Positions 1 through 64,000 of a DNA stretch of 64,000 nt are shown here, piece by piece (the stretch's first letter is position 1; each line of letters begins with the position of its first letter). The DNA comes from Brachybacterium tyrofermentans (GTDB lineage: Bacteria > Actinomycetota > Actinomycetes > Actinomycetales > Dermabacteraceae), in the NCBI RefSeq assembly GCF_014897585.1, contig NZ_JABUXW010000021.1:1-64000 (forward strand). Reading direction: 5' to 3'. Under the pieces are notes generated by a model that did no database searches, was not told the origin of the DNA, and saw nothing but the letters and a program-made list of their open reading frames with translations. Position numbers and translations under genes: made by a program.

Positions 1-865
1 AAGATCGGCAACGACGCCGACCGAGCGGACCTACCGACCCCATGAAAGATCGAGGCTCGTACGAGACCGGCGTGGCGCGGATGGCGACGGGCGTATCGAG
101 CAGCTCGACATCCAGTTCCTGAGTCTTGGTGTCTGTGTACAGCACGTTGGGCATGTTGACGGGGAGCCAGCCATCCGCTGGGCCGGCATGTGCCGCAAGA
201 GGCTTGATCGGCATATCGGCGAAATCGCTCAGCGACACGGTGATGACGATCGGGGCGGGAGCGTCAGCCGCAGGCGCGTTGGCGTCAGCGCCCGTTCCTG
301 CGGTGGGTGCGGCGGTACCGGGCGCGCGGCAGTCGTATCCCAGGAGCTCGCGGGACCCATTCCCTGAGTCGACGCGATTGATTTCGAGCGTGACCATATC
401 TTGACTGCCGGCTTGCGTTCGGCGCGACGAGGGTGCGGCGAGAACATCTCCATTGCTGTTGATGTTGTAGTCAGTGCCGGCCTGACAGGCGTTGCGTGAC
501 GAGTTGCAGTTCGTCCCGCCTACGCCGGTGGTGCAGGAGTATCCGGTCTGGGTTTCTGCTGTTGTGGATTCGATGAAGAAGTCTGGGATTGGGGATCGCT
601 TCGATTGGCTGGACTTGTTGTTGTCGCGTGCCGAAGAGTCTCTAGTGGGAGAGGTTCTTGGAGTCTTGCCGGTTGAGCTTTGATTGGTGGTTTGTTTTGA
701 GCTCGTGGCCTCGGTCGCTTCGGTTTCAATCGATGAATCGCCAACGTTTCCAGTGGCTCTCGGCTTGGCAAATGAGGTGGTTGAGAAGCTTGCCATGCAA
801 GCTACTATGGCCAGAATGGCAAGTAATCTAAGTATCGAAACCTGACTACTTGTGGGGTCACTCAT
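1..865 (-). CDS. Secreted protein of unknown function, C-terminus beyond window edge
   Basis: An open frame runs from an ATG at 865 to the window edge with no stop (288 codons visible). The N-terminus has a hydrophobic stretch (RLLAILAIVACMASF, about residues 13-27) followed by TSFAKP, a likely signal peptide. Next come a Ser/Thr/Lys-rich linker (about 35-95), a segment with four Cys (about 108-127) and an Ala/Pro-rich spacer. Near residue 245 the motif NVLYTDTKTQELDV...TPVAIRATPVSY resembles the region that precedes a PKD-like domain in actinobacterial secreted proteins, but the usual Gly-Asp-Gly does not follow in the visible part. The ATG lies inside the end of the upstream lipoprotein gene (8-nt overlap), so translation is probably coupled. 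Part of the gene is far less G+C-rich than the rest of the window. Function unknown. Confidence 0.65.
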   Translation of the reverse strand, partial: MSDPTSSQVSILRLLAILAIVACMASFSTTSFAKPRATGNVGDSSIETEATEATSSKQTTNQSSTGKTPRTSPTRDSSARDNNKSSQSKRSPIPDFFIESTTAETQTGYSCTTGVGGTNCNSSRNACQAGTDYNINSNGDVLAAPSSRRTQAGSQDMVTLEINRVDSGNGSRELLGYDCRAPGTAAPTAGTGADANAPAADAPAPIVITVSLSDFADMPIKPLAAHAGPADGWLPVNMPNVLYTDTKTQELDVELLDTPVAIRATPVSYEPRSFMGSVGPLGRRRCRS

Positions 866-1508
866 CTTGCGGGCCCCATTCCGCCTTCAGTCCTCCGATA
901 GTCCATGAGTTGCTAACCCAGGTCATGCCGCCAATCGCGTTGTACTCTATCGCCGGATAGGTTTCTCTGGAGTCGAAAGCCTCTGTGGGTCGCGTGTGGG
1001 GTTCGGTCGTGAATGTGTATCCAATCTCGTGATCGTAATTTGTTGACTCGTGAACCATGGTTCCAGAGTCTGAGATTGAAAATCTACTCCAGTATTCATT
1101 GTGTTCTTTTAGTGATATCACGTCTTCATTGAACTCGTCGCAGCTCTCGCAGTCGTCCGATTGGAGGGAGTCCAAAAGTTTGGTCTCGCCCGTCTGGTGT
1201 GCCCACATGGAGACGGCGATGTAGTACCGGAATGCTTGGGTTGCGCCGTCCGCGGTGTGCTCGTCCATGCCCGCGTAGTCGGCGGGATCGGGGGCGGGGA
1301 TGTCGGCGGCTGCGACGGTCTTGCCGTCATCGCCCCCGTTGTCGCTCGAGGCAGCTCCACCGCCGTCGCTGGGGTCTGCGCCGCCGCCGTCGCTCGTGCT
1401 GACCTGCTCGGGAGGCTCCGTGACGGGGCCGTCACCCCCGACGTCGCACGCAGCAAACGTTAAGGTCAGAGCGGCGGCGGCCGCGATGGCGAGGAGGCGT
1501 CGGGACAT
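858..1508 (-). CDS. DUF6318-like lipoprotein
   Basis: The 216-residue product starts MSRRLLAIAAAAALTLTFAAC, a lipoprotein signal with lipobox FAAC. A Gly/Ser/Asp-rich linker follows (about 30-65), then a domain beginning DYAGMDEHTADGATQAFRYY, with paired cysteines in DDCESCDEF. This arrangement matches the actinobacterial DUF6318 family as I remember it; the family has no assigned biochemical role, but it resembles small cell-surface NTF2-like domains. I chose the ATG at 1508 over an upstream in-frame start because the signal peptide begins there and GGAAAG lies 7 nt upstream. The gene overlaps the next secreted-protein gene by 8 nt. The C-terminal half (around 1000-1150) is only about 40 % G+C in places, suggesting foreign or fast-drifting DNA. 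Confidence 0.75.
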   Translation of the reverse strand: MSRRLLAIAAAAALTLTFAACDVGGDGPVTEPPEQVSTSDGGGADPSDGGGAASSDNGGDDGKTVAAADIPAPDPADYAGMDEHTADGATQAFRYYIAVSMWAHQTGETKLLDSLQSDDCESCDEFNEDVISLKEHNEYWSRFSISDSGTMVHESTNYDHEIGYTFTTEPHTRPTEAFDSRETYPAIEYNAIGGMTWVSNSWTIGGLKAEWGPQDE

Positions 1509-1577
1509 GAGGAGGCTTTCCGGGAGTGCGTCAGGTCCCCTGAACGCTATACACAACGACCGCTCGCCGCCCCCGGA

Positions 1578-2456
1578 CTACCGAGATTGTGGATGACCGA
1601 TGGACCGGAACGCCTCGATGGTCTCGGCCGGATCCAGGACTGCGGCAGGGTGCGGACCCTCCCGCTTCCAGGCGCTTCGCCATGCCTCGACGTCCGGGGA
1701 GGTGAGCGCCCCGCCGGCCAGGAGCACCATGTTCCCGTCGGCCGGGCGGGTCAGGAGGGACGCATGGGTCAGGGTCCAGACCCCCGAGAGCCCGCGCTCC
1801 GAGGTGGCGTTCTCCAGCTCGCGGACCTGCTGGGCCACGAAGCGCTGGCCGGCGTCGTCGCCGATGTTCACCAGCAGCAGTCCGTCGGCCTCGAGGTGGT
1901 CGAGGGCTTCGAGATAGAAATCCTTGGCGGCGAGATGCGCGGGGGAGGACTCGCCGGAGAACACGTCGATCACGAGCGCATCGAAAGTTCGGTCGCCGAG
2001 CGCGGCGAGCTCCTCGCGCGCGTCGCCGATCAGCACCGTCAGATTCGTGCCCGCGGGCATCGGTAGGGCAGTGGTCACCAGCGTCGGCAGTTCGCGCTCG
2101 ATCTCGATCACCAGCTGTGGCGAGCCCGGCCGGGTGGCCTGCACGTAGCGGGCGAGGGTGAGGGCGCCGGCGCCGAGATGGGCGATCCGGATCAGCTGTC
2201 CGTGAGGCCAGGCCTCATCGACGACGTTCGCCATCCGCCGCAGGTACTCGTGCACGATGTGCGTGGGGTCGGCCAGATCGACATGGGACTGCTCCACGCC
2301 ACCGATCTGCAGCACCCAGCCGCCGTCGACCTCGTCCTTGACGATCCATGCGGGCTGATCGGAGAAGCTCAGCTGCGCGCTGCGCTGCGAGGCGGGAGTG
2401 AGGTCCGAGGTGGTCATGGCCTCATTGTGGTCGATGTTGTGCTCGCTGATGGTCAC
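1578..2456 (-). CDS. Spermidine-synthase-like methyltransferase-fold protein
   Basis: The 292-residue product has the Rossmann methyltransferase fold used by polyamine aminopropyltransferases: IAHLGAGALTLARYV (motif I, about 89-103), VIEIERELP (acidic end of strand 2, about 116-124), LIGDAREEL and ALVIDVFSG (about 160-168). Actinobacteria carry many spermidine-synthase-like proteins that lack a proven polyamine role, so the substrate is open. Two starts are possible, GTG 2456 or ATG 2417; neither has a strong ribosome-binding site. It is divergent from the GNAT gene at 2495, so the 38 bp between them must hold both promoters. Confidence 0.75.
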   Translation of the reverse strand: MTISEHNIDHNEAMTTSDLTPASQRSAQLSFSDQPAWIVKDEVDGGWVLQIGGVEQSHVDLADPTHIVHEYLRRMANVVDEAWPHGQLIRIAHLGAGALTLARYVQATRPGSPQLVIEIERELPTLVTTALPMPAGTNLTVLIGDAREELAALGDRTFDALVIDVFSGESSPAHLAAKDFYLEALDHLEADGLLLVNIGDDAGQRFVAQQVRELENATSERGLSGVWTLTHASLLTRPADGNMVLLAGGALTSPDVEAWRSAWKREGPHPAAVLDPAETIEAFRSIGHPQSR

Positions 2457-2494
2457 CGAGCGCCCAGCCCGATTCCACCTGGGACGATGGCTCG

Positions 2495-2968
2495 ATGCAG
2501 ACTCTCGACCTCGACGGCTGGATCTTCTCCCTCTATCGCGCAGGCGCCGGCGACGTGCCGGAGATCGTCGCGCTCCTGGCCGATGACGTGCTGGGCCGGG
2601 AGCGGGAGAGCTCGGACCTCGAGCCCTATGTGAGGGCCTTCGCCCGGATCGACGCCGACGAGAACCAGCTCCTGGTCGCCGTGCGCGACGAAGCAGAGAA
2701 GATCGTCGCGACGATGCAGCTCACGCTGATGCCGTCCCTGTCCCGCGGCGGCGCGACCCGTCTCCAGATCGAGGCGGTCCGGGTGGACTCCACCGTGCGC
2801 GGCGCAGGACTGGGCAGCGCCCTGTTTCAGTGGGCGCAGGAGTGGGGCCGGGAGCAGGGGGCGACACTCGCCCAGCTGACCACCGACGCCGCCCGCGTCG
2901 ACGCGCACCGTTTCTATGAGCGCCTCGGATATGTCCCGAGCCATGTGGGGTTCAAGCGTCCCCTGTGA
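2495..2968 (+). CDS. GNAT family N-acetyltransferase
   Basis: The 157-residue protein is a single GNAT domain. Motif A is VDSTVRGAGLGSALFQWAQ (about residues 97-115) with the acetyl-CoA pyrophosphate-binding R-G-x-G-x-G, and the late strand motif is AHRFYERLGY. The acceptor substrate cannot be read from the sequence. The gene stands alone: divergent from the spermidine-synthase-like gene and followed by the TetR cassette more than 100 bp away. Confidence 0.85.
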   Translation: MQTLDLDGWIFSLYRAGAGDVPEIVALLADDVLGRERESSDLEPYVRAFARIDADENQLLVAVRDEAEKIVATMQLTLMPSLSRGGATRLQIEAVRVDSTVRGAGLGSALFQWAQEWGREQGATLAQLTTDAARVDAHRFYERLGYVPSHVGFKRPL

Positions 2969-3054
2969 GGATTCGGCCCCGTGTCGCCGTCACGGTCGGC
3001 CTGTGTCGAGATCATGACGCCTGTACTGGGGTCCGTGGAGCAAGGAGCCTATTG

Positions 3055-3077
3055 CAATACGATACTGTGCTGTATTG
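3055..3077 (+). promoter_or_regulatory. TetR operator and promoter region
   Basis: A perfect inverted repeat CAATAC-N11-GTATTG lies 9 bp before the TetR start, with an overlapping inner pair ATAC...GTAT. The -10-like TATTGT (3073-3078) is part of the right arm, so a bound repressor would block RNA polymerase. Position and symmetry suggest autoregulation of the tetR-ABC cassette downstream. Confidence 0.7.
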
Positions 3078-3086
3078 TTTCTAACC

Positions 3087-3707
3087 ATGAACGAGAGAGA
3101 TGCTCCCCGTCCCGGGCGCCCGCGCAGCGTCGAGGCGGATCGGGTCGTGCTCGAGACCGCACTGGACCTGTTCATCGAGGGAGGCGTCGAGGCAGTCAAG
3201 ACGGAGACTGTCGCGACGCGATCCGGGGTCACCCGCGCGACCGTCTATCGCCGGTATCCGCGGCGTGAGGATCTGGTGATCGCTGCCCTCTCGGAGGCAT
3301 ATCGCGTGCACTTGGAGCACCAGGCTCCGGAATATCCGAGCCTGGAAGATGCGGTCACCGGGATCGCGGGCGCCCTTGCCGACGCACGCGTGCGTCGGGT
3401 GCTCCGACGATTGATGTCCGTCCCCCATGACCACCCGAAGCTGTTCGCGGAGTACCGCGCGGCGACCGGTGCGACGGACAGGGACCAGATCATCCATCAG
3501 GCACTCGAGCGGGAATCTCTCCGCGGGAACTTTCCCGCGCACAGCGACCTGGAGATGGTCCAGACGCTGTTCGCGGCATCGATCAGCTCGCACCTGCTCA
3601 CGCGTCCCGACGACGAGCCCGCCGAGCAGATCGTGGCCTTCCTGTACCGGGTGCTGGCTGCCCTCGGCCATCGCCAGAACGCAGACGACGCATCGAAGGA
3701 GCTCTGA
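3087..3707 (+). CDS. TetR/AcrR family transcriptional repressor
   Basis: The 206-residue protein has an N-terminal HTH (about residues 15-60) with [29 protein letters not shown], followed by an all-helical ligand/dimerisation domain. The ATG at 3087 is preferred to a TTG 12 nt upstream because the operator and -10 element cover the upstream start. It is the first gene of a tight operon: its stop TGA overlaps the ATG of the ABC ATPase (TGATG). By analogy with such cassettes it should repress its own operon until the exported compound binds. The inducer is unknown. Confidence 0.88.
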
Positions 3708-4654
3708 TGGCCACCGCCATCGCCGTCGAACGACTGGTGAAGCATTTCGGGCGGAATCGTGCGCTGGACGGGCTTGACCTGGAGGTCCACTCCGGGGAGG
3801 TCCATGGGTTCCTCGGCCCGAACGGTGCCGGGAAGTCCACCACCCTGCGTATCCTGATGGGTCTCCTGCGGCCCGACAGCGGCCGCGCGAGAGTTCTCGG
3901 CGCGGACCCGTGGAACGACGCTGTCGCGCTGCACCGACGCTTGGTCTATGTCCCTGGCGACGTCGAACTCTGGCCCACCCTCACCGGGGGAGAGGTGATC
4001 GATCTGCTCGGCAGGATGCGAGGCGGCCTCGACACGACCCGCCGCGCTGAACTGATCGAGCGATTCAGCCTCGACCCGGGCAAGAAGTCACGCACCTATT
4101 CCACCGGCAACCGGCAGAAGGTCGCTATGGTGGCGGCTTTCGCCTCGCACGCGGAGCTGCTGGTGCTCGACGAGCCGACGTCGGGCTTGGATCCCCTCAT
4201 GGAGCTCGTGTTCCAGGAAGAGATCGAACGCGTCCGCGATGAAGGGCGGACCGTTCTGCTCTCCAGCCACATCCTGGCCGAGGTCGAGCGGCTTGCGGAC
4301 CGGGTCAGCATCGTGCGCGACGGCGTGACCGTCGAACACGGCACCCTGGCTGATCTGCGACACCTCTCCGGAACGAACGTCGAGGTCACGACCAGTCGGC
4401 CAGTGACCGGCCTGGACGACCTGGCCGGTGTCGTCGACCTCGAGCAGGAGGGCTCTACGACGCGGTTCCTGGTCCACGGCGACGCGCTGGACGGCGCGCT
4501 CAAGCACGTTGGCGAGTTCGGCGTCACCGCCCTGCACAGCACTCCGCCGAGTCTGGAAGACCTCATGATCCGTCACTACGACGTGAGCAGGGGCGCGGAC
4601 TCGCGGCGGCGGTCGCAGGCGGCGGAGGATCGGCAGGAGAACAGCGATGCGTGA
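3707..4654 (+). CDS. ABC transporter ATP-binding protein (drug-export type)
   Basis: The 315-residue nucleotide-binding subunit has Walker [10 protein letters not shown] (about 37-45), a signature variant YSTGNRQKV (about 127-135), Walker [13 protein letters not shown] and the H-loop in SSHI. A C-terminal extension of about 90 residues is typical of DrrA-like exporters. The start overlaps the tetR stop and the end overlaps the permease start (4647-4654), so all three genes are translationally coupled. It is closely similar to the ATPase at 7883-8839 (shared [17 protein letters not shown] and [10 protein letters not shown]), indicating a duplicated cassette. Confidence 0.92.
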
Positions 4655-6206
4655 GGACCTGACCGGTACCGGGCTGCTGCTGCGACTGGGGCTGCGACGG
4701 GACCGGCTGCGGCTGCCGATCTGGACGGTCGCGATCGCAGCCTTCGTGCCCTTCTTCTTCAGCTCCCTGGCCGACACGGCGGGGGAGGACCCGCAAGGCG
4801 CCGTGGACGACCTGGCCCAGGCGCAGACGATGCTCGCCATCTTCGCCGGGCCCGTCTACGGCCTGGACGCCGTGACCCTGCAGAAGTACTTCCTGATGTA
4901 CAACCAGGAGTTCCTGATCGCCGCCGCGCTGATGAGCATTCTCCTGGTGGTTCGCCACACCCGGGGCGAGGAGCAGTCGGGGCGGGCCGAGCTGGTCCGT
5001 AGCGCCGTGATCGGACGGCACGCGCCGCTGACGGCGGCCCTGCTCGTCGGCGTGATCACGAACGCGGTGCTGGCGGCGCTGCTGTTCGTCGGCGCGCTGG
5101 GCATCGGATTCGGCGCGAGCGACGCCGCGCTGTACGGCGTCTCGATCGCAGCGACCGGACTGTTCTTCGCCGCCGTGACGGCCGTCGCCGTGCAGGTGGT
5201 CGAGAGCGGACGGGCCGCCGGCGGGATCGCCGGCGTCGTGCTCGCGGCGGCCTCCATCGGCCGGGGTGCTGCGGCGGCGCAGGGCGAGGACAGCGTCGCA
5301 CTGTGGTTCTCGCCGATGGCGTGGGCGAACCTGACGAAACCGATCACGGACCCCACCTGGTGGCCTGTGCTGCTGACGATGGGGTCCGGCGCGGTCTTCG
5401 CCGCTGTCGGATACGCCCTGTCGGTGCGTCGCGACGTCGGGCTCGGCTTCTTCGCGCCGCGCCGTGGTCGGGTGGGGGCGAGCCGCTGGCTCTCCTCCCC
5501 GTTCGCTCTGGCGCTGCGCATGCAGCGTCGAACGATCCTGTGGTGGGCCTTGGCGATGGGGCTGCTGGGGATGGTCTGGGGCAGTCTGGTCGGCACCGCC
5601 GAGGCGATCGAGGGCAGCGAGGCGATGTTCGGCACCGAGCTGGAGCGCGGATACCTCAGTCTGCTCGGCGTGACGCAGACCCTCCTGGTGGGCGTCTTCG
5701 CTCTGACCTCGATGGCACGGGTGAGGTCCGAGGAGGTCGACGGCCGGTTGGACAGCGCGCTCGGCACGGCGACCGGCCGGTTCTCGTGGCTGGGATCCTG
5801 GACCCTGGTCACCGTCCTGGGTACGGGACTCCTCCTGCTGGTCTCGGGCCTGGGACTCGGCCTCGCGGCGTTCGGCGCCACCGGCCATGCCGCTCTCCTG
5901 AGCGCCTCGGTCGGCGGGGTCGTCGGCCGCTTTCCGGAGCTGCTGGCTCTGATCGGCATCTCAGCGCTGCTGTACGGCATCGGGCCGAGGTGGCAAGGGC
6001 TCACCTGGGTCGTCTTCGGGTACGGGGTGGTCATCCGGTTCTTCGGTCAGTCACTGCCGGATGCTGTGCAGCAGCTCTCGATCTTCCAGCACATCCCTCG
6101 GATGCCGGCCGAGGAGTTCTCGGTCGTCCCTCTCGTCTACCTGTCGGTGGGCGGCGTCGCGCTCGTCGGTGCCGCCCTGTTCGCGTTCCGGCACCGGGAC
6201 CTCTGA
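4647..6206 (+). CDS. ABC exporter permease, two-half (about 12 TM) type
   Basis: The 519-residue, strongly hydrophobic protein has about twelve predicted membrane segments in two similar halves, like TnrB3/tetronasin-type exporter permeases. The N-terminus [20 protein letters not shown] is shared with the permease at 6237-7886, as is the cytoplasmic [14 protein letters not shown] region. It overlaps the ATPase gene by 8 nt and should form the membrane channel with it. Substrate unknown; the TetR and exporter set suggests a toxic small molecule. Convergent with the paralogous cassette, separated by only 30 bp. Confidence 0.88.
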
Positions 6207-6236
6207 ACCCGTCGCGCCGCCCCCCGCAGCGGCTTT

Positions 6237-7886
6237 CTAGACGACACGCACCTGGCGTCGGCGGAACCCGAGCAGCCCCAGCACCGCGAGCAGGACCGCC
6301 GCGCCTGTCACGACCAGGAACGGTGCGAGGGTGAACTCTTCGATCGGTACGGCGGCCAGATGGTGCATCGGGGACAGAGCCAGGAGCCACGTGGGAAGGT
6401 CCAGCAGTGCGCCGAAGAGGTCGACGATGCCGATCAGCGCGACACTGGCCCACCCCAGGAGCGGCATCGCTCTCGGTATCCAGCCGTACAGGGCCACACA
6501 CAGACCGAGCACGCCCAGCGCGGCCGGCACGACGGCCAGGTGAGCGGCCAGGAGCTCTCGCACCAGGGCGCCGTCCCCGGTCACCCCGGCGGCGGCGATC
6601 CCGGTGCCCATTCCGGTGATCACGCTGATCAGCAGCACCCCGAGGGCGATGGTGACCACGTGCGCGGCACTCCATCCGACGCGGCTGACGGGGGTCGCCA
6701 GCACCGCGTCGGTGCGGCCGCTGTCCTCCTCGGTGCGCAGAGTCTGCATCGCGTACACGGCGTAGGCGGCGGCGAAGACGGTCACGAAGGACCCGAGGAA
6801 CGCCACGTAGCCCTGTACCAGACCCTCGCTCCCGAACACGGCCCGCAGCTCCTCCGGCATGCCCTCGCCCGCGTCGATCATCGACTGGGTGAATGCGCCG
6901 TCGATGACGCCGAGCAGCAGGATGCCGGAACCCCAGCCGAGGAGACCGCCGCGCTGCAGCCGAGCGGCGAGGCCCACGGGGTGGCCGAGTGACGCGCGCG
7001 CCCGGCCGGCGCCGGGGCGGGTGGCCATGAGGCTCGCTCCGAAATCTCGCCGGCGCTGCAGGGCGAAGGCCGCGGTGATGGTGACTGCCGCCAGAGCGAC
7101 CAGCAGCAGCAGTGGGGCCCATCGGTCATGGACGTAGGGGGCGGTCTGTGCCGCCCACCCCAGCGGTGAGGCCCACGAGAGGGCGGAGCCGCCGACCGCG
7201 GCCATATCTCCCAGCGCGCGCAGGAGGAAGGCGGCGCCGAGGACGCCGCCTGCCATGCCGGCTGCCGGCCGGGAGAACTCGCTGAGCTGGACGGTGATGG
7301 TCGTGATGCCGGTGAACGCCAGTCCGGTCAGGCCCGTGGCCAGTCCGACCAGGGCTGAGCCGGCGGCCGGATACCCCATGGCGAGGGCGACGGCGGTGAC
7401 GAGCGCTGTCGTCGCCGCATTGGCAAGGCCGGCGACGAGCAGAGTGGCCGTCAGGGCGGTATGACGCCCGGTGACATTGGCACGGATCAGCTCCGCCCGC
7501 CCGGACTCTTCCTCCCCGCGGGTGTGGCGGGTGACCAGGAAGATGCTCATCAGCGCCGCCAGGATGAACAGGTAGGGGACATAGCCGGCCGCGAAGAACC
7601 GCTCGTAGGTGGGGGCGTCCATCCCGAAGGCCGGCCCGGTGAACATCCGGCCGACCGGCTGCGACAGCAACGCGGTCATCTCAGCCAGGTTCTCCTCGCT
7701 CGGCGCCAGCTGGGGGAGGGCGGCTCCGATGTACAGCACCAGCAGGCCGTGGGCACCGATCCAGACCGGCAGGCGGATCCGATCCCGGCGCAGGATGAGC
7801 CGGAGCATCGTGCCGGTCCCCGCCAATGTCGAGGAGCCGCCCGGGTCGGGTCCGCGCCGGGTGCGTGACGTCGTCGGCGCGGTCAT
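6237..7886 (-). CDS. ABC exporter permease, paralogue of 4647-6206
   Basis: The 549-residue polytopic membrane protein has [20 protein letters not shown] near its start and [20 protein letters not shown] after the first membrane segments, both mirrored in the neighbouring permease. About twelve membrane segments are expected. It is the last gene of the glycosyltransferase-tetR-ATPase-permease operon and overlaps the ATPase stop by 4 nt (ATGA). Export of the compound modified by the co-transcribed glycosyltransferase is plausible but inferred from gene order only. Confidence 0.88.
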
Positions 7887-8839
7887 CGGGCCGTCTCCTG
7901 CTCGAGGGTCGACCCCGTGCCATCGTCGGTGGACCCCGTGACATCGTCAGAGGAGTCGCCGTAATGGCGCATCAGCAGCTGCTCCAGCGTCGGGGGATGT
8001 GCGACCAGGGAGCGCACGCCGAGCGGCGCCAGGGCGCGGACCACCTCGTCGACCCGGTCCCCGTCGACCCGGAAGGACACGGCCGCCCCCTCGATGCTCA
8101 GGTCATGGACACCGGCGATCTCGTCCAGGCCCTCCGGGACCCGGTCGGTCTCAGCGACGAACGTGGTGCGCGTCATGTGGCGAAGCTCCGACAGGCTGCC
8201 TGTCTCGACGATGCGGCCTTGGCGCACGATCGAGATCCGGTCTGCCAGGGCCTCGACCTGGGCGAGGATGTGGCTCGACAGCAGAACCGTGCGACCCGCC
8301 GCCTTCACCTCACCGATGGCCTGCTGGAAGACGGCCTCCATCAACGGATCGAGGCCGGCAGTGGGCTCGTCGAGCAGCAGCAGGTCCACGTCGGAGGCGA
8401 GCGCGGAGATCAGCGCCACCTTCTGCCGATTGCCCTTGGAGTAGGTGCGAGCCTTCTTAGTCGGGTCCAGGTCGAAGCGTTCGCACAGGTCATCCCGGTG
8501 CGCGCGGTCCCACCTGCCGCGCAGCCGGGCGAAGATGTCGATCGCCTCGCCGCCGGTGAGGTTGGGCCAGAGCTCGACATCGCCGGGCACGTAGGCGAGC
8601 CGCCGGTGCAGCGCGACGGCGTCGTGCCAGGGATCGCCGCCCAGCAGGCTGACGGTGCCGCCGTCGGCGCGCAGCAGTCCCAGCAGCACGCGCATCGTCG
8701 TCGACTTGCCGGCACCGTTGGGGCCCAGGAAGCCGTGCACCTCGCCCGGCGCGACCTCGAGGTCCAGTCCGTCCAGTGCACGGGTGCTGCCGAAAGTCTT
8801 GATCAGGCCTCGCGCGGAGACCGCGGGGGCGTCGTTCAT
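7883..8839 (-). CDS. ABC transporter ATP-binding protein, paralogue of 3707-4654
   Basis: The 318-residue ATPase has Walker [10 protein letters not shown], signature YSKGNRQKV, Walker [13 protein letters not shown] and the H-loop SSHI, then the C-terminal extension seen in drug exporters. I placed the start at ATG 8839 ([14 protein letters not shown]), where homology with the paralogue begins. A longer in-frame ORF runs upstream inside tetR and is probably not translated. The start lies 7 nt after the tetR stop, with an SD-like AAGGAG about 13 nt upstream. The product pairs with the permease that overlaps its 3' end. Confidence 0.9.
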
Positions 8840-8846
8840 GGTGATC

Positions 8847-9584
8847 TCACTGCTCCTTCTCGTCGTCTCGTGCGGGCTCGTCGTCTCGTGCGCGGCCGGC
8901 GTCGGGAGGCTCGCGGTCGCCGCCTGCCTCGGCGTCCGCTGCCGCAGGGTCATCGAGGGCCGCGGACAGGCGGTCGAAGCTGCCCTGCTGCACCAGTCCC
9001 TGGGTGTAGAGCTCGACCGCCGGGCGCAGGTACCGGTGCAGGCTCTCCGGCGGGGTGCTGTCGGCGAGGAAGTCGGCCCCGAGCAGCCGATGCACGTGCT
9101 CGTGCAGGGTCAAGGCACCAAGGGACCAGATCACCAGCAAAGCGGCACGGTCGCGCGGGACGGCGCTGGGCTTGATCAGGCCGGCTCGCTCGCCCTGGGC
9201 GAGGTAGGCCACGGCATCGTCGATCATGTCGTCGATCAGAGTCGACGTGTGGGTCCCGCCTTCGGTCAGAGCGCGGGTGAGGTAGCGCAGCAGCGGTCGC
9301 CCGTCCTGCATCCGACGCAGGGCGAGGAACGGATCGAACTGGTTCTCCTCGTCGACCGTCTCCTCCTTGCGCACGCGGACCATGTGCGCGACGTGCTCAT
9401 CGCAGGCGGCGCGCAGTCCCGCCTTGGACTGGTAGTGATGCACGATCAGCGGTTGGGAGACGCCCGCACGGGCGGCGATCGCCTTCAGGGGCGTCGCCCG
9501 GAACCCGTGCTCTCCGAAGAGGTCGATCGCTGCTTCCAGGATGCGCTCCGCCCCGGTGGGCGCTCTGTCCGTTTCCGTCTCCAT
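8847..9584 (-). CDS. TetR family regulator inside the glycosyltransferase-exporter operon
   Basis: The 245-residue protein has an N-terminal [23 protein letters not shown] then [20 protein letters not shown] (about 13-55). The C-terminal about 40 residues are Asp/Glu/Ala-rich and probably disordered. It sits between the glycosyltransferase and the ATPase in one transcription unit, so it likely binds the palindrome at 11026-11045 and represses the whole operon. It shares little with the TetR at 3087 beyond the HTH, although the ABC genes behind each are close paralogues. Confidence 0.87.
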
Positions 9585-9656
9585 GCGTGGTCTCCTCGGT
9601 GGTCGTGACGGCTCGATCGGCGTGCGCCGACCGAGGGTGGGGGATGGGGCAGCGAC

Positions 9657-10910
9657 TCAGCTGTGTCCCGCAGCGATGTTCTCCAGGACGCGGACGGCGG
9701 TGCCCGTGCCGTCCTCCTGCTGGAGCCGATCTGCGACGGCGGCTGCCTGTCGGGAGAACTGAGGGTCGACGACGAGCTGTTGCAGGCGGTCGGCGAGCAC
9801 CGGGACGGTCAGCTTCCGCAGGGCCACGGGCTCCGGACCGGCTCCCAGCGCCGCCACCCTCTGTCCCCAGAAGGCCTGGTCGCCCAGCACCGGAGCGACC
9901 AGGGCGGGCCTGCCCGCCCGCAGTCCGGCAGCGGTGGTCCCGGCTCCGCCGTGGTGCACCACGGCGCTGACGCGTGGGAACAGGAGATCGTGCGGGGCTT
10001 CGTCGAGGGTGAGGATCCGCGGGGAAGTCTCCTGCAGGTCCACTCCTCCCCAGCCGGTGGCGACGACGGCTCGGATCCCGGCGCGGTCCACTGCCTCGGC
10101 GATGAGCCGGCCACGCTCGGCGGCGCGCTTGCCGAACCCCATGCTCCCGAACCCGATGTAGACGGTCGGATCCTCGGAGTCCAGAAACTCCGCCAGGTGG
10201 GCAGGTGGTGTCCACTCGTTGCCGCTGCGGTGCCAGTAGCCGGTCACGTGCGCGGTGCCGGGGTAGTCGGCAGGCACCGGGACGACGTGCTCGCTGAAGC
10301 CGTACAGCACCGGCACGCGCGACCCGTCGGCCGTGTGGAGGTAATCGGAGAACCGGCTCATCCGGTCGAGGCCGAGGACTCGACGACGGAACGTGGTGAT
10401 CATGCCGCCGTAGGCGATCGCGCTGAATCGGTTGACGTGATAGCTGGCTCGATTGACGGGACCGGTCAGCGGACGGCTGATGAACGGGACCGGGAAGGCG
10501 CTCGTGGGGGTGAGGAACGGCAGCGGGATCGAGGCCACCACAGGGATCCCCAGTCGCTGCGCGATGTGGACGCCGCCGAGAGCCTTGGGGTGGGTGACGA
10601 TCAGGGTCGGCTCGACCCGCTGCGCGGCACGCCACTGCTCCACGAGCGATGCCCTCATGGCCGTCGTCATGCGGGTGATGAGCCGGAAGGAATCGGCGGG
10701 CCCGGCCATCTCGGCCATGCTGCCGCGCACGAGGCGGAGCATCTCGGTGCCCATCGGTTCGAACCCCGCGCCGCAGGCCTCGGCGTCGGCACGGAACTCC
10801 TCCGGTGCACAGACGACGGCCTCGTGCCCCTCGAGGCGCAAACGCGCGGCCAGCGCGATATAGGGGTCCACATCGCCCCGGGTGCCGAACGTCAGGATCA
10901 GAACTCTCAC
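9657..10910 (-). CDS. GT1-type glycosyltransferase (MGT/sterol-glucosyltransferase-like)
   Basis: The product of about 417 residues has the GT-B fold of family 1. The N-terminal VRVLILTFGTRGDVDPYIAL is the acceptor-domain signature, and the nucleotide-sugar motif lies in the C-terminal half: VVHHGGAGTTAAGLRAGRP followed by GDQAFWGQRV. Such enzymes glycosylate macrolides, flavonoids, sterols or glycolipids with UDP-sugars. AAGGAG directly abuts an upstream in-frame ATG (10919) but lies 9 nt before a GTG at 10910, so I favour the GTG. Co-transcription with a TetR and a drug exporter is reminiscent of the oleandomycin-type modify-and-export resistance pair; that parallel is inference. Confidence 0.85.
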   Translation of the reverse strand: MRVLILTFGTRGDVDPYIALAARLRLEGHEAVVCAPEEFRADAEACGAGFEPMGTEMLRLVRGSMAEMAGPADSFRLITRMTTAMRASLVEQWRAAQRVEPTLIVTHPKALGGVHIAQRLGIPVVASIPLPFLTPTSAFPVPFISRPLTGPVNRASYHVNRFSAIAYGGMITTFRRRVLGLDRMSRFSDYLHTADGSRVPVLYGFSEHVVPVPADYPGTAHVTGYWHRSGNEWTPPAHLAEFLDSEDPTVYIGFGSMGFGKRAAERGRLIAEAVDRAGIRAVVATGWGGVDLQETSPRILTLDEAPHDLLFPRVSAVVHHGGAGTTAAGLRAGRPALVAPVLGDQAFWGQRVAALGAGPEPVALRKLTVPVLADRLQQLVVDPQFSRQAAAVADRLQQEDGTGTAVRVLENIAAGHS

Positions 10911-11018
10911 GACGCACATCTCCTTCTGGTCCATCTGGTCGCGCTGCAGGAGTCGACTGGTGACGGGGTGCGGTGGACCTGTCAGAACTCCGGTTCCCCG
11001 TCGGCTGAATGCACGGTC

Positions 11019-11047
11019 AGCGTAGGACTGACTGAACAGTCAGTCAA
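11019..11047 (-). promoter_or_regulatory. Promoter with palindromic TetR operator in the spacer
   Basis: Reading the minus strand, TTGACT (11042-11047) and TACGCT (11019-11024) are separated by exactly 17 bp. The spacer and -35 are covered by the perfect palindrome GACTGACTG-AA-CAGTCAGTC (11026-11045). Repressor binding would exclude polymerase. It drives the glycosyltransferase-tetR-ABC operon. Confidence 0.8.
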
Positions 11048-11061
11048 GGCCACGAAGATCG

Positions 11062-11826
11062 TCAGTCGTTCCCGAGCTCCAGCCGGGCCCAGGCGTGACG
11101 GGTGAGGAGCGCCCCGACGATGGCGACCGTGAAGGGTGCGAGCAGAAGAGCGGGGTGGATGGTGTCGCCGGGGGCCGCCCACAGCACGGGAATCGCCCAG
11201 GGGATGACCTGGCCCAGGCCGAAGCCCGCGGCGATGTTGGTGACCACGACGAGCGCCAGGGTCGCGGCGATGCCGGCGAGATATCCATGACCCACGGTGG
11301 CTATCCACATGACCGGCAGGGCGCTGAGCCCGAGGAGCGCGGCGACCAGGAAGACGGCGAGCGCACTGCGTGCCGCCCCGTCCCCGGGCAGGCCGAGGGC
11401 CAGCCCGGCGGCCGTGACCAGGAAGCTCTCGGCGGCAGCCAGAAGGAGTGCCCAGATGGCGGCGGCGCACACCTTGGCGTCAGCGATCGTGGATCTCGCA
11501 GCAGGCAGTGCGAACAGGCCGACGATGGTGCTATCAGTGAATTCTCGCCCGACGCTCCAGGCCATGACGATGCCGACCGCGAGCAGGGAGGTGATGCCGA
11601 CGCTCGTGGTGGCCAGGGCGGTGTAGCCGGCCCATCCGGGAGCAGTGACCAGGGCAGCCGCTTGGCGACCCATGTCGGTCTCCGCCGAATACTGGGCCGT
11701 GGCGTACCCACCGGCCGTCGTGACGAGAACGAGGACCAGTGTCGAGACGGTCGCAATGCGGGAGACCAGGGCGCGGGAGAGCTTTCGTGCCTCCAGCGCA
11801 TAGGCTGCCCGCCTCGGCGAGGTCAT
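11062..11826 (-). CDS. ABC-2 type transporter permease
   Basis: The 254-residue protein has about six membrane segments and the N-terminus RRAAYALEARKLSRALVSR, typical of ABC-2 permeases of the BcrB/EcsB type. It overlaps the ATPase gene by 4 nt (ATGA) and is the last gene of the third TetR-ABC cassette. Related small permeases export lantibiotics, bacitracin-like peptides or unknown lipids; the substrate here is unknown. Confidence 0.85.
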   Translation of the reverse strand: MTSPRRAAYALEARKLSRALVSRIATVSTLVLVLVTTAGGYATAQYSAETDMGRQAAALVTAPGWAGYTALATTSVGITSLLAVGIVMAWSVGREFTDSTIVGLFALPAARSTIADAKVCAAAIWALLLAAAESFLVTAAGLALGLPGDGAARSALAVFLVAALLGLSALPVMWIATVGHGYLAGIAATLALVVVTNIAAGFGLGQVIPWAIPVLWAAPGDTIHPALLLAPFTVAIVGALLTRHAWARLELGND

Positions 11827-12551
11827 GGCCGGCCCTCGGCGATGTCGGCAGCCAGCACGACCTCGAAGAAGCGACGCTCGAGATCCGGTCCATCCGGGGC
11901 GAGGGAGTCGCGGACTCGTCCACGGTGCAGGATGTCGACCTGGTCGGCGATCCGAGCGACTTCATCGAAGTGGTGGCTGGTGACGAGCGCTGCGCCCCCG
12001 TCGCGGGTGAACGCGGTGATGAGCTCGCGCAGTCCCACGACTGCCAGCGGGTCCAGGCCGTTCGTCGGCTCGTCGAGGACCACCAGGTCCGGCCGGTGGG
12101 CGAAGGCGGCCGCCAGGCCGACCTTCTGCCTGGTGCCCAGCGAGAGCCGCGCGGCCGGGATGTCCAGCCATGGGGTCATCCTCAGGATGTCCCCGAGGTC
12201 GCGGATCGACTCCTGGACCATGAGTCCGGAGGCGCCATGGAGCCGTGCTGCTGCGGCGATGTTCTCTCGGGCCGTCAGCTCGGGATAGGAGAACGGCATC
12301 TCGACCAGGTGGCCGACGCGGCCCCAGAGGTCGCCGCGGGCGGACCCGATGTCCTGGCCGTGGATCCGGATGGATCCGCTGTCGGGGTGGAGCATGCCGA
12401 GCATCACCCGCAGCGCGGTGGTCTTTCCCGCACCGTTGAGGCCGACCAGGGCTCGGCACGTGCCGGCGTCCACGGTCAGATCCAGTCCCTCCAGCACCGG
12501 ACGTGCCCGCAGGGAGCGCCGGACGTCGATCACCTCCAGCGCGTGCGTCAT
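11823..12551 (-). CDS. ABC transporter ATP-binding protein
   Basis: The 242-residue ATPase has Walker A GLNGAGKTT (about 35-43), Q-loop region VGHLVEMPFSYPELTA, signature LSLGTRQKVGLA, Walker B LVVLDEPTNGLD and H-loop TSHHF. The start is ATG 12551, which overlaps the stop of the upstream tetR (ATGA); a longer in-frame extension runs antisense-free through tetR and is not used. It resembles BcrA-type ATPases and pairs with the small permease that follows. Confidence 0.9.
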   Translation of the reverse strand: MTHALEVIDVRRSLRARPVLEGLDLTVDAGTCRALVGLNGAGKTTALRVMLGMLHPDSGSIRIHGQDIGSARGDLWGRVGHLVEMPFSYPELTARENIAAAARLHGASGLMVQESIRDLGDILRMTPWLDIPAARLSLGTRQKVGLAAAFAHRPDLVVLDEPTNGLDPLAVVGLRELITAFTRDGGAALVTSHHFDEVARIADQVDILHRGRVRDSLAPDGPDLERRFFEVVLAADIAEGRP

Positions 12552-13114
12552 CCTGCGTCCTGGAGCAGGCTGAGAAGGCTCTCGCGCAAGGCCTGGTCCG
12601 CGAAGGTCCGGTCGGGCTCGGTACCCCAATGGATCAGGACGGCCGTCGCCGCACCCATCACTGCTCCGGCTGCGGTGCGCGCGGCCAGGGCGGACGTCCC
12701 GGGGGTGCCCAGGGCTTCGGAGATCGCGTCCTGGCTCGCCTGCCCGGACCTCCACAGCGCCGAGCGCAGCTCGGGCGTCGAGGTGATCAGGCGGAGGCGC
12801 CGACGGAACTGCGCCGATCGCATCTCCGCCGTGGCCTCCTCGTGCTGCATGGCCGACACCAGGCCTCGCACAGCCCGTTCGAGGGCAGGCAGCTGGGTCG
12901 GCTGGCTCGCGACCGCCGCGGCGATCACCGGGTCGAACAGGTCGCCCACCACCACGTCCCCCTTGGACGGGAAGTGCCGGAAGAACGTCATGTGTGAGAC
13001 GCCGGCTTCATGGGCGATTGCGGCCACGGACGTCTCGGCGTAGCCGTGCGCCTCGAACAGCGTCACGGCGCACCGCTGGAGACGTTCGCGGGTGGTGGTC
13101 GACGACGTCGTCAT
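12548..13114 (-). CDS. TetR family regulator of the third ABC cassette
   Basis: The 188-residue repressor has an N-terminal HTH: RCAVTLFEAHGYAETSVAAI then AHEAGVSHMTFFRHFPSKGD (about 14-55). The C-terminus matches the TetR_C ligand domain in length. The start ATG lies 6 nt after a TAACAT -10 element, so the mRNA may be leaderless. A near-perfect 13-bp inverted repeat (13123-13149) overlaps this promoter, indicating autoregulation of the tetR-ATPase-permease operon. Confidence 0.88.
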   Translation of the reverse strand: MTTSSTTTRERLQRCAVTLFEAHGYAETSVAAIAHEAGVSHMTFFRHFPSKGDVVVGDLFDPVIAAAVASQPTQLPALERAVRGLVSAMQHEEATAEMRSAQFRRRLRLITSTPELRSALWRSGQASQDAISEALGTPGTSALAARTAAGAVMGAATAVLIHWGTEPDRTFADQALRESLLSLLQDAG

Positions 13115-13122
13115 GCGGCGAT

Positions 13123-13149
13123 GTTACTCCCTCACAGTGAGTGAATAAC
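13123..13149 (-). promoter_or_regulatory. TetR operator overlapping a leaderless promoter
   Basis: Arms GTTACTCCCTCAC (13123-13135) and GTGAGTGAATAAC (13137-13149) pair at 11 of 13 positions around one central base. On the minus strand TTATTC and TAACAT with a 16-bp spacer form a plausible promoter embedded in the palindrome. Confidence 0.7.
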
Positions 13150-13234
13150 ACCCCTCGTTCGTCACGGAGAGAAGGGCTCTCGGCTCCCCGCCGAGACAAC
13201 CTCGAAGGCGGTCCCCGACGCGACGCCGACGCCG

Positions 13235-13582
13235 TCACCGTCGAGCGCCCGAGTGCACGTGCACATGAAGATGCTTGGAGTCCTGGTAGGCACCCAGGTT
13301 GGTGAGCACGGCAGCGGCGCCGTGCTCTCGTTCGACGTCCCGGGCGATCTGCTGGACGGCGCTCAGCAGGGCGCGAAGGTCCGCCTCGTCCTCGGGGCCC
13401 GCCGTGGTCAGGGAGGCGATGTGCCGCGTGGGGATCACCACGATGTGCACGTCCCAGAAGGGACGGGTGTGGTGGAAGGCGAGCACGCGCCGGCCCTCGT
13501 GGACCACGTCCAGAGCTCCGGGGTCGGGGATCGCGACGTCGCAGTAGAAGTCGGATCCGGTGTAGAAGGTCTCGTCCGCCAT
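13235..13582 (-). CDS. HIT family protein
   Basis: The 115-residue protein has the histidine-triad signature KHLHVHVHSG at its C-terminus and the upstream nucleotide-binding region FWDVHIVVIPTRHIASL. HIT proteins hydrolyse or transfer nucleotides through phosphoramidates or dinucleoside polyphosphates. The start ATG 13582 (MADETFYTGSDFYCD) matches the usual HIT length; upstream in-frame codons lack homology. The gene is divergent from the AlkD-like gene at 13647. Confidence 0.88.
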   Translation of the reverse strand: MADETFYTGSDFYCDVAIPDPGALDVVHEGRRVLAFHHTRPFWDVHIVVIPTRHIASLTTAGPEDEADLRALLSAVQQIARDVEREHGAAAVLTNLGAYQDSKHLHVHVHSGARR

Positions 13583-13646
13583 GCCCCCAGTATCGCGGTC
13601 ATCACCGTGGGTAGGCTGAGGCCACGGTGACCGGAGAGGGGACCTG

Positions 13647-14342
13647 ATGACCCAGGATGCGAAGAGCACGAGCGTCGAGACCGAGCGCGACGAGGTGCTG
13701 GCGGAGCTGGCCGCCCTCGAGGACCCCACGGCCCGCGCGGTCAATGAGAGGCGCGGCGACGACCACGGCGTGAACCTCACGAAGCTGCGCGCGATCGCCA
13801 AGCGGCTGAAGGCCCGTCCCGATCTGGCCCGCGAGCTGTGGGGGACCGGCGACAGCGCCGCGAAGCTCCTCGCGATCCTCCTCTCGCGCCCGAAGGACTT
13901 CGAGCAGGCCGAGCTCGACGCGATGCTCCGGGAGGCCGGTTCACCCAAGGTGCACGACTGGCTCGTGAACTATCTCGCGATGAAGGGCCCGCACCGCGAG
14001 GCCCTGAGGAAGGCCTGGTTCGCCGACGCGGACCCCGTGGTCGCGAGCGCCGGCTGGGCACTGACCAGCGACCGTGTGGTGAAGACGCCCGACGGGATCG
14101 GCCAGGCCGCGCTGCTGGATCTCATCGAAGAGCAGATGCAGGACGCCCCCGCACGTCTGCAGTGGGCCATGAACACCTGCCTCGCCCAGATCGGCATCAC
14201 CAACCCCGAGCTGCGGGAGCGTGCGCGGGACATCGGGGTGCGCCTGGAAGTGCTCAAGGACTACCCGACGCCGCCGAACTGCACCTCACCGTTCGCGCCG
14301 ATCTGGATCGACGAGATGGTCCGACGGAACAGCGGGGGCTGA
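13647..14342 (+). CDS. DNA alkylation repair (AlkD-like, HEAT-repeat) protein
   Basis: The 231-residue helical protein has features of the PF08713 alkylation-repair family: NLTKLRAIAKRLKARPDLARELWGTG, HDWLVNYLAMKGP and ADADPVVASAGWALTSDRV. These proteins excise positively charged alkylated bases without base flipping. The C-terminal NCTSPFAPIWIDEMVRR is a conserved tail of the bacterial subgroup. A GGAGAGGGG ribosome-binding site lies 5 nt before the ATG. The stop is in the same frame as the truncated regulator that follows. Confidence 0.85.
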   Translation: MTQDAKSTSVETERDEVLAELAALEDPTARAVNERRGDDHGVNLTKLRAIAKRLKARPDLARELWGTGDSAAKLLAILLSRPKDFEQAELDAMLREAGSPKVHDWLVNYLAMKGPHREALRKAWFADADPVVASAGWALTSDRVVKTPDGIGQAALLDLIEEQMQDAPARLQWAMNTCLAQIGITNPELRERARDIGVRLEVLKDYPTPPNCTSPFAPIWIDEMVRRNSGG

Positions 14343-15098
14343 GAGCTCGTCAGCTCGTCGTCCAGTCACCGCTTTCGATCGCGCGCCCCGCGCCGCCGAG
14401 CCGCGTGCCGGGCCACCGGGATCTCCCCGGAGGTGCTCGAGGCTGTGGCGCGTGCCCTCCAGCTCGACGACGTCGAGCACGAGCATCTGCGCAATCTGCT
14501 CCACGCCGCCCGCCCCTCGCCGCTCCGAGCGCCGCGATCACGGGCCCGGCAGGCGGTCCGGCCCACGGTCCAGAAGGTCCTCGACGCACTCGACGTGCCG
14601 GGCTTCGTGCAGAACAGCCGCCTGGAGATCGTCGCGGCGAACGCTCTCGGCCAGGCCCTCTATGCCGACGCGGAGGGCGATCACCGGCTGACGCTGCCCT
14701 TCAGCATGCCCCACTTCGTGTTCCTGGATCCTCGCAGCTCGGACTTCTACGGTGACTGGTCGCGCGTGGCCCGCAACCAGGTCGCGCTGCTGCGCACGTG
14801 CGCCGGCAGGACGCCGGACGACCCGGAGCTGCTCGCCCTCATCGGGAAGCTGTCCACCCAGTCCCCGCACTTCCGCGAGCTCTGGGCCACGCACGACGTG
14901 CTGAAGTACCGGAAGGGGCCCAAGAACTACCACCACCCCGTCGTCGGTGACGTCGAGTTCATCGGGGAGTCCTTCGACCTCTCCGGGGACGAGGACCTCG
15001 CTCTGCTGACGTACACCTACGAGCAGAACTCCCCGACGGCCCAGGCGATGACCCTCCTGGCCAGCTGGATCAGCCCCGCCGTTCTTCCGTCCTCGTAG
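14343..15098 (+). pseudogene. MmyB-like regulator remnant, HTH domain deleted
   Basis: The frame begins right after the AlkD stop and contains the second half of a familiar XRE regulator: RATGISPEVLEAVARALQLDD, followed by the MmyB-like ligand-binding domain (VLDALDVPGFVQNSRLEIVA, NQVALLRTCAGR, SFDLSGDEDLALLTYTY). In intact relatives about 50 residues of HTH precede RATG; here only 24 codons of unrelated Ser/Arg-rich sequence fit between the stop and this motif, and no alternative frame supplies an HTH. The only usable start is an internal GTG (14433). I infer a deletion that removed the DNA-binding half, leaving either a non-functional remnant or a stand-alone ligand-binding domain. Confidence 0.75.
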
Positions 15099-15116
15099 CT
15101 GTTCGCAGTCGGCTGC

Positions 15117-16100
15117 TCAGGTACGGGCGGCGACCTCGACGAGCAGGGCCTTATGGTCGCTGCCGGTGACCGTCTCGAACCGCGACACGCCGCCGATCAC
15201 TGCGTCGGATGCCAGCGCGTGATCGATGCGTGCGAACGCGGGAATCCGTGCGCCCGCCGGCCAGGTCGGATGCCAACCCAGTCCATCGCCTTCTCGCCTC
15301 GCCACGAGGTCGTGCAGTTCCCCGCCAGCAGTCAGCTCGCGCATCGTGTGGTGCTGGTCGATCGCGTTGAAGTCCCCGACCAGCAGCAGGTTCTCCTCGT
15401 GGAAGGGCTCGGCGAGGCGGCCGACGGCGGCGGCTTCGTCGGTCCAGACTTCGGCCCCCATCTGCGGCGGCGCGGTGTGGATCACCCCGAGGTGCCAGTC
15501 CGTGCCGTCGACCGTGGTGGTCGCGATGAGGTTCTCGAACCGGGTGCCCTCGGTGCGCGCCGCGAGCTCGACCGGAGTACGGGATAGGAGCATCGATCCG
15601 CTCGCATCCGTGTCGGCTCTGCCCAGCTGATGCGGGAACTGGTCCAGGATGCCCGCGCCCGCGAGCTGCTCCTCGAATCCCGGTGTGTACTCCTGCAGCG
15701 CGAGCACATCGACATCAGGGGTGACCAGCTGCGCGACCTCGTCGAGGTCCGCGCTCCCGTACTGGAGGTTCAGCGAGAGGACCGCGAGGGTGCTGCCGAC
15801 CGCGATCGGGTAGGGCTCCCTCTCGCCCGGTGGGAGCAGCGGCCAGGCGAAGACCGTCATCGCGACGACCAGGACGGCTGCCCCGAGCAGTCGCCACCAT
15901 GCGCGCAGCACGAGGATCAGGCCGACGCAGCCGACCAGCACCGGGATCCACAGCAGCGGGATGAACGTCGCCGCGGCGATCACGGAGTGGTGCCAGGTGT
16001 GCAGCTCGGTGACCAGGCGCAGCACCAGAAGCACCGCCGATGCGAGCGCCCCCGCAATCAGCAGTCCCCACCCCAGGACCGATACCCCCGTACGGATCAT
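15117..16100 (-). CDS. Membrane-anchored endonuclease/exonuclease/phosphatase family protein
   Basis: The 327-residue protein has three N-terminal membrane segments (about 10-85) followed by an extracytoplasmic EEP domain. Catalytic landmarks are LSLNLQYGS (Asn), LALQEYTPG (Glu), VGDFNAIDQ (Asp-x-Asn), RIDHALAS and the terminal GSDHKALLVEV (SDH). The family includes DNases, sphingomyelinases and phosphatases; the outward-facing topology favours a lipid or extracellular nucleic-acid substrate. TAGACT lies 6 nt before the ATG, pointing to leaderless translation. Confidence 0.87.
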   Translation of the reverse strand: MIRTGVSVLGWGLLIAGALASAVLLVLRLVTELHTWHHSVIAAATFIPLLWIPVLVGCVGLILVLRAWWRLLGAAVLVVAMTVFAWPLLPPGEREPYPIAVGSTLAVLSLNLQYGSADLDEVAQLVTPDVDVLALQEYTPGFEEQLAGAGILDQFPHQLGRADTDASGSMLLSRTPVELAARTEGTRFENLIATTTVDGTDWHLGVIHTAPPQMGAEVWTDEAAAVGRLAEPFHEENLLLVGDFNAIDQHHTMRELTAGGELHDLVARREGDGLGWHPTWPAGARIPAFARIDHALASDAVIGGVSRFETVTGSDHKALLVEVAART

Positions 16101-16109
16101 GAGGGGAGT

Positions 16110-16511
16110 CTACGGGGCAGGCGGGCTGCCCGGACGCGTACCAAAGGTGCCTGGATCCACGGGACGCTTCGACCGGGGCAGCTTCTCGACGACGAGCAGA
16201 TACGACTCGGTCACCAGCTCCCGGACCAGCTCTGCATCGAGCTCGCCGCCCGGCTCGAGCGTGATCCAGTGCCGTTTGTTCATGTGATAGCCCGGCGTGA
16301 TGTCCCGGTGGGCCTGCCGCAGCGCCTCGGAATCCCGAGGGTCCGCCTTCAGCACCACGATCTGCTCCCCGCGCACCTCGGTGAACAGAAGGAACATCTT
16401 GCCGACGACCTTGAAGACGTCGTACTCCGGACCGAACGGGCGGGTCGCCTCCGCTGCCGGGAGCTCCTCGGCGCGCCGATGAGCGATCTCCTGCAGGGCT
16501 TCACCGTCCAT
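16110..16511 (-). CDS. MmcQ/YjbR family protein
   Basis: The 133-residue protein matches the MmcQ/YjbR (PF04237) fold: ATRPFGPEYDVFKVVGKMFLLF near the N-terminus, VVLKADPRDSEALRQAH in the middle and KRHWITLEPGGELDAELVRELV late. Members have a CyaY-like fold and are thought to bind DNA, but a function is not established. The start overlaps the end of the preceding GNAT gene by 11 nt, so the two are probably co-translated. Confidence 0.87.
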   Translation of the reverse strand: MDGEALQEIAHRRAEELPAAEATRPFGPEYDVFKVVGKMFLLFTEVRGEQIVVLKADPRDSEALRQAHRDITPGYHMNKRHWITLEPGGELDAELVRELVTESYLLVVEKLPRSKRPVDPGTFGTRPGSPPAP

Positions 16512-17127
16512 GGTGCGGTTCCTCCTTCGTCGTCTCGGTATGGGAGGGATGCGCCACGTCGTGCTGAGCGCTCACATGCCAGGCGCTGAGGTCGTCCCAG
16601 TCGAACGTGGTCGTCTGCCCGGTCTCCCAGTCGCGCCGGAGGATGCTGTACGCGGTCGAGGCGAGCGGTGCGCCGCCGTTCACCGGCCAGCCTTCGCGGT
16701 AGTGCGCTTCCTTGAGCCAGCCGCAGCGGACGAAGGTCGTGCGCATGGCGATGTTGTCCTCGCGGGTCTGACCCTCGAAGCGGTTCACGCTCGGCATCGT
16801 GCTGAACACGTGGGCGGTCGCCGCGCTGAGGACGGGCACTCCGAGACCGCGGCCGCGGAACGGACCGTCTAGACGAAGATCGAACAGCGGTGTGCCCTCG
16901 CTCAGGTCCTCGAAGCGGAGGAAGCCGATGCGCCCGAGCTCGCGGTGATCGATCCAGAACGAGTCGTTGTCCTCGTCCCGGTAGGCGCCCTTGCCGATCG
17001 CGCCCTCCACGTCTCCGGCACTGGGGTGCACGCGGACATGGAACGGAAAGTCGTTCCGAGTCATGAAGTCGATGAGGGCGGCACGGTCCTGACCAGCGGG
17101 GTCCAGGCGTGTGAGGGAGATGGTCAT
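16501..17127 (-). CDS. GNAT family N-acetyltransferase (RimJ/RimL-like)
   Basis: The 208-residue protein has the acetyl-CoA motif LDGPFRGRGLGVPVLSAATA (about 90-109), preceded by LGRIGFLRFEDLS and followed by FEGQTREDNIAMRTTFVRCG, the layout of RimJ/RimL-type acetyltransferases. Its C-terminus overlaps the MmcQ gene. TAGACT lies 7 nt before the ATG, fitting a leaderless transcript. The substrate is unknown. Confidence 0.82.
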   Translation of the reverse strand: MTISLTRLDPAGQDRAALIDFMTRNDFPFHVRVHPSAGDVEGAIGKGAYRDEDNDSFWIDHRELGRIGFLRFEDLSEGTPLFDLRLDGPFRGRGLGVPVLSAATAHVFSTMPSVNRFEGQTREDNIAMRTTFVRCGWLKEAHYREGWPVNGGAPLASTAYSILRRDWETGQTTTFDWDDLSAWHVSAQHDVAHPSHTETTKEEPHHGR

Positions 17128-17222
17128 ACGGCAGAGTCTACTGACGCAGCCGATCTCCCCGATGACTCGTCTCCAGCTGGAAACCTCTTCTCGATCAGGA
17201 CCTTTCCTGGAATGATCGACCC

Positions 17223-17762
17223 ATGGCTTCCACAGTGGTATCCGTCCACGTCAGTGCCGATCACACCTTCAGCAAGGATCCGGCTCGCGCGATCGAGCTC
17301 GACGAGGGGATCGGGGTGCGCGGAGATGCGCACGCCGGCACCACGGTGAAGCATCGCAGCAGAGTCGCCCGTGACCCGGATCAGCCCAACCTGCGACAGG
17401 TCCATCTGATCCACCAGGAGTTGTTCGAAGAGCTCGCGGCCGACGGGCACGTCGTCGAACCCGGCCAGCTGGGGGAGAACATCACGACCGCAGGCATCGA
17501 CCTCCTCAGCCTCCCGGTGGGGACTCGCCTGCACATCGGCGACGCGGTCATCGTGGTCACCGGGCTGCGGAACCCGTGCCAGCAGATCAACGACTTCCAA
17601 CCGGGGCTGCTGAAGAGGGTGCTCCGCAAGGACGACACCGGTGAGGTCCAGCGGCTCACCGGCGTCATGGGCATCGTGGCCCGCAGCGGCACGGTGCGCC
17701 CGTCGGATCCGATCACGGTCGAGCTGCCGCCGGAGCCCCATCATCCGCTCGCCAAGGTCTAA
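17223..17762 (+). CDS. MOSC domain protein
   Basis: The 179-residue single-domain protein has the MOSC landmarks GIGVRGDAHAG, QLGENITTAGIDL and the conserved cysteine in LRNPCQQIND. MOSC domains bind sulfur or the molybdenum cofactor (MOCS3/YiiM-like proteins). No Moco biosynthesis genes are nearby. The 3' end overlaps the convergent methyltransferase gene by 4 bp. Confidence 0.9.
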   Translation: MASTVVSVHVSADHTFSKDPARAIELDEGIGVRGDAHAGTTVKHRSRVARDPDQPNLRQVHLIHQELFEELAADGHVVEPGQLGENITTAGIDLLSLPVGTRLHIGDAVIVVTGLRNPCQQINDFQPGLLKRVLRKDDTGEVQRLTGVMGIVARSGTVRPSDPITVELPPEPHHPLAKV

Positions 17763-18553
17763 CTCCTGCGGCGATAGATCCGGTACTCGATGCCGACGGG
17801 AACGTCGAGTTCTTGTTCCAGCGAGCCGAAACGGTCCTGTGCCCATGCCGTGATGCGCTCGGCAGCCCGGGCACGTACTTCCCGGCTGGCCGTGGATCGG
17901 TAGGGATTCAGCAGCATTCGATCGATGACCTGCCCGAGAGTACGCCGGTGGGCACCGTCGATCCGGCGAACCGCCGCGCGATTTATGCCGGCCAGCGCGA
18001 ATGCGTGATCTGCATCCTCGGGACTGTTCAATCCTCTGGCCTGCCCAAGAGTGACCGTCTCCATGCCGCCGATCTCCTCGTCGATTCGGGCCGAGATCTC
18101 CCCGAGCTCGGGATCCGACTGATGGGCGCCGCCCAGAGCCAGCAGCACGGTGCCTCCGGGGCGGACCACTCGGGCGACCTCACCGATCGCTCGGCGCCAC
18201 TCGTCCACGACATGCAGCACGTGGGCAACATGAGCTCCGTCGAACGAGGCATCGGCGAAGGGCAATGCCGTCACGTCGGCCTGCAGGACCCGATGTGCTG
18301 GCAGGCCCCGGCTGCGAGCTACAGCCAGCATGCATTCGTCGACATCCGCCAGTACGACGTCCAGCCCCGCAGCGTCGAGGGCAGAGGCGTAGATCCCCGT
18401 CCCGCCGCCGGCATCCAGCACGGTTCCGTCGAACTCCTCCGCATAAAGGGCCCGGAGGGATGACCATCCTGCCTCCCCGATGTCGCGCTGGTCATCGTGC
18501 GCCGCGATCTCCGCGTCCGTCATGGAGCGATCATCGGCTGCCTGTCCACTCAT
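17759..18553 (-). CDS. Class I SAM-dependent methyltransferase
   Basis: The 264-residue protein has the SAM-binding motif VLDAGGGTGIYASAL (about 46-60), the acidic loop VLADVDECML, and motif IV-like FDGAHVAHVLHVVDEW, then RVVRPGGTVLLALGG. This is the UbiE/Methyltransf_11 layout. The acceptor is unknown. It is divergent from the SoxR-box metallo-hydrolase gene. Confidence 0.87.
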   Translation of the reverse strand: MSGQAADDRSMTDAEIAAHDDQRDIGEAGWSSLRALYAEEFDGTVLDAGGGTGIYASALDAAGLDVVLADVDECMLAVARSRGLPAHRVLQADVTALPFADASFDGAHVAHVLHVVDEWRRAIGEVARVVRPGGTVLLALGGAHQSDPELGEISARIDEEIGGMETVTLGQARGLNSPEDADHAFALAGINRAAVRRIDGAHRRTLGQVIDRMLLNPYRSTASREVRARAAERITAWAQDRFGSLEQELDVPVGIEYRIYRRRS

Positions 18554-18683
18554 CTCGATCTCCTTCGAGAGTCATCGCCCATGACGGTTCGCAGACGCTC
18601 CGGTGCGGCATCGCGTCCGGGCGCCCATGCGTCGTCCCGCCGAGGGAGTCTTCGCCAGGGTAGAGGCTCGTGCTCCCAGAGGG

Positions 18684-18714
18684 TTGACCTCAAGAGAGCT
18701 TGAGGTCGAATGAT
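18684..18714 (+). promoter_or_regulatory. SoxR-type (MerR family) promoter
   Basis: TTGACC (18684-18689) and AATGAT (18709-18714) are 19 bp apart. Between and over the -35 lies the perfect dyad GACCTCAAG-AGAG-CTTGAGGTC (18686-18707). An overlong 19-bp spacer with a central dyad is the hallmark of MerR-family activation, and the CCTCAAG...CTTGAGG half-sites are those of SoxR boxes. No soxR gene is in the window. Confidence 0.8.
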
Positions 18715-18740
18715 CGGTGCATCCATCCGAGGAGATGACC

Positions 18741-19619
18741 ATGGCTGATCCACTGCTCCTGAACGAACCCTTCGCAGAGCTGCTCCAGGGCATCGCCCAG
18801 TGCGCCACCTGCGGCGTCGAGTACGACGCGGCATCGGTGCCGGCGATCTGCCCCGTGTGCGCCGACGAGAGGCAGTATCTTCCGCCCGACGGCGTGCAGC
18901 GCTGGCACGCACCGACCGTCGAGTCCGCCGGTATCGAGGTCGTCGAGCTCGAGGAGCGCCTCTTCGCACTTCGCGTCGACGGCGGGGTGGGCATCGGTCA
19001 GGAGGCGAAGGTGCTGGTCACGGGCGCCGGCAACGTGATGGTCGATGTGCCGGCCGCGATCACCGCCGACGCTGTCGCCCAGGTCGCGACGCTCGGACCG
19101 ATGCGCGCGATCATCCCGAGCCATCCGCATATGTTCGCCCTGCAGTCAGCATGGTCCGCGGCTCTCGACGGTGCAGAGGTCTGGATCGCTCGAGCCGACG
19201 CCGGCTGGCTCGGACGCGCCCCCGAGCACCTCCGCCTCTGGGACGAGGAGGAGACCGTGCTGCCCGGAGTCGTCGCCACCCAGCTCGGAGGGCACTTCCC
19301 CGGCAGCGCCGTCATCCACTGGGAGGGAGACGACGGCCGGGGCGTTCTGCTGTCGGGCGACACCATCGCCCCGAATCCCGACGGACGCACCACCACCTTC
19401 ATGTACTCCTACCCGAACCGCATCCCGCTGTCCGGCCCGGTGGCACTGCGGATTGCAGACGGTGCCGCACGCTTCGCCTTCGATCGTCTGTACGGCAACT
19501 TCGCCGGTTCGATCCTCTCCGGAGCACGGGAGGCGGTGCTGGACTCCGCCGCCCGGCACGCTGCGTGGACGAGCGGGGACCACGACGACCTCACCGGGCC
19601 TGCGGGGAGATCCGGCTGA
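18741..19619 (+). CDS. Zinc-ribbon metallo-beta-lactamase-fold hydrolase
   Basis: The 292-residue protein starts with a zinc-ribbon (CATC about 22-25, CPVC about 38-41), followed by a degenerate MBL-fold domain with IIPSHPHMF (usual HxHxDH reduced to HPH), LPGVVATQLGGHFPGSAVIHW and LLSGDTIAP. Only some canonical metal ligands are present, so metal content and catalysis are uncertain. The start is ATG 18741, with GAGGAG 6 nt upstream; an upstream in-frame GTG lies close to the transcript start. The SoxR-type promoter suggests a response to redox-active compounds. Confidence 0.8.
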   Translation: MADPLLLNEPFAELLQGIAQCATCGVEYDAASVPAICPVCADERQYLPPDGVQRWHAPTVESAGIEVVELEERLFALRVDGGVGIGQEAKVLVTGAGNVMVDVPAAITADAVAQVATLGPMRAIIPSHPHMFALQSAWSAALDGAEVWIARADAGWLGRAPEHLRLWDEEETVLPGVVATQLGGHFPGSAVIHWEGDDGRGVLLSGDTIAPNPDGRTTTFMYSYPNRIPLSGPVALRIADGAARFAFDRLYGNFAGSILSGAREAVLDSAARHAAWTSGDHDDLTGPAGRSG

Positions 19620-19643
19620 CAGCGGCTACGGCAGGGAGCAGCC

Positions 19644-19828
19644 GGTATCAGGCAGGCTCGACCGTCGTCACGACTTTCGTGATGCCCGTTCTGGTCGGAG
19701 TGCTCGCCAGCGCCGTCGACGTCCGGTGGGCCTTTCTCGTGATGACGGGGTTCCCGCTGCTCGCGTGTGGTGCGCTGTTCCTCGTGCCACATACGCGGCG
19801 ACTCCTGAACGCTCATGACGTCGGCTGA
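19644..19828 (+). pseudogene. MFS transporter C-terminal remnant
   Basis: This frame encodes about 60 residues ending in a stop: TVVTTFVMPVLVGVLASAVD then VRWAFLVMTGFPLLACGALF, two hydrophobic helices and a basic tail typical of the last segments of an MFS permease. No start codon or upstream transporter sequence exists in this frame; the preceding 900 bp belong to the metallo-hydrolase in another frame. It is the tail of a transporter whose body was lost, at the edge of the decayed island. Confidence 0.55.
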
Positions 19829-20005
19829 ACACGTTGTAGGTTCCCGCACGATCTGTCAGGGGCGCGAGCGTGTGACCAGCGGTGCGAGACGCGGGCAAGG
19901 AGCCCGGATTCTCGCTGAGTTGCCCCCAATCCTCAGGAGCGCCGTCGAGTCAGCCGCGATGGCTCGACTGTTGGGGCGGAGTGGCAAGTGAAGTCGTAGG
20001 GCGGC

Positions 20006-20544
20006 TCAGCCACGCAGCTGCGGCGCGAACTCCTCGAAGACGAGCGCGGCGACCTCTGCCGACGTCCTGTGGTCTGTGTCGACGACGAGGTCGTATGACG
20101 GGAGCCGATGGAGTTCTCGCGTCAGTCGCTCGTGGTTGCCGAGGTGCCAGGTCAAGGCGCGATGCTGGCTCGGGGTGTACCGACCACGCAGCCGATGTTC
20201 TGCCACCTCCAACGACGCGGTGAGATGCACGACCCGAAGGGGAATCTCGAAGCACCGTTCGTAGCGCTCCAGGTCCTCGGCCTGGGTGATCACTCCTGCG
20301 ATGAGCGGTGTCCGCGGTCCGGTCTGGCGGTAGTTCCTCCACACCGCACGAATGTTGTCGGCCTCCGTCAGCACGTTTTGGGGGTCCGTGGGGCCGGAGG
20401 CCATGAGCGGTGGAACCAGTCCACATCGAAGAGGCTGAAAGGCAGGTTGGCCTCGGCGAAGAGATCTGCGAGGTGCTCCAGGGTCGAGGACTTGCCCACT
20501 CCGTACGAACCGTTGAGGAAGATCCCGAACTCGCGACTCGTCAT
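20006..20544 (-). pseudogene. P-loop ATPase/kinase-like gene with frameshift
   Basis: From ATG 20544 the first frame encodes MTSREFGIFLNGSYGVGKSS (Walker A GSYGVGKSS) and continues to FDVDWFHRSWPPAP, then hits a stop near 20368. The second frame carries on the same protein: DPQNVLTEADNIRAVWRNYR, LIAGVITQAEDLERYERCFE and VVHLTASLEVAEHRLRGRY, to a stop at 20006. The frames differ by one base around 20380-20395 in a C-rich run. Together they give an approximately 178-residue nucleotide-kinase-like P-loop protein. TAGGCT lies 7 nt before the start. A sequencing error in the homopolymer is possible. Confidence 0.7.
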
Positions 20545-20697
20545 GGCTGGGAGCCTATCCGGACCTCTGCGAGCGGGCGCATCGTGGAGGAAGGCGCCGT
20601 CTCCGGCGCTGTGCCCGTCGGACAGATGCGCCGGACATCTGACACGCGATGGTCGAGAACCTCGGTACCGGCCGACGTGTCCGGAACCTGCACCACC

Positions 20698-20729
20698 TGT
20701 AGGTTCTCGCGCTACCGGTCAGAGGTGCA
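20698..20729 (+). repeat. Second copy of the Tn7-like left-end sequence
   Basis: TGTAGGTTCTCGCGCTACC followed by GGTCAGAGGTGC matches the outer left end (19835-19866) at about 25 of 32 positions, in the same orientation. Its first 12 bases are an exact inverted copy of the right end at 24121-24132. The flanking 5 bp (CCACC) do not match the right flank. It may be a nested older end or an internal transposase-binding site. Confidence 0.5.
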
Positions 20730-20813
20730 GTGCCATGACCTGCGAGGCGGTAGGTGCGGAGCGTGCTCAGATTCCCGCTACGTTGTCACATTCCTTCGCT
20801 TCCCCTCGAGGCG

Positions 20814-21494
20814 TCACGGCGTGAAGAGCTTCCATGAGCCTTCAGAGATGACCTCCACCTCGTGATCGACGATCCGCAGCGCGGTGTCATCGTCGATCGC
20901 ATAGGTCGGAGCGGGGATCCCTGCCGCCCAGCGCCCGATGTTCTGGAGGGTGGTGTCGGGCATGTTGGGATCATTCAGGTGCGGGTACAGGGTGACGTCG
21001 ACGAGCGCTAGGGCATGTTCGGCGTCCTGTCCCATATCGCTGCCCCCGGGCACGTACTCCCGGTTGAATTCGGCGTCGCAGTTGTACGGGGTCATGGCGA
21101 TGCTGCCTGCGCTGATCCCTAGATACACGGTGTTCGTCAGCTCCGGTAGGAGTGCTGCGAGTCCCGATTCCCGCATCCAGTGGCATAAGTAGAGGACGTC
21201 TCCGCCCGACACGATGAGTACATCAGCTTCCCGTACCGCGGGCACCCAGCTCTTTCGCTGGATGCTCTGCAGGGCCGTGAGCTCGAGCACCCCGATGGAC
21301 TTCCAGCCGAGAGCTGCCGCCAGGCCACTCCTTGTTCCGGCGATCGAGTTCCAGGCGCCTTCGGCTCCACCCGGGAAGGGATGGATCGCAGTCGGCACGA
21401 AGAGCGCGGTGGACTCGGAAATTGGTTTGCCGAGCAGATCTACTAGCGTGCTCGCGATGCTCGGGTTGGTGATGCCGGAGGAGGTGAGGAGATA
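20814..21494 (-). pseudogene. Peptidase E (S51) gene, start codon removed by IS element
   Basis: The reading frame starts right at the IS border with YLLTSSGITNPSIASTLVDL, the known N-terminus of peptidase E-like proteins lacking its initiating Met. It continues with PTAIHPFPGGAEGAWN, the nucleophile elbow YLGISAGSIAM (Ser) and LVDVTLYPHL (His region) to a normal C-terminus. The coding sequence is otherwise full length (about 226 residues). No ATG or GTG is available in frame at the junction; an internal GTG at 21398 would lose about 32 N-terminal residues, including strand 1 of the fold. Peptidase E cleaves Asp-X dipeptides; this copy is probably inactive. Confidence 0.75.
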
Positions 21495-21529
21495 GGGACT
21501 GCCGCGCGGATAGGTGACATCTTGACCTG
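21495..21529 (+). repeat. IS terminal inverted repeat, orfB side
   Basis: Begins GGGACTGCCGCGCGGATAGG and is an exact 35-bp inverted match of 22786-22820. The similarity continues imperfectly for about 10 bp further inward. Confidence 0.85.
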
Positions 21530-21558
21530 CCCTACGGTTAGGTTTCCACTCTTGGTCG

Positions 21559-22443
21559 CTAGCTTCCGATGGAGGTGAGTGCCCGCGGGGTGCGGGCGAG
21601 GTCGTAGTCGTGGGGTGTCGCGTACTCGAGGGAGGAGTGCCGGCGACGACGGTTGTAGAACACCTCGATGTACTCGAAGATCGCGTTCGCGAGCTCGATG
21701 CGCGTCTTCCACTTCTTCCGGTTCAGCAGCTCGATCTGCATCGTCGACCAGAACGACTCCATCATCGCATTGTCGAGGCCATCGCCGACGGTCCCGAACG
21801 ACGGCAGCAGTCCCGCTGAACGGATCTTCTGAGTGAAGACCCAGGAGGTGAACTGGACTCCGTGATCCGCATGAACGATCCCTCCGGTCCCTGGCTGACG
21901 TGCACGGATTGCCATGTCCAGAGCGTTCACGACCAGGGTGGAGTCCTGTTTGGAGTCGATAGCCCAGCCGATGATCTTGCGGCTGCAAGCATCCAGCACG
22001 GCGGCGCAGTAGATCTTGCCCTCCCGGGTGGGATGCTCGGTGATGTCCGTGACCCACAGCTCGTTCAGCGCGAGCCGGTGGAACTTGCGGTTGACCAGGT
22101 CGTCCGCTGTGGCGACCCCCTTGAGTCGCTTGATTCTGGCTGGGCCTGGAAGGCCACCGATTCCGGCGCGAGTCATGAGGACGGAGATGAGCCGGCTGGA
22201 ACACGGAATGTTCATTCCGATGGTGAGCTCGGCGTGGATGCGGCGGTAGCCGTAGGTGCCGCGGGAGGCGACGTGGATCTCCCGGATCAGGCCGGTCAGC
22301 CAGCGGCGGCGCAGCTCAGTGGCACTGGTCGGGCGCTTTCGGTACCGGTAGTAGCCCTGACGGGAGACGCCCAGTAGGCGGCAGCAGGTGCTTGTGGGTG
22401 CCCCGGCGTCGACGAGTCGGTCGATCACCGGGTGCGCCCTTTT
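21559..22443 (-). CDS. IS3-family transposase OrfB (DDE integrase)
   Basis: The frame of 294 codons after the slippage site encodes an HTH_21 region (CRLLGVSRQGYYRYRKRP, then GTYGYRRIHAEL) and an rve integrase core. Catalytic residues are visible: Asp in LWVTDITEHPT, Asp in IVHADHGVQFTS and Glu in AMMESFWSTMQIELLN, followed by RRRRHSSLEYATP. It has no start codon of its own at the junction and should be made as an OrfAB fusion by -1 frameshifting. The reading frame looks intact. Confidence 0.88.
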   Translation of the reverse strand, partial: KRAHPVIDRLVDAGAPTSTCCRLLGVSRQGYYRYRKRPTSATELRRRWLTGLIREIHVASRGTYGYRRIHAELTIGMNIPCSSRLISVLMTRAGIGGLPGPARIKRLKGVATADDLVNRKFHRLALNELWVTDITEHPTREGKIYCAAVLDACSRKIIGWAIDSKQDSTLVVNALDMAIRARQPGTGGIVHADHGVQFTSWVFTQKIRSAGLLPSFGTVGDGLDNAMMESFWSTMQIELLNRKKWKTRIELANAIFEYIEVFYNRRRRHSSLEYATPHDYDLARTPRALTSIGS

Positions 22444-22724
22444 GGGGCAACTCCTCCCTCCTCGTCGAGCCACGTCGCGGCCCGGCGGAGGATCGCGATC
22501 TCCTGCTCGAGCTGGCGGACACGGCCGCGCGCCGCGCGGAGCTCGGCAGATTCCTGACTGCTTAGTCCCAGCCGGCGGCCGTGGTCGATATCGTCCTGTC
22601 GCAGCCAGTTGTGGAGGGTGACCTCGTGGATGCCCAGGTCCAGTGCGGTCTGCTTGACCTGGCGGCCCTCGCGGACCAGAGCGATGGCACGGGCACGGAA
22701 CTCGGGAGGGTACGGGCGTGGCAT
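22425..22724 (-). CDS. IS3-family transposase OrfA
   Basis: The 99-residue protein has the HTH domain MPRPYPPEFRARAIALVREG, QVKQTALDLGIHEVTLHNWL and a leucine-zipper-like coil (ESAELRAARGRVRQLEQEIA). It ends shortly after the CCCCAAAAGGG slippery stretch (around 22440-22446). Slipping one base back on AAAA enters the OrfB frame. Start chosen at ATG 22724, where family homology begins. Confidence 0.87.
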   Translation of the reverse strand: MPRPYPPEFRARAIALVREGRQVKQTALDLGIHEVTLHNWLRQDDIDHGRRLGLSSQESAELRAARGRVRQLEQEIAILRRAATWLDEEGGVAPKGRTR

Positions 22725-22785
22725 GCGAAGAGCCTTCCATGAAGACCATCGACTAGCGACGTCAACTGGAAACCGAGCCATAGGT

Positions 22786-22820
22786 CAGGTCAAGATGTCA
22801 CCTATCCGCGCGGCAGTCCC
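22786..22820 (-). repeat. IS terminal inverted repeat, orfA side
   Basis: Exact inverted match of 21495-21529; ends CCGCGCGGCAGTCCC at the junction with truncated tnsB. Confidence 0.85.
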
Positions 22821-23306
22821 GTAGCTGTCGAGTGCCTCCCGGCATGCCGAGTCCCATTCCGGGTCGACTGTCGGTCGATGCAGTTGCAGGAGGCGGGTGT
22901 CGACGAGCCCGACGAGTCCCTGTTCAGAGTAACGCAGGCCGCGGCGGTAGGCCGTACGTACCGAGATCCCGAGCACGTCGGCTGCGGCTTCGTACCTGTC
23001 GTTGACGGGAGTCTGGGAGGTCGCGAGGACCAGCTCGTCGAACACCTTCGCCTCCCGGTAGACGCCATCGAGTTGCTTGTTGCTCAAGGAAGCGAGCACG
23101 ACGGCGTCCAACTCGGCCCGGGCGTCCTGAACGGTGGGAAGATCAAGTGATTCGGCGGTACCGACCAGCGAGGATGTGTGGACCTTCTTGAATTGGTCTC
23201 CAGCGCGAAGCAGAGCATTCGACCCGTCGAGCTCGACCACGGTCCAGGCGGCACCCTCGTGCCAGAGCCGCGCCCCGACCGATGTATCCAGGTTCTCAGC
23301 GCTCAC
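22821..23306 (-). pseudogene. TnsB/TniA-like transposase, N-terminal fragment
   Basis: From GTG 23306 the frame encodes about 162 residues: SAENLDTSVGARLWHEGAAW, TVVELDGSNALLRAGDQFKK and an HTH-like ADVLGISVRTAYRRGLRYSE then QGLVGLVDTR, up to ALDSY at the IS border. This matches the N-terminal DNA-binding portion of Mu/TnsB/TniA-type transposases of actinobacteria. The whole catalytic DDE core and C-terminus are missing. The start overlaps the tnsA stop by 4 nt (GTGA), the usual tnsA-tnsB coupling. Confidence 0.75.
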
Positions 23307-24040
23307 ACCTTCACCTCCGCCGTCGCATGGAGGATCGTCTCGCTGTCCAATGGGCGGCGGAGGTCGATCGTGACCGCGCCGGACCACACGAGCGCAAAGA
23401 CGGCGACCCGCCATGCTGCTTCATCGCAGGTAAACGGCTTACGAGCAAGGACCTTGCCCAGCGTGACCCCTTCTTCGCGCAACCTTGCCCGCGCGTTGGC
23501 GAGGTCTCCGTTGGGCAGCCGGCCGGGACGGCGGCCGACTGCGAGGAGCTTCAGATTGCGGAGCACGATGGGGTCACCGCCGGTGAAGACCTCGTAGGCC
23601 CAGCCCTTGCCGCGGCATAGTGCCCGCGTCCACTCGAACTGAGCTCGAACCCGTGGCTTTTCGAGGAACACAGCGGGCTTGACGTCGACCACCGTGACCG
23701 AGCGATCCGAGTGGACGAGCAGCAGATCAGGCACGTGCGCACGGAGGCCACCACCGTCGCGCCCCGCGACCTGAAACGGCTGTGTACAGATGCCCACGTT
23801 GGCGGGATCGAAATCCGCCAGCCAGAGCCGATCCAGCTCGAGCAGGCTCTCGTAGACCAGGGTCCGATCGTTGGTAGCGGCCCAGAACAATCCCGGGTAG
23901 CTCCGCTGGCCCCGGTAGGTGGGCGGTACGCGTACGGGAAGTCCTTCGATGATCAGATCGGCACGTGCTTGCTCCCACGTCGTCGCGACCTCGTCGCCGG
24001 CGACTGTGCAGTACCGCAGGGTAGTCCCGCTCGCGCCCAC
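23303..24040 (-). CDS. TnsA-like heteromeric transposase endonuclease subunit
   Basis: The protein of about 245 residues has a PD-(D/E)xK nuclease core: Glu in TLVYESLLELDRLWLADFDP, Asp in HVPDLLLVHSDRS and the Asp-x-Lys in VTVVDVKPAVFLEKPRVR. TnsA cuts the 5' strands during cut-and-paste transposition of Tn7-like elements, working with TnsB. I chose GTG 24040 as start; a longer frame extends through the repeats of the transposon end and is less likely coding. The gene itself appears intact although its partner tnsB is truncated. Confidence 0.72.
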   Translation of the reverse strand: MGASGTTLRYCTVAGDEVATTWEQARADLIIEGLPVRVPPTYRGQRSYPGLFWAATNDRTLVYESLLELDRLWLADFDPANVGICTQPFQVAGRDGGGLRAHVPDLLLVHSDRSVTVVDVKPAVFLEKPRVRAQFEWTRALCRGKGWAYEVFTGGDPIVLRNLKLLAVGRRPGRLPNGDLANARARLREEGVTLGKVLARKPFTCDEAAWRVAVFALVWSGAVTIDLRRPLDSETILHATAEVKV

Positions 24041-24056
24041 GTCTCCATCGTCGTCT

Positions 24057-24105
24057 ACTGACAGATCGATGAGACCACTGACACGCCACTGACAGATCGA
24101 TGAGA
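24057..24105 (-). repeat. Direct repeats in the right end of the Tn7-like element
   Basis: ACTGACAGATCGATGAGA occurs exactly twice (24057-24074 and 24088-24105), 31 bp apart, with a partial third CACTGACAC between. The core (CGATCTGTCAG on the minus strand) recurs at the left end. This is what arrayed TnsB-binding sites look like. Confidence 0.6.
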
Positions 24106-24186
24106 TTACTGCCAACTTGCCGAGAACCTACACATGTGCCCTCCGTCACAGATCCGCCCCTCGGGAATGAACCCGCCAGGCTCAAG

Positions 24187-24207
24187 GTTGAGTGAGGTGT
24201 ACTCAAG
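24187..24207 (+). promoter_or_regulatory. HAIR operator 1 (HspR-binding) upstream of dnaK
   Basis: GTTGAGT-N7-ACTCAAG matches the HAIR consensus CTTGAGT-N7-ACTCAAG at 13 of 14 positions. A further CTCAA-GG-TTGAG dyad (24181-24192) abuts it, so extra HspR half-sites may be present. Confidence 0.88.
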
Positions 24208-24222
24208 TTTGGACTTCTCGGA

Positions 24223-24251
24223 TTGACAACGATCGCGACGGGTTCTCTACT
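24223..24251 (+). promoter_or_regulatory. dnaK promoter
   Basis: TTGACA (24223-24228), a 17-bp spacer and TCTACT (24246-24251) form a good housekeeping sigma promoter between the two HAIR sites. The -10 overlaps the second HAIR site by 2 bp. Confidence 0.75.
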
Positions 24252-24270
24252 TGAGTCCGTACAGCTCAAC
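24250..24270 (+). promoter_or_regulatory. HAIR operator 2 (HspR-binding) at the dnaK promoter
   Basis: CTTGAGT-N7-GCTCAAC matches the HAIR consensus at 12 of 14 positions and covers the expected transcription start. With HspR encoded at the end of the operon this gives the classic DnaK-HspR feedback loop. Confidence 0.85.
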
Positions 24271-24344
24271 TCTTGCCGTCGGCCGCAGTGGTCGGCAGCG
24301 CATGAACCCGTTGCGGCGCATCCGTCGCAGAAAGGCAGGCACCC

Positions 24345-26207
24345 ATGTCCCGTGTCGTCGGAATCGACCTCGGTACCACCAACTCCGCCGTCGCCGTCCT
24401 CGAAGGCGGCCAGCCCACGGTCATCGCGAATGCCGAGGGCGCCCGTACCACCCCGTCGGTCGTGGCCTTCTCCAAGCAGGGCGAGGTCCTCGTCGGCGAG
24501 GTCGCCAAGCGTCAGGCCGTCACCAACGTCGATCGCACCATCGCCTCCGTCAAGCGCCACATGGGCACCGACTGGAGCCAGGAGATCGACGACAAGAAGT
24601 ACACCGCGCAGGAGATCTCCGCGCGCACCCTCGGCAAGCTCAAGAAGGACGCCGAGTCCTACCTGGGCGAGGCCGTGACCGACGCGGTCATCACCGTCCC
24701 CGCCTACTTCTCGGACTCCGAGCGTCAGGCCACCAAGGACGCCGGCACCATCGCGGGCCTCAACGTCCTGCGCATCATCAACGAGCCCACCGCTGCGGCT
24801 CTCGCCTACGGCCTGGAGAAGGGCAAGGACGACGAGCAGATCCTGGTCTTCGACCTCGGCGGCGGCACCTTCGACGTCTCCCTGCTCGAGGTGAGCAAGG
24901 ACGAGGAGGGCTCGACCATCCAGGTCCAGGCCACCGCGGGCGACAACCGCCTCGGCGGCGACGACTGGGACCAGAAGATCGTCGACTGGCTGACCAGCCA
25001 GGTCAAGAACAAGGAGGGTGTGGACCTCTCCAAGGACCGCATCGCCCTGCAGCGCCTCAAGGAGGCCGCCGAGCAGGCGAAGAAGGAGCTCAGCTCCTCG
25101 ACCTCCACCTCGATCTCGCTGCAGTACCTGTCGATGACCGAGAACGGCCCGCTGCACCTGGACGAGAAGCTCACCCGTGCCCAGTTCGAGGACATGACCT
25201 CGGATCTGCTCGAGCGCACCAAGGCTCCCTTCCACCAGGTCATCAAGGATGCCGGGATCAAGGTCTCCGACATCGACCACGTGGTCCTCGTGGGCGGCTC
25301 GACCCGCATGCCCTCGGTCACCGAGGTCGTGAAGTCCCTGACCGGTGGCAAGGAGCCCAACAAGAGCGTCAACCCCGATGAGGTCGTCGCCGTGGGTGCC
25401 GCGCTGCAGGCAGCCGTCATCAAGGGCGAGCGCAAGGACGTCCTGCTCATGGACGTCACCCCGCTCTCCCTGGGCATCGAGACCAAGGGCGGCGTGATGA
25501 CCAAGCTCATCGAGCGCAACGCGGCCATCCCCACCAAGACCTCCGAGGTGTTCTCCACCGCTGAGGACAACCAGCCCTCCGTGGCGATCCAGGTGTTCCA
25601 GGGCGAGCGTCAGTTCACCCGGGACAACAAGCTGCTGGGCACCTTCGAGCTCACCGGCATCGCCCCGGCGCCCCGTGGCATCCCGCAGGTCGAGGTCACC
25701 TTCGACATCGACTCCAACGGCATCGTCCACGTGACCGCCAAGGATCGCGGCACCGGCAACGAGCAGTCCATCCAGATCACCGGCGGCTCGGCCCTGTCCG
25801 ACGAGGACATCGACCGCATGGTGAAGGACGCCGAGGCGCACGCCTCCGAGGATGAGGAGCGCCGCAAGAACGCCGACGCCCGCAACACCCTCGAGCAGCT
25901 CGTCTACCAGGGCGAGAAGCTGCTCAAGGACAACGCCGAGAAGATCTCGGACGAGGACAAGACCAAGTCCGAGGACGCCATCAAGGAGGCCAAGGAAGCG
26001 CTGGCCAGCGAGGAGACCTCCACCGAGGACCTCGAGGCCAAGCGCGACACCCTCAACGAGGCCCTGCAGGTCGTCGGCACCGCGATCTACTCGCAGGCCG
26101 AGGGCGCTGAGGGTGCCGAGGGCGACTCCGGCGAGAGCGCGTCGTCCTCGGATGATGAGGACGTCGTCGACGCCGAGATCGTGGACGAGGACGAGGAGAA
26201 GAAGTGA
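24345..26207 (+). CDS. dnaK: Molecular chaperone DnaK
   Basis: The 620-residue Hsp70 has the ATPase signatures [15 protein letters not shown] (about 4-18), [15 protein letters not shown] (about 166-180) and [13 protein letters not shown] (about 313-325), the substrate-binding domain ([16 protein letters not shown] region appears as [17 protein letters not shown]) and an acidic tail ending [12 protein letters not shown]. It folds and disaggregates proteins with GrpE and DnaJ and acts as co-repressor for HspR. First gene of the operon, behind two HAIR operators; stop and grpE start overlap (TGATG). Confidence 0.99.
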
Positions 26208-26896
26208 TGACCGAGGACAGGAGCACTCCTGAGGACCCGCAGCGGCCCGAGGGCGAGCCCAGGTTCTCCTTCACCGACAAGCGGAAGGTGAACCCGGAGG
26301 ACGGCACCGTCCGTCCCTCCGGGGACACCCCGGCCGCCGAGGGCCAGGGCTCCTCCGAGCCCGTCGACCCGATCGACGTCGAGGCCGCGAAGCTCTACGA
26401 GCAGGCGGCCGAGGACGGCCAGGGCAGCGAGTCCGGTGCCTCGGCCCCGGCCGATGCCGGACGCGTCGCCGAGCTGGAGGGCCGGGTCACCGAGCTCTCC
26501 GAGCAGCTCAAGCGCGAGCAGGCGGAGTACGTCAACTCGCGTCGGCGCATCGAGGCCTCGGCCGAGGTGAGCAGGGAGGCGGCCGTGGGCCGCATCCTCG
26601 GCGCGCTCATCCCGGTCCTGGACGATGTGGAGCTGGGCCGCCAGCACGGCGACATCGCCGAGGGCACCCCGTTCCACTCGATCGCCCAGAAGCTCGAGGA
26701 GATCCTCGGGTCGCACGGTCTGACGCGCTTCGGCGCCGTCGGGGAGGAGTTCGACCCGAACCTCCACGAGGCCCTCATGCACGAGGACGCGGACGACGTC
26801 GAGACCGCTGTCATCTCGCTGGTCATCCAGCCGGGATACTCGATGAACGACCGGGTGCTGCGCCCGGCCCGGGTGGGGACCCGCGGCCCCGCCTGA
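26207..26896 (+). CDS. grpE: Nucleotide exchange factor GrpE
   Basis: The 229-residue protein has a long acidic disordered N-terminus, a coiled coil (ELEGRVTELSEQLKREQAEY), and the GrpE head with ILGALIPVLDDVELGRQHGD and FDPNLHEALMHEDADDVE ending in VLRPARV. It releases ADP from DnaK. The start ATG overlaps the dnaK stop; an in-frame GTG one codon earlier is also possible. The N-terminal extension is longer than in E. coli GrpE (197 aa). Confidence 0.97.
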   Translation: MTEDRSTPEDPQRPEGEPRFSFTDKRKVNPEDGTVRPSGDTPAAEGQGSSEPVDPIDVEAAKLYEQAAEDGQGSESGASAPADAGRVAELEGRVTELSEQLKREQAEYVNSRRRIEASAEVSREAAVGRILGALIPVLDDVELGRQHGDIAEGTPFHSIAQKLEEILGSHGLTRFGAVGEEFDPNLHEALMHEDADDVETAVISLVIQPGYSMNDRVLRPARVGTRGPA

Positions 26897-26916
26897 TCCT
26901 CGGATCAGCACCCCCT

Positions 26917-26969
26917 GGGAGGCGCGGGGCTTGCCGGCCGGAACCCGGCTGGCGGGCCCCGCCTCTCCC
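26917..26969 (+). promoter_or_regulatory. Large hairpin between grpE and dnaJ
   Basis: Two arms of about 25 nt (GGGAGGCGCGGGGC... and ...GGGCCCCGCCTCTCCC) pair with a few internal mismatches around a short AAC loop. No T-tract follows (CACACCCCCC), so it is more likely an RNA-processing or attenuation hairpin setting the dnaK-grpE to dnaJ ratio than a full terminator. Confidence 0.6.
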
Positions 26970-27025
26970 ACACCCCCCATTGACTGTCACCAGACTTATC
27001 CCGACGCTCCCGGAAGGAGACGCAT

Positions 27026-28051
27026 ATGTCCCAGCAGGACTGGCTCGACAAGGACTTCTACGCGGTCCTCGGCGTCTCGAAGGATGCGAGCGCGCAGGAG
27101 ATCAAGAAGGCCTATCGCACGCAGGCCCGGAAGTACCATCCCGATCACCACCCCGATGACGCCAAGGCCGAAGAGCGGTTCAAGGGGATCGGCGAGGCGT
27201 ACTCGGTGCTCAACGACCCCGAGCAGCGCGAGCAGTACGACGCGATCCGGGCGATGGGATCCGGCGGCGCTCGCTTCTCCGCAGGCCAGGGCGGCCCCGG
27301 CGGCGCAGGCGGTGCCGGCTTCGAGGACGTCTTCTCCTCGATGTTCGGCGGCCAGGGCGGCGGCTTCCCCGGTGGGGGCCGCGCCGCGCCCGGCGGCGGC
27401 GGGAATCCCGACCTCGACGACATCATGCGGATGTTCGGCGGCCAGGGCGGCGGCTTCGGCGGCGGGCCGGCAGGCTTCCAGGGCAATCCCGGCGGGGCCC
27501 CCGCGAAGGGCCAGGACGTCTCCGCCCGCACGCGCATCAGCTTCCGCGACGCTGCGCTGGGCACCGACGTGCGCCTGAGCGTGGACGGGAAGAACGTCAC
27601 CACCCGTATCCCCGCCGGCGTGCACGACGGGCAGAAGATCCGCCTGCGCGGCAAGGGCAGGCCCGGTCCGGGCTCTGCGAAGGCCGGCGATCTGCTCCTG
27701 ACCCTCGACGTCGAGGAGCACCCCCTCTGGAGCAGTGACGGCACGAACCTGCGCCTGACCGTCCCGATCAGCTTCGACGAGGCCGTGCTCGGCACCACGC
27801 TCAGCGTGCCCCTGCTCGAGGGCGGCACCGTCGGCGTGAAGGTCGCCCCCGGCACCCCTTCCGGCCGCACGCTGCGCGTGCGCAAGAAGGGCATCGTCAC
27901 CAAGAAGACCACCGGCGACCTCCTGGTCACCGTGCAGGTCGCCGTGCCCGCGCACGTCGAGGGCAAGGCCAAGCAGGCCGTCGAGGATCTGCGCGAGGCA
28001 TTGGCCGACGAGGACCCGCGTGCGGGTCTCGCCGAGGCCGCTGCACGCTGA
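27026..28051 (+). CDS. dnaJ: J-domain co-chaperone DnaJ, lacking the zinc finger
   Basis: The 341-residue protein has a J domain (DFYAVLGVSKDASAQEIKKA, KYHPDHHPDD with the HPD motif, about 9-75), a Gly-rich linker with two copies of FGGQGGGF, and the two beta-barrel C-terminal peptide-binding subdomains (SARTRISFRDAALGTDV onwards; GDLLLTLDVEEHPLW). It contains no cysteine at all, so the CxxCxGxG zinc finger of classical DnaJ is absent; this is a CbpA/type II-like architecture occupying the dnaJ slot. SD GGAAGGAG lies upstream. Confidence 0.95.
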   Translation: MSQQDWLDKDFYAVLGVSKDASAQEIKKAYRTQARKYHPDHHPDDAKAEERFKGIGEAYSVLNDPEQREQYDAIRAMGSGGARFSAGQGGPGGAGGAGFEDVFSSMFGGQGGGFPGGGRAAPGGGGNPDLDDIMRMFGGQGGGFGGGPAGFQGNPGGAPAKGQDVSARTRISFRDAALGTDVRLSVDGKNVTTRIPAGVHDGQKIRLRGKGRPGPGSAKAGDLLLTLDVEEHPLWSSDGTNLRLTVPISFDEAVLGTTLSVPLLEGGTVGVKVAPGTPSGRTLRVRKKGIVTKKTTGDLLVTVQVAVPAHVEGKAKQAVEDLREALADEDPRAGLAEAAAR

Positions 28052-28215
28052 TCGCTGGACGCCGCGCGCGTATCTCTCGACGGCGCGCGCTGATCGCCCG
28101 ACGGTGCCGGCTGGTCGTTCCGGCCGGGTCGTGCCCCGCGGCGTCGGCCCGACTGGCACAGTAGGACAAGCACCAGGAGCAGCACCCGCCCGTTCCCCCG
28201 GAAGGAGCATCAGGC

Positions 28216-28653
28216 ATGGCAAGCCCGCAGCGGATCGATGAGCGCGCCCCCGTGTTCGTGATCTCCGTCGCCGCGGAGCTGTCCGGCAAGCACCCGCAGA
28301 CCCTGCGCCAGTACGACAGGATCGGGCTGGTCTCCCCGCAGCGCACCCGCGGACGCGGGCGCCGCTACAGCGCGCGCGACGTCGCCAAGCTCCGCGAGAT
28401 CCAGCGCCTCTCCCAGGACCAGGGCATCAACCTCGCCGGGATCAAGCGGATCCTCGAGCTGCAGGACGAGGTCGGGATCCTCGCCGACCAGCTCGAGGCG
28501 GTGCGGGAAACGCTGGAGTCGATGACCCCCACCCAGCGGCGCGTCTTCTCCGCCGACAGGGACGGCGAGATCAGTGCGCTGCGTCGAGGCGAGCGTCCGC
28601 AGCGCCGTGGCGGGGGTGCACTGGTGCTGTGGCGTCCGCAGCGCCGGCGGTGA
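28216..28653 (+). CDS. hspR: Heat-shock repressor HspR (MerR family)
   Basis: The 145-residue protein has the MerR HTH (FVISVAAELSGKHPQTLRQY, DRIGLVSPQR, about 14-43), wing RRYSARDVAKLREIQRL and a coiled coil (GINLAGIKRILELQDEV). HspR binds HAIR sites, represses the dnaK operon and uses DnaK as co-repressor. It is the last gene of the operon, 164 bp after dnaJ with GGAAGGAG before the ATG. The last 83 bp overlap the 3' end of the convergent glycosyltransferase gene. Confidence 0.95.
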   Translation: MASPQRIDERAPVFVISVAAELSGKHPQTLRQYDRIGLVSPQRTRGRGRRYSARDVAKLREIQRLSQDQGINLAGIKRILELQDEVGILADQLEAVRETLESMTPTQRRVFSADRDGEISALRRGERPQRRGGGALVLWRPQRRR

Positions 28654-29878
28654 GCTCTGAGCCGTCGGCCCCGCGGGACCTTGAACTGCGGGTCTTTGTA
28701 CTTCGCGCCTCTGTGCTTCGCGCCTCTGCCTCGCGGAACGCTGCGTCGCGACCATGGGGCTGGACGCCGGTGAGCCGGTAGATCTCCTGGAGCTTCTGCG
28801 CGACCCGGTGGATGTCGACCTCCTCCGCGGCGCTGCGCCCGGCGGCGGTCAGATCCGTGAGCTCGCCGTCCAGAAGCGCGCTCAGGCGTGCGACGACGTC
28901 CGCCGCGAAGCCGGGACCCTCGCCGGCCACCTGGTGCGTGAGCACGCCATCGGGCATCCGGTCGCGGTAGATGGGGATCGCCCGGACCAGGGTCGGAGTC
29001 TCGCAGGCGAGCGCCTCCCACAGCACGATCCCCTCGGTCTCCTCCTTGGTGAGGAAGCAGAAGGCATCGGCCCCGCAGTACGCCTCGCGCAGCTCCACGG
29101 CCGTGATGTAACCGGGGAAGCGGGCGTTCGCAGGCGCCGCGGCCAGGGCCCGGCGCACCTCCGCGGTGAGCATGCGCTCGTCGGTGCGGCCGTACCAGAC
29201 GAAGGTCACCTCGGGCATCGCCCGGGCCACCTCCACCCAGTCCACGATGCCCTTGCGCACCAGCTGCATCCCCACGCTGACGACCACCTTCGCGTCGGCG
29301 TCGAGCCCGAGCTGTTCCCGCAGCCTGCCGCGGGCCCCGGGATCAGGACGGAAGAAGCTGGTGTCCACACCGTTGGAGAGCACGTGGATCGGGGCGGAGA
29401 TCCCGTACTTCGGCGCCGAGATCAGGTCGCGGGAGTACTCGCTGGGGGTCACGACCGCGTCACCGCGGCGGTAGAGGTGGGCGATCCAGCGGCGGAACGT
29501 CGGAGCGAGCGTGTTGGCGCCCGGGAACGAATCGCGGAAGTCGTCCTCCGTGGAGTGCGCCCACACCAGCGCGGGCCGACGGCGCAGCCGCGCCCAGTGC
29601 GCGAGCAGCGGGGTGTCCGGGAACGGGGTGTTCAGGTGCACCACGTCGAAGGGCCGCAACGGGTTGGTGACCACCTCGTGGCCCAGTGAGCGCACTGCCT
29701 TCTCCTGATGCCGGATGGCGGCGCCGATGCCGGACTGCGCGGCGAGACCGGCGAGGCCGCGCGGCATCAGCACGCGCAGCGGCCTTCGGGCCGACGGCCC
29801 CTGGCCTGCGGGGCGGGAGCGGTCAGCAGGCACGTCGCGGCGGGGCCGACGGGCCTCAGCGGATGTCTTCTTGAACAT
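28571..29878 (-). CDS. GT4 family glycosyltransferase
   Basis: The 435-residue protein is a GT-B glycosyltransferase: N-terminal RVLMPRGLAGLAAQSGIGAA, acceptor region VVHLNTPFPDTPLLAHWARL, linker VLSNGVDTSFFRPDPGAR, VVVSVGMQLVRKGI and the donor-site E-x7-E motif ETEGIVLWEALACETP. Homology stops near residue 370; the last about 65 residues (EARST EARST KTRSS and beyond) are low complexity, come from a 15-nt tandem repeat and run into hspR on the other strand. GGAGA precedes the ATG, next to five 13-bp repeats. Acceptor unknown; a lipid or cell-wall glycan is likely. Confidence 0.85.
   Translation of the reverse strand: MFKKTSAEARRPRRDVPADRSRPAGQGPSARRPLRVLMPRGLAGLAAQSGIGAAIRHQEKAVRSLGHEVVTNPLRPFDVVHLNTPFPDTPLLAHWARLRRRPALVWAHSTEDDFRDSFPGANTLAPTFRRWIAHLYRRGDAVVTPSEYSRDLISAPKYGISAPIHVLSNGVDTSFFRPDPGARGRLREQLGLDADAKVVVSVGMQLVRKGIVDWVEVARAMPEVTFVWYGRTDERMLTAEVRRALAAAPANARFPGYITAVELREAYCGADAFCFLTKEETEGIVLWEALACETPTLVRAIPIYRDRMPDGVLTHQVAGEGPGFAADVVARLSALLDGELTDLTAAGRSAAEEVDIHRVAQKLQEIYRLTGVQPHGRDAAFREAEARSTEARSTKTRSSRSRGADGSELTAGAADATAPVHPRHGAADARLDAAH
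28698..28727 (+). repeat. 15-nt tandem repeat, two copies
   Basis: GTACTTCGCGCCTCT and GTGCTTCGCGCCTCT follow each other and encode the EARST repeats in the C-terminal tail of the glycosyltransferase on the minus strand. Confidence 0.8.
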
Positions 29879-29888
29879 GTAGGTCTCC

Positions 29889-29953
29889 GTTCACCGGGGC
29901 TGTTCAGCAAGGCTGTTCACCGGGGTTGTTCACCGGGGCTGTTCGCCGGGGAA
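29889..29953 (+). repeat. Five 13-bp tandem repeats before a glycosyltransferase gene
   Basis: Units at 29889, 29902, 29915, 29928 and 29941 read GTTCACCGGGGCT with 0-5 changes each. The array ends about 10 bp before the start codon at 29878, covering the 5' untranslated region between the VTT gene and the glycosyltransferase. Confidence 0.85.
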
Positions 29954-29981
29954 GTGCAGCGGGGCGGTTCGTCCGGCCTCG

Positions 29982-30755
29982 TCACCAGGGCAGGTATCGC
30001 AGGATGAGGGCGCTCACCCCGAGCCCGTAGGCGATCAGCGCCCACGGCTTGCACAGCAGGATGATCAGGACGAACGTGCGCCACCTCATCCGGGTGGTCC
30101 CGGCGATATAGCAGAGCAGGTCGTCAGGGGCGACGGGCAGGGCGATCGCGAGGGCGAAGGCCCGGGTGAAGTGATTGCTGCGGGTCCAGCCCAGGAACTT
30201 CTCCACCGTCTTGGCCGGGAAGATCCGTTCGATGAGGGCGAGCCCCACGTGCCGGGCGATCAGGAAGTTCAGCAGCGAGCCCGTGCTGACGGCGACGAAG
30301 TTGTAGACCGTCCCCTCGACCGGTCCGAACAGGACGGGACCGGCGATGACCAGCAGTCCGCCGGGCACGATCGGGAAGATGACCGAGGCCGTCGAGGCGA
30401 TCAGGAAGGCGACCGGCCCCCACGCGCCGAGCGAGGTGATGAACGCCTGGAGGTTCTCGAGCGACTGCAGGACGCCGGTCTGCAGGCCCCACCAGACCAG
30501 GGCGATGCTGATCCCGAGTCCCAGCAGCGGGGAGAGCCGGGCGGCGATGCGCACCGGATCGCGCGTCGACGCCCCGGTCCTGGCTCCTGCCGTCGCAGTA
30601 GCAGCTGCTCCGTCAGACGCCGCAGCAGACGCCGCCGCAGCGGCTGTGGCAGGTGTCCGGGCCGGTGCGCGATCGGTGGTGGTCGAGCGGCCGGTGAGCG
30701 TGCTGATGGTCGGCGCCAGGGGCGTCAGCTGCATCGGCTGCGTCGTGGTGCTCAC
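29982..30755 (-). CDS. VTT/TVP38-TMEM64 family membrane protein
   Basis: The 257-residue protein has an Ala/Thr-rich cytoplasmic N-terminus (about 1-70) and about six membrane helices carrying the VTT signatures YNFVAVSTGSLLNFLIARHV and ALPVAPDDLLCYIAGTTRM. Members of this family are lipid scramblase-like or otherwise handle membrane lipids. The start overlaps the upstream glycosyltransferase stop by 4 nt, suggesting joint action in glycolipid or lipoglycan assembly. Confidence 0.85.
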   Translation of the reverse strand: MSTTTQPMQLTPLAPTISTLTGRSTTTDRAPARTPATAAAAASAAASDGAAATATAGARTGASTRDPVRIAARLSPLLGLGISIALVWWGLQTGVLQSLENLQAFITSLGAWGPVAFLIASTASVIFPIVPGGLLVIAGPVLFGPVEGTVYNFVAVSTGSLLNFLIARHVGLALIERIFPAKTVEKFLGWTRSNHFTRAFALAIALPVAPDDLLCYIAGTTRMRWRTFVLIILLCKPWALIAYGLGVSALILRYLPW

Positions 30756-32143
30756 GCGAGCACCTCGTGCAGGACACGATCGCGCTCGTCGGCGCTCTGC
30801 AGCGACGGCATCTCCTGCAGCGACGGGATCTCCTGCGGCGACTGCAGAGCCTGCAGGGAATGCTGGGAGTCCAGGGTCTGCTCATAGACGCCGAGGACGG
30901 AGCGGCCGAAATCTCCCGCGCCGCAGGTGGCCGCCGCATGGACGACGGCCGCCTGCGACATCGCCTCGTGCAGCTCCGGGTCGTCCAGGAGGCTGTCGAG
31001 ACGCTGCGTGAACTCCGCCGTCTCGTCGATCTTCCAGCCGGTGCGGCCATCGAGCACGACGCTCTCGATCGACGGGTCCCGGCGGCACAGCAGCGGGAGC
31101 CCGCAGGCGAGGGCCTCGATGAACGTCAGCCCCTGGGTCTCGCTGCGGGAGGCGCTGACGAAGACGTCGCCGATGCGGTACCAGCGCTGCACCTCCGCCG
31201 GCTCGACCACTCCGGTGAAGACGACGCGATCGGTGATGCCCAGCTCGGCGGCGCGCGCCGCGAGCTCCGCGCGGTACGGGCCGTCGCCGACCAGCACCAG
31301 CACGGTATCCTCGCGGTCCGCGGCGGCGACCCAGTCGAGCACCTCGTCGAGGTTCTTCTCCTTCGCCAGGCGGCACACCGAGATCAGCACCTTCTGCTGA
31401 GCGGTGATGCCGAGACCGCGCCGCAGCTCGGCGGCGTCCTTCCGCTCCGCCGGGGTGAGGGCGGGGCGGAAACGCTGCAGATCCAGACCGGTGGGAACCA
31501 CGTGGACGGGCTCGAGCACCCCGTAGCCGTGCAGGAGATCCGCGACCTTCGGCGTCGGGGCGATGACCGCGTCGGTTCCCGAGAGCAGCCGGCGGGAGAA
31601 GGTCGAGACGACCTTCCGGCCGACGGTGCGGCTGGGGGAGTAGTAGTGCGTGTAGTCCTCGTAGATGGTGTGGTACGTGTGCACCAGCGGGACCCTGAGG
31701 GTGCGGGCGATGCGTCGGGCCCACACATGGGTGGAGAACTCGCACTGCGAGTGGACGATGTCGGGGCGCCAGCGCATGATCTCGCGCAGCACCCGGCGAC
31801 CGCCCGGCATCCCGATGCGGGCATGGTCGTAGAGCATCGAGGCCGAGACCGAGCCGATGCGGTACACACCGTGCTCGCTGCGGGTCCGCAGCCCAGGGGA
31901 GAGGGTCAGCACCCGGACGTCGCAGCCCAGCGCGATGAGCTCGCGACGCAGGGTCGTGACCGAGGCGACCACCCCGTTGACGATGGGTTCCCACCAGTCG
32001 GTGGTCAGCAGCACGCGCAGGGGCCGATCGGCGGAATGCCCACCGGAGGACGAGGCCGTCGGGGGCCATTGCGCGACGGTCCGGGGGCGGTGGCTGCTGC
32101 TGATCACATTCACCCCTCGAGGTTCGCACTCCGTCGACGACAT
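30752..32143 (-). CDS. GT4 glycosyltransferase (diacylglycerol glucosyltransferase-like)
   Basis: The protein of about 463 residues has the GT4 layout RPLRVLLTTDWWEPIVNGVV, RPDIVHSQCEFSTHVWARRI, HTYHTIYEDYTHYY, VVPTGLDLQRF, SVCRLAKEKNLDEVL and E-x7-E in SETQGLTFIEALACGLP. This resembles processive diacylglycerol glycosyltransferases. I chose ATG 32143 (GGGGGA upstream) over an ATG at 32227 with no signal; the true start is uncertain. The C-terminal tail has short SLQ repeats (LQALQSPQEIPSLQEMPSLQ). A 7-bp dyad TCAGACC-CA-GGTCTGA (32170-32185) lies just upstream and may be an operator. It overlaps the VTT gene. Confidence 0.86.
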   Translation of the reverse strand: MSSTECEPRGVNVISSSHRPRTVAQWPPTASSSGGHSADRPLRVLLTTDWWEPIVNGVVASVTTLRRELIALGCDVRVLTLSPGLRTRSEHGVYRIGSVSASMLYDHARIGMPGGRRVLREIMRWRPDIVHSQCEFSTHVWARRIARTLRVPLVHTYHTIYEDYTHYYSPSRTVGRKVVSTFSRRLLSGTDAVIAPTPKVADLLHGYGVLEPVHVVPTGLDLQRFRPALTPAERKDAAELRRGLGITAQQKVLISVCRLAKEKNLDEVLDWVAAADREDTVLVLVGDGPYRAELAARAAELGITDRVVFTGVVEPAEVQRWYRIGDVFVSASRSETQGLTFIEALACGLPLLCRRDPSIESVVLDGRTGWKIDETAEFTQRLDSLLDDPELHEAMSQAAVVHAAATCGAGDFGRSVLGVYEQTLDSQHSLQALQSPQEIPSLQEMPSLQSADERDRVLHEVLA

Positions 32144-32305
32144 CGCGTCCCCCGAGCGGATGAACGGGGTCAGACCCAGGTCTGATCTTTTATCAGCCTG
32201 TACGGAGCGGACTCTCATCAACGTCATGAATCGAGACTACGACCGACCCTGTCCAGGCACGACGGGGCGCGCCCGAGGTGTCGCGGAGTCTTCCCCCCTT
32301 GTGCG

Positions 32306-32803
32306 TCAGTCCGTCACCTGATAGTGAGCTGTCAGCGAGGCGGATGCCAGCTGTTGGCTGAAGATCGCGAAGCGTGCGCCGATGTGCGGGCTCTCCGGAT
32401 CCACCTCGAGCGACTCGACGGGCAGGGCGTGCACGGAGAAGACGTAGCGGTGGGGCGGACCGGCGGGCGGCTCCGGCCCGTCGTATCCCTGAGTGCCGAA
32501 GTCGTTGTGCGCCTGACGCAGGCTCGAGCTGTCGCGCGGGACGCCGAGGGGCAGGGAGCCGACATCGGCCGGGATGTCCCAGGCGACCCAGTGCCAGAAG
32601 CCCGATCCGGTGGGGGCGTCCGGGTCGAAGCAGGTGACCGCGAAGGACCGGGTGCCCTCCGGGGCACCGGACCACTGGAGATCGGGGGAGAGGTTCTCGC
32701 CGCCGAGGCCTTCCACCAGCTGCTGGGGTGCCACCTCGGTGCCGTCGGGCGTGGTGCTCGAGAGAAGGGTGAAGGAGGGGATTTCCGGTGTCGTGTGATC
32801 CAT
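32306..32803 (-). CDS. PEBP/YbhB family protein
   Basis: The 165-residue protein matches the bacterial phosphatidylethanolamine-binding-like family: LSPDLQWSGAPEGTRSFAVT, CFDPDAPTGSGFWHWVAWDI (DPDAP and HW motifs), NDFGTQGYDGPEPPAGPPHR and YVFSVHALP. The biochemical role in bacteria is unknown. TACGCT is 6 nt before the ATG, so translation is probably leaderless. It is divergent from the first ATP-grasp ligase. Confidence 0.9.
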   Translation of the reverse strand: MDHTTPEIPSFTLLSSTTPDGTEVAPQQLVEGLGGENLSPDLQWSGAPEGTRSFAVTCFDPDAPTGSGFWHWVAWDIPADVGSLPLGVPRDSSSLRQAHNDFGTQGYDGPEPPAGPPHRYVFSVHALPVESLEVDPESPHIGARFAIFSQQLASASLTAHYQVTD

Positions 32804-32873
32804 CCCTCCAGCGTAGGCACCTCGTCGGAGAGTGTCGAGGAGGTGCGTGGACGGGCGTCGCTAGACTGCGGGC

Positions 32874-34214
32874 ATGCCTGAGAACGCCACTGACGCGCCC
32901 GTCGTCGAATTCACGCCTGTCGTCGTCGGTGGGGACATCGGTGCCTATTCCCTCGCGCGCGCCTTCCATGAGGCGTACGGGGTCCGCACCGTGGCGATCT
33001 CCCGCCTGGCGGGCTGGGTCGTGGGGACCTCCTCCCTCATCGACAACGTGCAGTGCCAGGACCCGTTCGATCCGGAGACGCTGGCCCCCGTGCTGCAGGA
33101 GGTCGCCGATGCGCATCCGGGCCGACCCCTCCTGTTGCTCGGATCGGCCGACGCGACCGTCAAGCCCATCATCCGGATCCGCGACGAGATCGGCCTGGAT
33201 CCTCGGTACATCGCCCCGTACGTCGACCTGGAGACCTTCGCCGCCGCCACCGAGAAGCAGAACTTCACGAAGCTCTGCCAGGATCTCGAGGTGGACCACC
33301 CGGGCACGGTGGTGGTCGATCTCGCCCAGGAGGTCCCCGGCGATCTCGAGGTGCCCTTCGAGTTCCCGGTGATCGCCAAGCCGGCCGAGGTCTCCGAATG
33401 GAAGCGCATCGACTTCCCGGGGAAGAACAAGGTCCACACCGTCGACTCGCCCGAGGACCTGCGGGCGCTGCTGACCGCCATCCGCGGGGCCGGGTACCGC
33501 GAGTCGATCATCGTCCAGGACCGCATCCCCGGGGATGACCAGTACATGCGGATCCTCACCGTCTACTGCGACGCCGATTCCCGTGTCCGCTTCGCCTCCT
33601 ACGGCCACACGCTGCTGGAGGAGCATGCACCGGGCGCGATCGGGAACCCGGCGGCGATCATCACCGGGGTCGACCGGGAGATGGTGGCCCAGGCGCAGCG
33701 TCTGTGCGAGCGGCTCGGCTGGACCGGCTACGCCAACTTCGACCTCAAGTACGACCGCCGCGACGGCCGCACCAGATTCTTCGAGCTCAATCCCCGCCTG
33801 GGGCGTTCGAACTACTACGTGACCGCCGGTGGTCACAACCCCGTGACCTGGTACGTCGACGAGCATCTGCGGCACGCCCTCCCCGAGCATGGGCCAGGCT
33901 CCGGGGTCGGGGAGGACGGCATCCTCCAGGATCAGCCCGAGGTGCTCTACGCCGTCGTCCCGATCTCCCTGGTGAAGCGGTACACCACCCTCCCCGAGGC
34001 CAAGGCCCGGCTGCGCCGGGCGCTGCGAGCCCGGGTGGGCAATCCCCTGCACTATCCCGGTGTGGACGACTCCCTCTCCCGGCGGCGGTACGTCCTGGCC
34101 GCCGGGCTGAACTCGGTGCTCAAGTTCCAGCGCTACTACCGACCCGAGGGCGGTGACCGGTTCAGCCGTCTGTTGCGCCGCCGCCCCCGGACGGCGCCGG
34201 GGGAGCGGGCGTGA
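32874..34214 (+). CDS. ATP-grasp ligase, D-aspartate-ligase-like (cross-bridge) 1
   Basis: The 446-residue ATP-grasp protein has VVVGGDIGAYSLARAFHEAY (about 17-36), PVIAKPAEVSEWKRIDFPGK (about 165-184), VQDRIPGDDQYMRI (about 214-227), GHTLLEEHAPGAIGNPAAII (about 244-263) and the Mg/ATP end motif GYANFDLKYD...FELNPRLGRSNYYV (about 285-315). This pattern matches Aslfm-type ligases, which add D-aspartate to the lysine or diaminopimelate side chain of peptidoglycan precursors. The neighbouring racemase (4-nt overlap) would supply the D-amino acid. TAGACT lies 6 nt before the ATG, suggesting a leaderless mRNA. Confidence 0.82.
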   Translation: MPENATDAPVVEFTPVVVGGDIGAYSLARAFHEAYGVRTVAISRLAGWVVGTSSLIDNVQCQDPFDPETLAPVLQEVADAHPGRPLLLLGSADATVKPIIRIRDEIGLDPRYIAPYVDLETFAAATEKQNFTKLCQDLEVDHPGTVVVDLAQEVPGDLEVPFEFPVIAKPAEVSEWKRIDFPGKNKVHTVDSPEDLRALLTAIRGAGYRESIIVQDRIPGDDQYMRILTVYCDADSRVRFASYGHTLLEEHAPGAIGNPAAIITGVDREMVAQAQRLCERLGWTGYANFDLKYDRRDGRTRFFELNPRLGRSNYYVTAGGHNPVTWYVDEHLRHALPEHGPGSGVGEDGILQDQPEVLYAVVPISLVKRYTTLPEAKARLRRALRARVGNPLHYPGVDDSLSRRRYVLAAGLNSVLKFQRYYRPEGGDRFSRLLRRRPRTAPGERA

Positions 34215-35014
34215 ACGGCACGGAGCCGGCCGCCGGCGGGACGGCGCATGGCGCCGCCGAGGACGAGCTCGGCGGTCGGCTCGACCCGACCACCTGGCCC
34301 GGCCCGGTCGTCGGGGTCCTGGGCGGTCTCGGGCCCGCGGCCACCTCGGTGTTCCTGGACGTGCTGATCCGCGCCACCGTGGCCCGCAGCGACCAGGAGC
34401 ACGTGGACCTGCTGGTCTCCCAGCACTCCTCGACCCCGGATCGGACCGCGGCGATCCTCGACCCCGACGCCACCGATCCCGGACCCGTGATCCTCCGCGA
34501 TGCCGTCATGCTCCAGCGCGCCGGGGTGGACATGCTCGTCCTGCCGTGCAACACGGCCCATCACTACGCACGCCAGGTGGAATCGGCCACGACGATCCCT
34601 CTGCTGAGCATCGTCGAGACCACCGCTCAGGCCGCTGTCGAGAGAGCGGGCACGGCGCCCATCGCGGTGTTCGCGACCGAGGGCAACATCCACGCTCGGG
34701 TGTACCAGGAGGCGATCCTCGCCCACGGCGGCACGCCTCTGGTCCCCGACCATGCGGTGCAGGAGGACATCAACCACCTCATCTACGGGCAGGTCAAAGC
34801 CGGGATGCCGGTGGACCTGGACCTCTTCGAATCCTGCATCGAGCGGGTGCTCGCGCAGGGGGCCGGCGTCGCCGTGCTCGGCTGCACCGAGCTGTCCGTC
34901 GTCTACGACCAGCACGGATATCGCGGCGATGCCCGCCTGGTCGACTCCCTGACCGAGCTCGCCCGGATCACGGTGCGGCAGGCCGGCAAGGAGCTCACCG
35001 AGCTCTTCCGGTGA
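34211..35014 (+). CDS. Aspartate/glutamate racemase family protein
   Basis: The 267-residue protein has VVGVLGGLGPAATSVFLDVL near the N-terminus, the first catalytic cysteine in MLVLPCNTAHHYARQV, PIAVFATEGNIHARVYQEAI and the second cysteine in VAVLGCTELSVVYDQ. Both cysteines of the PLP-independent two-base racemase mechanism are present. GTG start overlaps the ligase stop (GTGA), so the pair is translationally coupled. Likely substrate is aspartate or glutamate, giving the D-form for the flanking ligases. It differs from the RacE/MurI consensus and looks closer to aspartate racemases (YgeA type). Confidence 0.86.
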   Translation: MNGTEPAAGGTAHGAAEDELGGRLDPTTWPGPVVGVLGGLGPAATSVFLDVLIRATVARSDQEHVDLLVSQHSSTPDRTAAILDPDATDPGPVILRDAVMLQRAGVDMLVLPCNTAHHYARQVESATTIPLLSIVETTAQAAVERAGTAPIAVFATEGNIHARVYQEAILAHGGTPLVPDHAVQEDINHLIYGQVKAGMPVDLDLFESCIERVLAQGAGVAVLGCTELSVVYDQHGYRGDARLVDSLTELARITVRQAGKELTELFR

Positions 35015-35033
35015 CTCGTCGGCGCCCCGCGGC

Positions 35034-35069
35034 GACTGGTGGAGAAGCGCGGACTGGTGGAGAAGCGCG
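35034..35069 (+). repeat. Exact 18-bp tandem duplication
   Basis: GACTGGTGGAGAAGCGCG occurs twice without change (35034-35051, 35052-35069) in the short gap between the racemase and the stop codon of the convergent ligase. Confidence 0.9.
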
Positions 35070-35071
35070 GA

Positions 35072-36367
35072 TCAGAAGCCCGAATCCGTCGGCCGCGGAT
35101 AATGGCGCAGGAACTTGCGCACGTGGTTCAGCCCGACGATCCGTGCGTAGCGGCGCGCCCAGCTGCCGTCTGCGGGATAGGTCCACGGATTGCGCACCCC
35201 GCGCCGGGCGACGGTGCGCACCCAGCGCTTCAGCGCCGGATCGCGCAGGTAGCGCATCAGCAGCGGCATCGGGACCAGGGAGTAGAGGATCTCGTCGAAC
35301 TCGGTGACCGGTTCGAGAAGGCGGTGCTCGATCGCGTCGGCCACCACGAAGCGGGACACGTTCGCCCCCGCACTGGAGACGTAGAAGTTGTTGCGCCCGA
35401 TGCGCGGGTTCACCTCGAAGAACTTCCAGGTCCCGTCGCGGGGATCGCGCTTCACGTCGAAGTTCGCGTAGCCCCGGTAGCCCGTCGCCTCGAGCAGACG
35501 GCGCGCCTGGTCGAGGGCGTCGTCGAAGGGGAGGGTGATCATCGCGGCGGGTCGGCCCAGCGCGTCGGGCGTGTGCTCGCCCAGCAGCACCCGGGCCGAG
35601 CACAGGAGCGTCACCCGCCCGGCGGCATCGGTGTAGGCGGTGATCGAGCCCTCGGCGGTGTCGTCGCCGGGGATCAGCTCCTGGACGACGAGGCGACCGG
35701 CGTACCCGGCCGCAGCGATCGCCCGCACCAGATCGTCCAGCTCCTGCGGGGTCTCGAGGAACCACACCTTCTTCTTGCCCTCGAAGCGCACCCCGGCCAT
35801 GTCCGCGGTGCGGGCCGCCTTCATCACCACGGGGAAGGGCAGCTCGGTGCGCGGGGGCTGCCAGTCCGCGTCCCGGGGCGTCCCCAGATCGATGACCTCC
35901 GTGCGCGGGGTCGCCACCCCGTGATCGGTGCACAGCCGGGCGAACTCCGCCTTGTCCGAGAGGCGCTCGAGCACATCGGCCTCGAGGATCGGCATGACGA
36001 AGTGCGGCTCCAGCTGCTCGCGATGATCGCTCATCAGCTGCACCAGGGAATCAGCATTGGCCAGCAGCAGCTGGGGCCGCACCCCGCCGCGCTCGCGCGC
36101 GAGCTCGACGGCGGCGGCGACCAGGTCCTCGTCGCTCGCGGAGCCTCCGAGCTCGATGACCTCGCAGGTGACCGAGCGGCGCATCGGCTCGATGCCCACC
36201 TTCGTGAGCACCGTCGCCACCACGCCGTACTCCTCGTGGAAGGCGCGGGCGAGGGTGTAGACGCCGAGCCCGGACCCCAGCAGGACCAGGTCGAAGCTCT
36301 CCGAGCTCGACGACGGCCCGAGGTCGGACGCGGTGGGACGGGGAGAGGGCGTCTCAGGTGCTGACAT
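35072..36367 (-). CDS. ATP-grasp ligase, D-aspartate-ligase-like (cross-bridge) 2
   Basis: The 431-residue paralogue of the ligase at 32874 has LVLLGSGLGVYTLARAFHEE, LSDKAEFARLCTDHGVATPR, PFPVVMKAARTADMAGVRFE, VVQELIPGDDTAEGSITAY and GYANFDVKRDPRDGTWKFFE then VNPRIGRNNFYV. It keeps the ATP-grasp ends but differs in the substrate loop (TADMAGVRFEGKKK instead of VSEWKRIDFPGKNK), as expected if it uses another D-amino acid or acceptor. Start ATG 36367 is 7 nt after TAGGAT. The pair of ligases around one racemase suggests a two-residue interpeptide bridge. Confidence 0.82.
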   Translation of the reverse strand: MSAPETPSPRPTASDLGPSSSSESFDLVLLGSGLGVYTLARAFHEEYGVVATVLTKVGIEPMRRSVTCEVIELGGSASDEDLVAAAVELARERGGVRPQLLLANADSLVQLMSDHREQLEPHFVMPILEADVLERLSDKAEFARLCTDHGVATPRTEVIDLGTPRDADWQPPRTELPFPVVMKAARTADMAGVRFEGKKKVWFLETPQELDDLVRAIAAAGYAGRLVVQELIPGDDTAEGSITAYTDAAGRVTLLCSARVLLGEHTPDALGRPAAMITLPFDDALDQARRLLEATGYRGYANFDVKRDPRDGTWKFFEVNPRIGRNNFYVSSAGANVSRFVVADAIEHRLLEPVTEFDEILYSLVPMPLLMRYLRDPALKRWVRTVARRGVRNPWTYPADGSWARRYARIVGLNHVRKFLRHYPRPTDSGF

Positions 36368-36435
36368 ATCGACCATCCTAATGGCGAGAACCACCCCCGG
36401 AGGCCGACGCCGACCGTGTCGGCGCCGGCTCTGCG

Positions 36436-38157
36436 TCAGCGCGTCAGGCGCATCCAGAGGGCGCTGTCCGCGGCGACCTGCTCCGCACCGTCAGGGCCGG
36501 TGGGAACCGAGCGCAGCAGCACCTCGTAGCCCTGGTCATCGGTGACCTCGGCCAGCGGGACCGGGGCGGACGTCGTGTTGACGACGACCCGGAGATCACC
36601 GCGATCGAGGACCAGCACCCCGTCGGGCGCCGTCTGCGCGAAGACCACGCCGGCGGCCTCGCTCTGGACCCCCAGCTGCAGCTTCCGGCGCAGGTGCAGC
36701 GCCGAGCGGTACATCTCCAGCACGGAGCCATCCACCCCGAGCTGCTGGTCGACCGCGAGCGGACCGAACTCCGCGGGCTGCGGAAGCCAGCTCTCGCCGG
36801 TCGAGGAGAACCCGTAGGCCGGGGCATCCTGGACCCACGGCAGTGGCACGCGGCAGCCGTCGCGACCGGGCACACCGGCACGCAGATGCGCGGGGTCCTC
36901 GCGCAGCTCATCGGGGATGTCGCTCACCTCCGGCAGCCCCAGCTCCTCGCCCTGGTACAGGTAGGCGGAACCGGGGAGGGAGAGCATGAGCAGGGTCGCG
37001 GCACGGGCTCGACGCAGTCCCAGCTCGGCATCGGGCACCTCATCGCGGGCCAGGCCCTCGCCGAAGCGGTGGTCCGGGGCGAAGCCGTAGCGGGAGGCGT
37101 GGCGGATCACGTCGTGGTTCGAGAGCACCCAGGTGGTGGGTGAGCCCACCGCATCGGCGAGGGCGAGTGGCTTCTCGATCGCGGCGCGCATCGTCTCCAC
37201 GCCCCAGCGGGCCTGGAGGAAGCCGAAGTTGAAGGACTGGTGCGCCTTCTCGTCGCCGATGTACAGCGGCAGGCGGTGCTCCGGGATCCACGCCTCGAGC
37301 ACCATCATCCGGTCACCCTCGTAGGAGTCGAGGATCGGGCGCCACTCGCGGTAGATGTCCAGCACGCCGTCGTTGTCGAAGTAGACGGGCACCTCGCCCT
37401 CGGGGATGTCGATCAGACCTTCGGCATTCACGGTCGCGTCCGGCAGGCCCTCGGGCTTGACCATGCCGTGGGCGACGTCCACCCGGAAGCCGTCGGCCCC
37501 GCGGTCCAGCCAGAACCGCAGCACGTCCTGCATGAGCTCGTGCACGCGCGGGTTCTTCCAGTTCCAGTCGGGCTGGCTGGTGTCGAAGATGTGCAGGTAC
37601 CACTGGCCGGGTGTGCCGTCCGCCTCGGTGATCCGGGTCCAGGCGGGGCCGTGGAAGATCGAGGTCCAGTTGTTCGGGGGCAGCTCGCCGCTTACGCCCC
37701 GGCCCTCGGCGAACATGTACAGGTCCCGTTCGGGGGAGCCGGGGGCGGCGGCCAGCGCCTCCTGGAAGAGCACGTGCTCGCTCGAGGAGTGGTTGGGCAC
37801 GATGTCGACGATGACCTTCAGGCCCAGCTCATGGGCGCGGGCCATCATCTCGTCGGCGTCGGCCAGGGAACCGAAGCGGGGGTCGACGTCGGTGTAGTCG
37901 GCGACGTCGTAGCCGCCGTCGTGCTGCGGGGAGGTGTAGAAGGGCGAGAGCCAGATCGCATCGACGCCGAGGTCGCGCAGGTAGGGGAGGTGCGCGGTGA
38001 CTCCGGGGAGGTCGCCCATGCCGTCGCCGTCCGCGTCGGCGAAGGAGCGGGGATACACCTGGTAGACGACGGCGTCGCGCCACCACTGGGCGGTCACCGC
38101 CTTACCGGTCGAGGAGGTGGTCGCGCTGGGGGCGGAGGTCGAGATCGGGGAGGTCAT
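36436..38157 (-). CDS. GH13 alpha-glucosidase (oligo-1,4/1,6 type)
   Basis: The 573-residue cytoplasmic enzyme has the GH13 conserved regions: VIVDIVPNHSSSEH (I), ADGFRVDVAHGMVK (II, catalytic Asp), MMVLEAWIPEH (III, catalytic Glu) and WVLSNHDVIRHASRYG (IV, second Asp). It starts WWRDAVVYQVYPRSFADADG, typical of alpha-glucosidases acting on maltose and short maltodextrins. It is the last gene of the maltodextrin operon, after a 139-bp gap carrying a 32-nt duplication. Confidence 0.92.
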   Translation of the reverse strand: MTSPISTSAPSATTSSTGKAVTAQWWRDAVVYQVYPRSFADADGDGMGDLPGVTAHLPYLRDLGVDAIWLSPFYTSPQHDGGYDVADYTDVDPRFGSLADADEMMARAHELGLKVIVDIVPNHSSSEHVLFQEALAAAPGSPERDLYMFAEGRGVSGELPPNNWTSIFHGPAWTRITEADGTPGQWYLHIFDTSQPDWNWKNPRVHELMQDVLRFWLDRGADGFRVDVAHGMVKPEGLPDATVNAEGLIDIPEGEVPVYFDNDGVLDIYREWRPILDSYEGDRMMVLEAWIPEHRLPLYIGDEKAHQSFNFGFLQARWGVETMRAAIEKPLALADAVGSPTTWVLSNHDVIRHASRYGFAPDHRFGEGLARDEVPDAELGLRRARAATLLMLSLPGSAYLYQGEELGLPEVSDIPDELREDPAHLRAGVPGRDGCRVPLPWVQDAPAYGFSSTGESWLPQPAEFGPLAVDQQLGVDGSVLEMYRSALHLRRKLQLGVQSEAAGVVFAQTAPDGVLVLDRGDLRVVVNTTSAPVPLAEVTDDQGYEVLLRSVPTGPDGAEQVAADSALWMRLTR

Positions 38158-38251
38158 GCAGGTCCTTCCGAGGGTGGTGTACGGGTGCTTCGGGCTGCCG
38201 TGCCCCGTGTGGGCGCTGCGGAGGCAGGCGCTCCGAGGTGGGGTGCGGCGG

Positions 38252-38309
38252 GGTTCAGGGGCAGTCAGTGCCAGGGGCGGCGAGGTTCAGGGGCAGTCAG
38301 TGCCAGGGG
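38252..38309 (+). repeat. 26-bp direct duplication of the 3' end of the GH13 gene
   Basis: The 26 bases at 38284-38309, including the GH13 stop codon at 38297, recur identically at 38252-38277 (offset 32). The unit begins GGTTCAGGGGCAGTCAGTGC. Confidence 0.9.
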
Positions 38310-40513
38310 TGATGGACGTCAGAGGCGGCGCGGGCGATCTTTACCAGCGTCGCACCGGCACCCGTGGCAGAGAAAATCAGGGAGCGTCCCAGCAGACGGG
38401 CGCGGGCGCCGCCTTCGTGGTGGAGCGTCTCGGCAGGGCAGACAGCATCAGCCGGTCCGGCAGCGTGAGCCGGTCCAGCAGTGCCAGCCGGTCCAGCTGC
38501 GTGAGCCGGTCCGGCAGCGCCAGCAGGTCCGACGGAGCCGGCAGAGCCAGCAGGATCGACCGGCACGCCCGGGAGAGCGGCGAGGTCGAGCGTGAGCTCC
38601 GCATGGGCGTCCCGCGCGAGATGCACGATCACATCCCCCTCCGGGTGGGTCCGGGCGAAGATCAGGGCGTCGGTGCCGATGTGCAACCAGCGCAGGCCAC
38701 CGCGGCGCAGGGCCGCCTCACGCCGGCGCAGACCCAGCAGGGCGCGGGTCGCCGCGAGGATCGCGAGGTCGACGCGCTCGCTGTCGGCCCCGCCCTCACC
38801 GTCGGCCCCGCCCTCACCGTCGGCCCCGCTCTCACCGTCGGTCTCGTCGATCGCGGGCCACGGCATCGGCGTGCGGGAATGCTCGCCGGTGGTGCCGACG
38901 GCCCCCAGCTCGTCCCCGGCGAAGAGGGTCGGGACCCCGGGCAGGGACGCGAGGGCGGCGATCGCCGTGAGCTGTCGGCCCCGGGAGCCGACGACCGTGC
39001 GGGTGCGCGGCGTGTCGTGGCTCGAGAGCTGGTTCTGGGAATGGCTGCGCGCTTCCCAGGACAGCTGCGCGTTGTAGTCGCGCAGGGTGCGGGAGATGGC
39101 GGTGCCGCTCAGGCGAGGCAGCGTCATGGGCAGGCCGAGCCAGTTGAGCTCGCTGCCCGGGTTGGCGAGCCACGCCCACAGGGGGCGGGTGAAGCCCGCG
39201 TAGTTCATGGTGCCGTGCCAGCCGTCGCCCGCGAGATCGCCGGTGGCGTCGTGGCCGTGCTCGGCGATCAGCCAGGTGTCCCGGCCGGTCACGGCGGCGA
39301 CCTCGCGCTGGGTGGAGCGGATCTCCCGCGCCACCTCGTGGGTGAGGTCCACCTCTCCGTGGCGGCCGGTCATGTTCGCCACGTCGATCCGCCAGCCGTC
39401 GGCGAGGACGGGGCCGGCGAGGTATCTGCCGACGACGCTGCGCGCCCCGCGGGTGAGCCGCTCGCGGAGCACCTCGCTGCGCTGGTCGAGCTTGGGCAGG
39501 GTCGGTACGTCGAGCCAGCAGGCGTACTGCTCAGGGTGCTCGTCGAAGAGGTAGAAGCCGGCTTCGGGGGAGTCCGGATCGGCCTGGGCGGCGCGGAACC
39601 ATTCGTGGGTGTCGCCGGTGTGGTTCGTGGTCAGGTCCAGCACGAGTCGCATCCCGCGGCCATGGAGCGCCGCGGAGAGCCGGACCAGGGCCTCGTCCCC
39701 GCCCAGCAGCGGATCCACGGCGTCGAAGGTCGAGGCGTCGTAGCGGTGCACCGACCCCGCCGGGAACACGGGGGTGAGATAGACGGTGTCCGCGCCGAGG
39801 GAGGCGATGTGGTCCAGCCGGTCGATCACCCCGTCGAGGTCGCCGCCGTAGAACTGCTGCCCGGTGACGACTCCCTGCACCGCGGGCTCGTCCTCCCAGG
39901 CCATCGGGATCGCCCACTCCGGGAGGTGCTCCGGAGCAGGACGGCCGTGACCATCCACCGGCATCGCGGCGCTGCGGGAGAAGCGATCGGGGAAGACTTG
40001 GTAGACGATCGCATCGTCCACCCAGCCCGGGGCGGTCTCCTGGGCGACGAGCCGGAAGTCGGTCGCGTCGGACACGTCCCAGGGCACCAGCCCGGCCGCG
40101 GTGAGCCAGGCATAGGAGGGGGCGGGAGCGCCCGACGCGGTGACGGCGCCGTCCGCGGCGAGCACGCAGAAGCGATAGACCACCACGGGGTTGACGACCC
40201 TCAGCGTCGTCTCCCACCAGGCGCCGGTCGCCTCCCGCGCGGCAAGGGAGAGCTGCGCGGTGCGGATCTCCCCGTCGGCCACCGTGCGCAGAGCGAGGTC
40301 GGCGACCGGATAGGAGTCCGGCACCCACACCCGCAGCAGGATCTCGTCCCCGATCCGGCGGGGCCGGACCGGGACGTGGAGCGGTCCGCCGTCGTGGTGG
40401 GGCTGCTCGGGCAGCGGCACCCCGGAGTCGTCGGGGCCGACGGAACCTGCGGGGCCGACGGACGCTGCGGGGCCGACGGACCCGGCGGGATCAGGGTGGC
40501 GAGGGGACGTCAT
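38297..40513 (-). CDS. GH13 neopullulanase/maltogenic-amylase-like glycosidase
   Basis: The 738-residue enzyme has an N-terminal CBM34-like domain and a GH13 barrel: VYQVFPDRFSRS, LVLDLTTNHTGDTHEWF, ADGWRIDVANMTGRHG (catalytic Asp), TWLIAEHGHDATGD (Glu) and NQLSSHDTPRTRTV (Asp). It would degrade imported maltodextrins, cyclodextrins or pullulan fragments. Three low-complexity insertions stand out: SVGPAxSVGPAG at the N-terminus, DGESGADGEGGADGEGGADS near 590 and a PAGxAGPAHAAG array in the C-terminal domain near 660-700, splitting a domain usually compact. It follows malG by 10 bp in the operon. Confidence 0.88.
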   Translation of the reverse strand: MTSPRHPDPAGSVGPAASVGPAGSVGPDDSGVPLPEQPHHDGGPLHVPVRPRRIGDEILLRVWVPDSYPVADLALRTVADGEIRTAQLSLAAREATGAWWETTLRVVNPVVVYRFCVLAADGAVTASGAPAPSYAWLTAAGLVPWDVSDATDFRLVAQETAPGWVDDAIVYQVFPDRFSRSAAMPVDGHGRPAPEHLPEWAIPMAWEDEPAVQGVVTGQQFYGGDLDGVIDRLDHIASLGADTVYLTPVFPAGSVHRYDASTFDAVDPLLGGDEALVRLSAALHGRGMRLVLDLTTNHTGDTHEWFRAAQADPDSPEAGFYLFDEHPEQYACWLDVPTLPKLDQRSEVLRERLTRGARSVVGRYLAGPVLADGWRIDVANMTGRHGEVDLTHEVAREIRSTQREVAAVTGRDTWLIAEHGHDATGDLAGDGWHGTMNYAGFTRPLWAWLANPGSELNWLGLPMTLPRLSGTAISRTLRDYNAQLSWEARSHSQNQLSSHDTPRTRTVVGSRGRQLTAIAALASLPGVPTLFAGDELGAVGTTGEHSRTPMPWPAIDETDGESGADGEGGADGEGGADSERVDLAILAATRALLGLRRREAALRRGGLRWLHIGTDALIFARTHPEGDVIVHLARDAHAELTLDLAALPGVPVDPAGSAGSVGPAGAAGPAHAAGPAGTAGPAHAAGPADAVCPAETLHHEGGARARLLGRSLIFSATGAGATLVKIARAASDVHHPWH

Positions 40514-40523
40514 GGAGAGGGGA

Positions 40524-41444
40524 TCACCCCTTCACGGCGCCGGCGGTGGAGCCGCCGACGATGTAGCGCTGGAGGAACTGGTACAGGATGATCACCGGGA
40601 TCATGATCATCACGGACCCGGCGGCGAAGACGCCCAGGTTGTTCGACCGGTCCCCCTGGAGCAGGCCGTACAGGCCCACCGCGAGCGTCTTCTTGTCGTC
40701 GGCGGTCAGGAAGATCGAGCCGAGCAGGAACTCGCTGAGCACACCCACCAGGGCGAGCAGCACGGTGGTGGCGAGGATCGGGGTGAGCGTGGGCAGCAGG
40801 ATCTTCGTGAAGACCTGCCAGTGGCTGCAGCCGTCGATGATCGCGGCCTCGTCGAGCTCCTTGGGCACGGTGTCGAAGAAACCCTTGATCAGCCAGACCT
40901 GTCCCAGCGAGCCGCCGAGGAGCACCACGATGTAGCCCGGAAGGGAGTTCAGCCCCAGGACAGGGACGACCTGCCCGAGGTCCGAGATCATCGTGTACAC
41001 GGCGATCATCGCGAGGATGGCCGGGAACATCATTACCAGCAGCAGGGACAGCAGACCGATCCGACGGCCCGCGAAGCGGAAGCGGCTGAACACATAGGCC
41101 GCGAGCGTGGACAGGAACACCTGGGTCACGGCGACCACGCCGCACACGACGAGGGTGTTGAGGTACCACTGCAGGAACGGGCCGCGGGATCCGCTGATCA
41201 GCGCCTCGTAGTGGACCAGGCTGAACGCCTTGGGCAGCAGCCCCGAGGAGGACACGGTCCCCAGCGGGTTCAGCGAGGCGGAGACCACGAACAGGATCGG
41301 GAAGACGGCGAAGGCCATGGCCGCGAGGCCGATCAGATGGCGCCAGCCGATCTCGGCCATCCATCGGCGGGGGGACATCCGGCGCGGGACGGCGACAGAG
41401 GTGCCGGGCGCGACGGGGAGGCGGGGTGTGGTGGAGGTGCTCAT
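40524..41444 (-). CDS. malG: Maltose/maltodextrin ABC permease MalG-like
   Basis: The 306-residue permease has six membrane helices and the EAA loop ELDEAAIIDGCSHWQVFTKI, which docks an ATPase. Order and length match MalG. It pairs with MalF (41458-43038). No ATPase gene (malK/msiK) is in the cluster, so a shared ATPase encoded elsewhere is probable, as in streptomycetes. Substrate specificity is inferred from the GH13 neighbours. Confidence 0.88.
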   Translation of the reverse strand: MSTSTTPRLPVAPGTSVAVPRRMSPRRWMAEIGWRHLIGLAAMAFAVFPILFVVSASLNPLGTVSSSGLLPKAFSLVHYEALISGSRGPFLQWYLNTLVVCGVVAVTQVFLSTLAAYVFSRFRFAGRRIGLLSLLLVMMFPAILAMIAVYTMISDLGQVVPVLGLNSLPGYIVVLLGGSLGQVWLIKGFFDTVPKELDEAAIIDGCSHWQVFTKILLPTLTPILATTVLLALVGVLSEFLLGSIFLTADDKKTLAVGLYGLLQGDRSNNLGVFAAGSVMIMIPVIILYQFLQRYIVGGSTAGAVKG

Positions 41445-41457
41445 CGCAGGTCCCCTC

Positions 41458-43038
41458 TCAGTTGACGTCTTCGAGGACGTTGGTGAACCGGAACTGGATC
41501 GCCGCGAGCACGCCGGTGAGCGCGAACAGGGCGACGGAGACCGCCGAGGCGAAGCCGAAGTCGGCCCCGGATCCGCCGAAGGCGATGCGGTAGATCATCG
41601 AGATCAGGATGTCGGTCCCGCCACGGGTGTACTCACCCGGGAGGAACGGCCCGCCCTCGGTGAGCAGCTGGATGGCGTTGAAGTTGTTGAAGTTGAAGGC
41701 GAAGGACGCCACCAGCAGCGGGGCCACCGCGACCATGAGCAGCGGGGTCACCACCTTCAGCGTGGTCTGCAGCCGGCTGGCGCCGTCCATGCGGGCGGCC
41801 TCGGTGACGTCGTTCGGGATCGCCTGCAGGGCACCGGTGGAGACGATGAACATGTAGGGGAAGCCCATCCACAGGTTCGTCAGCAGCACGGCGGCCTTGG
41901 CGAGGGTGGGGTCGCCCATCCAGTCCAGGTGCAGTCCCAGCGTCTCGTTGATCAGGCCGAAGTCGCGGTTGTAGAAGTTCGACCACACCAGCAGGGAGAT
42001 GAATCCGGGGACCGCGTAGGGCATCAGCAGCACGGAGCGGTAGAGGCGGCGTCCGCGCATCCGCTCGTCGTTGAGCACCAGGGCGAGGGCGAAGCCCACC
42101 ACGAAAGTCAGCAGCACCGACCCGAGGGCGAAGATCAGGGTCCATACGAAGGCGGCGCCGAACTGCTTCGCGATGCCGGCGTTGGTGAACAGTCGCTCGT
42201 AGTTGCTTCCCCCGACGTTCTGCAGCCAGGACTGGCTGAAGGCACGCTTGCCGTCCGCATCGACGAAGTACTCGGAGTCCCCGACCTTCCCGACGGTGAA
42301 CTCCTCATCGGTCTGGGAGTTGGTGAGGGTGTCGGTGGACTCGTCGTAACTGAGCACCGTGGTGCCCTCGAAGGCCTGGTTCGCGCCCTGGACGCGCACC
42401 GCGGAGGTGTCCGAGATGGGGACGGCGAGGGCCTGCAGCGCGTCATAGGCGGTGTTCACCTCGCGCGCGTCGAGGATCGTGTAGCCCGCGGCCTCGGTGA
42501 CGAAGCCGGAGGCCACCGTGACCGCATCGGCCGGGATCTCCTGCACCGGCGCGGTCTCGTCGCCCCGATAGATCGCGCCCGTCTCGGGATCCACGAGGAA
42601 GAGGGTGAAGGGTCCCTCGACGGGGTCTCCCTGGGTGGCGACAGCCAGGTTGTACCAGGTGGAGTCCTCCGTCTGCTGCACGGAGTTCGCGACGATCGAG
42701 TCGACCGCCTGCTCCTTCGAGCCGCGCGTGCCGTCACCGAAGTTGGTGAAGGAGTACCCGATCGTGAGGATGATCGGGGCGATCAGGAAGACCACGAGGA
42801 AGAAGGTGCCCGGGAAGAGGTACTTGCCGGGGACGAAGCGCTTCGTCGAGTACAGGATGAAGATCGCGATCGCGGCCAGGACCATGACGGTCAGCCACAT
42901 CCACTGCTTCAGCTCGATCATGAGCGGCACGGTGAAGGCGGCCACGGCGAGCACGGCACCGAGGAACAGCACACGCACCAGGACCGCGGGGATCGTGGTG
43001 GTGCGCTCTCGATGCGCAGGCGCGTGGGTGGAGGACAT
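41458..43038 (-). CDS. malF: Maltose/maltodextrin ABC permease MalF-like
   Basis: The 526-residue permease has about eight membrane helices with the large periplasmic P2 loop between helices 3 and 4 (about residues 90-270) characteristic of MalF, and the EAA loop VTEAARMDGASRLQTTLKVV. The P2 loop contacts the binding protein. It follows malE by 123 bp containing a hairpin and precedes malG by 13 bp. Confidence 0.9.
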   Translation of the reverse strand: MSSTHAPAHRERTTTIPAVLVRVLFLGAVLAVAAFTVPLMIELKQWMWLTVMVLAAIAIFILYSTKRFVPGKYLFPGTFFLVVFLIAPIILTIGYSFTNFGDGTRGSKEQAVDSIVANSVQQTEDSTWYNLAVATQGDPVEGPFTLFLVDPETGAIYRGDETAPVQEIPADAVTVASGFVTEAAGYTILDAREVNTAYDALQALAVPISDTSAVRVQGANQAFEGTTVLSYDESTDTLTNSQTDEEFTVGKVGDSEYFVDADGKRAFSQSWLQNVGGSNYERLFTNAGIAKQFGAAFVWTLIFALGSVLLTFVVGFALALVLNDERMRGRRLYRSVLLMPYAVPGFISLLVWSNFYNRDFGLINETLGLHLDWMGDPTLAKAAVLLTNLWMGFPYMFIVSTGALQAIPNDVTEAARMDGASRLQTTLKVVTPLLMVAVAPLLVASFAFNFNNFNAIQLLTEGGPFLPGEYTRGGTDILISMIYRIAFGGSGADFGFASAVSVALFALTGVLAAIQFRFTNVLEDVN

Positions 43039-43100
43039 GGCGACGCTGCCTTTCGGGGATCAGGGCGGGAGTGGGGGCCGGAACGGGTTCGGGCAGGGTG

Positions 43101-43137
43101 CGGGCGGGGCGCGGCGCGTGGGCACCGACCCCGCCCG
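43101..43137 (-). promoter_or_regulatory. Hairpin between malE and malF
   Basis: CGGGCGGGG (43101-43109) and CCCCGCCCG (43129-43137) form a perfect 9-bp stem with a 19-nt loop in the malE-malF gap. A stem here would protect malE mRNA and lower permease expression, as the REP element does in enterobacterial malE-malF. Function inferred. Confidence 0.55.
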
Positions 43138-43161
43138 ACGGTCTCGGGATCAGCCGCGGGA

Positions 43162-44454
43162 TCAGCCGCTGATCTGGCTGGTGATCTCCTCACCCGCGGA
43201 GACCATCGTGGACTCCGGATCCGCGCCGCCGACGATGTTCGCCTGCGCCTGGCCCAGCGGCTGCCAGATGGCGGCCATCTCCGGGATGGCGGGCATCGGA
43301 TCGCCGTCGGCGGCGAGCTCCGCGATCTTCACGATCTCGGGGAAGTCCTCGGCGAGCTTCTTCTGCAGCTCGAGGTTCACCGGCGGCAGCTCGTTCTTGG
43401 GGAACATCTGCTCGACGATGTCCGGGGAGGAGGCCACCGCGGTGGCGAACTGCTGCGCGAACGCCGGGTTCTTGCCGCCGGCGGCGACGTAGAAGGCGTT
43501 GACACCGGCGAAGGGGACCGCCGGATCCAGGCCCTCGAAGCCGGGGACGGCGCTCATCGCATAGTCGAACTCCGCGGTGCGGATGTCCTCGAGCGCCCAG
43601 GGCCCGGAGACCAGGTAGGCCGCCTTGCCGTCGGTGAACAGCGAGATCGCGTTATCGCCGGTGATCGAGGTGGAGAGCACGCCGCTCTCGCCGAGCTCCT
43701 TGAGCTTCTCGCCGGCGGTGATCGAGCCCTCCTGGCCCACGCCCACGTCGGAGGGGTCGAGGCTGCCCTCGGAGTCCTTGCCGAAGAGGTAGCCGCCCGC
43801 CGAGGTGTAGAACGCCTCCATGTGGTAGGCATCGCCCTGCTCGCCGACGGGGAGCGCGAGCACATTGTCGGCGCCGCCGGCCGTGGCCGCTTCGACCATC
43901 TCCTCGACGGTCTTCGGCTCGGGAGCATCGGTCAGCGCCTTGTTGGCGAACAGCACCAGGGTCTCCACCGCGTAGGGCACGCCGTAGGTCTGGCCGTCGT
44001 AGGTCACGGCCTCGATCCCGATGGGGGCGATGTCCTCGGCCGCGCTGCCCGGCAGCTGCACGGGGGAGATGGAGCCGTTCTGCACCAGGTTCCCGATCCA
44101 GTCGTGGGCTGCGACGATCATGTCGGGGCCGTTGCCCGCCTGGTCCGCGGTGACGAAGTTGCCCTGCAGGTCGTCGGCGACGATCTGCACCGCGACGGTG
44201 AGGTCGTTGGCCTTGCCCCATGCGGCGGCGGGCTCCTCCAGGGAGACGGCCTTCTCCTCGTCGGTCCAGATCACGAGGTCGGCGTCGGCGCGAGCAGGGG
44301 CCGCGCCCTCCTCGGCGCCACCGGCATCCGAGGCACCACCGGCGTCGTTGGCGCCGCCTCCGGCGGTCTCGTCCCCGCCGCCGCATGCGGCGAGCAGGGT
44401 GGTGCCGGCGGCGATGCCGCTGAGGGCGAGGAAACTCTGTCGACGGATCTGCAC
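43162..44454 (-). CDS. malE: Maltose/maltodextrin-binding lipoprotein MalE-like
   Basis: The 430-residue extracellular solute-binding protein starts at GTG 44454 with AAAGGAG 5 nt upstream; the signal peptide ends in the lipobox LLAACGGGD (Cys about 24), followed by a Gly/Ala/Asp linker. The SBP_bac_1 fold shows ADLVIWTDEEKAVSLEEPAA, GNGPDMIVAAHDWIGNLVQN, YGVPYAVETLVLFANKAL and AYLVSGPWALEDI. First gene of the operon, divergent from the LacI repressor. Confidence 0.92.
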   Translation of the reverse strand: MQIRRQSFLALSGIAAGTTLLAACGGGDETAGGGANDAGGASDAGGAEEGAAPARADADLVIWTDEEKAVSLEEPAAAWGKANDLTVAVQIVADDLQGNFVTADQAGNGPDMIVAAHDWIGNLVQNGSISPVQLPGSAAEDIAPIGIEAVTYDGQTYGVPYAVETLVLFANKALTDAPEPKTVEEMVEAATAGGADNVLALPVGEQGDAYHMEAFYTSAGGYLFGKDSEGSLDPSDVGVGQEGSITAGEKLKELGESGVLSTSITGDNAISLFTDGKAAYLVSGPWALEDIRTAEFDYAMSAVPGFEGLDPAVPFAGVNAFYVAAGGKNPAFAQQFATAVASSPDIVEQMFPKNELPPVNLELQKKLAEDFPEIVKIAELAADGDPMPAIPEMAAIWQPLGQAQANIVGGADPESTMVSAGEEITSQISG

Positions 44455-44518
44455 GTCTTCTCCTTTGAATCGTGGAGCGACCGGCGTTCGATGGCGGTGC
44501 TCGATGGGGCCACAGTAG

Positions 44519-44560
44519 AGCGGGAAGCCCGCTGTATGCAAGAATACGCAAGAACTTGCA
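44519..44560. promoter_or_regulatory. malE promoter region with LacI-type operator
   Basis: GCAAG-AA-CTTGC (44548-44559) is a dyad whose right half also pairs with TGCAAG at 44537-44542 (TGCAAG...CTTGCA). These are likely sites for the divergent LacI protein. On the minus strand TTGCAT and TCTACT with a 16-bp spacer form a candidate malE promoter; its spacer holds the hairpin AGCGGG-AAG-CCCGCT (44519-44533). Confidence 0.6.
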
Positions 44561-44622
44561 GGTATCGATTCGGCCACGGCCGACGGCACCGACCTCGCCC
44601 ACCCTCTGAAAGGATGCGTGGC

Positions 44623-45633
44623 ATGACACGACTTATCGACATCGCCCGGAGTGCCGGGGTCAGCGAGGCGACGGTCTCCCGCGTGCTCAACGGCAAGGCT
44701 GGGGTCAACGAGGCCACGCGCAGCACGGTCCTGGAGGCTGCGCGGCAGCTGGGCCGCGATCTGGGTCCACGGGCGCTCTCCTCGGGCCCCCTGGTCGGCG
44801 TGCTCGTCCCGGACCTCGACAACCAGGTGTTCGCCGCCTGGGCGGAGCGGCTCGAGGCAGAGCTGTTCGAACGCGGGGCGTCCACTCTGGTGGGCCTGCG
44901 GGCCCGCACCGTGGAACGAGAGCGAGAGATCTTGCAGAGGTTCTTGCACAGCGGTGTCGACGCGATCATCGTCGTCTCCGGGCATCATGCGCAGCAGCGC
45001 GGCCCGATCGAGCACTATCGCGAGATCACGGCGACCGGTACTCCGCTCGTGCTCATCAACGGGGTGCGGGACGATCTCGATGCCGCGTTCCTCTCCACGG
45101 ACGACGAGCACGCGATGCGGCTGACCCTCACCCATCTGCAGGACCTCGGGCACCATCGCATAGGCCTCGCCGTGGGCGATGAGCACACGTGGCCGGTGCG
45201 GTCCAAGCTCGGTGTCTTCGAGGAGGTCGCCGCCGCGTCCCTCGAGGGGGAGTGGCCGGTCTCCTTCACCGACTTCTCCTACGCCGGCGGGTACGAGGCC
45301 GCGCGCGACCTCATCTCCCACGACGTCACCGCCATCGTCTGCGGGTCCGACGTGATGGCCGCCGGGGCGCTCGAGGGTGTGCGCTCGCAGGATCTGTCCG
45401 TCCCGGAGGACATCTCCATCGTCGGCTACGACGACGTGTTCTGGGCAGGACTCACGGATCCGCCCCTGACCACCGTGCGCCAGGCGGTGGACTCCATCGC
45501 CCGCGCCGCGGTGCGCGCTGCGCTCGGCGGTGGTGAGGAGTCCCGTCGGCCCGCGCGGACCGAGGTCGTCGTGCGGCCCCAGCTGATCGTGCGTGGGTCC
45601 ACCGCGGCCGCGCCGGACGGCTCTGCGGTCTGA
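44623..45633 (+). CDS. LacI family repressor of the maltodextrin operon
   Basis: The 336-residue regulator has the LacI HTH and hinge (LIDIARSAGVSEATVSRVLN, about 3-22) and a periplasmic-binding-like domain (VGVLVPDLDNQVFAAWAERL, ISIVGYDDVFWAGLTDPPLT, TVRQAVDSIARAAVRAAL). Start ATG 44623 has GAAAGGA 8 nt upstream. Divergent orientation from malE and the dyad between them suggest maltose-responsive (MalR-like) control, including its own gene. Confidence 0.9.
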   Translation: MTRLIDIARSAGVSEATVSRVLNGKAGVNEATRSTVLEAARQLGRDLGPRALSSGPLVGVLVPDLDNQVFAAWAERLEAELFERGASTLVGLRARTVEREREILQRFLHSGVDAIIVVSGHHAQQRGPIEHYREITATGTPLVLINGVRDDLDAAFLSTDDEHAMRLTLTHLQDLGHHRIGLAVGDEHTWPVRSKLGVFEEVAAASLEGEWPVSFTDFSYAGGYEAARDLISHDVTAIVCGSDVMAAGALEGVRSQDLSVPEDISIVGYDDVFWAGLTDPPLTTVRQAVDSIARAAVRAALGGGEESRRPARTEVVVRPQLIVRGSTAAAPDGSAV

Positions 45634-45661
45634 GAGCCGTGCAGGCCGCTAGCATGGAGGG

Positions 45662-46738
45662 GTGAACGATGAGAGCCTCGCCCCCAGCAGCTATGACACC
45701 TCCCAGCGCCGCAGCGACGCGCTCTGGTCCAGGATCGAGAAGGATCCCTCGGGTCTGCGCATGCTCACGGGCGACCGTCCCACCGGGGCCCTGCACATCG
45801 GCCACTACTTCGGCTCGCTGCGCAACCGCGTGCGCCTGCAGGATGCCGGGATCGAGTCCTGGGTCCTGGTCGCCGACTACCAGGTGATCACCGATCGCGA
45901 CGTCGTGGGCGACATCAAAGGCTCCGTGCGCGAGCTGCTGACCGACTACCTCGCCATCGGCCTGGACCCGGAGCGCTCGACGTTCTTCGCGCATTCCGCC
46001 GTGCCCGCCCTGAACCAGCTGATGCTGCCGTTCCTGTCGCTGGTCACCCAGCCGGAGCTAGAGCGCAACCCCACCGTGAAGGCGGAGCTCGCCGCGGCCG
46101 GCAAATCCGCCATGGGCGGCCTGCTGCTGACCTACCCCGTCCACCAGGCCGCGGACATCCTGTTCTGCGGCGGCAACGTGGTGCCCGTGGGTCGTGACCA
46201 GCTGCCCCACATCGAGCAGACCCGCGTCATCGCCCGGCGCTTCAACGAGCGCTACGCGGGCGGCGAGCAGGTCTTCACCGAGCCCGACGCCCTGCTCTCC
46301 GAGTCGCCCACGATCCTGGGCCTGGACGGCGAGCACAAGATGAGCAAGTCCCGCGGGAACACCGTGATGCTGCGGATGGACGAGGCCGAGACCGTCAAGA
46401 AGATCAAGAAGGCCAAGACGGACTCCGAGCGCGTGATCACCTACGATCCCGAGAACCGCCCGGAGGTCGCGAACCTCCTGACCATCGCCTCGCAGTGCGT
46501 GGGGCGCACCCCGGAGGAGCTCGCCGAGGAGATCGGCGACAAGGGGTCCGGCACCCTCAAGATCATGACCGCCGACGTGCTCAACGAGCACCTCGCGCCG
46601 ATCCGTGCCCGCCGCCGCGAGCTCGAGCAGGACCCCGGGCACCTCTTCTCCGTGCTCCGCGCCGGCAACGAGCGGGCCAACGAGGTCGCCGAGAAGACCC
46701 TCGCCCGCGTGCGCGAGGTCATGGGGATGGTGTACTGA
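45662..46738 (+). CDS. trpS: Tryptophanyl-tRNA synthetase
   Basis: The 358-residue class I synthetase has the HIGH-type motif TGALHIGHYFGSLRNRV (about 42-58), ADYQVITDRD, LLTYPVHQAADILFCGG, VPVGRDQLPHIEQTR and the KMSKS loop GEHKMSKSRGNTVMLRM. It charges tRNA-Trp. GTG start at 45662 lies 6 nt after TAGCAT, consistent with a leaderless transcript; the GGAGGG in between is too close to act as an SD. The LRNRVRLQD variant resembles the second actinobacterial TrpRS type. Confidence 0.96.
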   Translation: MNDESLAPSSYDTSQRRSDALWSRIEKDPSGLRMLTGDRPTGALHIGHYFGSLRNRVRLQDAGIESWVLVADYQVITDRDVVGDIKGSVRELLTDYLAIGLDPERSTFFAHSAVPALNQLMLPFLSLVTQPELERNPTVKAELAAAGKSAMGGLLLTYPVHQAADILFCGGNVVPVGRDQLPHIEQTRVIARRFNERYAGGEQVFTEPDALLSESPTILGLDGEHKMSKSRGNTVMLRMDEAETVKKIKKAKTDSERVITYDPENRPEVANLLTIASQCVGRTPEELAEEIGDKGSGTLKIMTADVLNEHLAPIRARRRELEQDPGHLFSVLRAGNERANEVAEKTLARVREVMGMVY

Positions 46739-46819
46739 GCGCCTGATCGGCAGGCCGAGAGGCCGGCAGATCGCACGCGCCAGCACCAGCCGGACCAGCT
46801 CAGGGCCCGCTGGAACAGC

Positions 46820-48400
46820 TCAGAAGCGGCTCGAGCTGCCCGCTCCGGAGAAGCCGCCCGAGCTCGCCGAGTAGCCCGAGGTGCTGCCGCCGGAGCTCGA
46901 CGGGTTCCGGTGGGCCTCCAGGTCGCTGTCGGCCTCCTTATGCCAGGTGGAGTACCACAGCAACGGGCTGAGGTGCCAGAAGGTGTCTGAGCTGCGGGAG
47001 ATGTCGGAGGCCGCCGCGGCATCCAACGCGTGGCGGCGTCCTCGCACGGAGCGGTAGCCCTGGTCCTCGTGCGCCAGGTCGGCGTCCCAGGAGGCATCCC
47101 GCATCACCTCTGCCTCGTCGTCGTCGGCGGCGAGATGCGAGATCCGCAGGCGCTGCAGCGTGGCGACTCCCGCGGACAGCTCCGTGGTGAGGGTGTCCAG
47201 GCGGCGCAGGGCGCTGTCGGGATCGATCTGATCCGCCTCGAGCTGCGTGGTCAGCGTCTGCATCTCCTGGGCGACGTCCCCGCCCATCTCGCGCAGGTCG
47301 GCCGCGGCGGCGGCCTCCTCGGGCGATACGTCCTCCCCGTCCTCCAGGGCGGAGTCGATCGAGTCGATCGAGTCCTGCAACGGGGCCAGCTCACGCTCCC
47401 AGGCCCCACGCCAGTCGCCGAGGCGGTGGAGCAGATCATTGGTGCCGATGATGTCGTCGTCGATGTCGTCGAGGTAGATCACGACCTTCTCGAAATCCCG
47501 GGCCAGCATGCGCTCGGGGCCCTTCAGGCCCCATGCCCAGCTGCGCTCCTGCGACGTCGGGAGCCGCGTGCGCAGCTGCGTCGCCTCGTCGATCTTCTCC
47601 CGGTACGTCTCGTGGTCGGCGAGCGCCGCCTGCGCGTAGACGGAGTCGGCGGGGAGCGTGCGCGCCGCCGCGTCGGTCAGGCGACGCGTGGCCAGGACGT
47701 CCTTGAGGCGGGGGAGGGACTCGTCGACGCGTCGTCGTGCCGCGCGGCGCAGGCCGACGAACGACAGGGCGGTGAGGGCGGCTCCGCCCAGGGCGACGAG
47801 GCCGGCCACAAGCGTCGCAGGGTGCTGCCACCAGGGGCGATCCAGCAGGTCGGCGTACTTGTCGGCCCCGGCCTGGAGGGAGCCCTCGAAGTCGCCGTCG
47901 GCCGCGTCATCACGCATCGCGTCCTGCACGGCCTCGAAGCCGTCGTCGTCGAGCTTCACATCCTCCCCGGCATAGGTGCCCACGAAACGGTTCTCGGGAT
48001 CCAGCGCGATGATCACCGTGCCGTCGGCCCAGTGGTCGCCGTCCGGCTCGAGCAGCTCGGGCGCGGCGTCCCGCGCGTGGGCGAGCACGGCGTCGTTCAG
48101 CGCCGTGTCCTGGGATTCCTCGAAGCCGTAGTCCGTGACGTCGAGGACCAGCACCGCGAGATCCACCTCGCGGCGGAAGTCGACCTCTGCGAGCCGGCCC
48201 TCGAGGATCTCGGGATCCACGTGGCCCGTGGTGTCGGTGTCGGTCACGGAGACCGAGCGCGGGGCCTCGGCGAGCGCCGGGGCGGGGAGCAGCACGAGCA
48301 GCGACAGCAGCGCGACGAGGGCGAGGGCGGTGAGCGATCTCAGCGGCGATGTCGAACGGTCCGGCGGGGCGGCGACAGGGACGGCGGTCGAGAAAGGCAT
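46820..48400 (-). CDS. TPM-like (DUF5129) membrane protein
   Basis: The 526-residue protein has a signal peptide (to about residue 46, PAPALAEAP), a TPM-like extracellular domain ([35 protein letters not shown]), one membrane helix ([20 protein letters not shown], about 196-215) and a long cytoplasmic coiled-coil region with runs such as [15 protein letters not shown]. The C-terminus is Ser/Gly-rich. It matches DUF5129 proteins of actinobacteria as I recall them; function unknown. TAGTCT lies 6 nt before the ATG. Convergent with trpS. Confidence 0.75.
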
Positions 48401-48609
48401 GGGGCGAGACTAGAGGGGGCGAGCTGGCGAGCTCGTCGACCTTGGTCGATGCGCGCGTGTCGGAAGGGTGGCACCCTGGGAGGGTCAGAGCCGGCAGGGT
48501 GCCGGAGGAGTCGAGGGCACCAGCGCGCCGGCGCGGTCGATCCGGGTCGTCCGGAAGCCCGGGCGCAGATCGATGATGGTCGTCCCGGCATGGCGACCAC
48601 CTGCCCGGT

Positions 48610-48654
48610 TATGATCAGTCCAAGCGCACCTTTGGGTCACGTCGTGCGTGACCC
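48610..48654 (+). promoter_or_regulatory. cysK -10 element and 5'-UTR inverted repeat
   Basis: TATGAT (48610-48615) is a strong -10 hexamer; no clear -35 is visible. The perfect inverted repeat GGGTCACG-N5-CGTGACCC (48634-48654) lies between the expected transcription start and the ribosome-binding site GAGGAGGAA. It could be a repressor site or an RNA hairpin sensing sulfur status. Confidence 0.6.
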
Positions 48655-48673
48655 GTCCATCGAGGAGGAACAC

Positions 48674-49603
48674 ATGGCTGTCTACGAGAACGTCTCCGAA
48701 CTGATCGGCGGCACGCCGCTGGTGAAGCTCAATCACCTGGGCGACGACGTGAAGGCCACCGTGCTGGCCAAGCTCGAGTTCTACAACCCCGCCAACTCGG
48801 TCAAGGACCGCATCGGCGCGGCCATGATCGATGCCGCTGAGAAGTCCGGCGAGCTCCAGGCCGGCGGCACCATCGTCGAGGCCACGAGCGGCAACACCGG
48901 CATCGCGCTCGCGATGGTCGGCAGCTCCCGCGGCTACAAGGTCATCCTCACGATGCCCGAGTCGATGTCCAAGGAGCGGCGCATGCTGCTGCGCGCCTTC
49001 GGCGCCGAGCTGGTGCTCACCGAGGCGGCCAAGGGCATGAAGGGCGCCGTGGAGAAGGCCGAGGAGATCGCTGCCGAGAACGGCGCGGTCCAGGTCAAGC
49101 AGTTCGACAACCCCGCGAACCTCGAGGTGCACCGTCGCACCACCGCCGAGGAGATCTGGACGGACACCGAGGGCTCGGTCGACGCCCTGGTCTCCGGCAT
49201 CGGCACCGGTGGCACCATCTCCGGTGTGGGCCAGGTCCTCAAGGAGCGCAAGGGCGAGGTGAAGATCTTCGCTGTCGAGCCGCAGGAATCCGCGATCCTC
49301 AACGGCGGCGCCCCCGGCCCCCACAAGATCCAGGGCCTCGGTGCGAACTTCGTGCCCAGCGTTCTGGACCGCGAGGTCTACGACGAGGTCGTCGACATCG
49401 ACGCCGAGACCTCGATGGAGCGTGCCCGCGACGTGGCCCGCACCGAAGGCCTCCTGGTCGGCATCTCCTCCGGTGCCGCGATCGAGGCCGCCGCTCGCAT
49501 CGGCGCCCGCGAGGAGTTCGCCGGGAAGACCATCGTGGTGATCGTGCCCGACTTCGGCGAGCGCTACCTCTCCACCCCGCTGTTCGCCGAGTACGCGGAT
49601 TGA
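48674..49603 (+). CDS. cysK: Cysteine synthase A (O-acetylserine sulfhydrylase)
   Basis: The 309-residue PLP enzyme has [20 protein letters not shown] (PLP lysine in SVKDR, about 38-57), [30 protein letters not shown] (phosphate-binding loop) and [12 protein letters not shown]. It makes cysteine from O-acetylserine and sulfide. It overlaps cysE, which makes the substrate; the two form the cysteine synthase complex. Confidence 0.98.
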
Positions 49604-50250
49604 GCACCTCGGAACGACGCGGCGCGCGTCCGGAGCAGGGCTCGTCGCGAGGGGTGAAGCCCGTGTCGCGAGGCCTGACGGACCGTGTGATGGGCGCCGT
49701 CGCGACCGTCCGGGAGGACGTCGCGGCGGCGCGCCGCCGTGACCCCGCGGCGACCGACGACCTCTCGGTGGTGCTCACCTCCCCGGGGCTGCACGCGATC
49801 TGGACCTATCGCGTGGCGAACCGGCTCTGGGAACGAGGTGCGCGGCTGCCCGCCCGCATCATCGCGCAGGGTGCCCGATCGGTCACCGGGGTGGAGATCC
49901 ATCCGGGGGCGACCATCGGCCGCCGCTTCTTCATCGACCACGGCATGGGCGTCGTCATCGGCGAGACCTCCGAGGTCGGCGACGACGTGATGCTCTACCA
50001 CGGGGTCACGCTCGGAGGGCGCTCCATGGAGCGCACCAAGCGTCACCCCACTGTCGAGGACGGCGTGACGATCGGCGCCGGGGCCCGCGTGATCGGCCCG
50101 GTCGTGATCGGACAGGGCGCCCAGATCGGGGCCAATGCCGTCGTGGTGCGGGACGTCCCGGACGGGGCAACGGCCGTCGGCGTCCCGGCGAAGGTGCGCA
50201 CCGGTGCCGCCCACCCCGAGCACCAGGTCGATCCCGCGATCTGGATCTGA
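49600..50250 (+). CDS. cysE: Serine O-acetyltransferase
   Basis: The protein of about 216 residues has the left-handed beta-helix hexapeptide repeats of CysE ([67 protein letters not shown]) and ends in Ile, the residue CysK binds in the synthase complex (DPAIWI). A TTG at 49600 overlaps the cysK stop, but a GTG at 49663 with GAGGGG 8 nt upstream would remove an unconserved basic stretch and is a good alternative. Confidence 0.93.
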
Positions 50251-50280
50251 GCCGACTGCCGGATCAGCTCTGCTGCCGGA

Positions 50281-51066
50281 TCAGAACGGGTCGAGGAACG
50301 AGCTCCGCCCGACCTGGTTCAGCGTGCGCTCCCAGTCCGGGAGCACCTCATGGGCGTCCTCGGCGATGATGTGATCGAAGATCGCCCGCAGGGACGGATC
50401 GGGCGGCGGGTCGATGTCGATCAGCACGGTCGTGGCCCCATGGGCCTTCGCCGTCGGAGCGAGCTGGGCGGCGGGGAAGACCACGCCGCTGGTCCCGACG
50501 GCCACGAACAGATCGGCTCGTCGGGCCAGTCGTACCGCGAGCTCGAGCGCGTCGGCCGGCAGGTTCTCGTCGAACAGCACCACATCGGGGCGCGTCGGCT
50601 CGCCGCAGTCCGGGCAGGCCGCCGGGATCCCATGATCCTCCGCGCGGCTCCCGGCTCCAGGCTCGACGGGGGCCCGCCACCGGCACTCCGGACCCAGGCA
50701 CACGGCCTGCAGGGCGCTCCCGTGCAGCTCGGCGACGATCTCGCTGCCGGCCGCCTGGTGGAGCCCGTCGATGTTCTGCGTGATCACCGGGGCGCCGAGT
50801 CGCGCGATCGCCCGGTGCCCCGGGGTCGGGCCATGTTCCAGGGCGATCCGCGCCATGCGCCCCCAGACGGACCACAGCATCGGGAGGGAGCCGGGCAGCA
50901 GCTCGGCATGCATCGCCTGCTCCGTCTCCGGCTCCATCGCCCAGAGCCCGTCCGGGCCGCGGAAGGTGCCGAGGCCGGTGCGGGCGCTGAGCCCGGAGCC
51001 GGTGAGGAACACGATCTTCCCGTGCTCCTCACCGGGGCAGAAGCGGGCGTGGCCGCCCGCCGTCAC
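50281..51066 (-). CDS. Sirtuin-type NAD-dependent protein deacylase
   Basis: The 261-residue protein has the sirtuin NAD motif IVFLTGSGLSARTGLGTFRG (about 18-37), PVITQNIDGLHQAAGS, the catalytic histidine in VAELHGSAL, a zinc ribbon (CLGPEC and CPDCGEP) and RPDVVLFDENLP and VAVGTSGVVFPAAQL. The usual GAGISAESGIPTFRG is changed to GSGLSARTGLGTFRG, so Ala/Gly and Glu/Ser positions in the NAD loop differ. Start GTG 51066 overlaps the stop of the aldo/keto reductase gene. Confidence 0.88.
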   Translation of the reverse strand: MTAGGHARFCPGEEHGKIVFLTGSGLSARTGLGTFRGPDGLWAMEPETEQAMHAELLPGSLPMLWSVWGRMARIALEHGPTPGHRAIARLGAPVITQNIDGLHQAAGSEIVAELHGSALQAVCLGPECRWRAPVEPGAGSRAEDHGIPAACPDCGEPTRPDVVLFDENLPADALELAVRLARRADLFVAVGTSGVVFPAAQLAPTAKAHGATTVLIDIDPPPDPSLRAIFDHIIAEDAHEVLPDWERTLNQVGRSSFLDPF

Positions 51067-51902
51067 CACTCCTCGTGCTCCCGCGAGTCCCAGGCGGCCT
51101 CCTCGCCGAGGTCCAGCGTGGCGAGCAGCTCCCGGTCGGCGTCGTCGAGCGCGACGTGGTCCAGGGAGGCGTTGTCGAGCTGGCGCTGCGGGTCGCCGGA
51201 CTTGGGGATCACGACGATGCCCTGGTCGATGGTCCAGCGCAGGGTCACCTGGCTGGTGGTGGCGCCGTGCTTGTCGGCCACCTTGCGCAGCGCGTACTGG
51301 GCGCTCAGCCCGTCGCGACCGCCGAGCGGGCCCCACGCCTCGGTGACGATCCCGTGCTCGCGGTGGAAGGCGATCGCGTCGTGGCGCTGCAGAGCAGGGG
51401 AGAGCTGGATCTGGTTGACCTCGGGCCACACGCCGGTGGCGTCGACGAGCTCCTGGATCTGCTCGGGACGGAAGTTCGAGACGCCGATGTGCAGCGCCTT
51501 CCCCTGCTCCTTGAGGTCGATCAGGGTGCGCCAGGTGTCCAGCGCGAGGCCGCGGGAGGGGTTGGGCCAGTGGATCAGCACGAGTGCGGCACGCTCGAGG
51601 CCGAGCCGACGCAGGGACTCCAGGTAACCGGTGCGGGCCGCCTCGCGTCCCTGGTCGTCACCGGCGATCTTCGTGGTCACCAGGACCTCGTCGACGTCGA
51701 CGCCGCTGCGGCGCACCGCCTCGCCCACGGCGGTCTCGTTGCCGTACTGGGCGGCGGTGTCCAGCAGACGGTAGCCGGCACGGATCGCGGTCGCGATGGC
51801 CTCGGCGCCGTCGGGGCCCTTCAGACCACCGGTGCCGAAGCCGATCAGCGGGAAGGCCGTGCCGTCGGCGAGCGACGTGCTGGGAAGGGAGAGCGTGGTC
51901 AT
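51063..51902 (-). CDS. Aldo/keto reductase
   Basis: The 279-residue TIM-barrel oxidoreductase has the catalytic tetrad: Asp and Tyr in RLLDTAAQYGNETAVGEA, Lys in LVTTKIAGD and His in LVLIHWPNPS, plus GVSNFRPEQIQEL and the NADPH-binding VVIPKSGDPQRQLDNA. Substrate unknown (2,5-diketogluconate-reductase-like subgroup). AGGAGG is 6 nt before the ATG. Co-transcribed with the sirtuin, coupled by a 4-bp overlap. Confidence 0.92.
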   Translation of the reverse strand: MTTLSLPSTSLADGTAFPLIGFGTGGLKGPDGAEAIATAIRAGYRLLDTAAQYGNETAVGEAVRRSGVDVDEVLVTTKIAGDDQGREAARTGYLESLRRLGLERAALVLIHWPNPSRGLALDTWRTLIDLKEQGKALHIGVSNFRPEQIQELVDATGVWPEVNQIQLSPALQRHDAIAFHREHGIVTEAWGPLGGRDGLSAQYALRKVADKHGATTSQVTLRWTIDQGIVVIPKSGDPQRQLDNASLDHVALDDADRELLATLDLGEEAAWDSREHEEW

Positions 51903-52018
51903 GGAGACCTCCTGCAGGAACGGAAGCGGACACCACCAGCGTAGTCACCCTCGGGCCGACGCGTGCGAAGGGGTCTGTTAACGTGCTTCCACCTGACGTC
52001 TCGACGAGGAGAGTCCGC

Positions 52019-53251
52019 ATGACCGATACGTCGCCCCGGTATCTCGGAGTGCACGATGAGATCTCTCCGCTGCGGAGGGTGATCGTGCACCGACCGGGAC
52101 TCGAGCTGGAACGGCTCACCCCGGACAGCCGGGAGGATCTCCTCTTCGACGAGGTGCTCTGGCGTGACCGGGCTGAGGCGCAGCACTCGGAGTTCACCGC
52201 CCTGCTCACCGGCGAGGGTGTCGAGGTGCTCGAGCTGACCCACCTGCTGACCGACCTGCTCGAGGACGCCGACGTCCGCTCCCGATTGCTGGACCGCGCG
52301 CTGGACCCCGCGGCGCTGGGCGACATCGCCGCGCAGGACCTCCGCGAGGCGATCGCCGACCTCCCGGCGACCCAGCTGGTCGATGTGATGATCGCCGGGA
52401 TCACCGTCTCCGAGCTCCGCCGGCTCGGGGTCGCGCCCCGGTCGATCTCCCTGCAGCATGTGCCGGGGGAGCACCTCGTGCTCGACCCCCTGCCCAACCA
52501 TCTCTTCACCCGCGACTCCTCCGCCTGGATCGGCGACGTCGTCTCGGTGAGCCCCATGCGGCGATCCGCTCGACGGCGCGAGAGCCTGCACCTCGAGGCG
52601 ATCTACCGGTATCACCCCGCGTTCGCCGGGAGCTCCGCGCCACGTCAGATCCTGGGGCCGGGCGCGGGTGGGGCGGCCACCGTCGAGGGCGGGGACGTGA
52701 TGCTCCTGTCGCCGCGCGTGCTCGCCGTGGGGCTGTCCGAGCGCACCACCGCGGTGGGCGTCGAGCGTCTGGCCGCGGATCTTCTCGCAGACGGCACGGT
52801 GGACACGGTGATCGCCATCGCGCTTCCGCACCAGCGCTCGATGATGCACCTGGACACCGTGACCACGGTCGTCGACCAGGAATCGATGCTGAGGTACGGG
52901 CCCCTGGGGTCGCTCGAGACCTTCGAGATCCAGCGGCGCGGCGGGCGCCTGGTGTCGCGGGCGCGCGCGGCCGGGGAGATGGACGAGGTGCTCGCGCGCG
53001 GGCTCGGCGTCGAGTCGCTGCGCGTGCTGAGCGCACCTCTGGATGCCTATGCGGCGGCGCGCGAGCAGTGGGATGACGGCTGCAACGTGCTGGCGATCGC
53101 GCCGGGGAAGGTCATCGCCTATGAGCGGGCCGCCGCGACCAATGAGTATCTGCGGGCCCAGGGCATCGAGGTGCTCGAGTTCACCGGGGACGAGCTGGGT
53201 CGCGGCCGTGGCGGTCCGCGATGCATGAGCTGTCCGGTCGCCCGCGGCTGA
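52019..53251 (+). CDS. arcA: Arginine deiminase
   Basis: The 410-residue enzyme has the guanidino-modifying fold: PLRRVIVHRPGLELERLTPD, LFDEVLWRDRAEAQH, LPNHLFTRDSSAWIG (substrate Asp), GGDVMLL (Glu region TVEGGDVM), SMMHLDTVTTVVDQ (catalytic His) and the nucleophile cysteine in RCMSCPVARG. It converts arginine to citrulline and ammonia. GAGGAGA lies 7 nt before the ATG. No arcB, arcC or arcD is adjacent, so the gene may serve arginine use or acid stress alone. Confidence 0.94.
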   Translation: MTDTSPRYLGVHDEISPLRRVIVHRPGLELERLTPDSREDLLFDEVLWRDRAEAQHSEFTALLTGEGVEVLELTHLLTDLLEDADVRSRLLDRALDPAALGDIAAQDLREAIADLPATQLVDVMIAGITVSELRRLGVAPRSISLQHVPGEHLVLDPLPNHLFTRDSSAWIGDVVSVSPMRRSARRRESLHLEAIYRYHPAFAGSSAPRQILGPGAGGAATVEGGDVMLLSPRVLAVGLSERTTAVGVERLAADLLADGTVDTVIAIALPHQRSMMHLDTVTTVVDQESMLRYGPLGSLETFEIQRRGGRLVSRARAAGEMDEVLARGLGVESLRVLSAPLDAYAAAREQWDDGCNVLAIAPGKVIAYERAAATNEYLRAQGIEVLEFTGDELGRGRGGPRCMSCPVARG

Positions 53252-53345
53252 TCGGCCGGCGGGCGGGTCGCGGCCCGAGCTGATCGGCTGGAGCGACGGG
53301 CGGGCGCCAGCTGGTCGCGCTTCGGTCCGGTCGGCGCGGTGGGAT

Positions 53346-53918
53346 TCAGCGCCGGGTGGGCGGCGGCGGGTCTGCTTCGGTCTGCAGCTCCAGCGCCTGC
53401 TCCGGCAGGGGATCGCGCAGCGAGCGCTCCAGCAGCAGCTGCTGGGAGCCGAACTCCTCGAGCCCCTTGCGCACGGTGAAGCCGAGCTTGCGCAGCAGGG
53501 CGACGCTGCGCTTGTTCCGGGTCTGGCTGATCGCGATCACGTGATCGTCCTCGAGGGCATGGCGCGCCCAGGAGAGCAGCGCGATGCAGGACTCCGCGGC
53601 GTATCCCTGCCCGGTCCATTCCGGGAGCAGGGCGTAGGAGAGCTCGAGCTCCCCGCGGTCGTAGTCCAGGGTGATCGACCCGATCATGGTGTCGTCCTCA
53701 TGGCGGATGAGGGCCCAGCGGCCCCACGTGAGATCCAGCGGCGAGAGCTCCAGCGCCTGCCGCGACGCGTAGTCCACGGCACCGCCGAGGTACTCCCGGG
53801 TCACAGGATCGGTGAGCAGACGGATCACCGCCTCGCGGTCGCCGTCGCCCGGCGGGCGGATCATCAGCCGAGGGCTGGGGATCCGGACCGGCCATTCGCT
53901 CGTGCCTTCCTTCGTCAC
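53346..53918 (-). CDS. GNAT family N-acetyltransferase (RimJ/RimL-like)
   Basis: The 190-residue protein has RLMIRPPGDGDREAVIRLLT, LELSYALLPEWTGQGYAAES (acetyl-CoA loop TGQGYA) and QTRNKRSVALLRKLGFTVRK, the RimJ/RimL layout. I chose GTG 53918 over a TTG five codons upstream because TACGGT lies exactly 6 nt before it (leaderless pattern). The C-terminus ends in a short Pro/Arg tail. Substrate unknown. Confidence 0.82.
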   Translation of the reverse strand: MTKEGTSEWPVRIPSPRLMIRPPGDGDREAVIRLLTDPVTREYLGGAVDYASRQALELSPLDLTWGRWALIRHEDDTMIGSITLDYDRGELELSYALLPEWTGQGYAAESCIALLSWARHALEDDHVIAISQTRNKRSVALLRKLGFTVRKGLEEFGSQQLLLERSLRDPLPEQALELQTEADPPPPTRR

Positions 53919-54130
53919 GGGTCCACCGTACAAGGTCCGGGTGCTGCGTCCTTCGTTTTCCTGGCCAGTTGCACGGGGTTTCCGTGCAGATGTCCGCGGG
54001 TGCCACGAGGCGCGGGGAGCAACGGTATGGTGACTTCTGCGGCACGCCGAGGTGACGCACCCTGTCGGCTCACGAGCACGTGCCGTGTGACGCAGCCGGG
54101 CGGTGATCCCGCCCCGTGACGAGAAGGAGC

Positions 54131-55267
54131 ATGATGGTCGAGCAGGCTCTGCGCAGCACCACGCTGGAGACGGTCCACGAGTCGCTCGGAGCGACGTTCA
54201 CCGATTTCGCGGGCTGGCGCATGCCGGTCCGCTACGACTCGGATCTCGCCGAGCACGCGGCGGTCCGGGAGCGTGCGGGGCTCTTCGATCTCAGCCACAT
54301 GGGCGAGATCCATCTGCGCGGCCCGCAGGCGGCCGACGCCCTCGACCATGCGCTCGCCGGGAAGCTGTCGGCGATGTCCGTCGGACGCGCGAAGTACTCG
54401 CTGCTGCTGACGCAGGACGGCGGCGTGATCGACGACGTCATCACCTATCGCCTGGCCGAGGACCACTTCATCGTGGTCGCCAACGCCTCCAACGCGGAGG
54501 TCGACGCCCAGGAGCTCACGACGCGTGCCGCCGGCTTCGACGCGGAGGTCGACGACGCCTCGGACCGCACCGCCCTGATCGCCGTGCAGGGCCCGGCCAG
54601 CGAGGAGATCCTGCTGCGCGCCCTGACCACCGGTGACAGCGGTGTCGAGGGCATCGGCGCCGAGGATCTCCGGGAGATGAAGAACTACCGCTTCGCCGAG
54701 GGCACCTACCGCGGGGAGCAGCTGCTGATCGCCCGCACCGGCTACACCGGGGAGGACGGCTTCGAGCTGTACGTCCCCGACGAGCTCGCCGCAGTCCTGT
54801 GGGAGCAGCTGACCGTTGCCGGCGGCGAGGACCTCACCCCATGCGGCCTCGCCTGCCGCGACACCCTGCGCCTCGAGGCCGGGATGCCGCTGTACGGCCA
54901 CGAGCTCGGCCGGGATCTGTACCCCGCCCAGTCGGGCATGGCACGGGTCGTGGCCCTGACGTCCAAGGGAGATTTCGTCGGCCGCGCCGGCATCGAGGCG
55001 GCGGACCTGTCCGATCGACCCGTCCTGGTGGGCCTGGTGGCCGAGGGGCGACGTGCCGCCCGCAGCGGCGCCCAGGTGCGCGATGCCGAGGGGCGCGAGG
55101 TCGGGGCCATCACCTCCGGGGTGCTCTCGCCGACCCTCGGCCACCCCATCGCCATGGCCTTCGTGTGCCCGACCGTCACCGAGGTGGGCACCGAGCTGAT
55201 CGCTGATGTGCGCGGCAAGGACCTCCCGGTGCGCGTCGTCGCCCTGCCGTTCTACTCCCGCGCCTGA
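54131..55267 (+). CDS. gcvT: Glycine cleavage system aminomethyltransferase (T protein)
   Basis: The 378-residue protein has the GcvT landmarks FTDFAGWRMPVRYDSDLAEH, LFDLSHMGEIHLRGPQA, GGVIDDVITYRLAED, ARTGYTGEDGFELYVP, LACRDTLRLEAGMPLYGHEL and the C-terminal barrel GAITSGVLSPTLGHPIAM. It releases methylene-tetrahydrofolate and ammonia from the aminomethyl-H protein. GAAGGAG precedes two consecutive ATGs (54131, 54134); either may be used. First gene of the gcvTHP cluster. I see no glycine riboswitch motif upstream. Confidence 0.96.
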   Translation: MMVEQALRSTTLETVHESLGATFTDFAGWRMPVRYDSDLAEHAAVRERAGLFDLSHMGEIHLRGPQAADALDHALAGKLSAMSVGRAKYSLLLTQDGGVIDDVITYRLAEDHFIVVANASNAEVDAQELTTRAAGFDAEVDDASDRTALIAVQGPASEEILLRALTTGDSGVEGIGAEDLREMKNYRFAEGTYRGEQLLIARTGYTGEDGFELYVPDELAAVLWEQLTVAGGEDLTPCGLACRDTLRLEAGMPLYGHELGRDLYPAQSGMARVVALTSKGDFVGRAGIEAADLSDRPVLVGLVAEGRRAARSGAQVRDAEGREVGAITSGVLSPTLGHPIAMAFVCPTVTEVGTELIADVRGKDLPVRVVALPFYSRA

Positions 55268-55315
55268 CCTCAGCGTCGACCCTCGCCTGAATCCGGTCCC
55301 CGACCGGTCGCTCCA

Positions 55316-55379
55316 GAGTTTTCCCGTCAGACAGTTCTCTCGCTCGGCAGTTTTTCCGCTCGAGAGCTCTCCCGTTCGA
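55316..55379 (+). repeat. Four 16-bp tandem repeats between gcvT and gcvH
   Basis: Units at 55316, 55332, 55348 and 55364 are exactly 16 bp each, for example CAGTTTTTCCGCTCGA and GAGCTCTCCCGTTCGA, sharing about 10-13 positions pairwise. They fill the intercistronic region upstream of the gcvH ribosome-binding site and are pyrimidine-rich on this strand. Confidence 0.8.
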
Positions 55380-55411
55380 TCCCCTTTGTTTCTCCTGGAA
55401 GGACCATCCTC

Positions 55412-55783
55412 ATGACCGCAGAACTCCTCTACAGCAAGGACCACGAGTGGGTCCGCGTCGAGTCCGACGGCGTGGCCGTCGTCGGCGTGACCGACTACGC
55501 CGCCGAGCAGCTCGGCGATGTTGTCTACGTCGATCTGCCCGAGTCCGGCGCCGACATCACCGCCGGCACCGAGATGGGCGAGATCGAATCCACCAAATCG
55601 GTCTCGGACCTGTTCTCCCCGCTCGACGGCACCGTCACCGAGGTCAACCAAGCCGTGGTCGATGCGCCCGAGCTCGTGAACTCCTCGCCTTTCGACGAGG
55701 GCTGGCTGGTCAAGGTGAGCTTCACCGCGCTGCCCGAGGATCTGCTCAGCGCCGAGGACTACACGGCCTTCACCCAGTCCTGA
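55412..55783 (+). CDS. gcvH: Glycine cleavage system H protein
   Basis: The 123-residue lipoyl carrier has [20 protein letters not shown] at the start and the lipoylation lysine in [15 protein letters not shown] (about residue 62), followed by [14 protein letters not shown]. It shuttles the aminomethyl group between P, T and L proteins. GGAAGGA precedes the ATG. Separated from gcvT by the 16-bp repeat array. Confidence 0.97.
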
Positions 55784-55877
55784 CCGGCACAGAGGCGGCC
55801 GCGCCCTGTGCACGGTCGTCTTCACCGTACGGCCCACGCACCCACCGAGAACCGCGATACCCCAGGGGCACCTCTTC

Positions 55878-58820
55878 ATGACCGCTTCGCCCGTGCATGC
55901 GCACGACTCCTTCGTCCGCCGCCATGTCGGCACCGATCCCGATGCGCAGCGCCGCATGCTCGAGGTCCTCGGCTACGAGACCGTGGACGAGATGCTGACC
56001 GCCGCCGTGCCCAGCACGATCCTGCTGGACCCGGAAGGGCAGGACGCAGCCTCCGCCGTGCCGTCGGGGATCACCGAGACCGCTGCGCTGGCCGAGCTGC
56101 AGGCGCTCGCCGATCGCAACACGGTGCGGCGCTCCCTGATCGGCCTGGGCTACCACGGCACCCACACGCCCGCGGTGATCCAGCGCAACGTGCTGGAGAA
56201 CCCGGCCTGGTACACCGCCTACACGCCGTACCAGCCGGAGATCTCCCAGGGCCGGCTCGAGGCGCTGCTGACCTTCCAGACGATGATCTGCGACCTCACC
56301 GGGATGGACGTCTCCAACGCGTCGACCCTGGACGAGGCCAGCTCCGCGGCCGAGGCGCTCATGCTCGCCCGCCGCACCGCCAAGCGCAACGGGAACGTGT
56401 TCCTGGTGGACGCCGACGCGCTGCCCGCCACGAAGGCCGTGCTGCGCGGCCGCGCCGACGGGCTCGGCATCGAGCTGCGCGAGGTGGACTTCGCCCTCGA
56501 CGGCGCCCCCGAGGGAGACTACTTCGGAGCCTTCATCCAGTACCCCGGAGCCTCCGGGCGGGTCTGGGACCCCCGGGATGTCATCGCCGAGGTGAAGTCC
56601 ACCAAGGCCGTCGCGATCGTCTCCGCTGATCTGCTGGCGCTCACGATGCTCGCCTCGCCGGGCTCCCTCGGGGCCGACGTCACCGTGGGCAGCTCCCAGC
56701 GCTTCGGCATCCCGCTCGGATTCGGCGGACCGCACGCGGGCTTCGTCGCCGTGCGCAAGGGCCTCGAGCGCCAGCTGCCCGGCCGACTCGTGGGGGTCTC
56801 CGTCGACGCCGAGGGCAACCCCGCCTACCGGCTCTCGCTGCAGACCCGCGAGCAGCACATCCGTCGCGAGAAGGCCACCAGCTCGATCACCACCGCCCAG
56901 GTGCTGCTCGCCGTGATGGCCGCCATGTACGCCGTCTACCACGGTCCCGAAGGACTTACCCGGATCGGTCGCCAGGTCGCCGATCGCACCGCGACCCTCG
57001 CCGCCCATCTCGTGGCCAGCGGCTTCGAGCTCGTCGGGGACTCCTTCTTCGACACCCTCGAGGTGCGCGCGACGGGCCTGGCCCAGGACATCGCCGGCGC
57101 GGCAGCCGACGCCGGGTTCCTCCTCCACAATGTGGGCGATGACCTCGTGCACCTCTCCCTGGACGAGACCATCACGTCGGCCGATCTGCAGGCGATCGCC
57201 GCCGTGTTCGCGCCCTTCGCCCAGAATCCCGGCCAGGAGCTGGCCGAGACCGCCTCGGGCGGAGCCTGGGGAGGGCTGGTGCGCGAGGATCCCTTCCTCG
57301 AGCACCCGGTGTTCTCCTCCTTCCGGTCCGAGACCGCGATGATGCGCTACCTGCGCCGTCTCGCGGACCGTGACTTCGCCCTGGACCGCGGGATGATCCC
57401 GCTGGGCTCGTGCACCATGAAGCTCAACTCCGCCACCGAGATGGCGGGCATCACCTGGGCGGGCTTCAACGCGATCCATCCCTTCGCCCCGCGTGAGGAC
57501 GTCGGGGGCTATCTCGAGCTGATCACCCAGCTGGAGACCTGGCTGACGGACCTCACCGGCTACGACACCGTCTCCCTGCAGCCCAACGCCGGCTCGCAGG
57601 GCGAGTTCGCGGGCCTGCTCGCGATCCGCGCCTATCACGCCTCCCGCGGAGAGGGCGGCCGCGAGGTGTGCCTGGTGCCGAGCTCCGCGCACGGCACCAA
57701 TGCCGCCAGCGCCGTCAACGCCGGCCTGCGCGTGGTGGTCGTCGCCTCGGACTCCCGCGGCAACATCGACCTCGATGACCTCAAGCAGAAGATCAAGGAC
57801 CACGGCGACGAGCTCGCCGCGATCATGATCACCTACCCGTCCACGCACGGCGTGTACGAGGAGGAGGTGCGCACGGTCTGCGAGCTCGTGCACGACGCCG
57901 GCGGCCAGGTCTACGTCGACGGGGCGAACCTCAACGCCCTGCTGCAGGTCGCCCGCCCCGGCGAGTTCGGCGGCGACGTCTCCCACCTGAACCTGCACAA
58001 GACGTTCTGCATCCCCCACGGCGGCGGCGGCCCGGGCGTGGGCCCGGTCGCGGCCCGCGCCCACCTGGCCCCGTTCCTGCCCGGACACCCGGCCATGCAG
58101 AAGCCGGAGCACCCGGTGGCCGGTCACGGGGATCAGGTCCACGGCGGCGCCCCGGTCTCGCAGGCCCCGTACGGCTCCCCGTCGATCCTGCCGATCACCT
58201 GGACCTACATCCGCCTGATGGGACCGGACGGGCTGCGCCATGCGACGGCGTCCGCGGTGCTCGCGGCCAACTACATGGCTCGCCGCCTCTCGGAGTCCTA
58301 CGAGATCCTGTACACCGGGGAGAACGGGCTGGTCGCCCACGAGTGCATCGTGGACCTGCGCCCCTTCACCGCGCGCACCGGGATCACCGTGGACGACGTC
58401 GCCAAGCGGCTCGTCGACTACGGCTTCCATGCCCCGACCATGTCCTTCCCCGTCGCCGGGACGTTCATGGTGGAGCCGACGGAGTCCGAGGACCTCGCCG
58501 AGATCGACCGTTTCGTCGACGCGATGCTGATGATCGCGAAGGAGGGCGAGGAAGTGCTGGCCGGTACGTGGTCCGCCGAGGACAACCCGCTGGTCAACGC
58601 CCCGCACACCGCGGCATCCATCGCCGCGGGGGAGTGGACCCATCCTTACTCGCGCGAGGTCGCCGTCTACCCCGGCAGCTGGACCGCTCCGGAGGACCTC
58701 TCCACCCATGACAGCGCGCAGATGCGCATCCAGTCGAAGTACTGGCCGCCGGTGCGCCGCATCGACCAGGCCTACGGCGACCGCAACCTGGTGCCGACCT
58801 GGCCCCGTGGCGACGAGTGA
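55878..58820 (+). CDS. gcvP: Glycine dehydrogenase (decarboxylating), P protein
   Basis: The 980-residue P protein carries both halves of the fold in one chain: N-terminal [40 protein letters not shown] and [21 protein letters not shown]-terminal [34 protein letters not shown] and the PLP lysine in [20 protein letters not shown]. It decarboxylates glycine and loads the H protein. Last gene of the cluster; no gcvL here. A perfect stem-loop follows the stop. Confidence 0.97.
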
Positions 58821-58880
58821 TCTGTTGATCTGCTGACGTGCCGGCCCGAGGGCTGGACGGTCTGCACGATGAACGGCTGT

Positions 58881-58907
58881 GACGCCCCGGTTTCCGACCG
58901 GGGCGTC
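58881..58907 (+). terminator. Stem-loop after gcvP
   Basis: GACGCCCCGGT-TTCCG-ACCGGGGCGTC is a perfect 11-bp G+C-rich stem with a 5-nt loop, 60 bp after the gcvP stop, followed by ACGTCTTCTACC. The T-tract is poor, as is common in high-GC actinobacteria. It also sits just before the -10 of the next gene. Confidence 0.75.
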
Positions 58908-58928
58908 ACGTCTTCTACCCTCAGGGGC

Positions 58929-60140
58929 ATGACCGAGATCCTCACCACCCACGCCGGTTCCCTTCCCCGCAGCCCCGAGCTGATCGCGGCCAACGCGGCC
59001 CGCCCCGTCGGGGAGGACGGACTGACCCCCGAGCCCACCGACGAGTTCCGCGAGGTGCTGCGCCAGGCGGTCGTCGACGTCGTCGCCAGGCAGCGCTCGA
59101 TCGGCATCTCGATCCCCAACGACGGGGAGTACGGGCACCTGATGGGATCGGCCGTGAACTACGGCGCCTGGTGGTCCTACATCTTCGACCGGGTCAGCGG
59201 CCTCGAGCTGACCGGCAGCGACCACTTCTCCAGCGAGCCCGTGCGCTCGAGCCCCGGGAACGTGCGCCTGACGACCTTCCCGGACCGCCGCGACTGGACG
59301 ATCTTCGCCGACGCCTACCAGGACCCCACCTCCGGCATCACCGTCGGCGCCCAGACCACGTTCCCGGCCGCGACCGGCGCGGTCTCGTTCTCCGACGTCG
59401 GCCGCGAGCTCGTCGCGCAGGACACCACCAACATCCACGCGGCGCTCCAGGCCGCAGGCTACGAGCACGGCTTCCTCAACTCCCTCTCCCCGGGCTCCGG
59501 GAGCCGTATCAACGATGACCACTACGGGGACGAGGATGCCTTCCTCGACGCGTGGGTCGAGGTTATGCGCCCCGAGTACGAGGCGATCGCCGCCGCCGGG
59601 CTCACCGTGCAGATCGACGATCCCTCGATCGCCGAGAACTGGGATCAGATCAATCCCGAGCCGTCGGTCGAGGACTACGTCGCCTTCACCCGCAAGCGGG
59701 TCGACGCCGTGAACCGCGCGCTGGTGAACGTGCCCACCGAGCAGACCCGCTTCCACCTGTGCTGGGGCTCCTGGCACGGCCCGCACACCACGGACATCGA
59801 GTTCCGCCACATCGCTCCGCTGCTGCTGGAGATCGATGCGAAGTACTACAGCTTCGAGGCCGCCAACGTGCGCCACGAGCACGAATGGACCGTGTGGCAG
59901 GATCTCGAGCTGCCCGCGGACAAGGTGCTCGTGCCCGGGATCGTCTCCCACGCCACCAACGTGGTCGAGCATCCCGAGCTGGTCGCCCAGCGCCTCGAGC
60001 GCTTCGCGAAGCTCGTGGGTCCCGAGCGGGTCATCGGCTCCACCGACTGCGGCCTCGGCGGGCGCATCCACCCGCAGATCGCCTGGGCGAAGCTCGAGTC
60101 GCTCGCCCAGGGTGCGGAGATCGCCTCGCGCCGCCTCTGA
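58929..60140 (+). CDS. MetE C-terminal-like (cobalamin-independent methionine synthase family) protein
   Basis: The 403-residue protein corresponds to the catalytic barrel of MetE alone: TTHAGSLPRSPELIAANAAR at the start, VTVGAQTTFPAATGAVSFSD-like region, and the zinc ligands in HLCWGSWHGPHTTDIEF (His, Cys) and GSTDCGLGGRIHPQIAW (second Cys). Related short proteins are methyltransferases or epoxyalkane:CoM-transferase-like enzymes rather than full MetE, so the thiol acceptor is open. TACCCT lies 7 nt before the ATG, suggesting leaderless translation. Confidence 0.85.
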   Translation: MTEILTTHAGSLPRSPELIAANAARPVGEDGLTPEPTDEFREVLRQAVVDVVARQRSIGISIPNDGEYGHLMGSAVNYGAWWSYIFDRVSGLELTGSDHFSSEPVRSSPGNVRLTTFPDRRDWTIFADAYQDPTSGITVGAQTTFPAATGAVSFSDVGRELVAQDTTNIHAALQAAGYEHGFLNSLSPGSGSRINDDHYGDEDAFLDAWVEVMRPEYEAIAAAGLTVQIDDPSIAENWDQINPEPSVEDYVAFTRKRVDAVNRALVNVPTEQTRFHLCWGSWHGPHTTDIEFRHIAPLLLEIDAKYYSFEAANVRHEHEWTVWQDLELPADKVLVPGIVSHATNVVEHPELVAQRLERFAKLVGPERVIGSTDCGLGGRIHPQIAWAKLESLAQGAEIASRRL

Positions 60141-60276
60141 CCCTGTGGGCGGCTGTGGAGCGTAGCGGGCACGGGTGCGGGTACGGGTGCGGGTACCGCG
60201 TCAGCTCCGCTCCCGGCCTGCGACGCTGTCGCTCCGGGCCCGGCTCCCGCAGCTCCCGGTGCCGCTCCGCGTGATC

Positions 60277-60332
60277 GAGAACGCCGTTCGCGGTGCTTCC
60301 CGTGTTCCGGAGGCACCGCGAACGACGTTCTC
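60277..60332 (+). repeat. Long inverted repeat (20-bp stem, 16-nt loop)
   Basis: GAGAACGCCGTTCGCGGTGC (60277-60296) pairs with 60313-60332 at 19 of 20 positions. There is no T-tract after it. It could terminate transcription of the MetE-like gene or be a dispersed palindromic repeat. Confidence 0.8.
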
Positions 60333-60372
60333 GTCTTTGACAGGCGACCCAAGCCCTGGCGCATAGGACGGC

Positions 60373-60414
60373 GTGAGACGTGAGGCGTGAGGCGTGAGGC
60401 GTGAGGCGTGACGC
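60373..60414 (+). repeat. Six heptamer tandem repeats
   Basis: GTGAGAC, four exact GTGAGGC and GTGACGC follow each other without gaps. Confidence 0.9.
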
Positions 60415-60416
60415 AG

Positions 60417-60445
60417 GCGCGGAGGTCGCCTCCCGCCGCCTCTGA
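60417..60445 (+). repeat. Degenerate copy of the MetE-like gene 3' end
   Basis: Matches 60112-60140 (last nine codons and stop of the upstream gene) at 26 of 29 positions, 305 bp downstream of the original. Confidence 0.75.
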
Positions 60446-60520
60446 GTGTTCACGTGGACGTCGTGAAGGGGTCATGCGGCAGAGGGGCGGATTCTGCTCG
60501 GGCGGAGGAGCATCACGGTC

Positions 60521-61678
60521 GTGAGGATCCTTGTCGTGACCGAGTCCTTCCTGCCGCACATGAACGGTGTCACCAATTCGGTGCTCCGCGTCGTCGACCA
60601 TTTCGCCGCCGTCGGCGATGATCTCGGGATCATCGCCCCGAAGTGGCCGGGGGCCGACAGATTCCTCCGCACCGCCGGAGGGCGCAAGATCCGGGTGCGC
60701 CGCGTCGCGTCGGCCCCGCTGCCCGGCTACACCGAGGTGCGGATCGCCGCCACCAGCGCCGCGTCCCTGCGCCGACGCATCGAGGATTTCCAGCCTGACG
60801 TCATCCACCTCGCCTCGCCCACGATCCTGGGCGGGCGGGCCGTGGTCGCCGCGCAGAAGGCCGGGGTGCCCACGGTCGCCGTCTATCAGACGGACATCCC
60901 GGGCTACACCGCCCGCTACGGCATGCCCTTCCTGGAGAACGCCTCCTGGCAGCTGCTCAAGGACGTCCACAACCGCGCCACGCTCACGCTGGCCCCCTCC
61001 ACTGCGACCCGGGACCAGCTCATCGAGCATGGCATCGACCGGGTGCACCTGTGGCGGCGCGGCGTGGACACCTCCCTGTTCTCGCCGACGCTGCGCAGCG
61101 ACTCGCTGCGGGAGAAGTACGCGGGGCCGGGGGAGAAGCTCGTGGTGTACGTGGGGCGTCTCGCGCCCGAGAAGCAGGTCGCTGACCTGAAGGTCATCCA
61201 CGACATGCCCGGGGTGCGGCTGCTGATCGTGGGCGATGGGCCGGACCGCGACACCCTGCGCCGGGAGATGCCTCGTGCCGCCTTCGCCGGTTTCCGCACA
61301 GGCACCGATCTCGCCGCCCACCTCGCCAGCGCCGATCTGTTCATCCACCCCGGGGAGCTCGAGACATTCGGGCAGACCATCCAGGAGGCCATGGCCTCGG
61401 GACTGCCCGTGATCGCGCCCCGTCGAGGCGGGCCCGTGGACCTGATCGCGCCCAGCCGCACCGGGTGGCTCTACACCCCCGGCATGCTCGACGAGCTGCG
61501 CGAGCACACCAGCGATCTGCTCTTCGACGACGCCAAGAGGCTGGCCTTCGGACGAGCGGCGCTGGACTCGGTGCACCAGCGCACCTGGCCTGTGCTGGCC
61601 GAGCAGCTGCGCGGACACTACCTCGCCGCGATCGAGCAGCATCAGAAGCTCCAGCCGACGGCGCGGGCCCGGCACTGA
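60521..61678 (+). CDS. GT4 glycosyltransferase (mannosyltransferase MgtA/PimB-like)
   Basis: The 385-residue protein has VVTESFLPHMNGVTNSVLRV, QPDVIHLASPTILGGRAVVA, VAVYQTDIPGYTARYGMPFL, LWRRGVDTSLFSP, VVYVGRLAPEKQVADL and the donor motif GELETFGQTIQEAMASGLPV. This pattern fits GDP-mannose-dependent alpha-mannosyltransferases acting on glycolipids (MgtA-like). GTG start with GGAGGAG about 12 nt upstream. The stop region is repeated downstream (61744-61758). Confidence 0.87.
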   Translation: MRILVVTESFLPHMNGVTNSVLRVVDHFAAVGDDLGIIAPKWPGADRFLRTAGGRKIRVRRVASAPLPGYTEVRIAATSAASLRRRIEDFQPDVIHLASPTILGGRAVVAAQKAGVPTVAVYQTDIPGYTARYGMPFLENASWQLLKDVHNRATLTLAPSTATRDQLIEHGIDRVHLWRRGVDTSLFSPTLRSDSLREKYAGPGEKLVVYVGRLAPEKQVADLKVIHDMPGVRLLIVGDGPDRDTLRREMPRAAFAGFRTGTDLAAHLASADLFIHPGELETFGQTIQEAMASGLPVIAPRRGGPVDLIAPSRTGWLYTPGMLDELREHTSDLLFDDAKRLAFGRAALDSVHQRTWPVLAEQLRGHYLAAIEQHQKLQPTARARH

Positions 61679-61688
61679 ACGCTGGCGC

Positions 61689-61758
61689 GGCCCGGAGCAT
61701 CGGCGACGCCCGGCGCATCGGCGAGGCCCGGAGCGTCGGCGAGGCCCGGCGCTGAACG
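61689..61758 (+). repeat. 18-bp tandem repeats after the glycosyltransferase gene
   Basis: Units at 61689, 61707 and 61725 (GGCCCGGAGCATCGGCGA type) are 18 bp each; the array ends with GCCCGGCGCTGAACG (61744-61758), a 14-of-15 copy of the gene's own stop region at 61667-61681. Confidence 0.85.
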
Positions 61759-61994
61759 TTGCCGGCCCTTCTCCCGCGCCGGGCCCGGTCCCGTGCGGAG
61801 GCTGCTGCCCCTGCCCGAGAGACCCCCACACACGGGAGACACCGCCTCCCCCCACACGAAAGACCCCGCCCCCCTCACGGGAGAAACCGTCCCTGTCACA
61901 TTCGGCCACATAGGTCGCCCGGGGCACCGTCCGCACGATGAACTGTGCATGTCGCCGACCCGGCGGCTCGGATCTCCGCGGAAAGGACTACATC

Positions 61995-62741
61995 ATGGCG
62001 CAGCGCACCACCCGTCGCCCGCTCATCGGCGTGACCGCAGGGACCCGGGCCATGATGTCCGGCGCCTGGGCGGGCCATGACGCCGTGGTGGTCACCGAGC
62101 ACTACGTGCGTGCGCTCCGCGAGGCCGGCGCCCGGCCCGTGATCATCGCCCCGCAGGACGCCTGGAGCGACGAGGAGATCGCCGAGCTCGACGGTCTCGT
62201 GCTCACCGGCGGCACCGACCTCGACCCCGCAGCCTGGGGCGAGGGCGCACTGGCCACCGATATGACCCCGGACCCGGAGCGAGACGCCTTCGAGACCGCC
62301 CTCTACCGTGCCGCCCGCCGTGCGGACGTTCCCGTGCTGGGCATCTGCCGCGGTCTGCAGATCATCGTCATCGCGGAGGGCGGCGAGCTGCACCGCCACC
62401 TGCCCGTCGACCTCCCGGCCCACCCCTTCACCGGGGAGAGCCCAACCCGGGTCGAGGTCGGCATCGACGCCGCGAGCGACCTGGCCGTGGCCCTGGGCAC
62501 CCGCGCGGAGGTCACCGCCTTCCACCACCAGGGTGTGCGCGGTGTCGCCGGGGACCTGCGGATCGTGGCCCGCCACGACAGCGGGCTCCCGCTCGCGGTC
62601 GAGGCCGAGTCCGGATCCAGCGTGCTCGCGGTGCAATGGCACCCCGAGATCGACGGCACGGACGGCGCCGCCATCTTCGAGAGCCTGCTCACGGCGATCA
62701 GCCATCGCGCGGCGTCGGCATCGGAGCCCGTGCTGGTCTAA
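61995..62741 (+). CDS. Class I glutamine amidotransferase, gamma-Glu-GABA hydrolase (PuuD)-like
   Basis: The 248-residue protein has RPLIGVTAGTRAMMSGAW, DGLVLTGGTDLDPAAWGEG, the nucleophile in VLGICRGLQIIVIAEGG and His-Glu in VLAVQWHPEID: a full Cys-His-Glu triad. PuuD-type enzymes hydrolyse gamma-glutamyl-GABA or related amides. Start ATG 61995 with GGAAAGGA upstream; an earlier in-frame ATG (61938) lacks homology. The 316 bp before it hold the 18-bp repeats and a C/A-rich stretch (61819-61890) with imperfect 22-24 bp repeats, and no gene. Confidence 0.88.
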   Translation: MAQRTTRRPLIGVTAGTRAMMSGAWAGHDAVVVTEHYVRALREAGARPVIIAPQDAWSDEEIAELDGLVLTGGTDLDPAAWGEGALATDMTPDPERDAFETALYRAARRADVPVLGICRGLQIIVIAEGGELHRHLPVDLPAHPFTGESPTRVEVGIDAASDLAVALGTRAEVTAFHHQGVRGVAGDLRIVARHDSGLPLAVEAESGSSVLAVQWHPEIDGTDGAAIFESLLTAISHRAASASEPVLV

Positions 62742-62808
62742 GATGGCCGTGACCGTGCGCGCCTTCGGGCCGCGCGGAGCAATCGGGTGACACGGAGGAA
62801 GAACCACC

Positions 62809-63066
62809 ATGAACAACCAGCAGGCCGCGCACGCCGGCCAGGCCGAGCGCATGGCCGAGAAGGCAGAGCGTTCCGAGAGCAACCAGACCTCGAACGGCAA
62901 CAACCTGGTGCTCAGCATCGTGCTGTTCGTCGTGCTGTTCGTCCTGTTCGCCGCAGGCCTCTACGTGATGAGCCTGTTCACCACGGTGACCTTCGTGGTC
63001 GGGCTGGGCATGTGCATGCTCGCACTGTTCGGCACCTTCGACCTGGTGCCGCGCTTCCTCACCTGA
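62809..63066 (+). CDS. Small two-helix membrane protein, unknown function
   Basis: The 85-residue protein has a polar N-terminus (NNQQAAHAGQAERMAEKAER) and two membrane helices: VLSIVLFVVLFVLFAAGLYV (about 34-53) and TVTFVVGLGMCMLALFGTF (about 59-77). CGGAGGAAG lies upstream of the ATG. A UUCG-type hairpin (about 62757-62778) precedes the gene and a 12-bp stem-loop follows it. I do not recognise the family. Confidence 0.7.
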   Translation: MNNQQAAHAGQAERMAEKAERSESNQTSNGNNLVLSIVLFVVLFVLFAAGLYVMSLFTTVTFVVGLGMCMLALFGTFDLVPRFLT

Positions 63067-63087
63067 GCCCAGCTCCTCGACGTATTC

Positions 63088-63122
63088 CTCGTGCCCGGCG
63101 CCTCACGGCGGCCGGGCACGAG
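63088..63122 (+). terminator. Stem-loop terminator
   Basis: CTCGTGCCCGGC (63088-63099) and GCCGGGCACGAG (63111-63122) form a perfect 12-bp stem 22 bp after the small membrane protein gene. A second stem (about 63168-63205) lies before the convergent deoD stop. Confidence 0.75.
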
Positions 63123-63235
63123 TCGTCTCCGAGGCGGTCCGGGCGGTGCACGCCTCCACTGAGCACGGCGGCGGGGCCGAGCGGCGTACGCGCCGCCCAG
63201 CCCCGCGGATCAGTGCCGGCCGAGCCGGCGCGGCA

Positions 63236-63961
63236 TCAGGACCGGTGGGTGCCGTCTAGCCGGACGATCGACTCCAGCGCCACGACGATCATGTCCTCGA
63301 AGGTCTCCTGGCGCTCCTGCGAGCTGGTCTCCTCGCCGGTCACGAGATGGTCGGAGACGGTGCAGACGGCCAGTGCCCGACGCGAGAACTGCGCGGCGAG
63401 CGTGTAGAGGGCGGCGGCCTCCATCTCCACACCGAGCACGCCGTACTCGGCGAGCGTCGCGGTGATGGTGGGGTCGGGGTTGTAGAACTGGTCCGCGGAG
63501 TACAGCCCGCCGGCGATCACCGGCAGCATCTTCTCCTCGGCGACGTCGGCCGCGATCCTCAGCAGCTCGAAATCGGCGGCCGGGGCATAGGAGACCTGCC
63601 GGAACCGCGGCACGTTCATCGCGGAATCGGTCGATGCGGCAGTCCCGAGGATCACGTCGCGCACCGAGACCTTCTCGGAGAGCCCGCCGCAGGTCCCTAC
63701 CCGCACGATGGCCTGGACGTCGTAGTCGTCGAAGAGCTCCTGGGCGTAGATGGCCATCGACGGCTGGCCCATACCGGAGCCCTGGGCGGAGATGCGGACG
63801 CCGGCGTAGGTGCCGGTGTACCCGAGCATCCCGCGCACATCGTTGTACTGGACGGGATCCTCGAGGAAGGTCTCGGCGATCCAGCGGGCACGGTAGGGAT
63901 CACCGGGCATGAGGACATAGGGGGCGATCTGGTCGGGCGAGGCACCGATATGTATCGACAT
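63236..63961 (-). CDS. deoD: Purine-nucleoside phosphorylase, DeoD type
   Basis: The 241-residue enzyme matches hexameric Deo[21 protein letters not shown] (phosphate-binding Gly-Asp-Pro), [39 protein letters not shown] (ribose-binding Met-Glu) and [13 protein letters not shown] (catalytic Asp). It phosphorolyses purine (deoxy)nucleosides for salvage. TACGCT lies 6 nt before the ATG, again a leaderless arrangement. Confidence 0.97.
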
Positions 63962-64000
63962 GCCGCAAGCGTACGTGGGCCCCGGCCACGAACCGGTGAC

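Follow-up and report, generated by a model that had tools for sequence, protein, structure and literature searches.

Two alternative ligase cassettes at one chromosomal site in Brachybacterium and their proposed link to acidic peptidoglycan cross-bridges

Introduction

The closest described counterparts of the locus presented here are the AslA-RacD pair of Lactococcus lactis and Aslfm of Enterococcus faecium, where an ATP-grasp ligase likewise adjoins an amino acid racemase; in L. lactis, racD and aslA are reported (PMC4155827) to lie in one operon. The gene-level work on acidic cross-bridges found in the literature concerns lactic acid bacteria, and the titles and abstract openings of open-access papers yielded no description of a D-Glu bridge ligase. 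Actinobacterial classification has long relied on cross-bridge types. Here, we describe a three-gene cassette of Brachybacterium tyrofermentans, and what is new about it is that an alternative cassette takes the same fixed position in relatives and that the two have been exchanged there.

Results

In the window, the whole stretch of 64,000 nucleotides that was analysed, a preliminary description had placed two paralogues resembling D-amino-acid ligases and a racemase, and all three genes are found at those coordinates (Table 1). The racemase had also been described as coupled to the first ligase and as carrying two catalytic cysteines, which is borne out by a 4-base overlap of the lig1 and racemase genes and by the presence of both residues; lig2 is convergent to the other two genes, and glycosyltransferase and amylase-family genes surround the cassette. 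The racemase passes its family cut-offs (TIGR00035, PF01177).

Table 1. Features of the cassette and its flanks.
Feature	Position	Strand	Description
lig1	32874..34214	+	ATP-grasp ligase, 446 aa, putative D-aspartate ligase
racemase	34211..35014	+	aspartate/glutamate racemase family, 267 aa, GTG start, Cys113/Cys225, putative source of D-Asp
lig2	35072..36367	-	ATP-grasp ligase paralogous to lig1, 431 aa, putative D-glutamate ligase, perhaps second-acting
left flank	32306..32803	-	PEBP-family protein, outside exchanged region
right flank	36436..38157	-	GH13 alpha-amylase-family enzyme, outside exchanged region

An ATP-grasp fold is predicted for lig1, and the catalytic residues are present. Its single Pfam match falls under the cut-off, lig2 barely exceeds that of CPSase_L_D2 (20.2 versus 19.8), neither protein comes near any NCBIfam cut-off, and a PDB sequence search with lig1 returned nothing significant (best E 0.59). 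PylC of the pyrrolysine pathway, solved with L-lysine-N-epsilon-D-ornithine, shares 13% identity, acts on other substrates and has no peptidoglycan link, and the matches listed include no ligase of D-Asp or D-Glu bridges. The racemase-linked ligase of Latilactobacillus curvatus, from a gene row of aspS, amino acid racemase and ligase, matches lig1 with 31.8% identity over 80% (E 1e-47). On the tree, lig1 shares its side (support 0.996) with three ligases of lactobacilli and one of Subdoligranulum, all four of which have Ser312 (lig1 numbering); the lactobacillus ligases compared are plasmid-borne and annotated as carboxylate--amine ligase or hypothetical protein. This grouping with lactobacillus ligases that presumably use D-Asp, one of them adjoining a racemase, upholds the earlier view of lig1 as D-aspartate-ligase-like; kinship was measured against these lactobacillus ligases, a relation to AslA and Aslfm themselves being presumed.

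The second ligase lies outside the racemase-linked clade, in a lig2 clade with an SH-aLRT value of 98 (IQ-TREE, 63 sequences). In a broader set of ligases, built from the best 80 of 582 confirmed loci, 79 selected stretches drawn from the matches listed (a match occurred in 161 of 297 genomes) and 20 further ones, a co-oriented racemase immediately follows 50 of the 222 sampled, and one branch (local support 0.987), selected as the best separator of the classes, leaves all 50 together on its lig1 side. That side also holds 23 ligases without a racemase directly behind, and on the lig2 side none of the 149 has one. The residue at position 312 (lig1 numbering) is Ser in 50/50 racemase-linked and Asn in 145/149 lig2-type ligases; in lig2 itself it is Asn326, and the A. 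ferrariae ligase has Cys. The two ligases had been said to differ from each other, and such class-specific positions indeed distinguish them; the Ser/Asn difference marks the clades and could reflect ancestry rather than specificity.

Among 36 Brachybacterium genomes, 14 carry lig1, racemase and lig2 (cassette A), 20 carry two tandem lig2-type ligases without a racemase (cassette B) and 2 are unreadable; the fragmented G001 and G003 were assigned no architecture. Racemase orthologues of at least 61% are present in all 14 type-A and in none of the 20 type-B genomes. Retention of the racemase elsewhere in type-B genomes was considered and rejected, as a whole-genome search of all 20 gave nothing above 31% identity. 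Both cassettes occupy one chromosomal site, the PEBP-family flank adjoining the cassette in 29 and the GH13 flank in 28 of the 33 other Brachybacterium loci. Cassette type changes at least 10 times on the flanking-gene tree (L175 omitted for too few columns, three rows less than half filled, and the Dermabacter-like locus L176 scored as type A though no lig2 lies nearby) and at least 9 times on the rpoB tree (27/29 loci passed the frame filter, and G019, the 30th genome, is represented by a fragment only), while on the sampled tree the genes of each cassette group together. The cassette has therefore been exchanged in place repeatedly within Brachybacterium. Breakpoints were found, with the flanking genes outside the exchanged region.

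Published wall Asp agrees with the presence of lig1 and racemase in 11 of 15 taxa, being reported in 5/7 carriers and 2/8 non-carriers, an agreement that is suggestive only (Fisher two-sided p = 0.13). Asp is reported for the carriers C. flavigena (whose bridge contains D-Asp), X. cellulosilytica, B. avium, A. bogoriensis and A. ferrariae, and is missing from the stated type of the non-carriers B. faecium, B. vulturis, S. keddieii, K. sedentarius, B. cavernae and A. subterranea. Four taxa are discordant: B. equifaecis, with cassette A, is reported without Asp; A. carbonis, with lig1 and racemase, is reported with D-Glu; B. nesterenkovii, with cassette B, is reported with Asp; and A. solisilvae, with lig2 only, is reported with L-Asp. 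The method does not excuse them, because B. avium (cassette A, Asp) and B. vulturis (cassette B, no Asp), both concordant, were also analysed by thin-layer chromatography. Of the match to dicarboxylic bridges proposed in the preliminary description, what holds is that some carriers are reported to have Asp in their walls; B. equifaecis goes against it. Named taxa with only lig2-type ligases have Glu and no Asp in five of seven cases (S. keddieii, A. subterranea, K. sedentarius, B. faecium and B. vulturis), A. solisilvae and B. nesterenkovii being the two that do not fit. Jonesia denitrificans, B. huguangmaarense (Asp), A. fermentans, Pengzhenrongella (D-Glu), Devriesea and Dermabacter stand outside the chemistry count.

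Discussion

The reading that we favour, with a probability of roughly 0.6, is that cassette A builds an A4gamma bridge and cassette B a Glu-only one, the two being swapped at one site. The racemase would convert L-Asp to D-Asp, which lig1 would activate with ATP and attach to the stem peptide at the side amino group of its meso-diaminopimelic acid; lig2, as a D-Glu-selective enzyme, would then add D-Glu, presumably supplied by the housekeeping MurI, onto the D-Asp. Relatives with cassette B, having no racemase or lig1, would make the Glu-only bridge with their two lig2-type ligases, and the swap between species would proceed via recombination in the flanks.

An acidic two-residue bridge might also arise with the roles divided otherwise, lig2 acting first on diaminopimelic acid and lig1 capping, or one ligase adding both residues and the other serving a different function, which appears unlikely. 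Bridge length cannot be read from the count of ligases: Kytococcus sedentarius has an L-Lys-Glu2 wall and a single ligase match, of the lig2 type, and Xylanimonas cellulosilytica, reported as L-Lys-D-Asp, has two ligases covering both types, so the earlier suggestion that two ligases could add two residues does not follow from their number. Both cases speak for such divided roles, as do Cellulomonas loci with a single lig2-type ligase, which would need to use the diamino acid, so that the class can act first. In Brachybacterium, however, the presumed order is mDpm-D-Asp-D-Glu, with D-Asp adjoining mDpm, although a search of the open-access literature yielded no paper on a Brachybacterium with D-Asp-D-Glu. 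A Met-Arg pair retained by the other ligases compared (6/6 lig1 and 15/15 lig2-type ligases outside Dermabacteraceae) also argues against lig2 acting first, being intact in 3/9 type-A lig2 and in 0/8 of the type-B orthologues; this order argument is weak because in two-ligase Promicromonosporaceae loci both ligases keep the pair and because the Arg stays in 7/8 type-B orthologues.

It is improbable that the ligases build another acidic peptide or capping group, such as that of a cell-wall polymer or a secondary metabolite, with the peptidoglycan link being coincidental. The surrounding glycosyltransferase and amylase-family genes and the incomplete agreement with wall chemistry would suit such a role, but the lactobacillus ligases to which lig1 is related come from a group, the lactic acid bacteria, whose peptidoglycan takes D-Asp, 192/193 genomes of the family that includes G163, taken to be a Cellulomonas, carry a ligase, and Intrasporangium calvum, with a triglycine bridge, has no ligase match. 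That the racemase yields D-Glu or D-cysteate for use by lig1 is more doubtful still: the cysteate racemase model NF052483 (cut-off 190) is passed by this racemase (197) and that of C. flavigena (246.7), yet the D-Asp in the C. flavigena bridge led us to reject cysteate racemase as the likely meaning of this match, the lactobacillus racemase adjoining its ligase scores 238.7 with TIGR00035 and 185 with NF052483, the two models do not cleanly separate these racemases, and the source genome holds a second, MurI-like family match (27%).

If cassette A makes the D-Asp/D-Glu bridge and cassette B the Glu-only one, racemase-linked versus lig2 class would be a rule helping to predict acidic bridge chemistry from genomes, and a class of D-Glu bridge ligases would be singled out. 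A supposedly stable marker would then swap between close species, which could explain differences within one genus. We lean slightly towards the wider view that bridge chemistry in Brachybacterium behaves as an allelic trait passed on horizontally, with two old cassettes replacing each other at one fixed site and switching it between D-Asp/D-Glu and Glu-only, perhaps under pressure from wall-cutting enzymes.

Serotype-like exchange at polysaccharide loci, where alternative gene sets at one site are swapped via conserved flanks, follows a similar principle, although it is the surface polysaccharide that is altered there, whereas here the chemistry of the peptidoglycan bridge would be set. In contrast to the pair of the lactic acid bacteria, the Brachybacterium racemase comes after lig1 and is faced by a second ligase of another clade, the expected acceptor is meso-diaminopimelic acid, and a rival set of genes can occupy the position of the cassette.

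Organization of the cassette

The gene layout of the preliminary description, two ligases and one racemase gene, is found as it was given, and the ATP-grasp character of both ligases is borne out by the expected residues in lig1 and lig2 and by confident structure models with the ATP-grasp fold, the nearest among the PDB matches listed being 2pn1 and PylC. The two ligases are paralogues with 37% identity over 417 columns. The racemase belongs to the family PF01177/TIGR00035, and its two previously noted cysteines match those of 1jfl. The end of lig2 lies 57 bases from the racemase gene, with the strands opposed. The racemase passes the cut-off of the cysteate racemase CuyB model NF052483 (an NCBIfam equivalog), as does the ligase-linked racemase of Cellulomonas flavigena, and such racemases may therefore be labeled 'cysteate racemase' in public annotation.

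Genes of the window cassette and its surroundings
Feature	Position	Strand	Remark
DnaJ, MerR-family regulator (HspR-like), two GT4 glycosyltransferases, VTT-domain protein, PEBP protein	27026-32803		left of cassette
PEBP-family protein	32306-32803	-	left flank
lig1	32874-34214	+	ATP-grasp ligase
racemase gene	34211-35014	+	four-base overlap with lig1
lig2	35072-36367	-	ATP-grasp ligase, paralogue of lig1
GH13 alpha-amylase-family enzyme	36436-38157	-	right flank

Two cassettes at one chromosomal site

Among the 58 genomes compared, the window's own included, all 36 from Brachybacterium have at least two ligase matches. The window's arrangement, lig1-racemase-lig2 (type A), is present in 14 of these, the window counted, and 20 have instead a tandem lig2-like pair (type B), each gene of which is 48-52% identical to lig2 and next to which no racemase was found in any of the 20 genomes; the assemblies of G001 and G003 are too fragmented for a type call. 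Racemase orthologues (at least 61% identity) occur in 14/14 type-A versus 0/20 type-B genomes, and a search across 47 genomes of the family revealed further carriers in related genera. One Brachybacterium genome, G006, has two type-A lig1 copies, on contigs C371 and C280, which share 91% and 88% identity with that of the window; given a contamination of 6%, this assembly may be a mixture.

Both types occupy the same site. Of the 33 readable loci besides the window's (13 A and 20 B, some stretches ending early), all have the second glycosyltransferase, which adjoins the PEBP gene, beside the cassette; the PEBP protein is there in 29 loci and the GH13 enzyme in 28. The flanks of B. avium (type A) and B. 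vulturis (type B) are 88.9% and 87.7% identical, whereas in the 3.9 kb between them nothing matches except ligase with ligase, at 70-72% and over no more than 733 columns; another A/B pair, G013 and G015, shows 90% identity on either side of the cassette.

The cassette genes themselves form coherent lineages. In an IQ-TREE phylogeny of 63 sampled ligases, single groups are formed by the Dermabacteraceae lig1 (9 rows, SH-aLRT 100), the type-A lig2 (9 rows, 95), its type-B orthologue (8 rows, 100) and the second type-B ligase (7 rows, 100), with the type-A lig2 and its type-B orthologue as sister groups (99). The A/B label, in contrast, is spread almost randomly among the species. On a flanking-gene tree of 37 loci it requires at least 10 changes, 7 of them forced by well-supported branches, versus a mean of 12.4 for shuffled labels, which were as low as observed in 57 of 500 shuffles. 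On an rpoB tree of 27 genomes it requires 9 changes, of which 6 are forced, while bootstrap replicates give 8-9 and shuffled labels a mean of 9.1; rpoB is more than one megabase from the cassette site in B. faecium, and the closest rpoB relative of the window is a type-B genome (94/91). The two trees conflict in some details. Taken together, the coherent lineages and their near-random distribution suggest repeated replacement of the cassette at its site.

A second family may show the same A/B alternative, since lig2-type, lig1-type and racemase genes form one co-directional row in Xylanimonas cellulosilytica (L260) and Isoptericola halotolerans (L135, L137), and the loci L123 of Isoptericola cucumis and L119 of Xylanimonas oleitrophica have two lig2-type genes but no racemase.

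Two ligase classes

In a tree of 222 sampled ligases (199 thinned from 273, plus 23 added unthinned), divided at the branch chosen as the best separator (support 0.987), all 50 ligases that are immediately followed by a co-directional racemase gene are on the lig1 side, versus 0 of 149 on the lig2 side. The lig1 side also has 23 ligases without a racemase directly behind, 4 of them with one within 2.5 kb. The classes are distinguished by Ser312 in lig1 versus Asn326 in lig2, Ser91 versus Asn104 and Arg239 versus Thr253. The 63-ligase tree supports the lig2 clade (98) and leaves the racemase-linked ligases outside it, split into more than one group, with those of two Bifidobacterium-like genomes placed among lactobacilli. 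Plasmid-borne ligases of three lactobacilli (L. curvatus, L. fermentum, L. crispatus) and one ligase from Subdoligranulum are on the lig1 side (0.996), all four with Ser312. The gene order in L. curvatus is aspS, amino acid racemase, ligase; for L. fermentum and L. crispatus the listed ligase neighbors include no racemase, and the Subdoligranulum record carries no annotation.

One group within the lig1 side is free of racemases and comprises L234, L237-L240, L248 and the Beutenbergia cavernae ligase L242, which has Ala at position 227, Gln at 262 and no racemase directly behind or within 2.5 kb. The bridge of this species is given as L-Glu, and the group possibly represents L-Glu ligases.

Wall chemistry and gene content

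Asp in the stated wall composition was compared with lig1 plus racemase in the genome for 15 taxa (sources PMC3035206, PMC6090031, PMC10581053, PMC3035249, PMC3035225, PMC3035217, PMC3035214, PMC3035266, PMC8878594); 11 are concordant (Fisher p = 0.13). Carriers with Asp are C. flavigena, X. cellulosilytica, B. avium, A. bogoriensis and A. ferrariae, the last with a divergent ligase (Asn at 91, Cys at 312) and a racemase gene in the opposite orientation, and non-carriers with a stated type lacking Asp are B. faecium, B. vulturis, S. keddieii, K. sedentarius, Beutenbergia cavernae and A. subterranea. The discordant taxa are B. equifaecis and A. carbonis, carriers without Asp in the stated composition, and B. 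nesterenkovii and A. solisilvae, non-carriers with Asp reported. The cleanest pair in these sources is B. vulturis (type B, no Asp) versus B. avium (type A, Asp), described in the same paper by the same method; with one more genome they form an rpoB group at 100/100. A search of the Intrasporangium calvum genome, whose bridge is stated as triglycine (PMC3035309), gave no ligase match.

Bridge length is not readable from ligase number alone. Kytococcus sedentarius, with a wall type given as L-Lys-Glu2, has one ligase match (L254, lig2-type) versus two Glu, and either one enzyme may add both residues or a second, unrelated enzyme may exist; Xylanimonas has both ligases versus one reported Asp.

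Proposed roles of the ligases

Bridges described for Brachybacterium include mDpm-D-Asp-D-Glu and mDpm-D-Glu2, which match cassettes A and B, respectively. The lig2 class is the only ligase class found in seven named taxa with known walls, five of which have Glu without Asp, and this suggests D-Glu as the lig2 substrate.

A Met-Arg pair (lig1 225-226), located just after the GDD loop, is replaced by Glu-Gly in the window lig2 (35648-35653). Most ligases keep the pair: it is intact in 6/6 lig1 and 15/15 lig2-type ligases of other families (10 single-ligase and 5 two-ligase loci) and in 5/7 of the second type-B ligase, versus 3/9 type-A lig2 and 0/8 of its type-B orthologue. The loss, variable inside the lig2 lineage, is weakly compatible with a new acceptor, that is, with lig2 acting in the second position.

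According to a review, AslA of L. lactis attaches D-Asp to the stem lysine via beta-aspartyl phosphate, the D-Asp being made by RacD from the same operon (PMC4155827). By kinship, lig1 would likewise add D-Asp, although its proposed acceptor is diaminopimelic acid, in contrast to the stem lysine of AslA.
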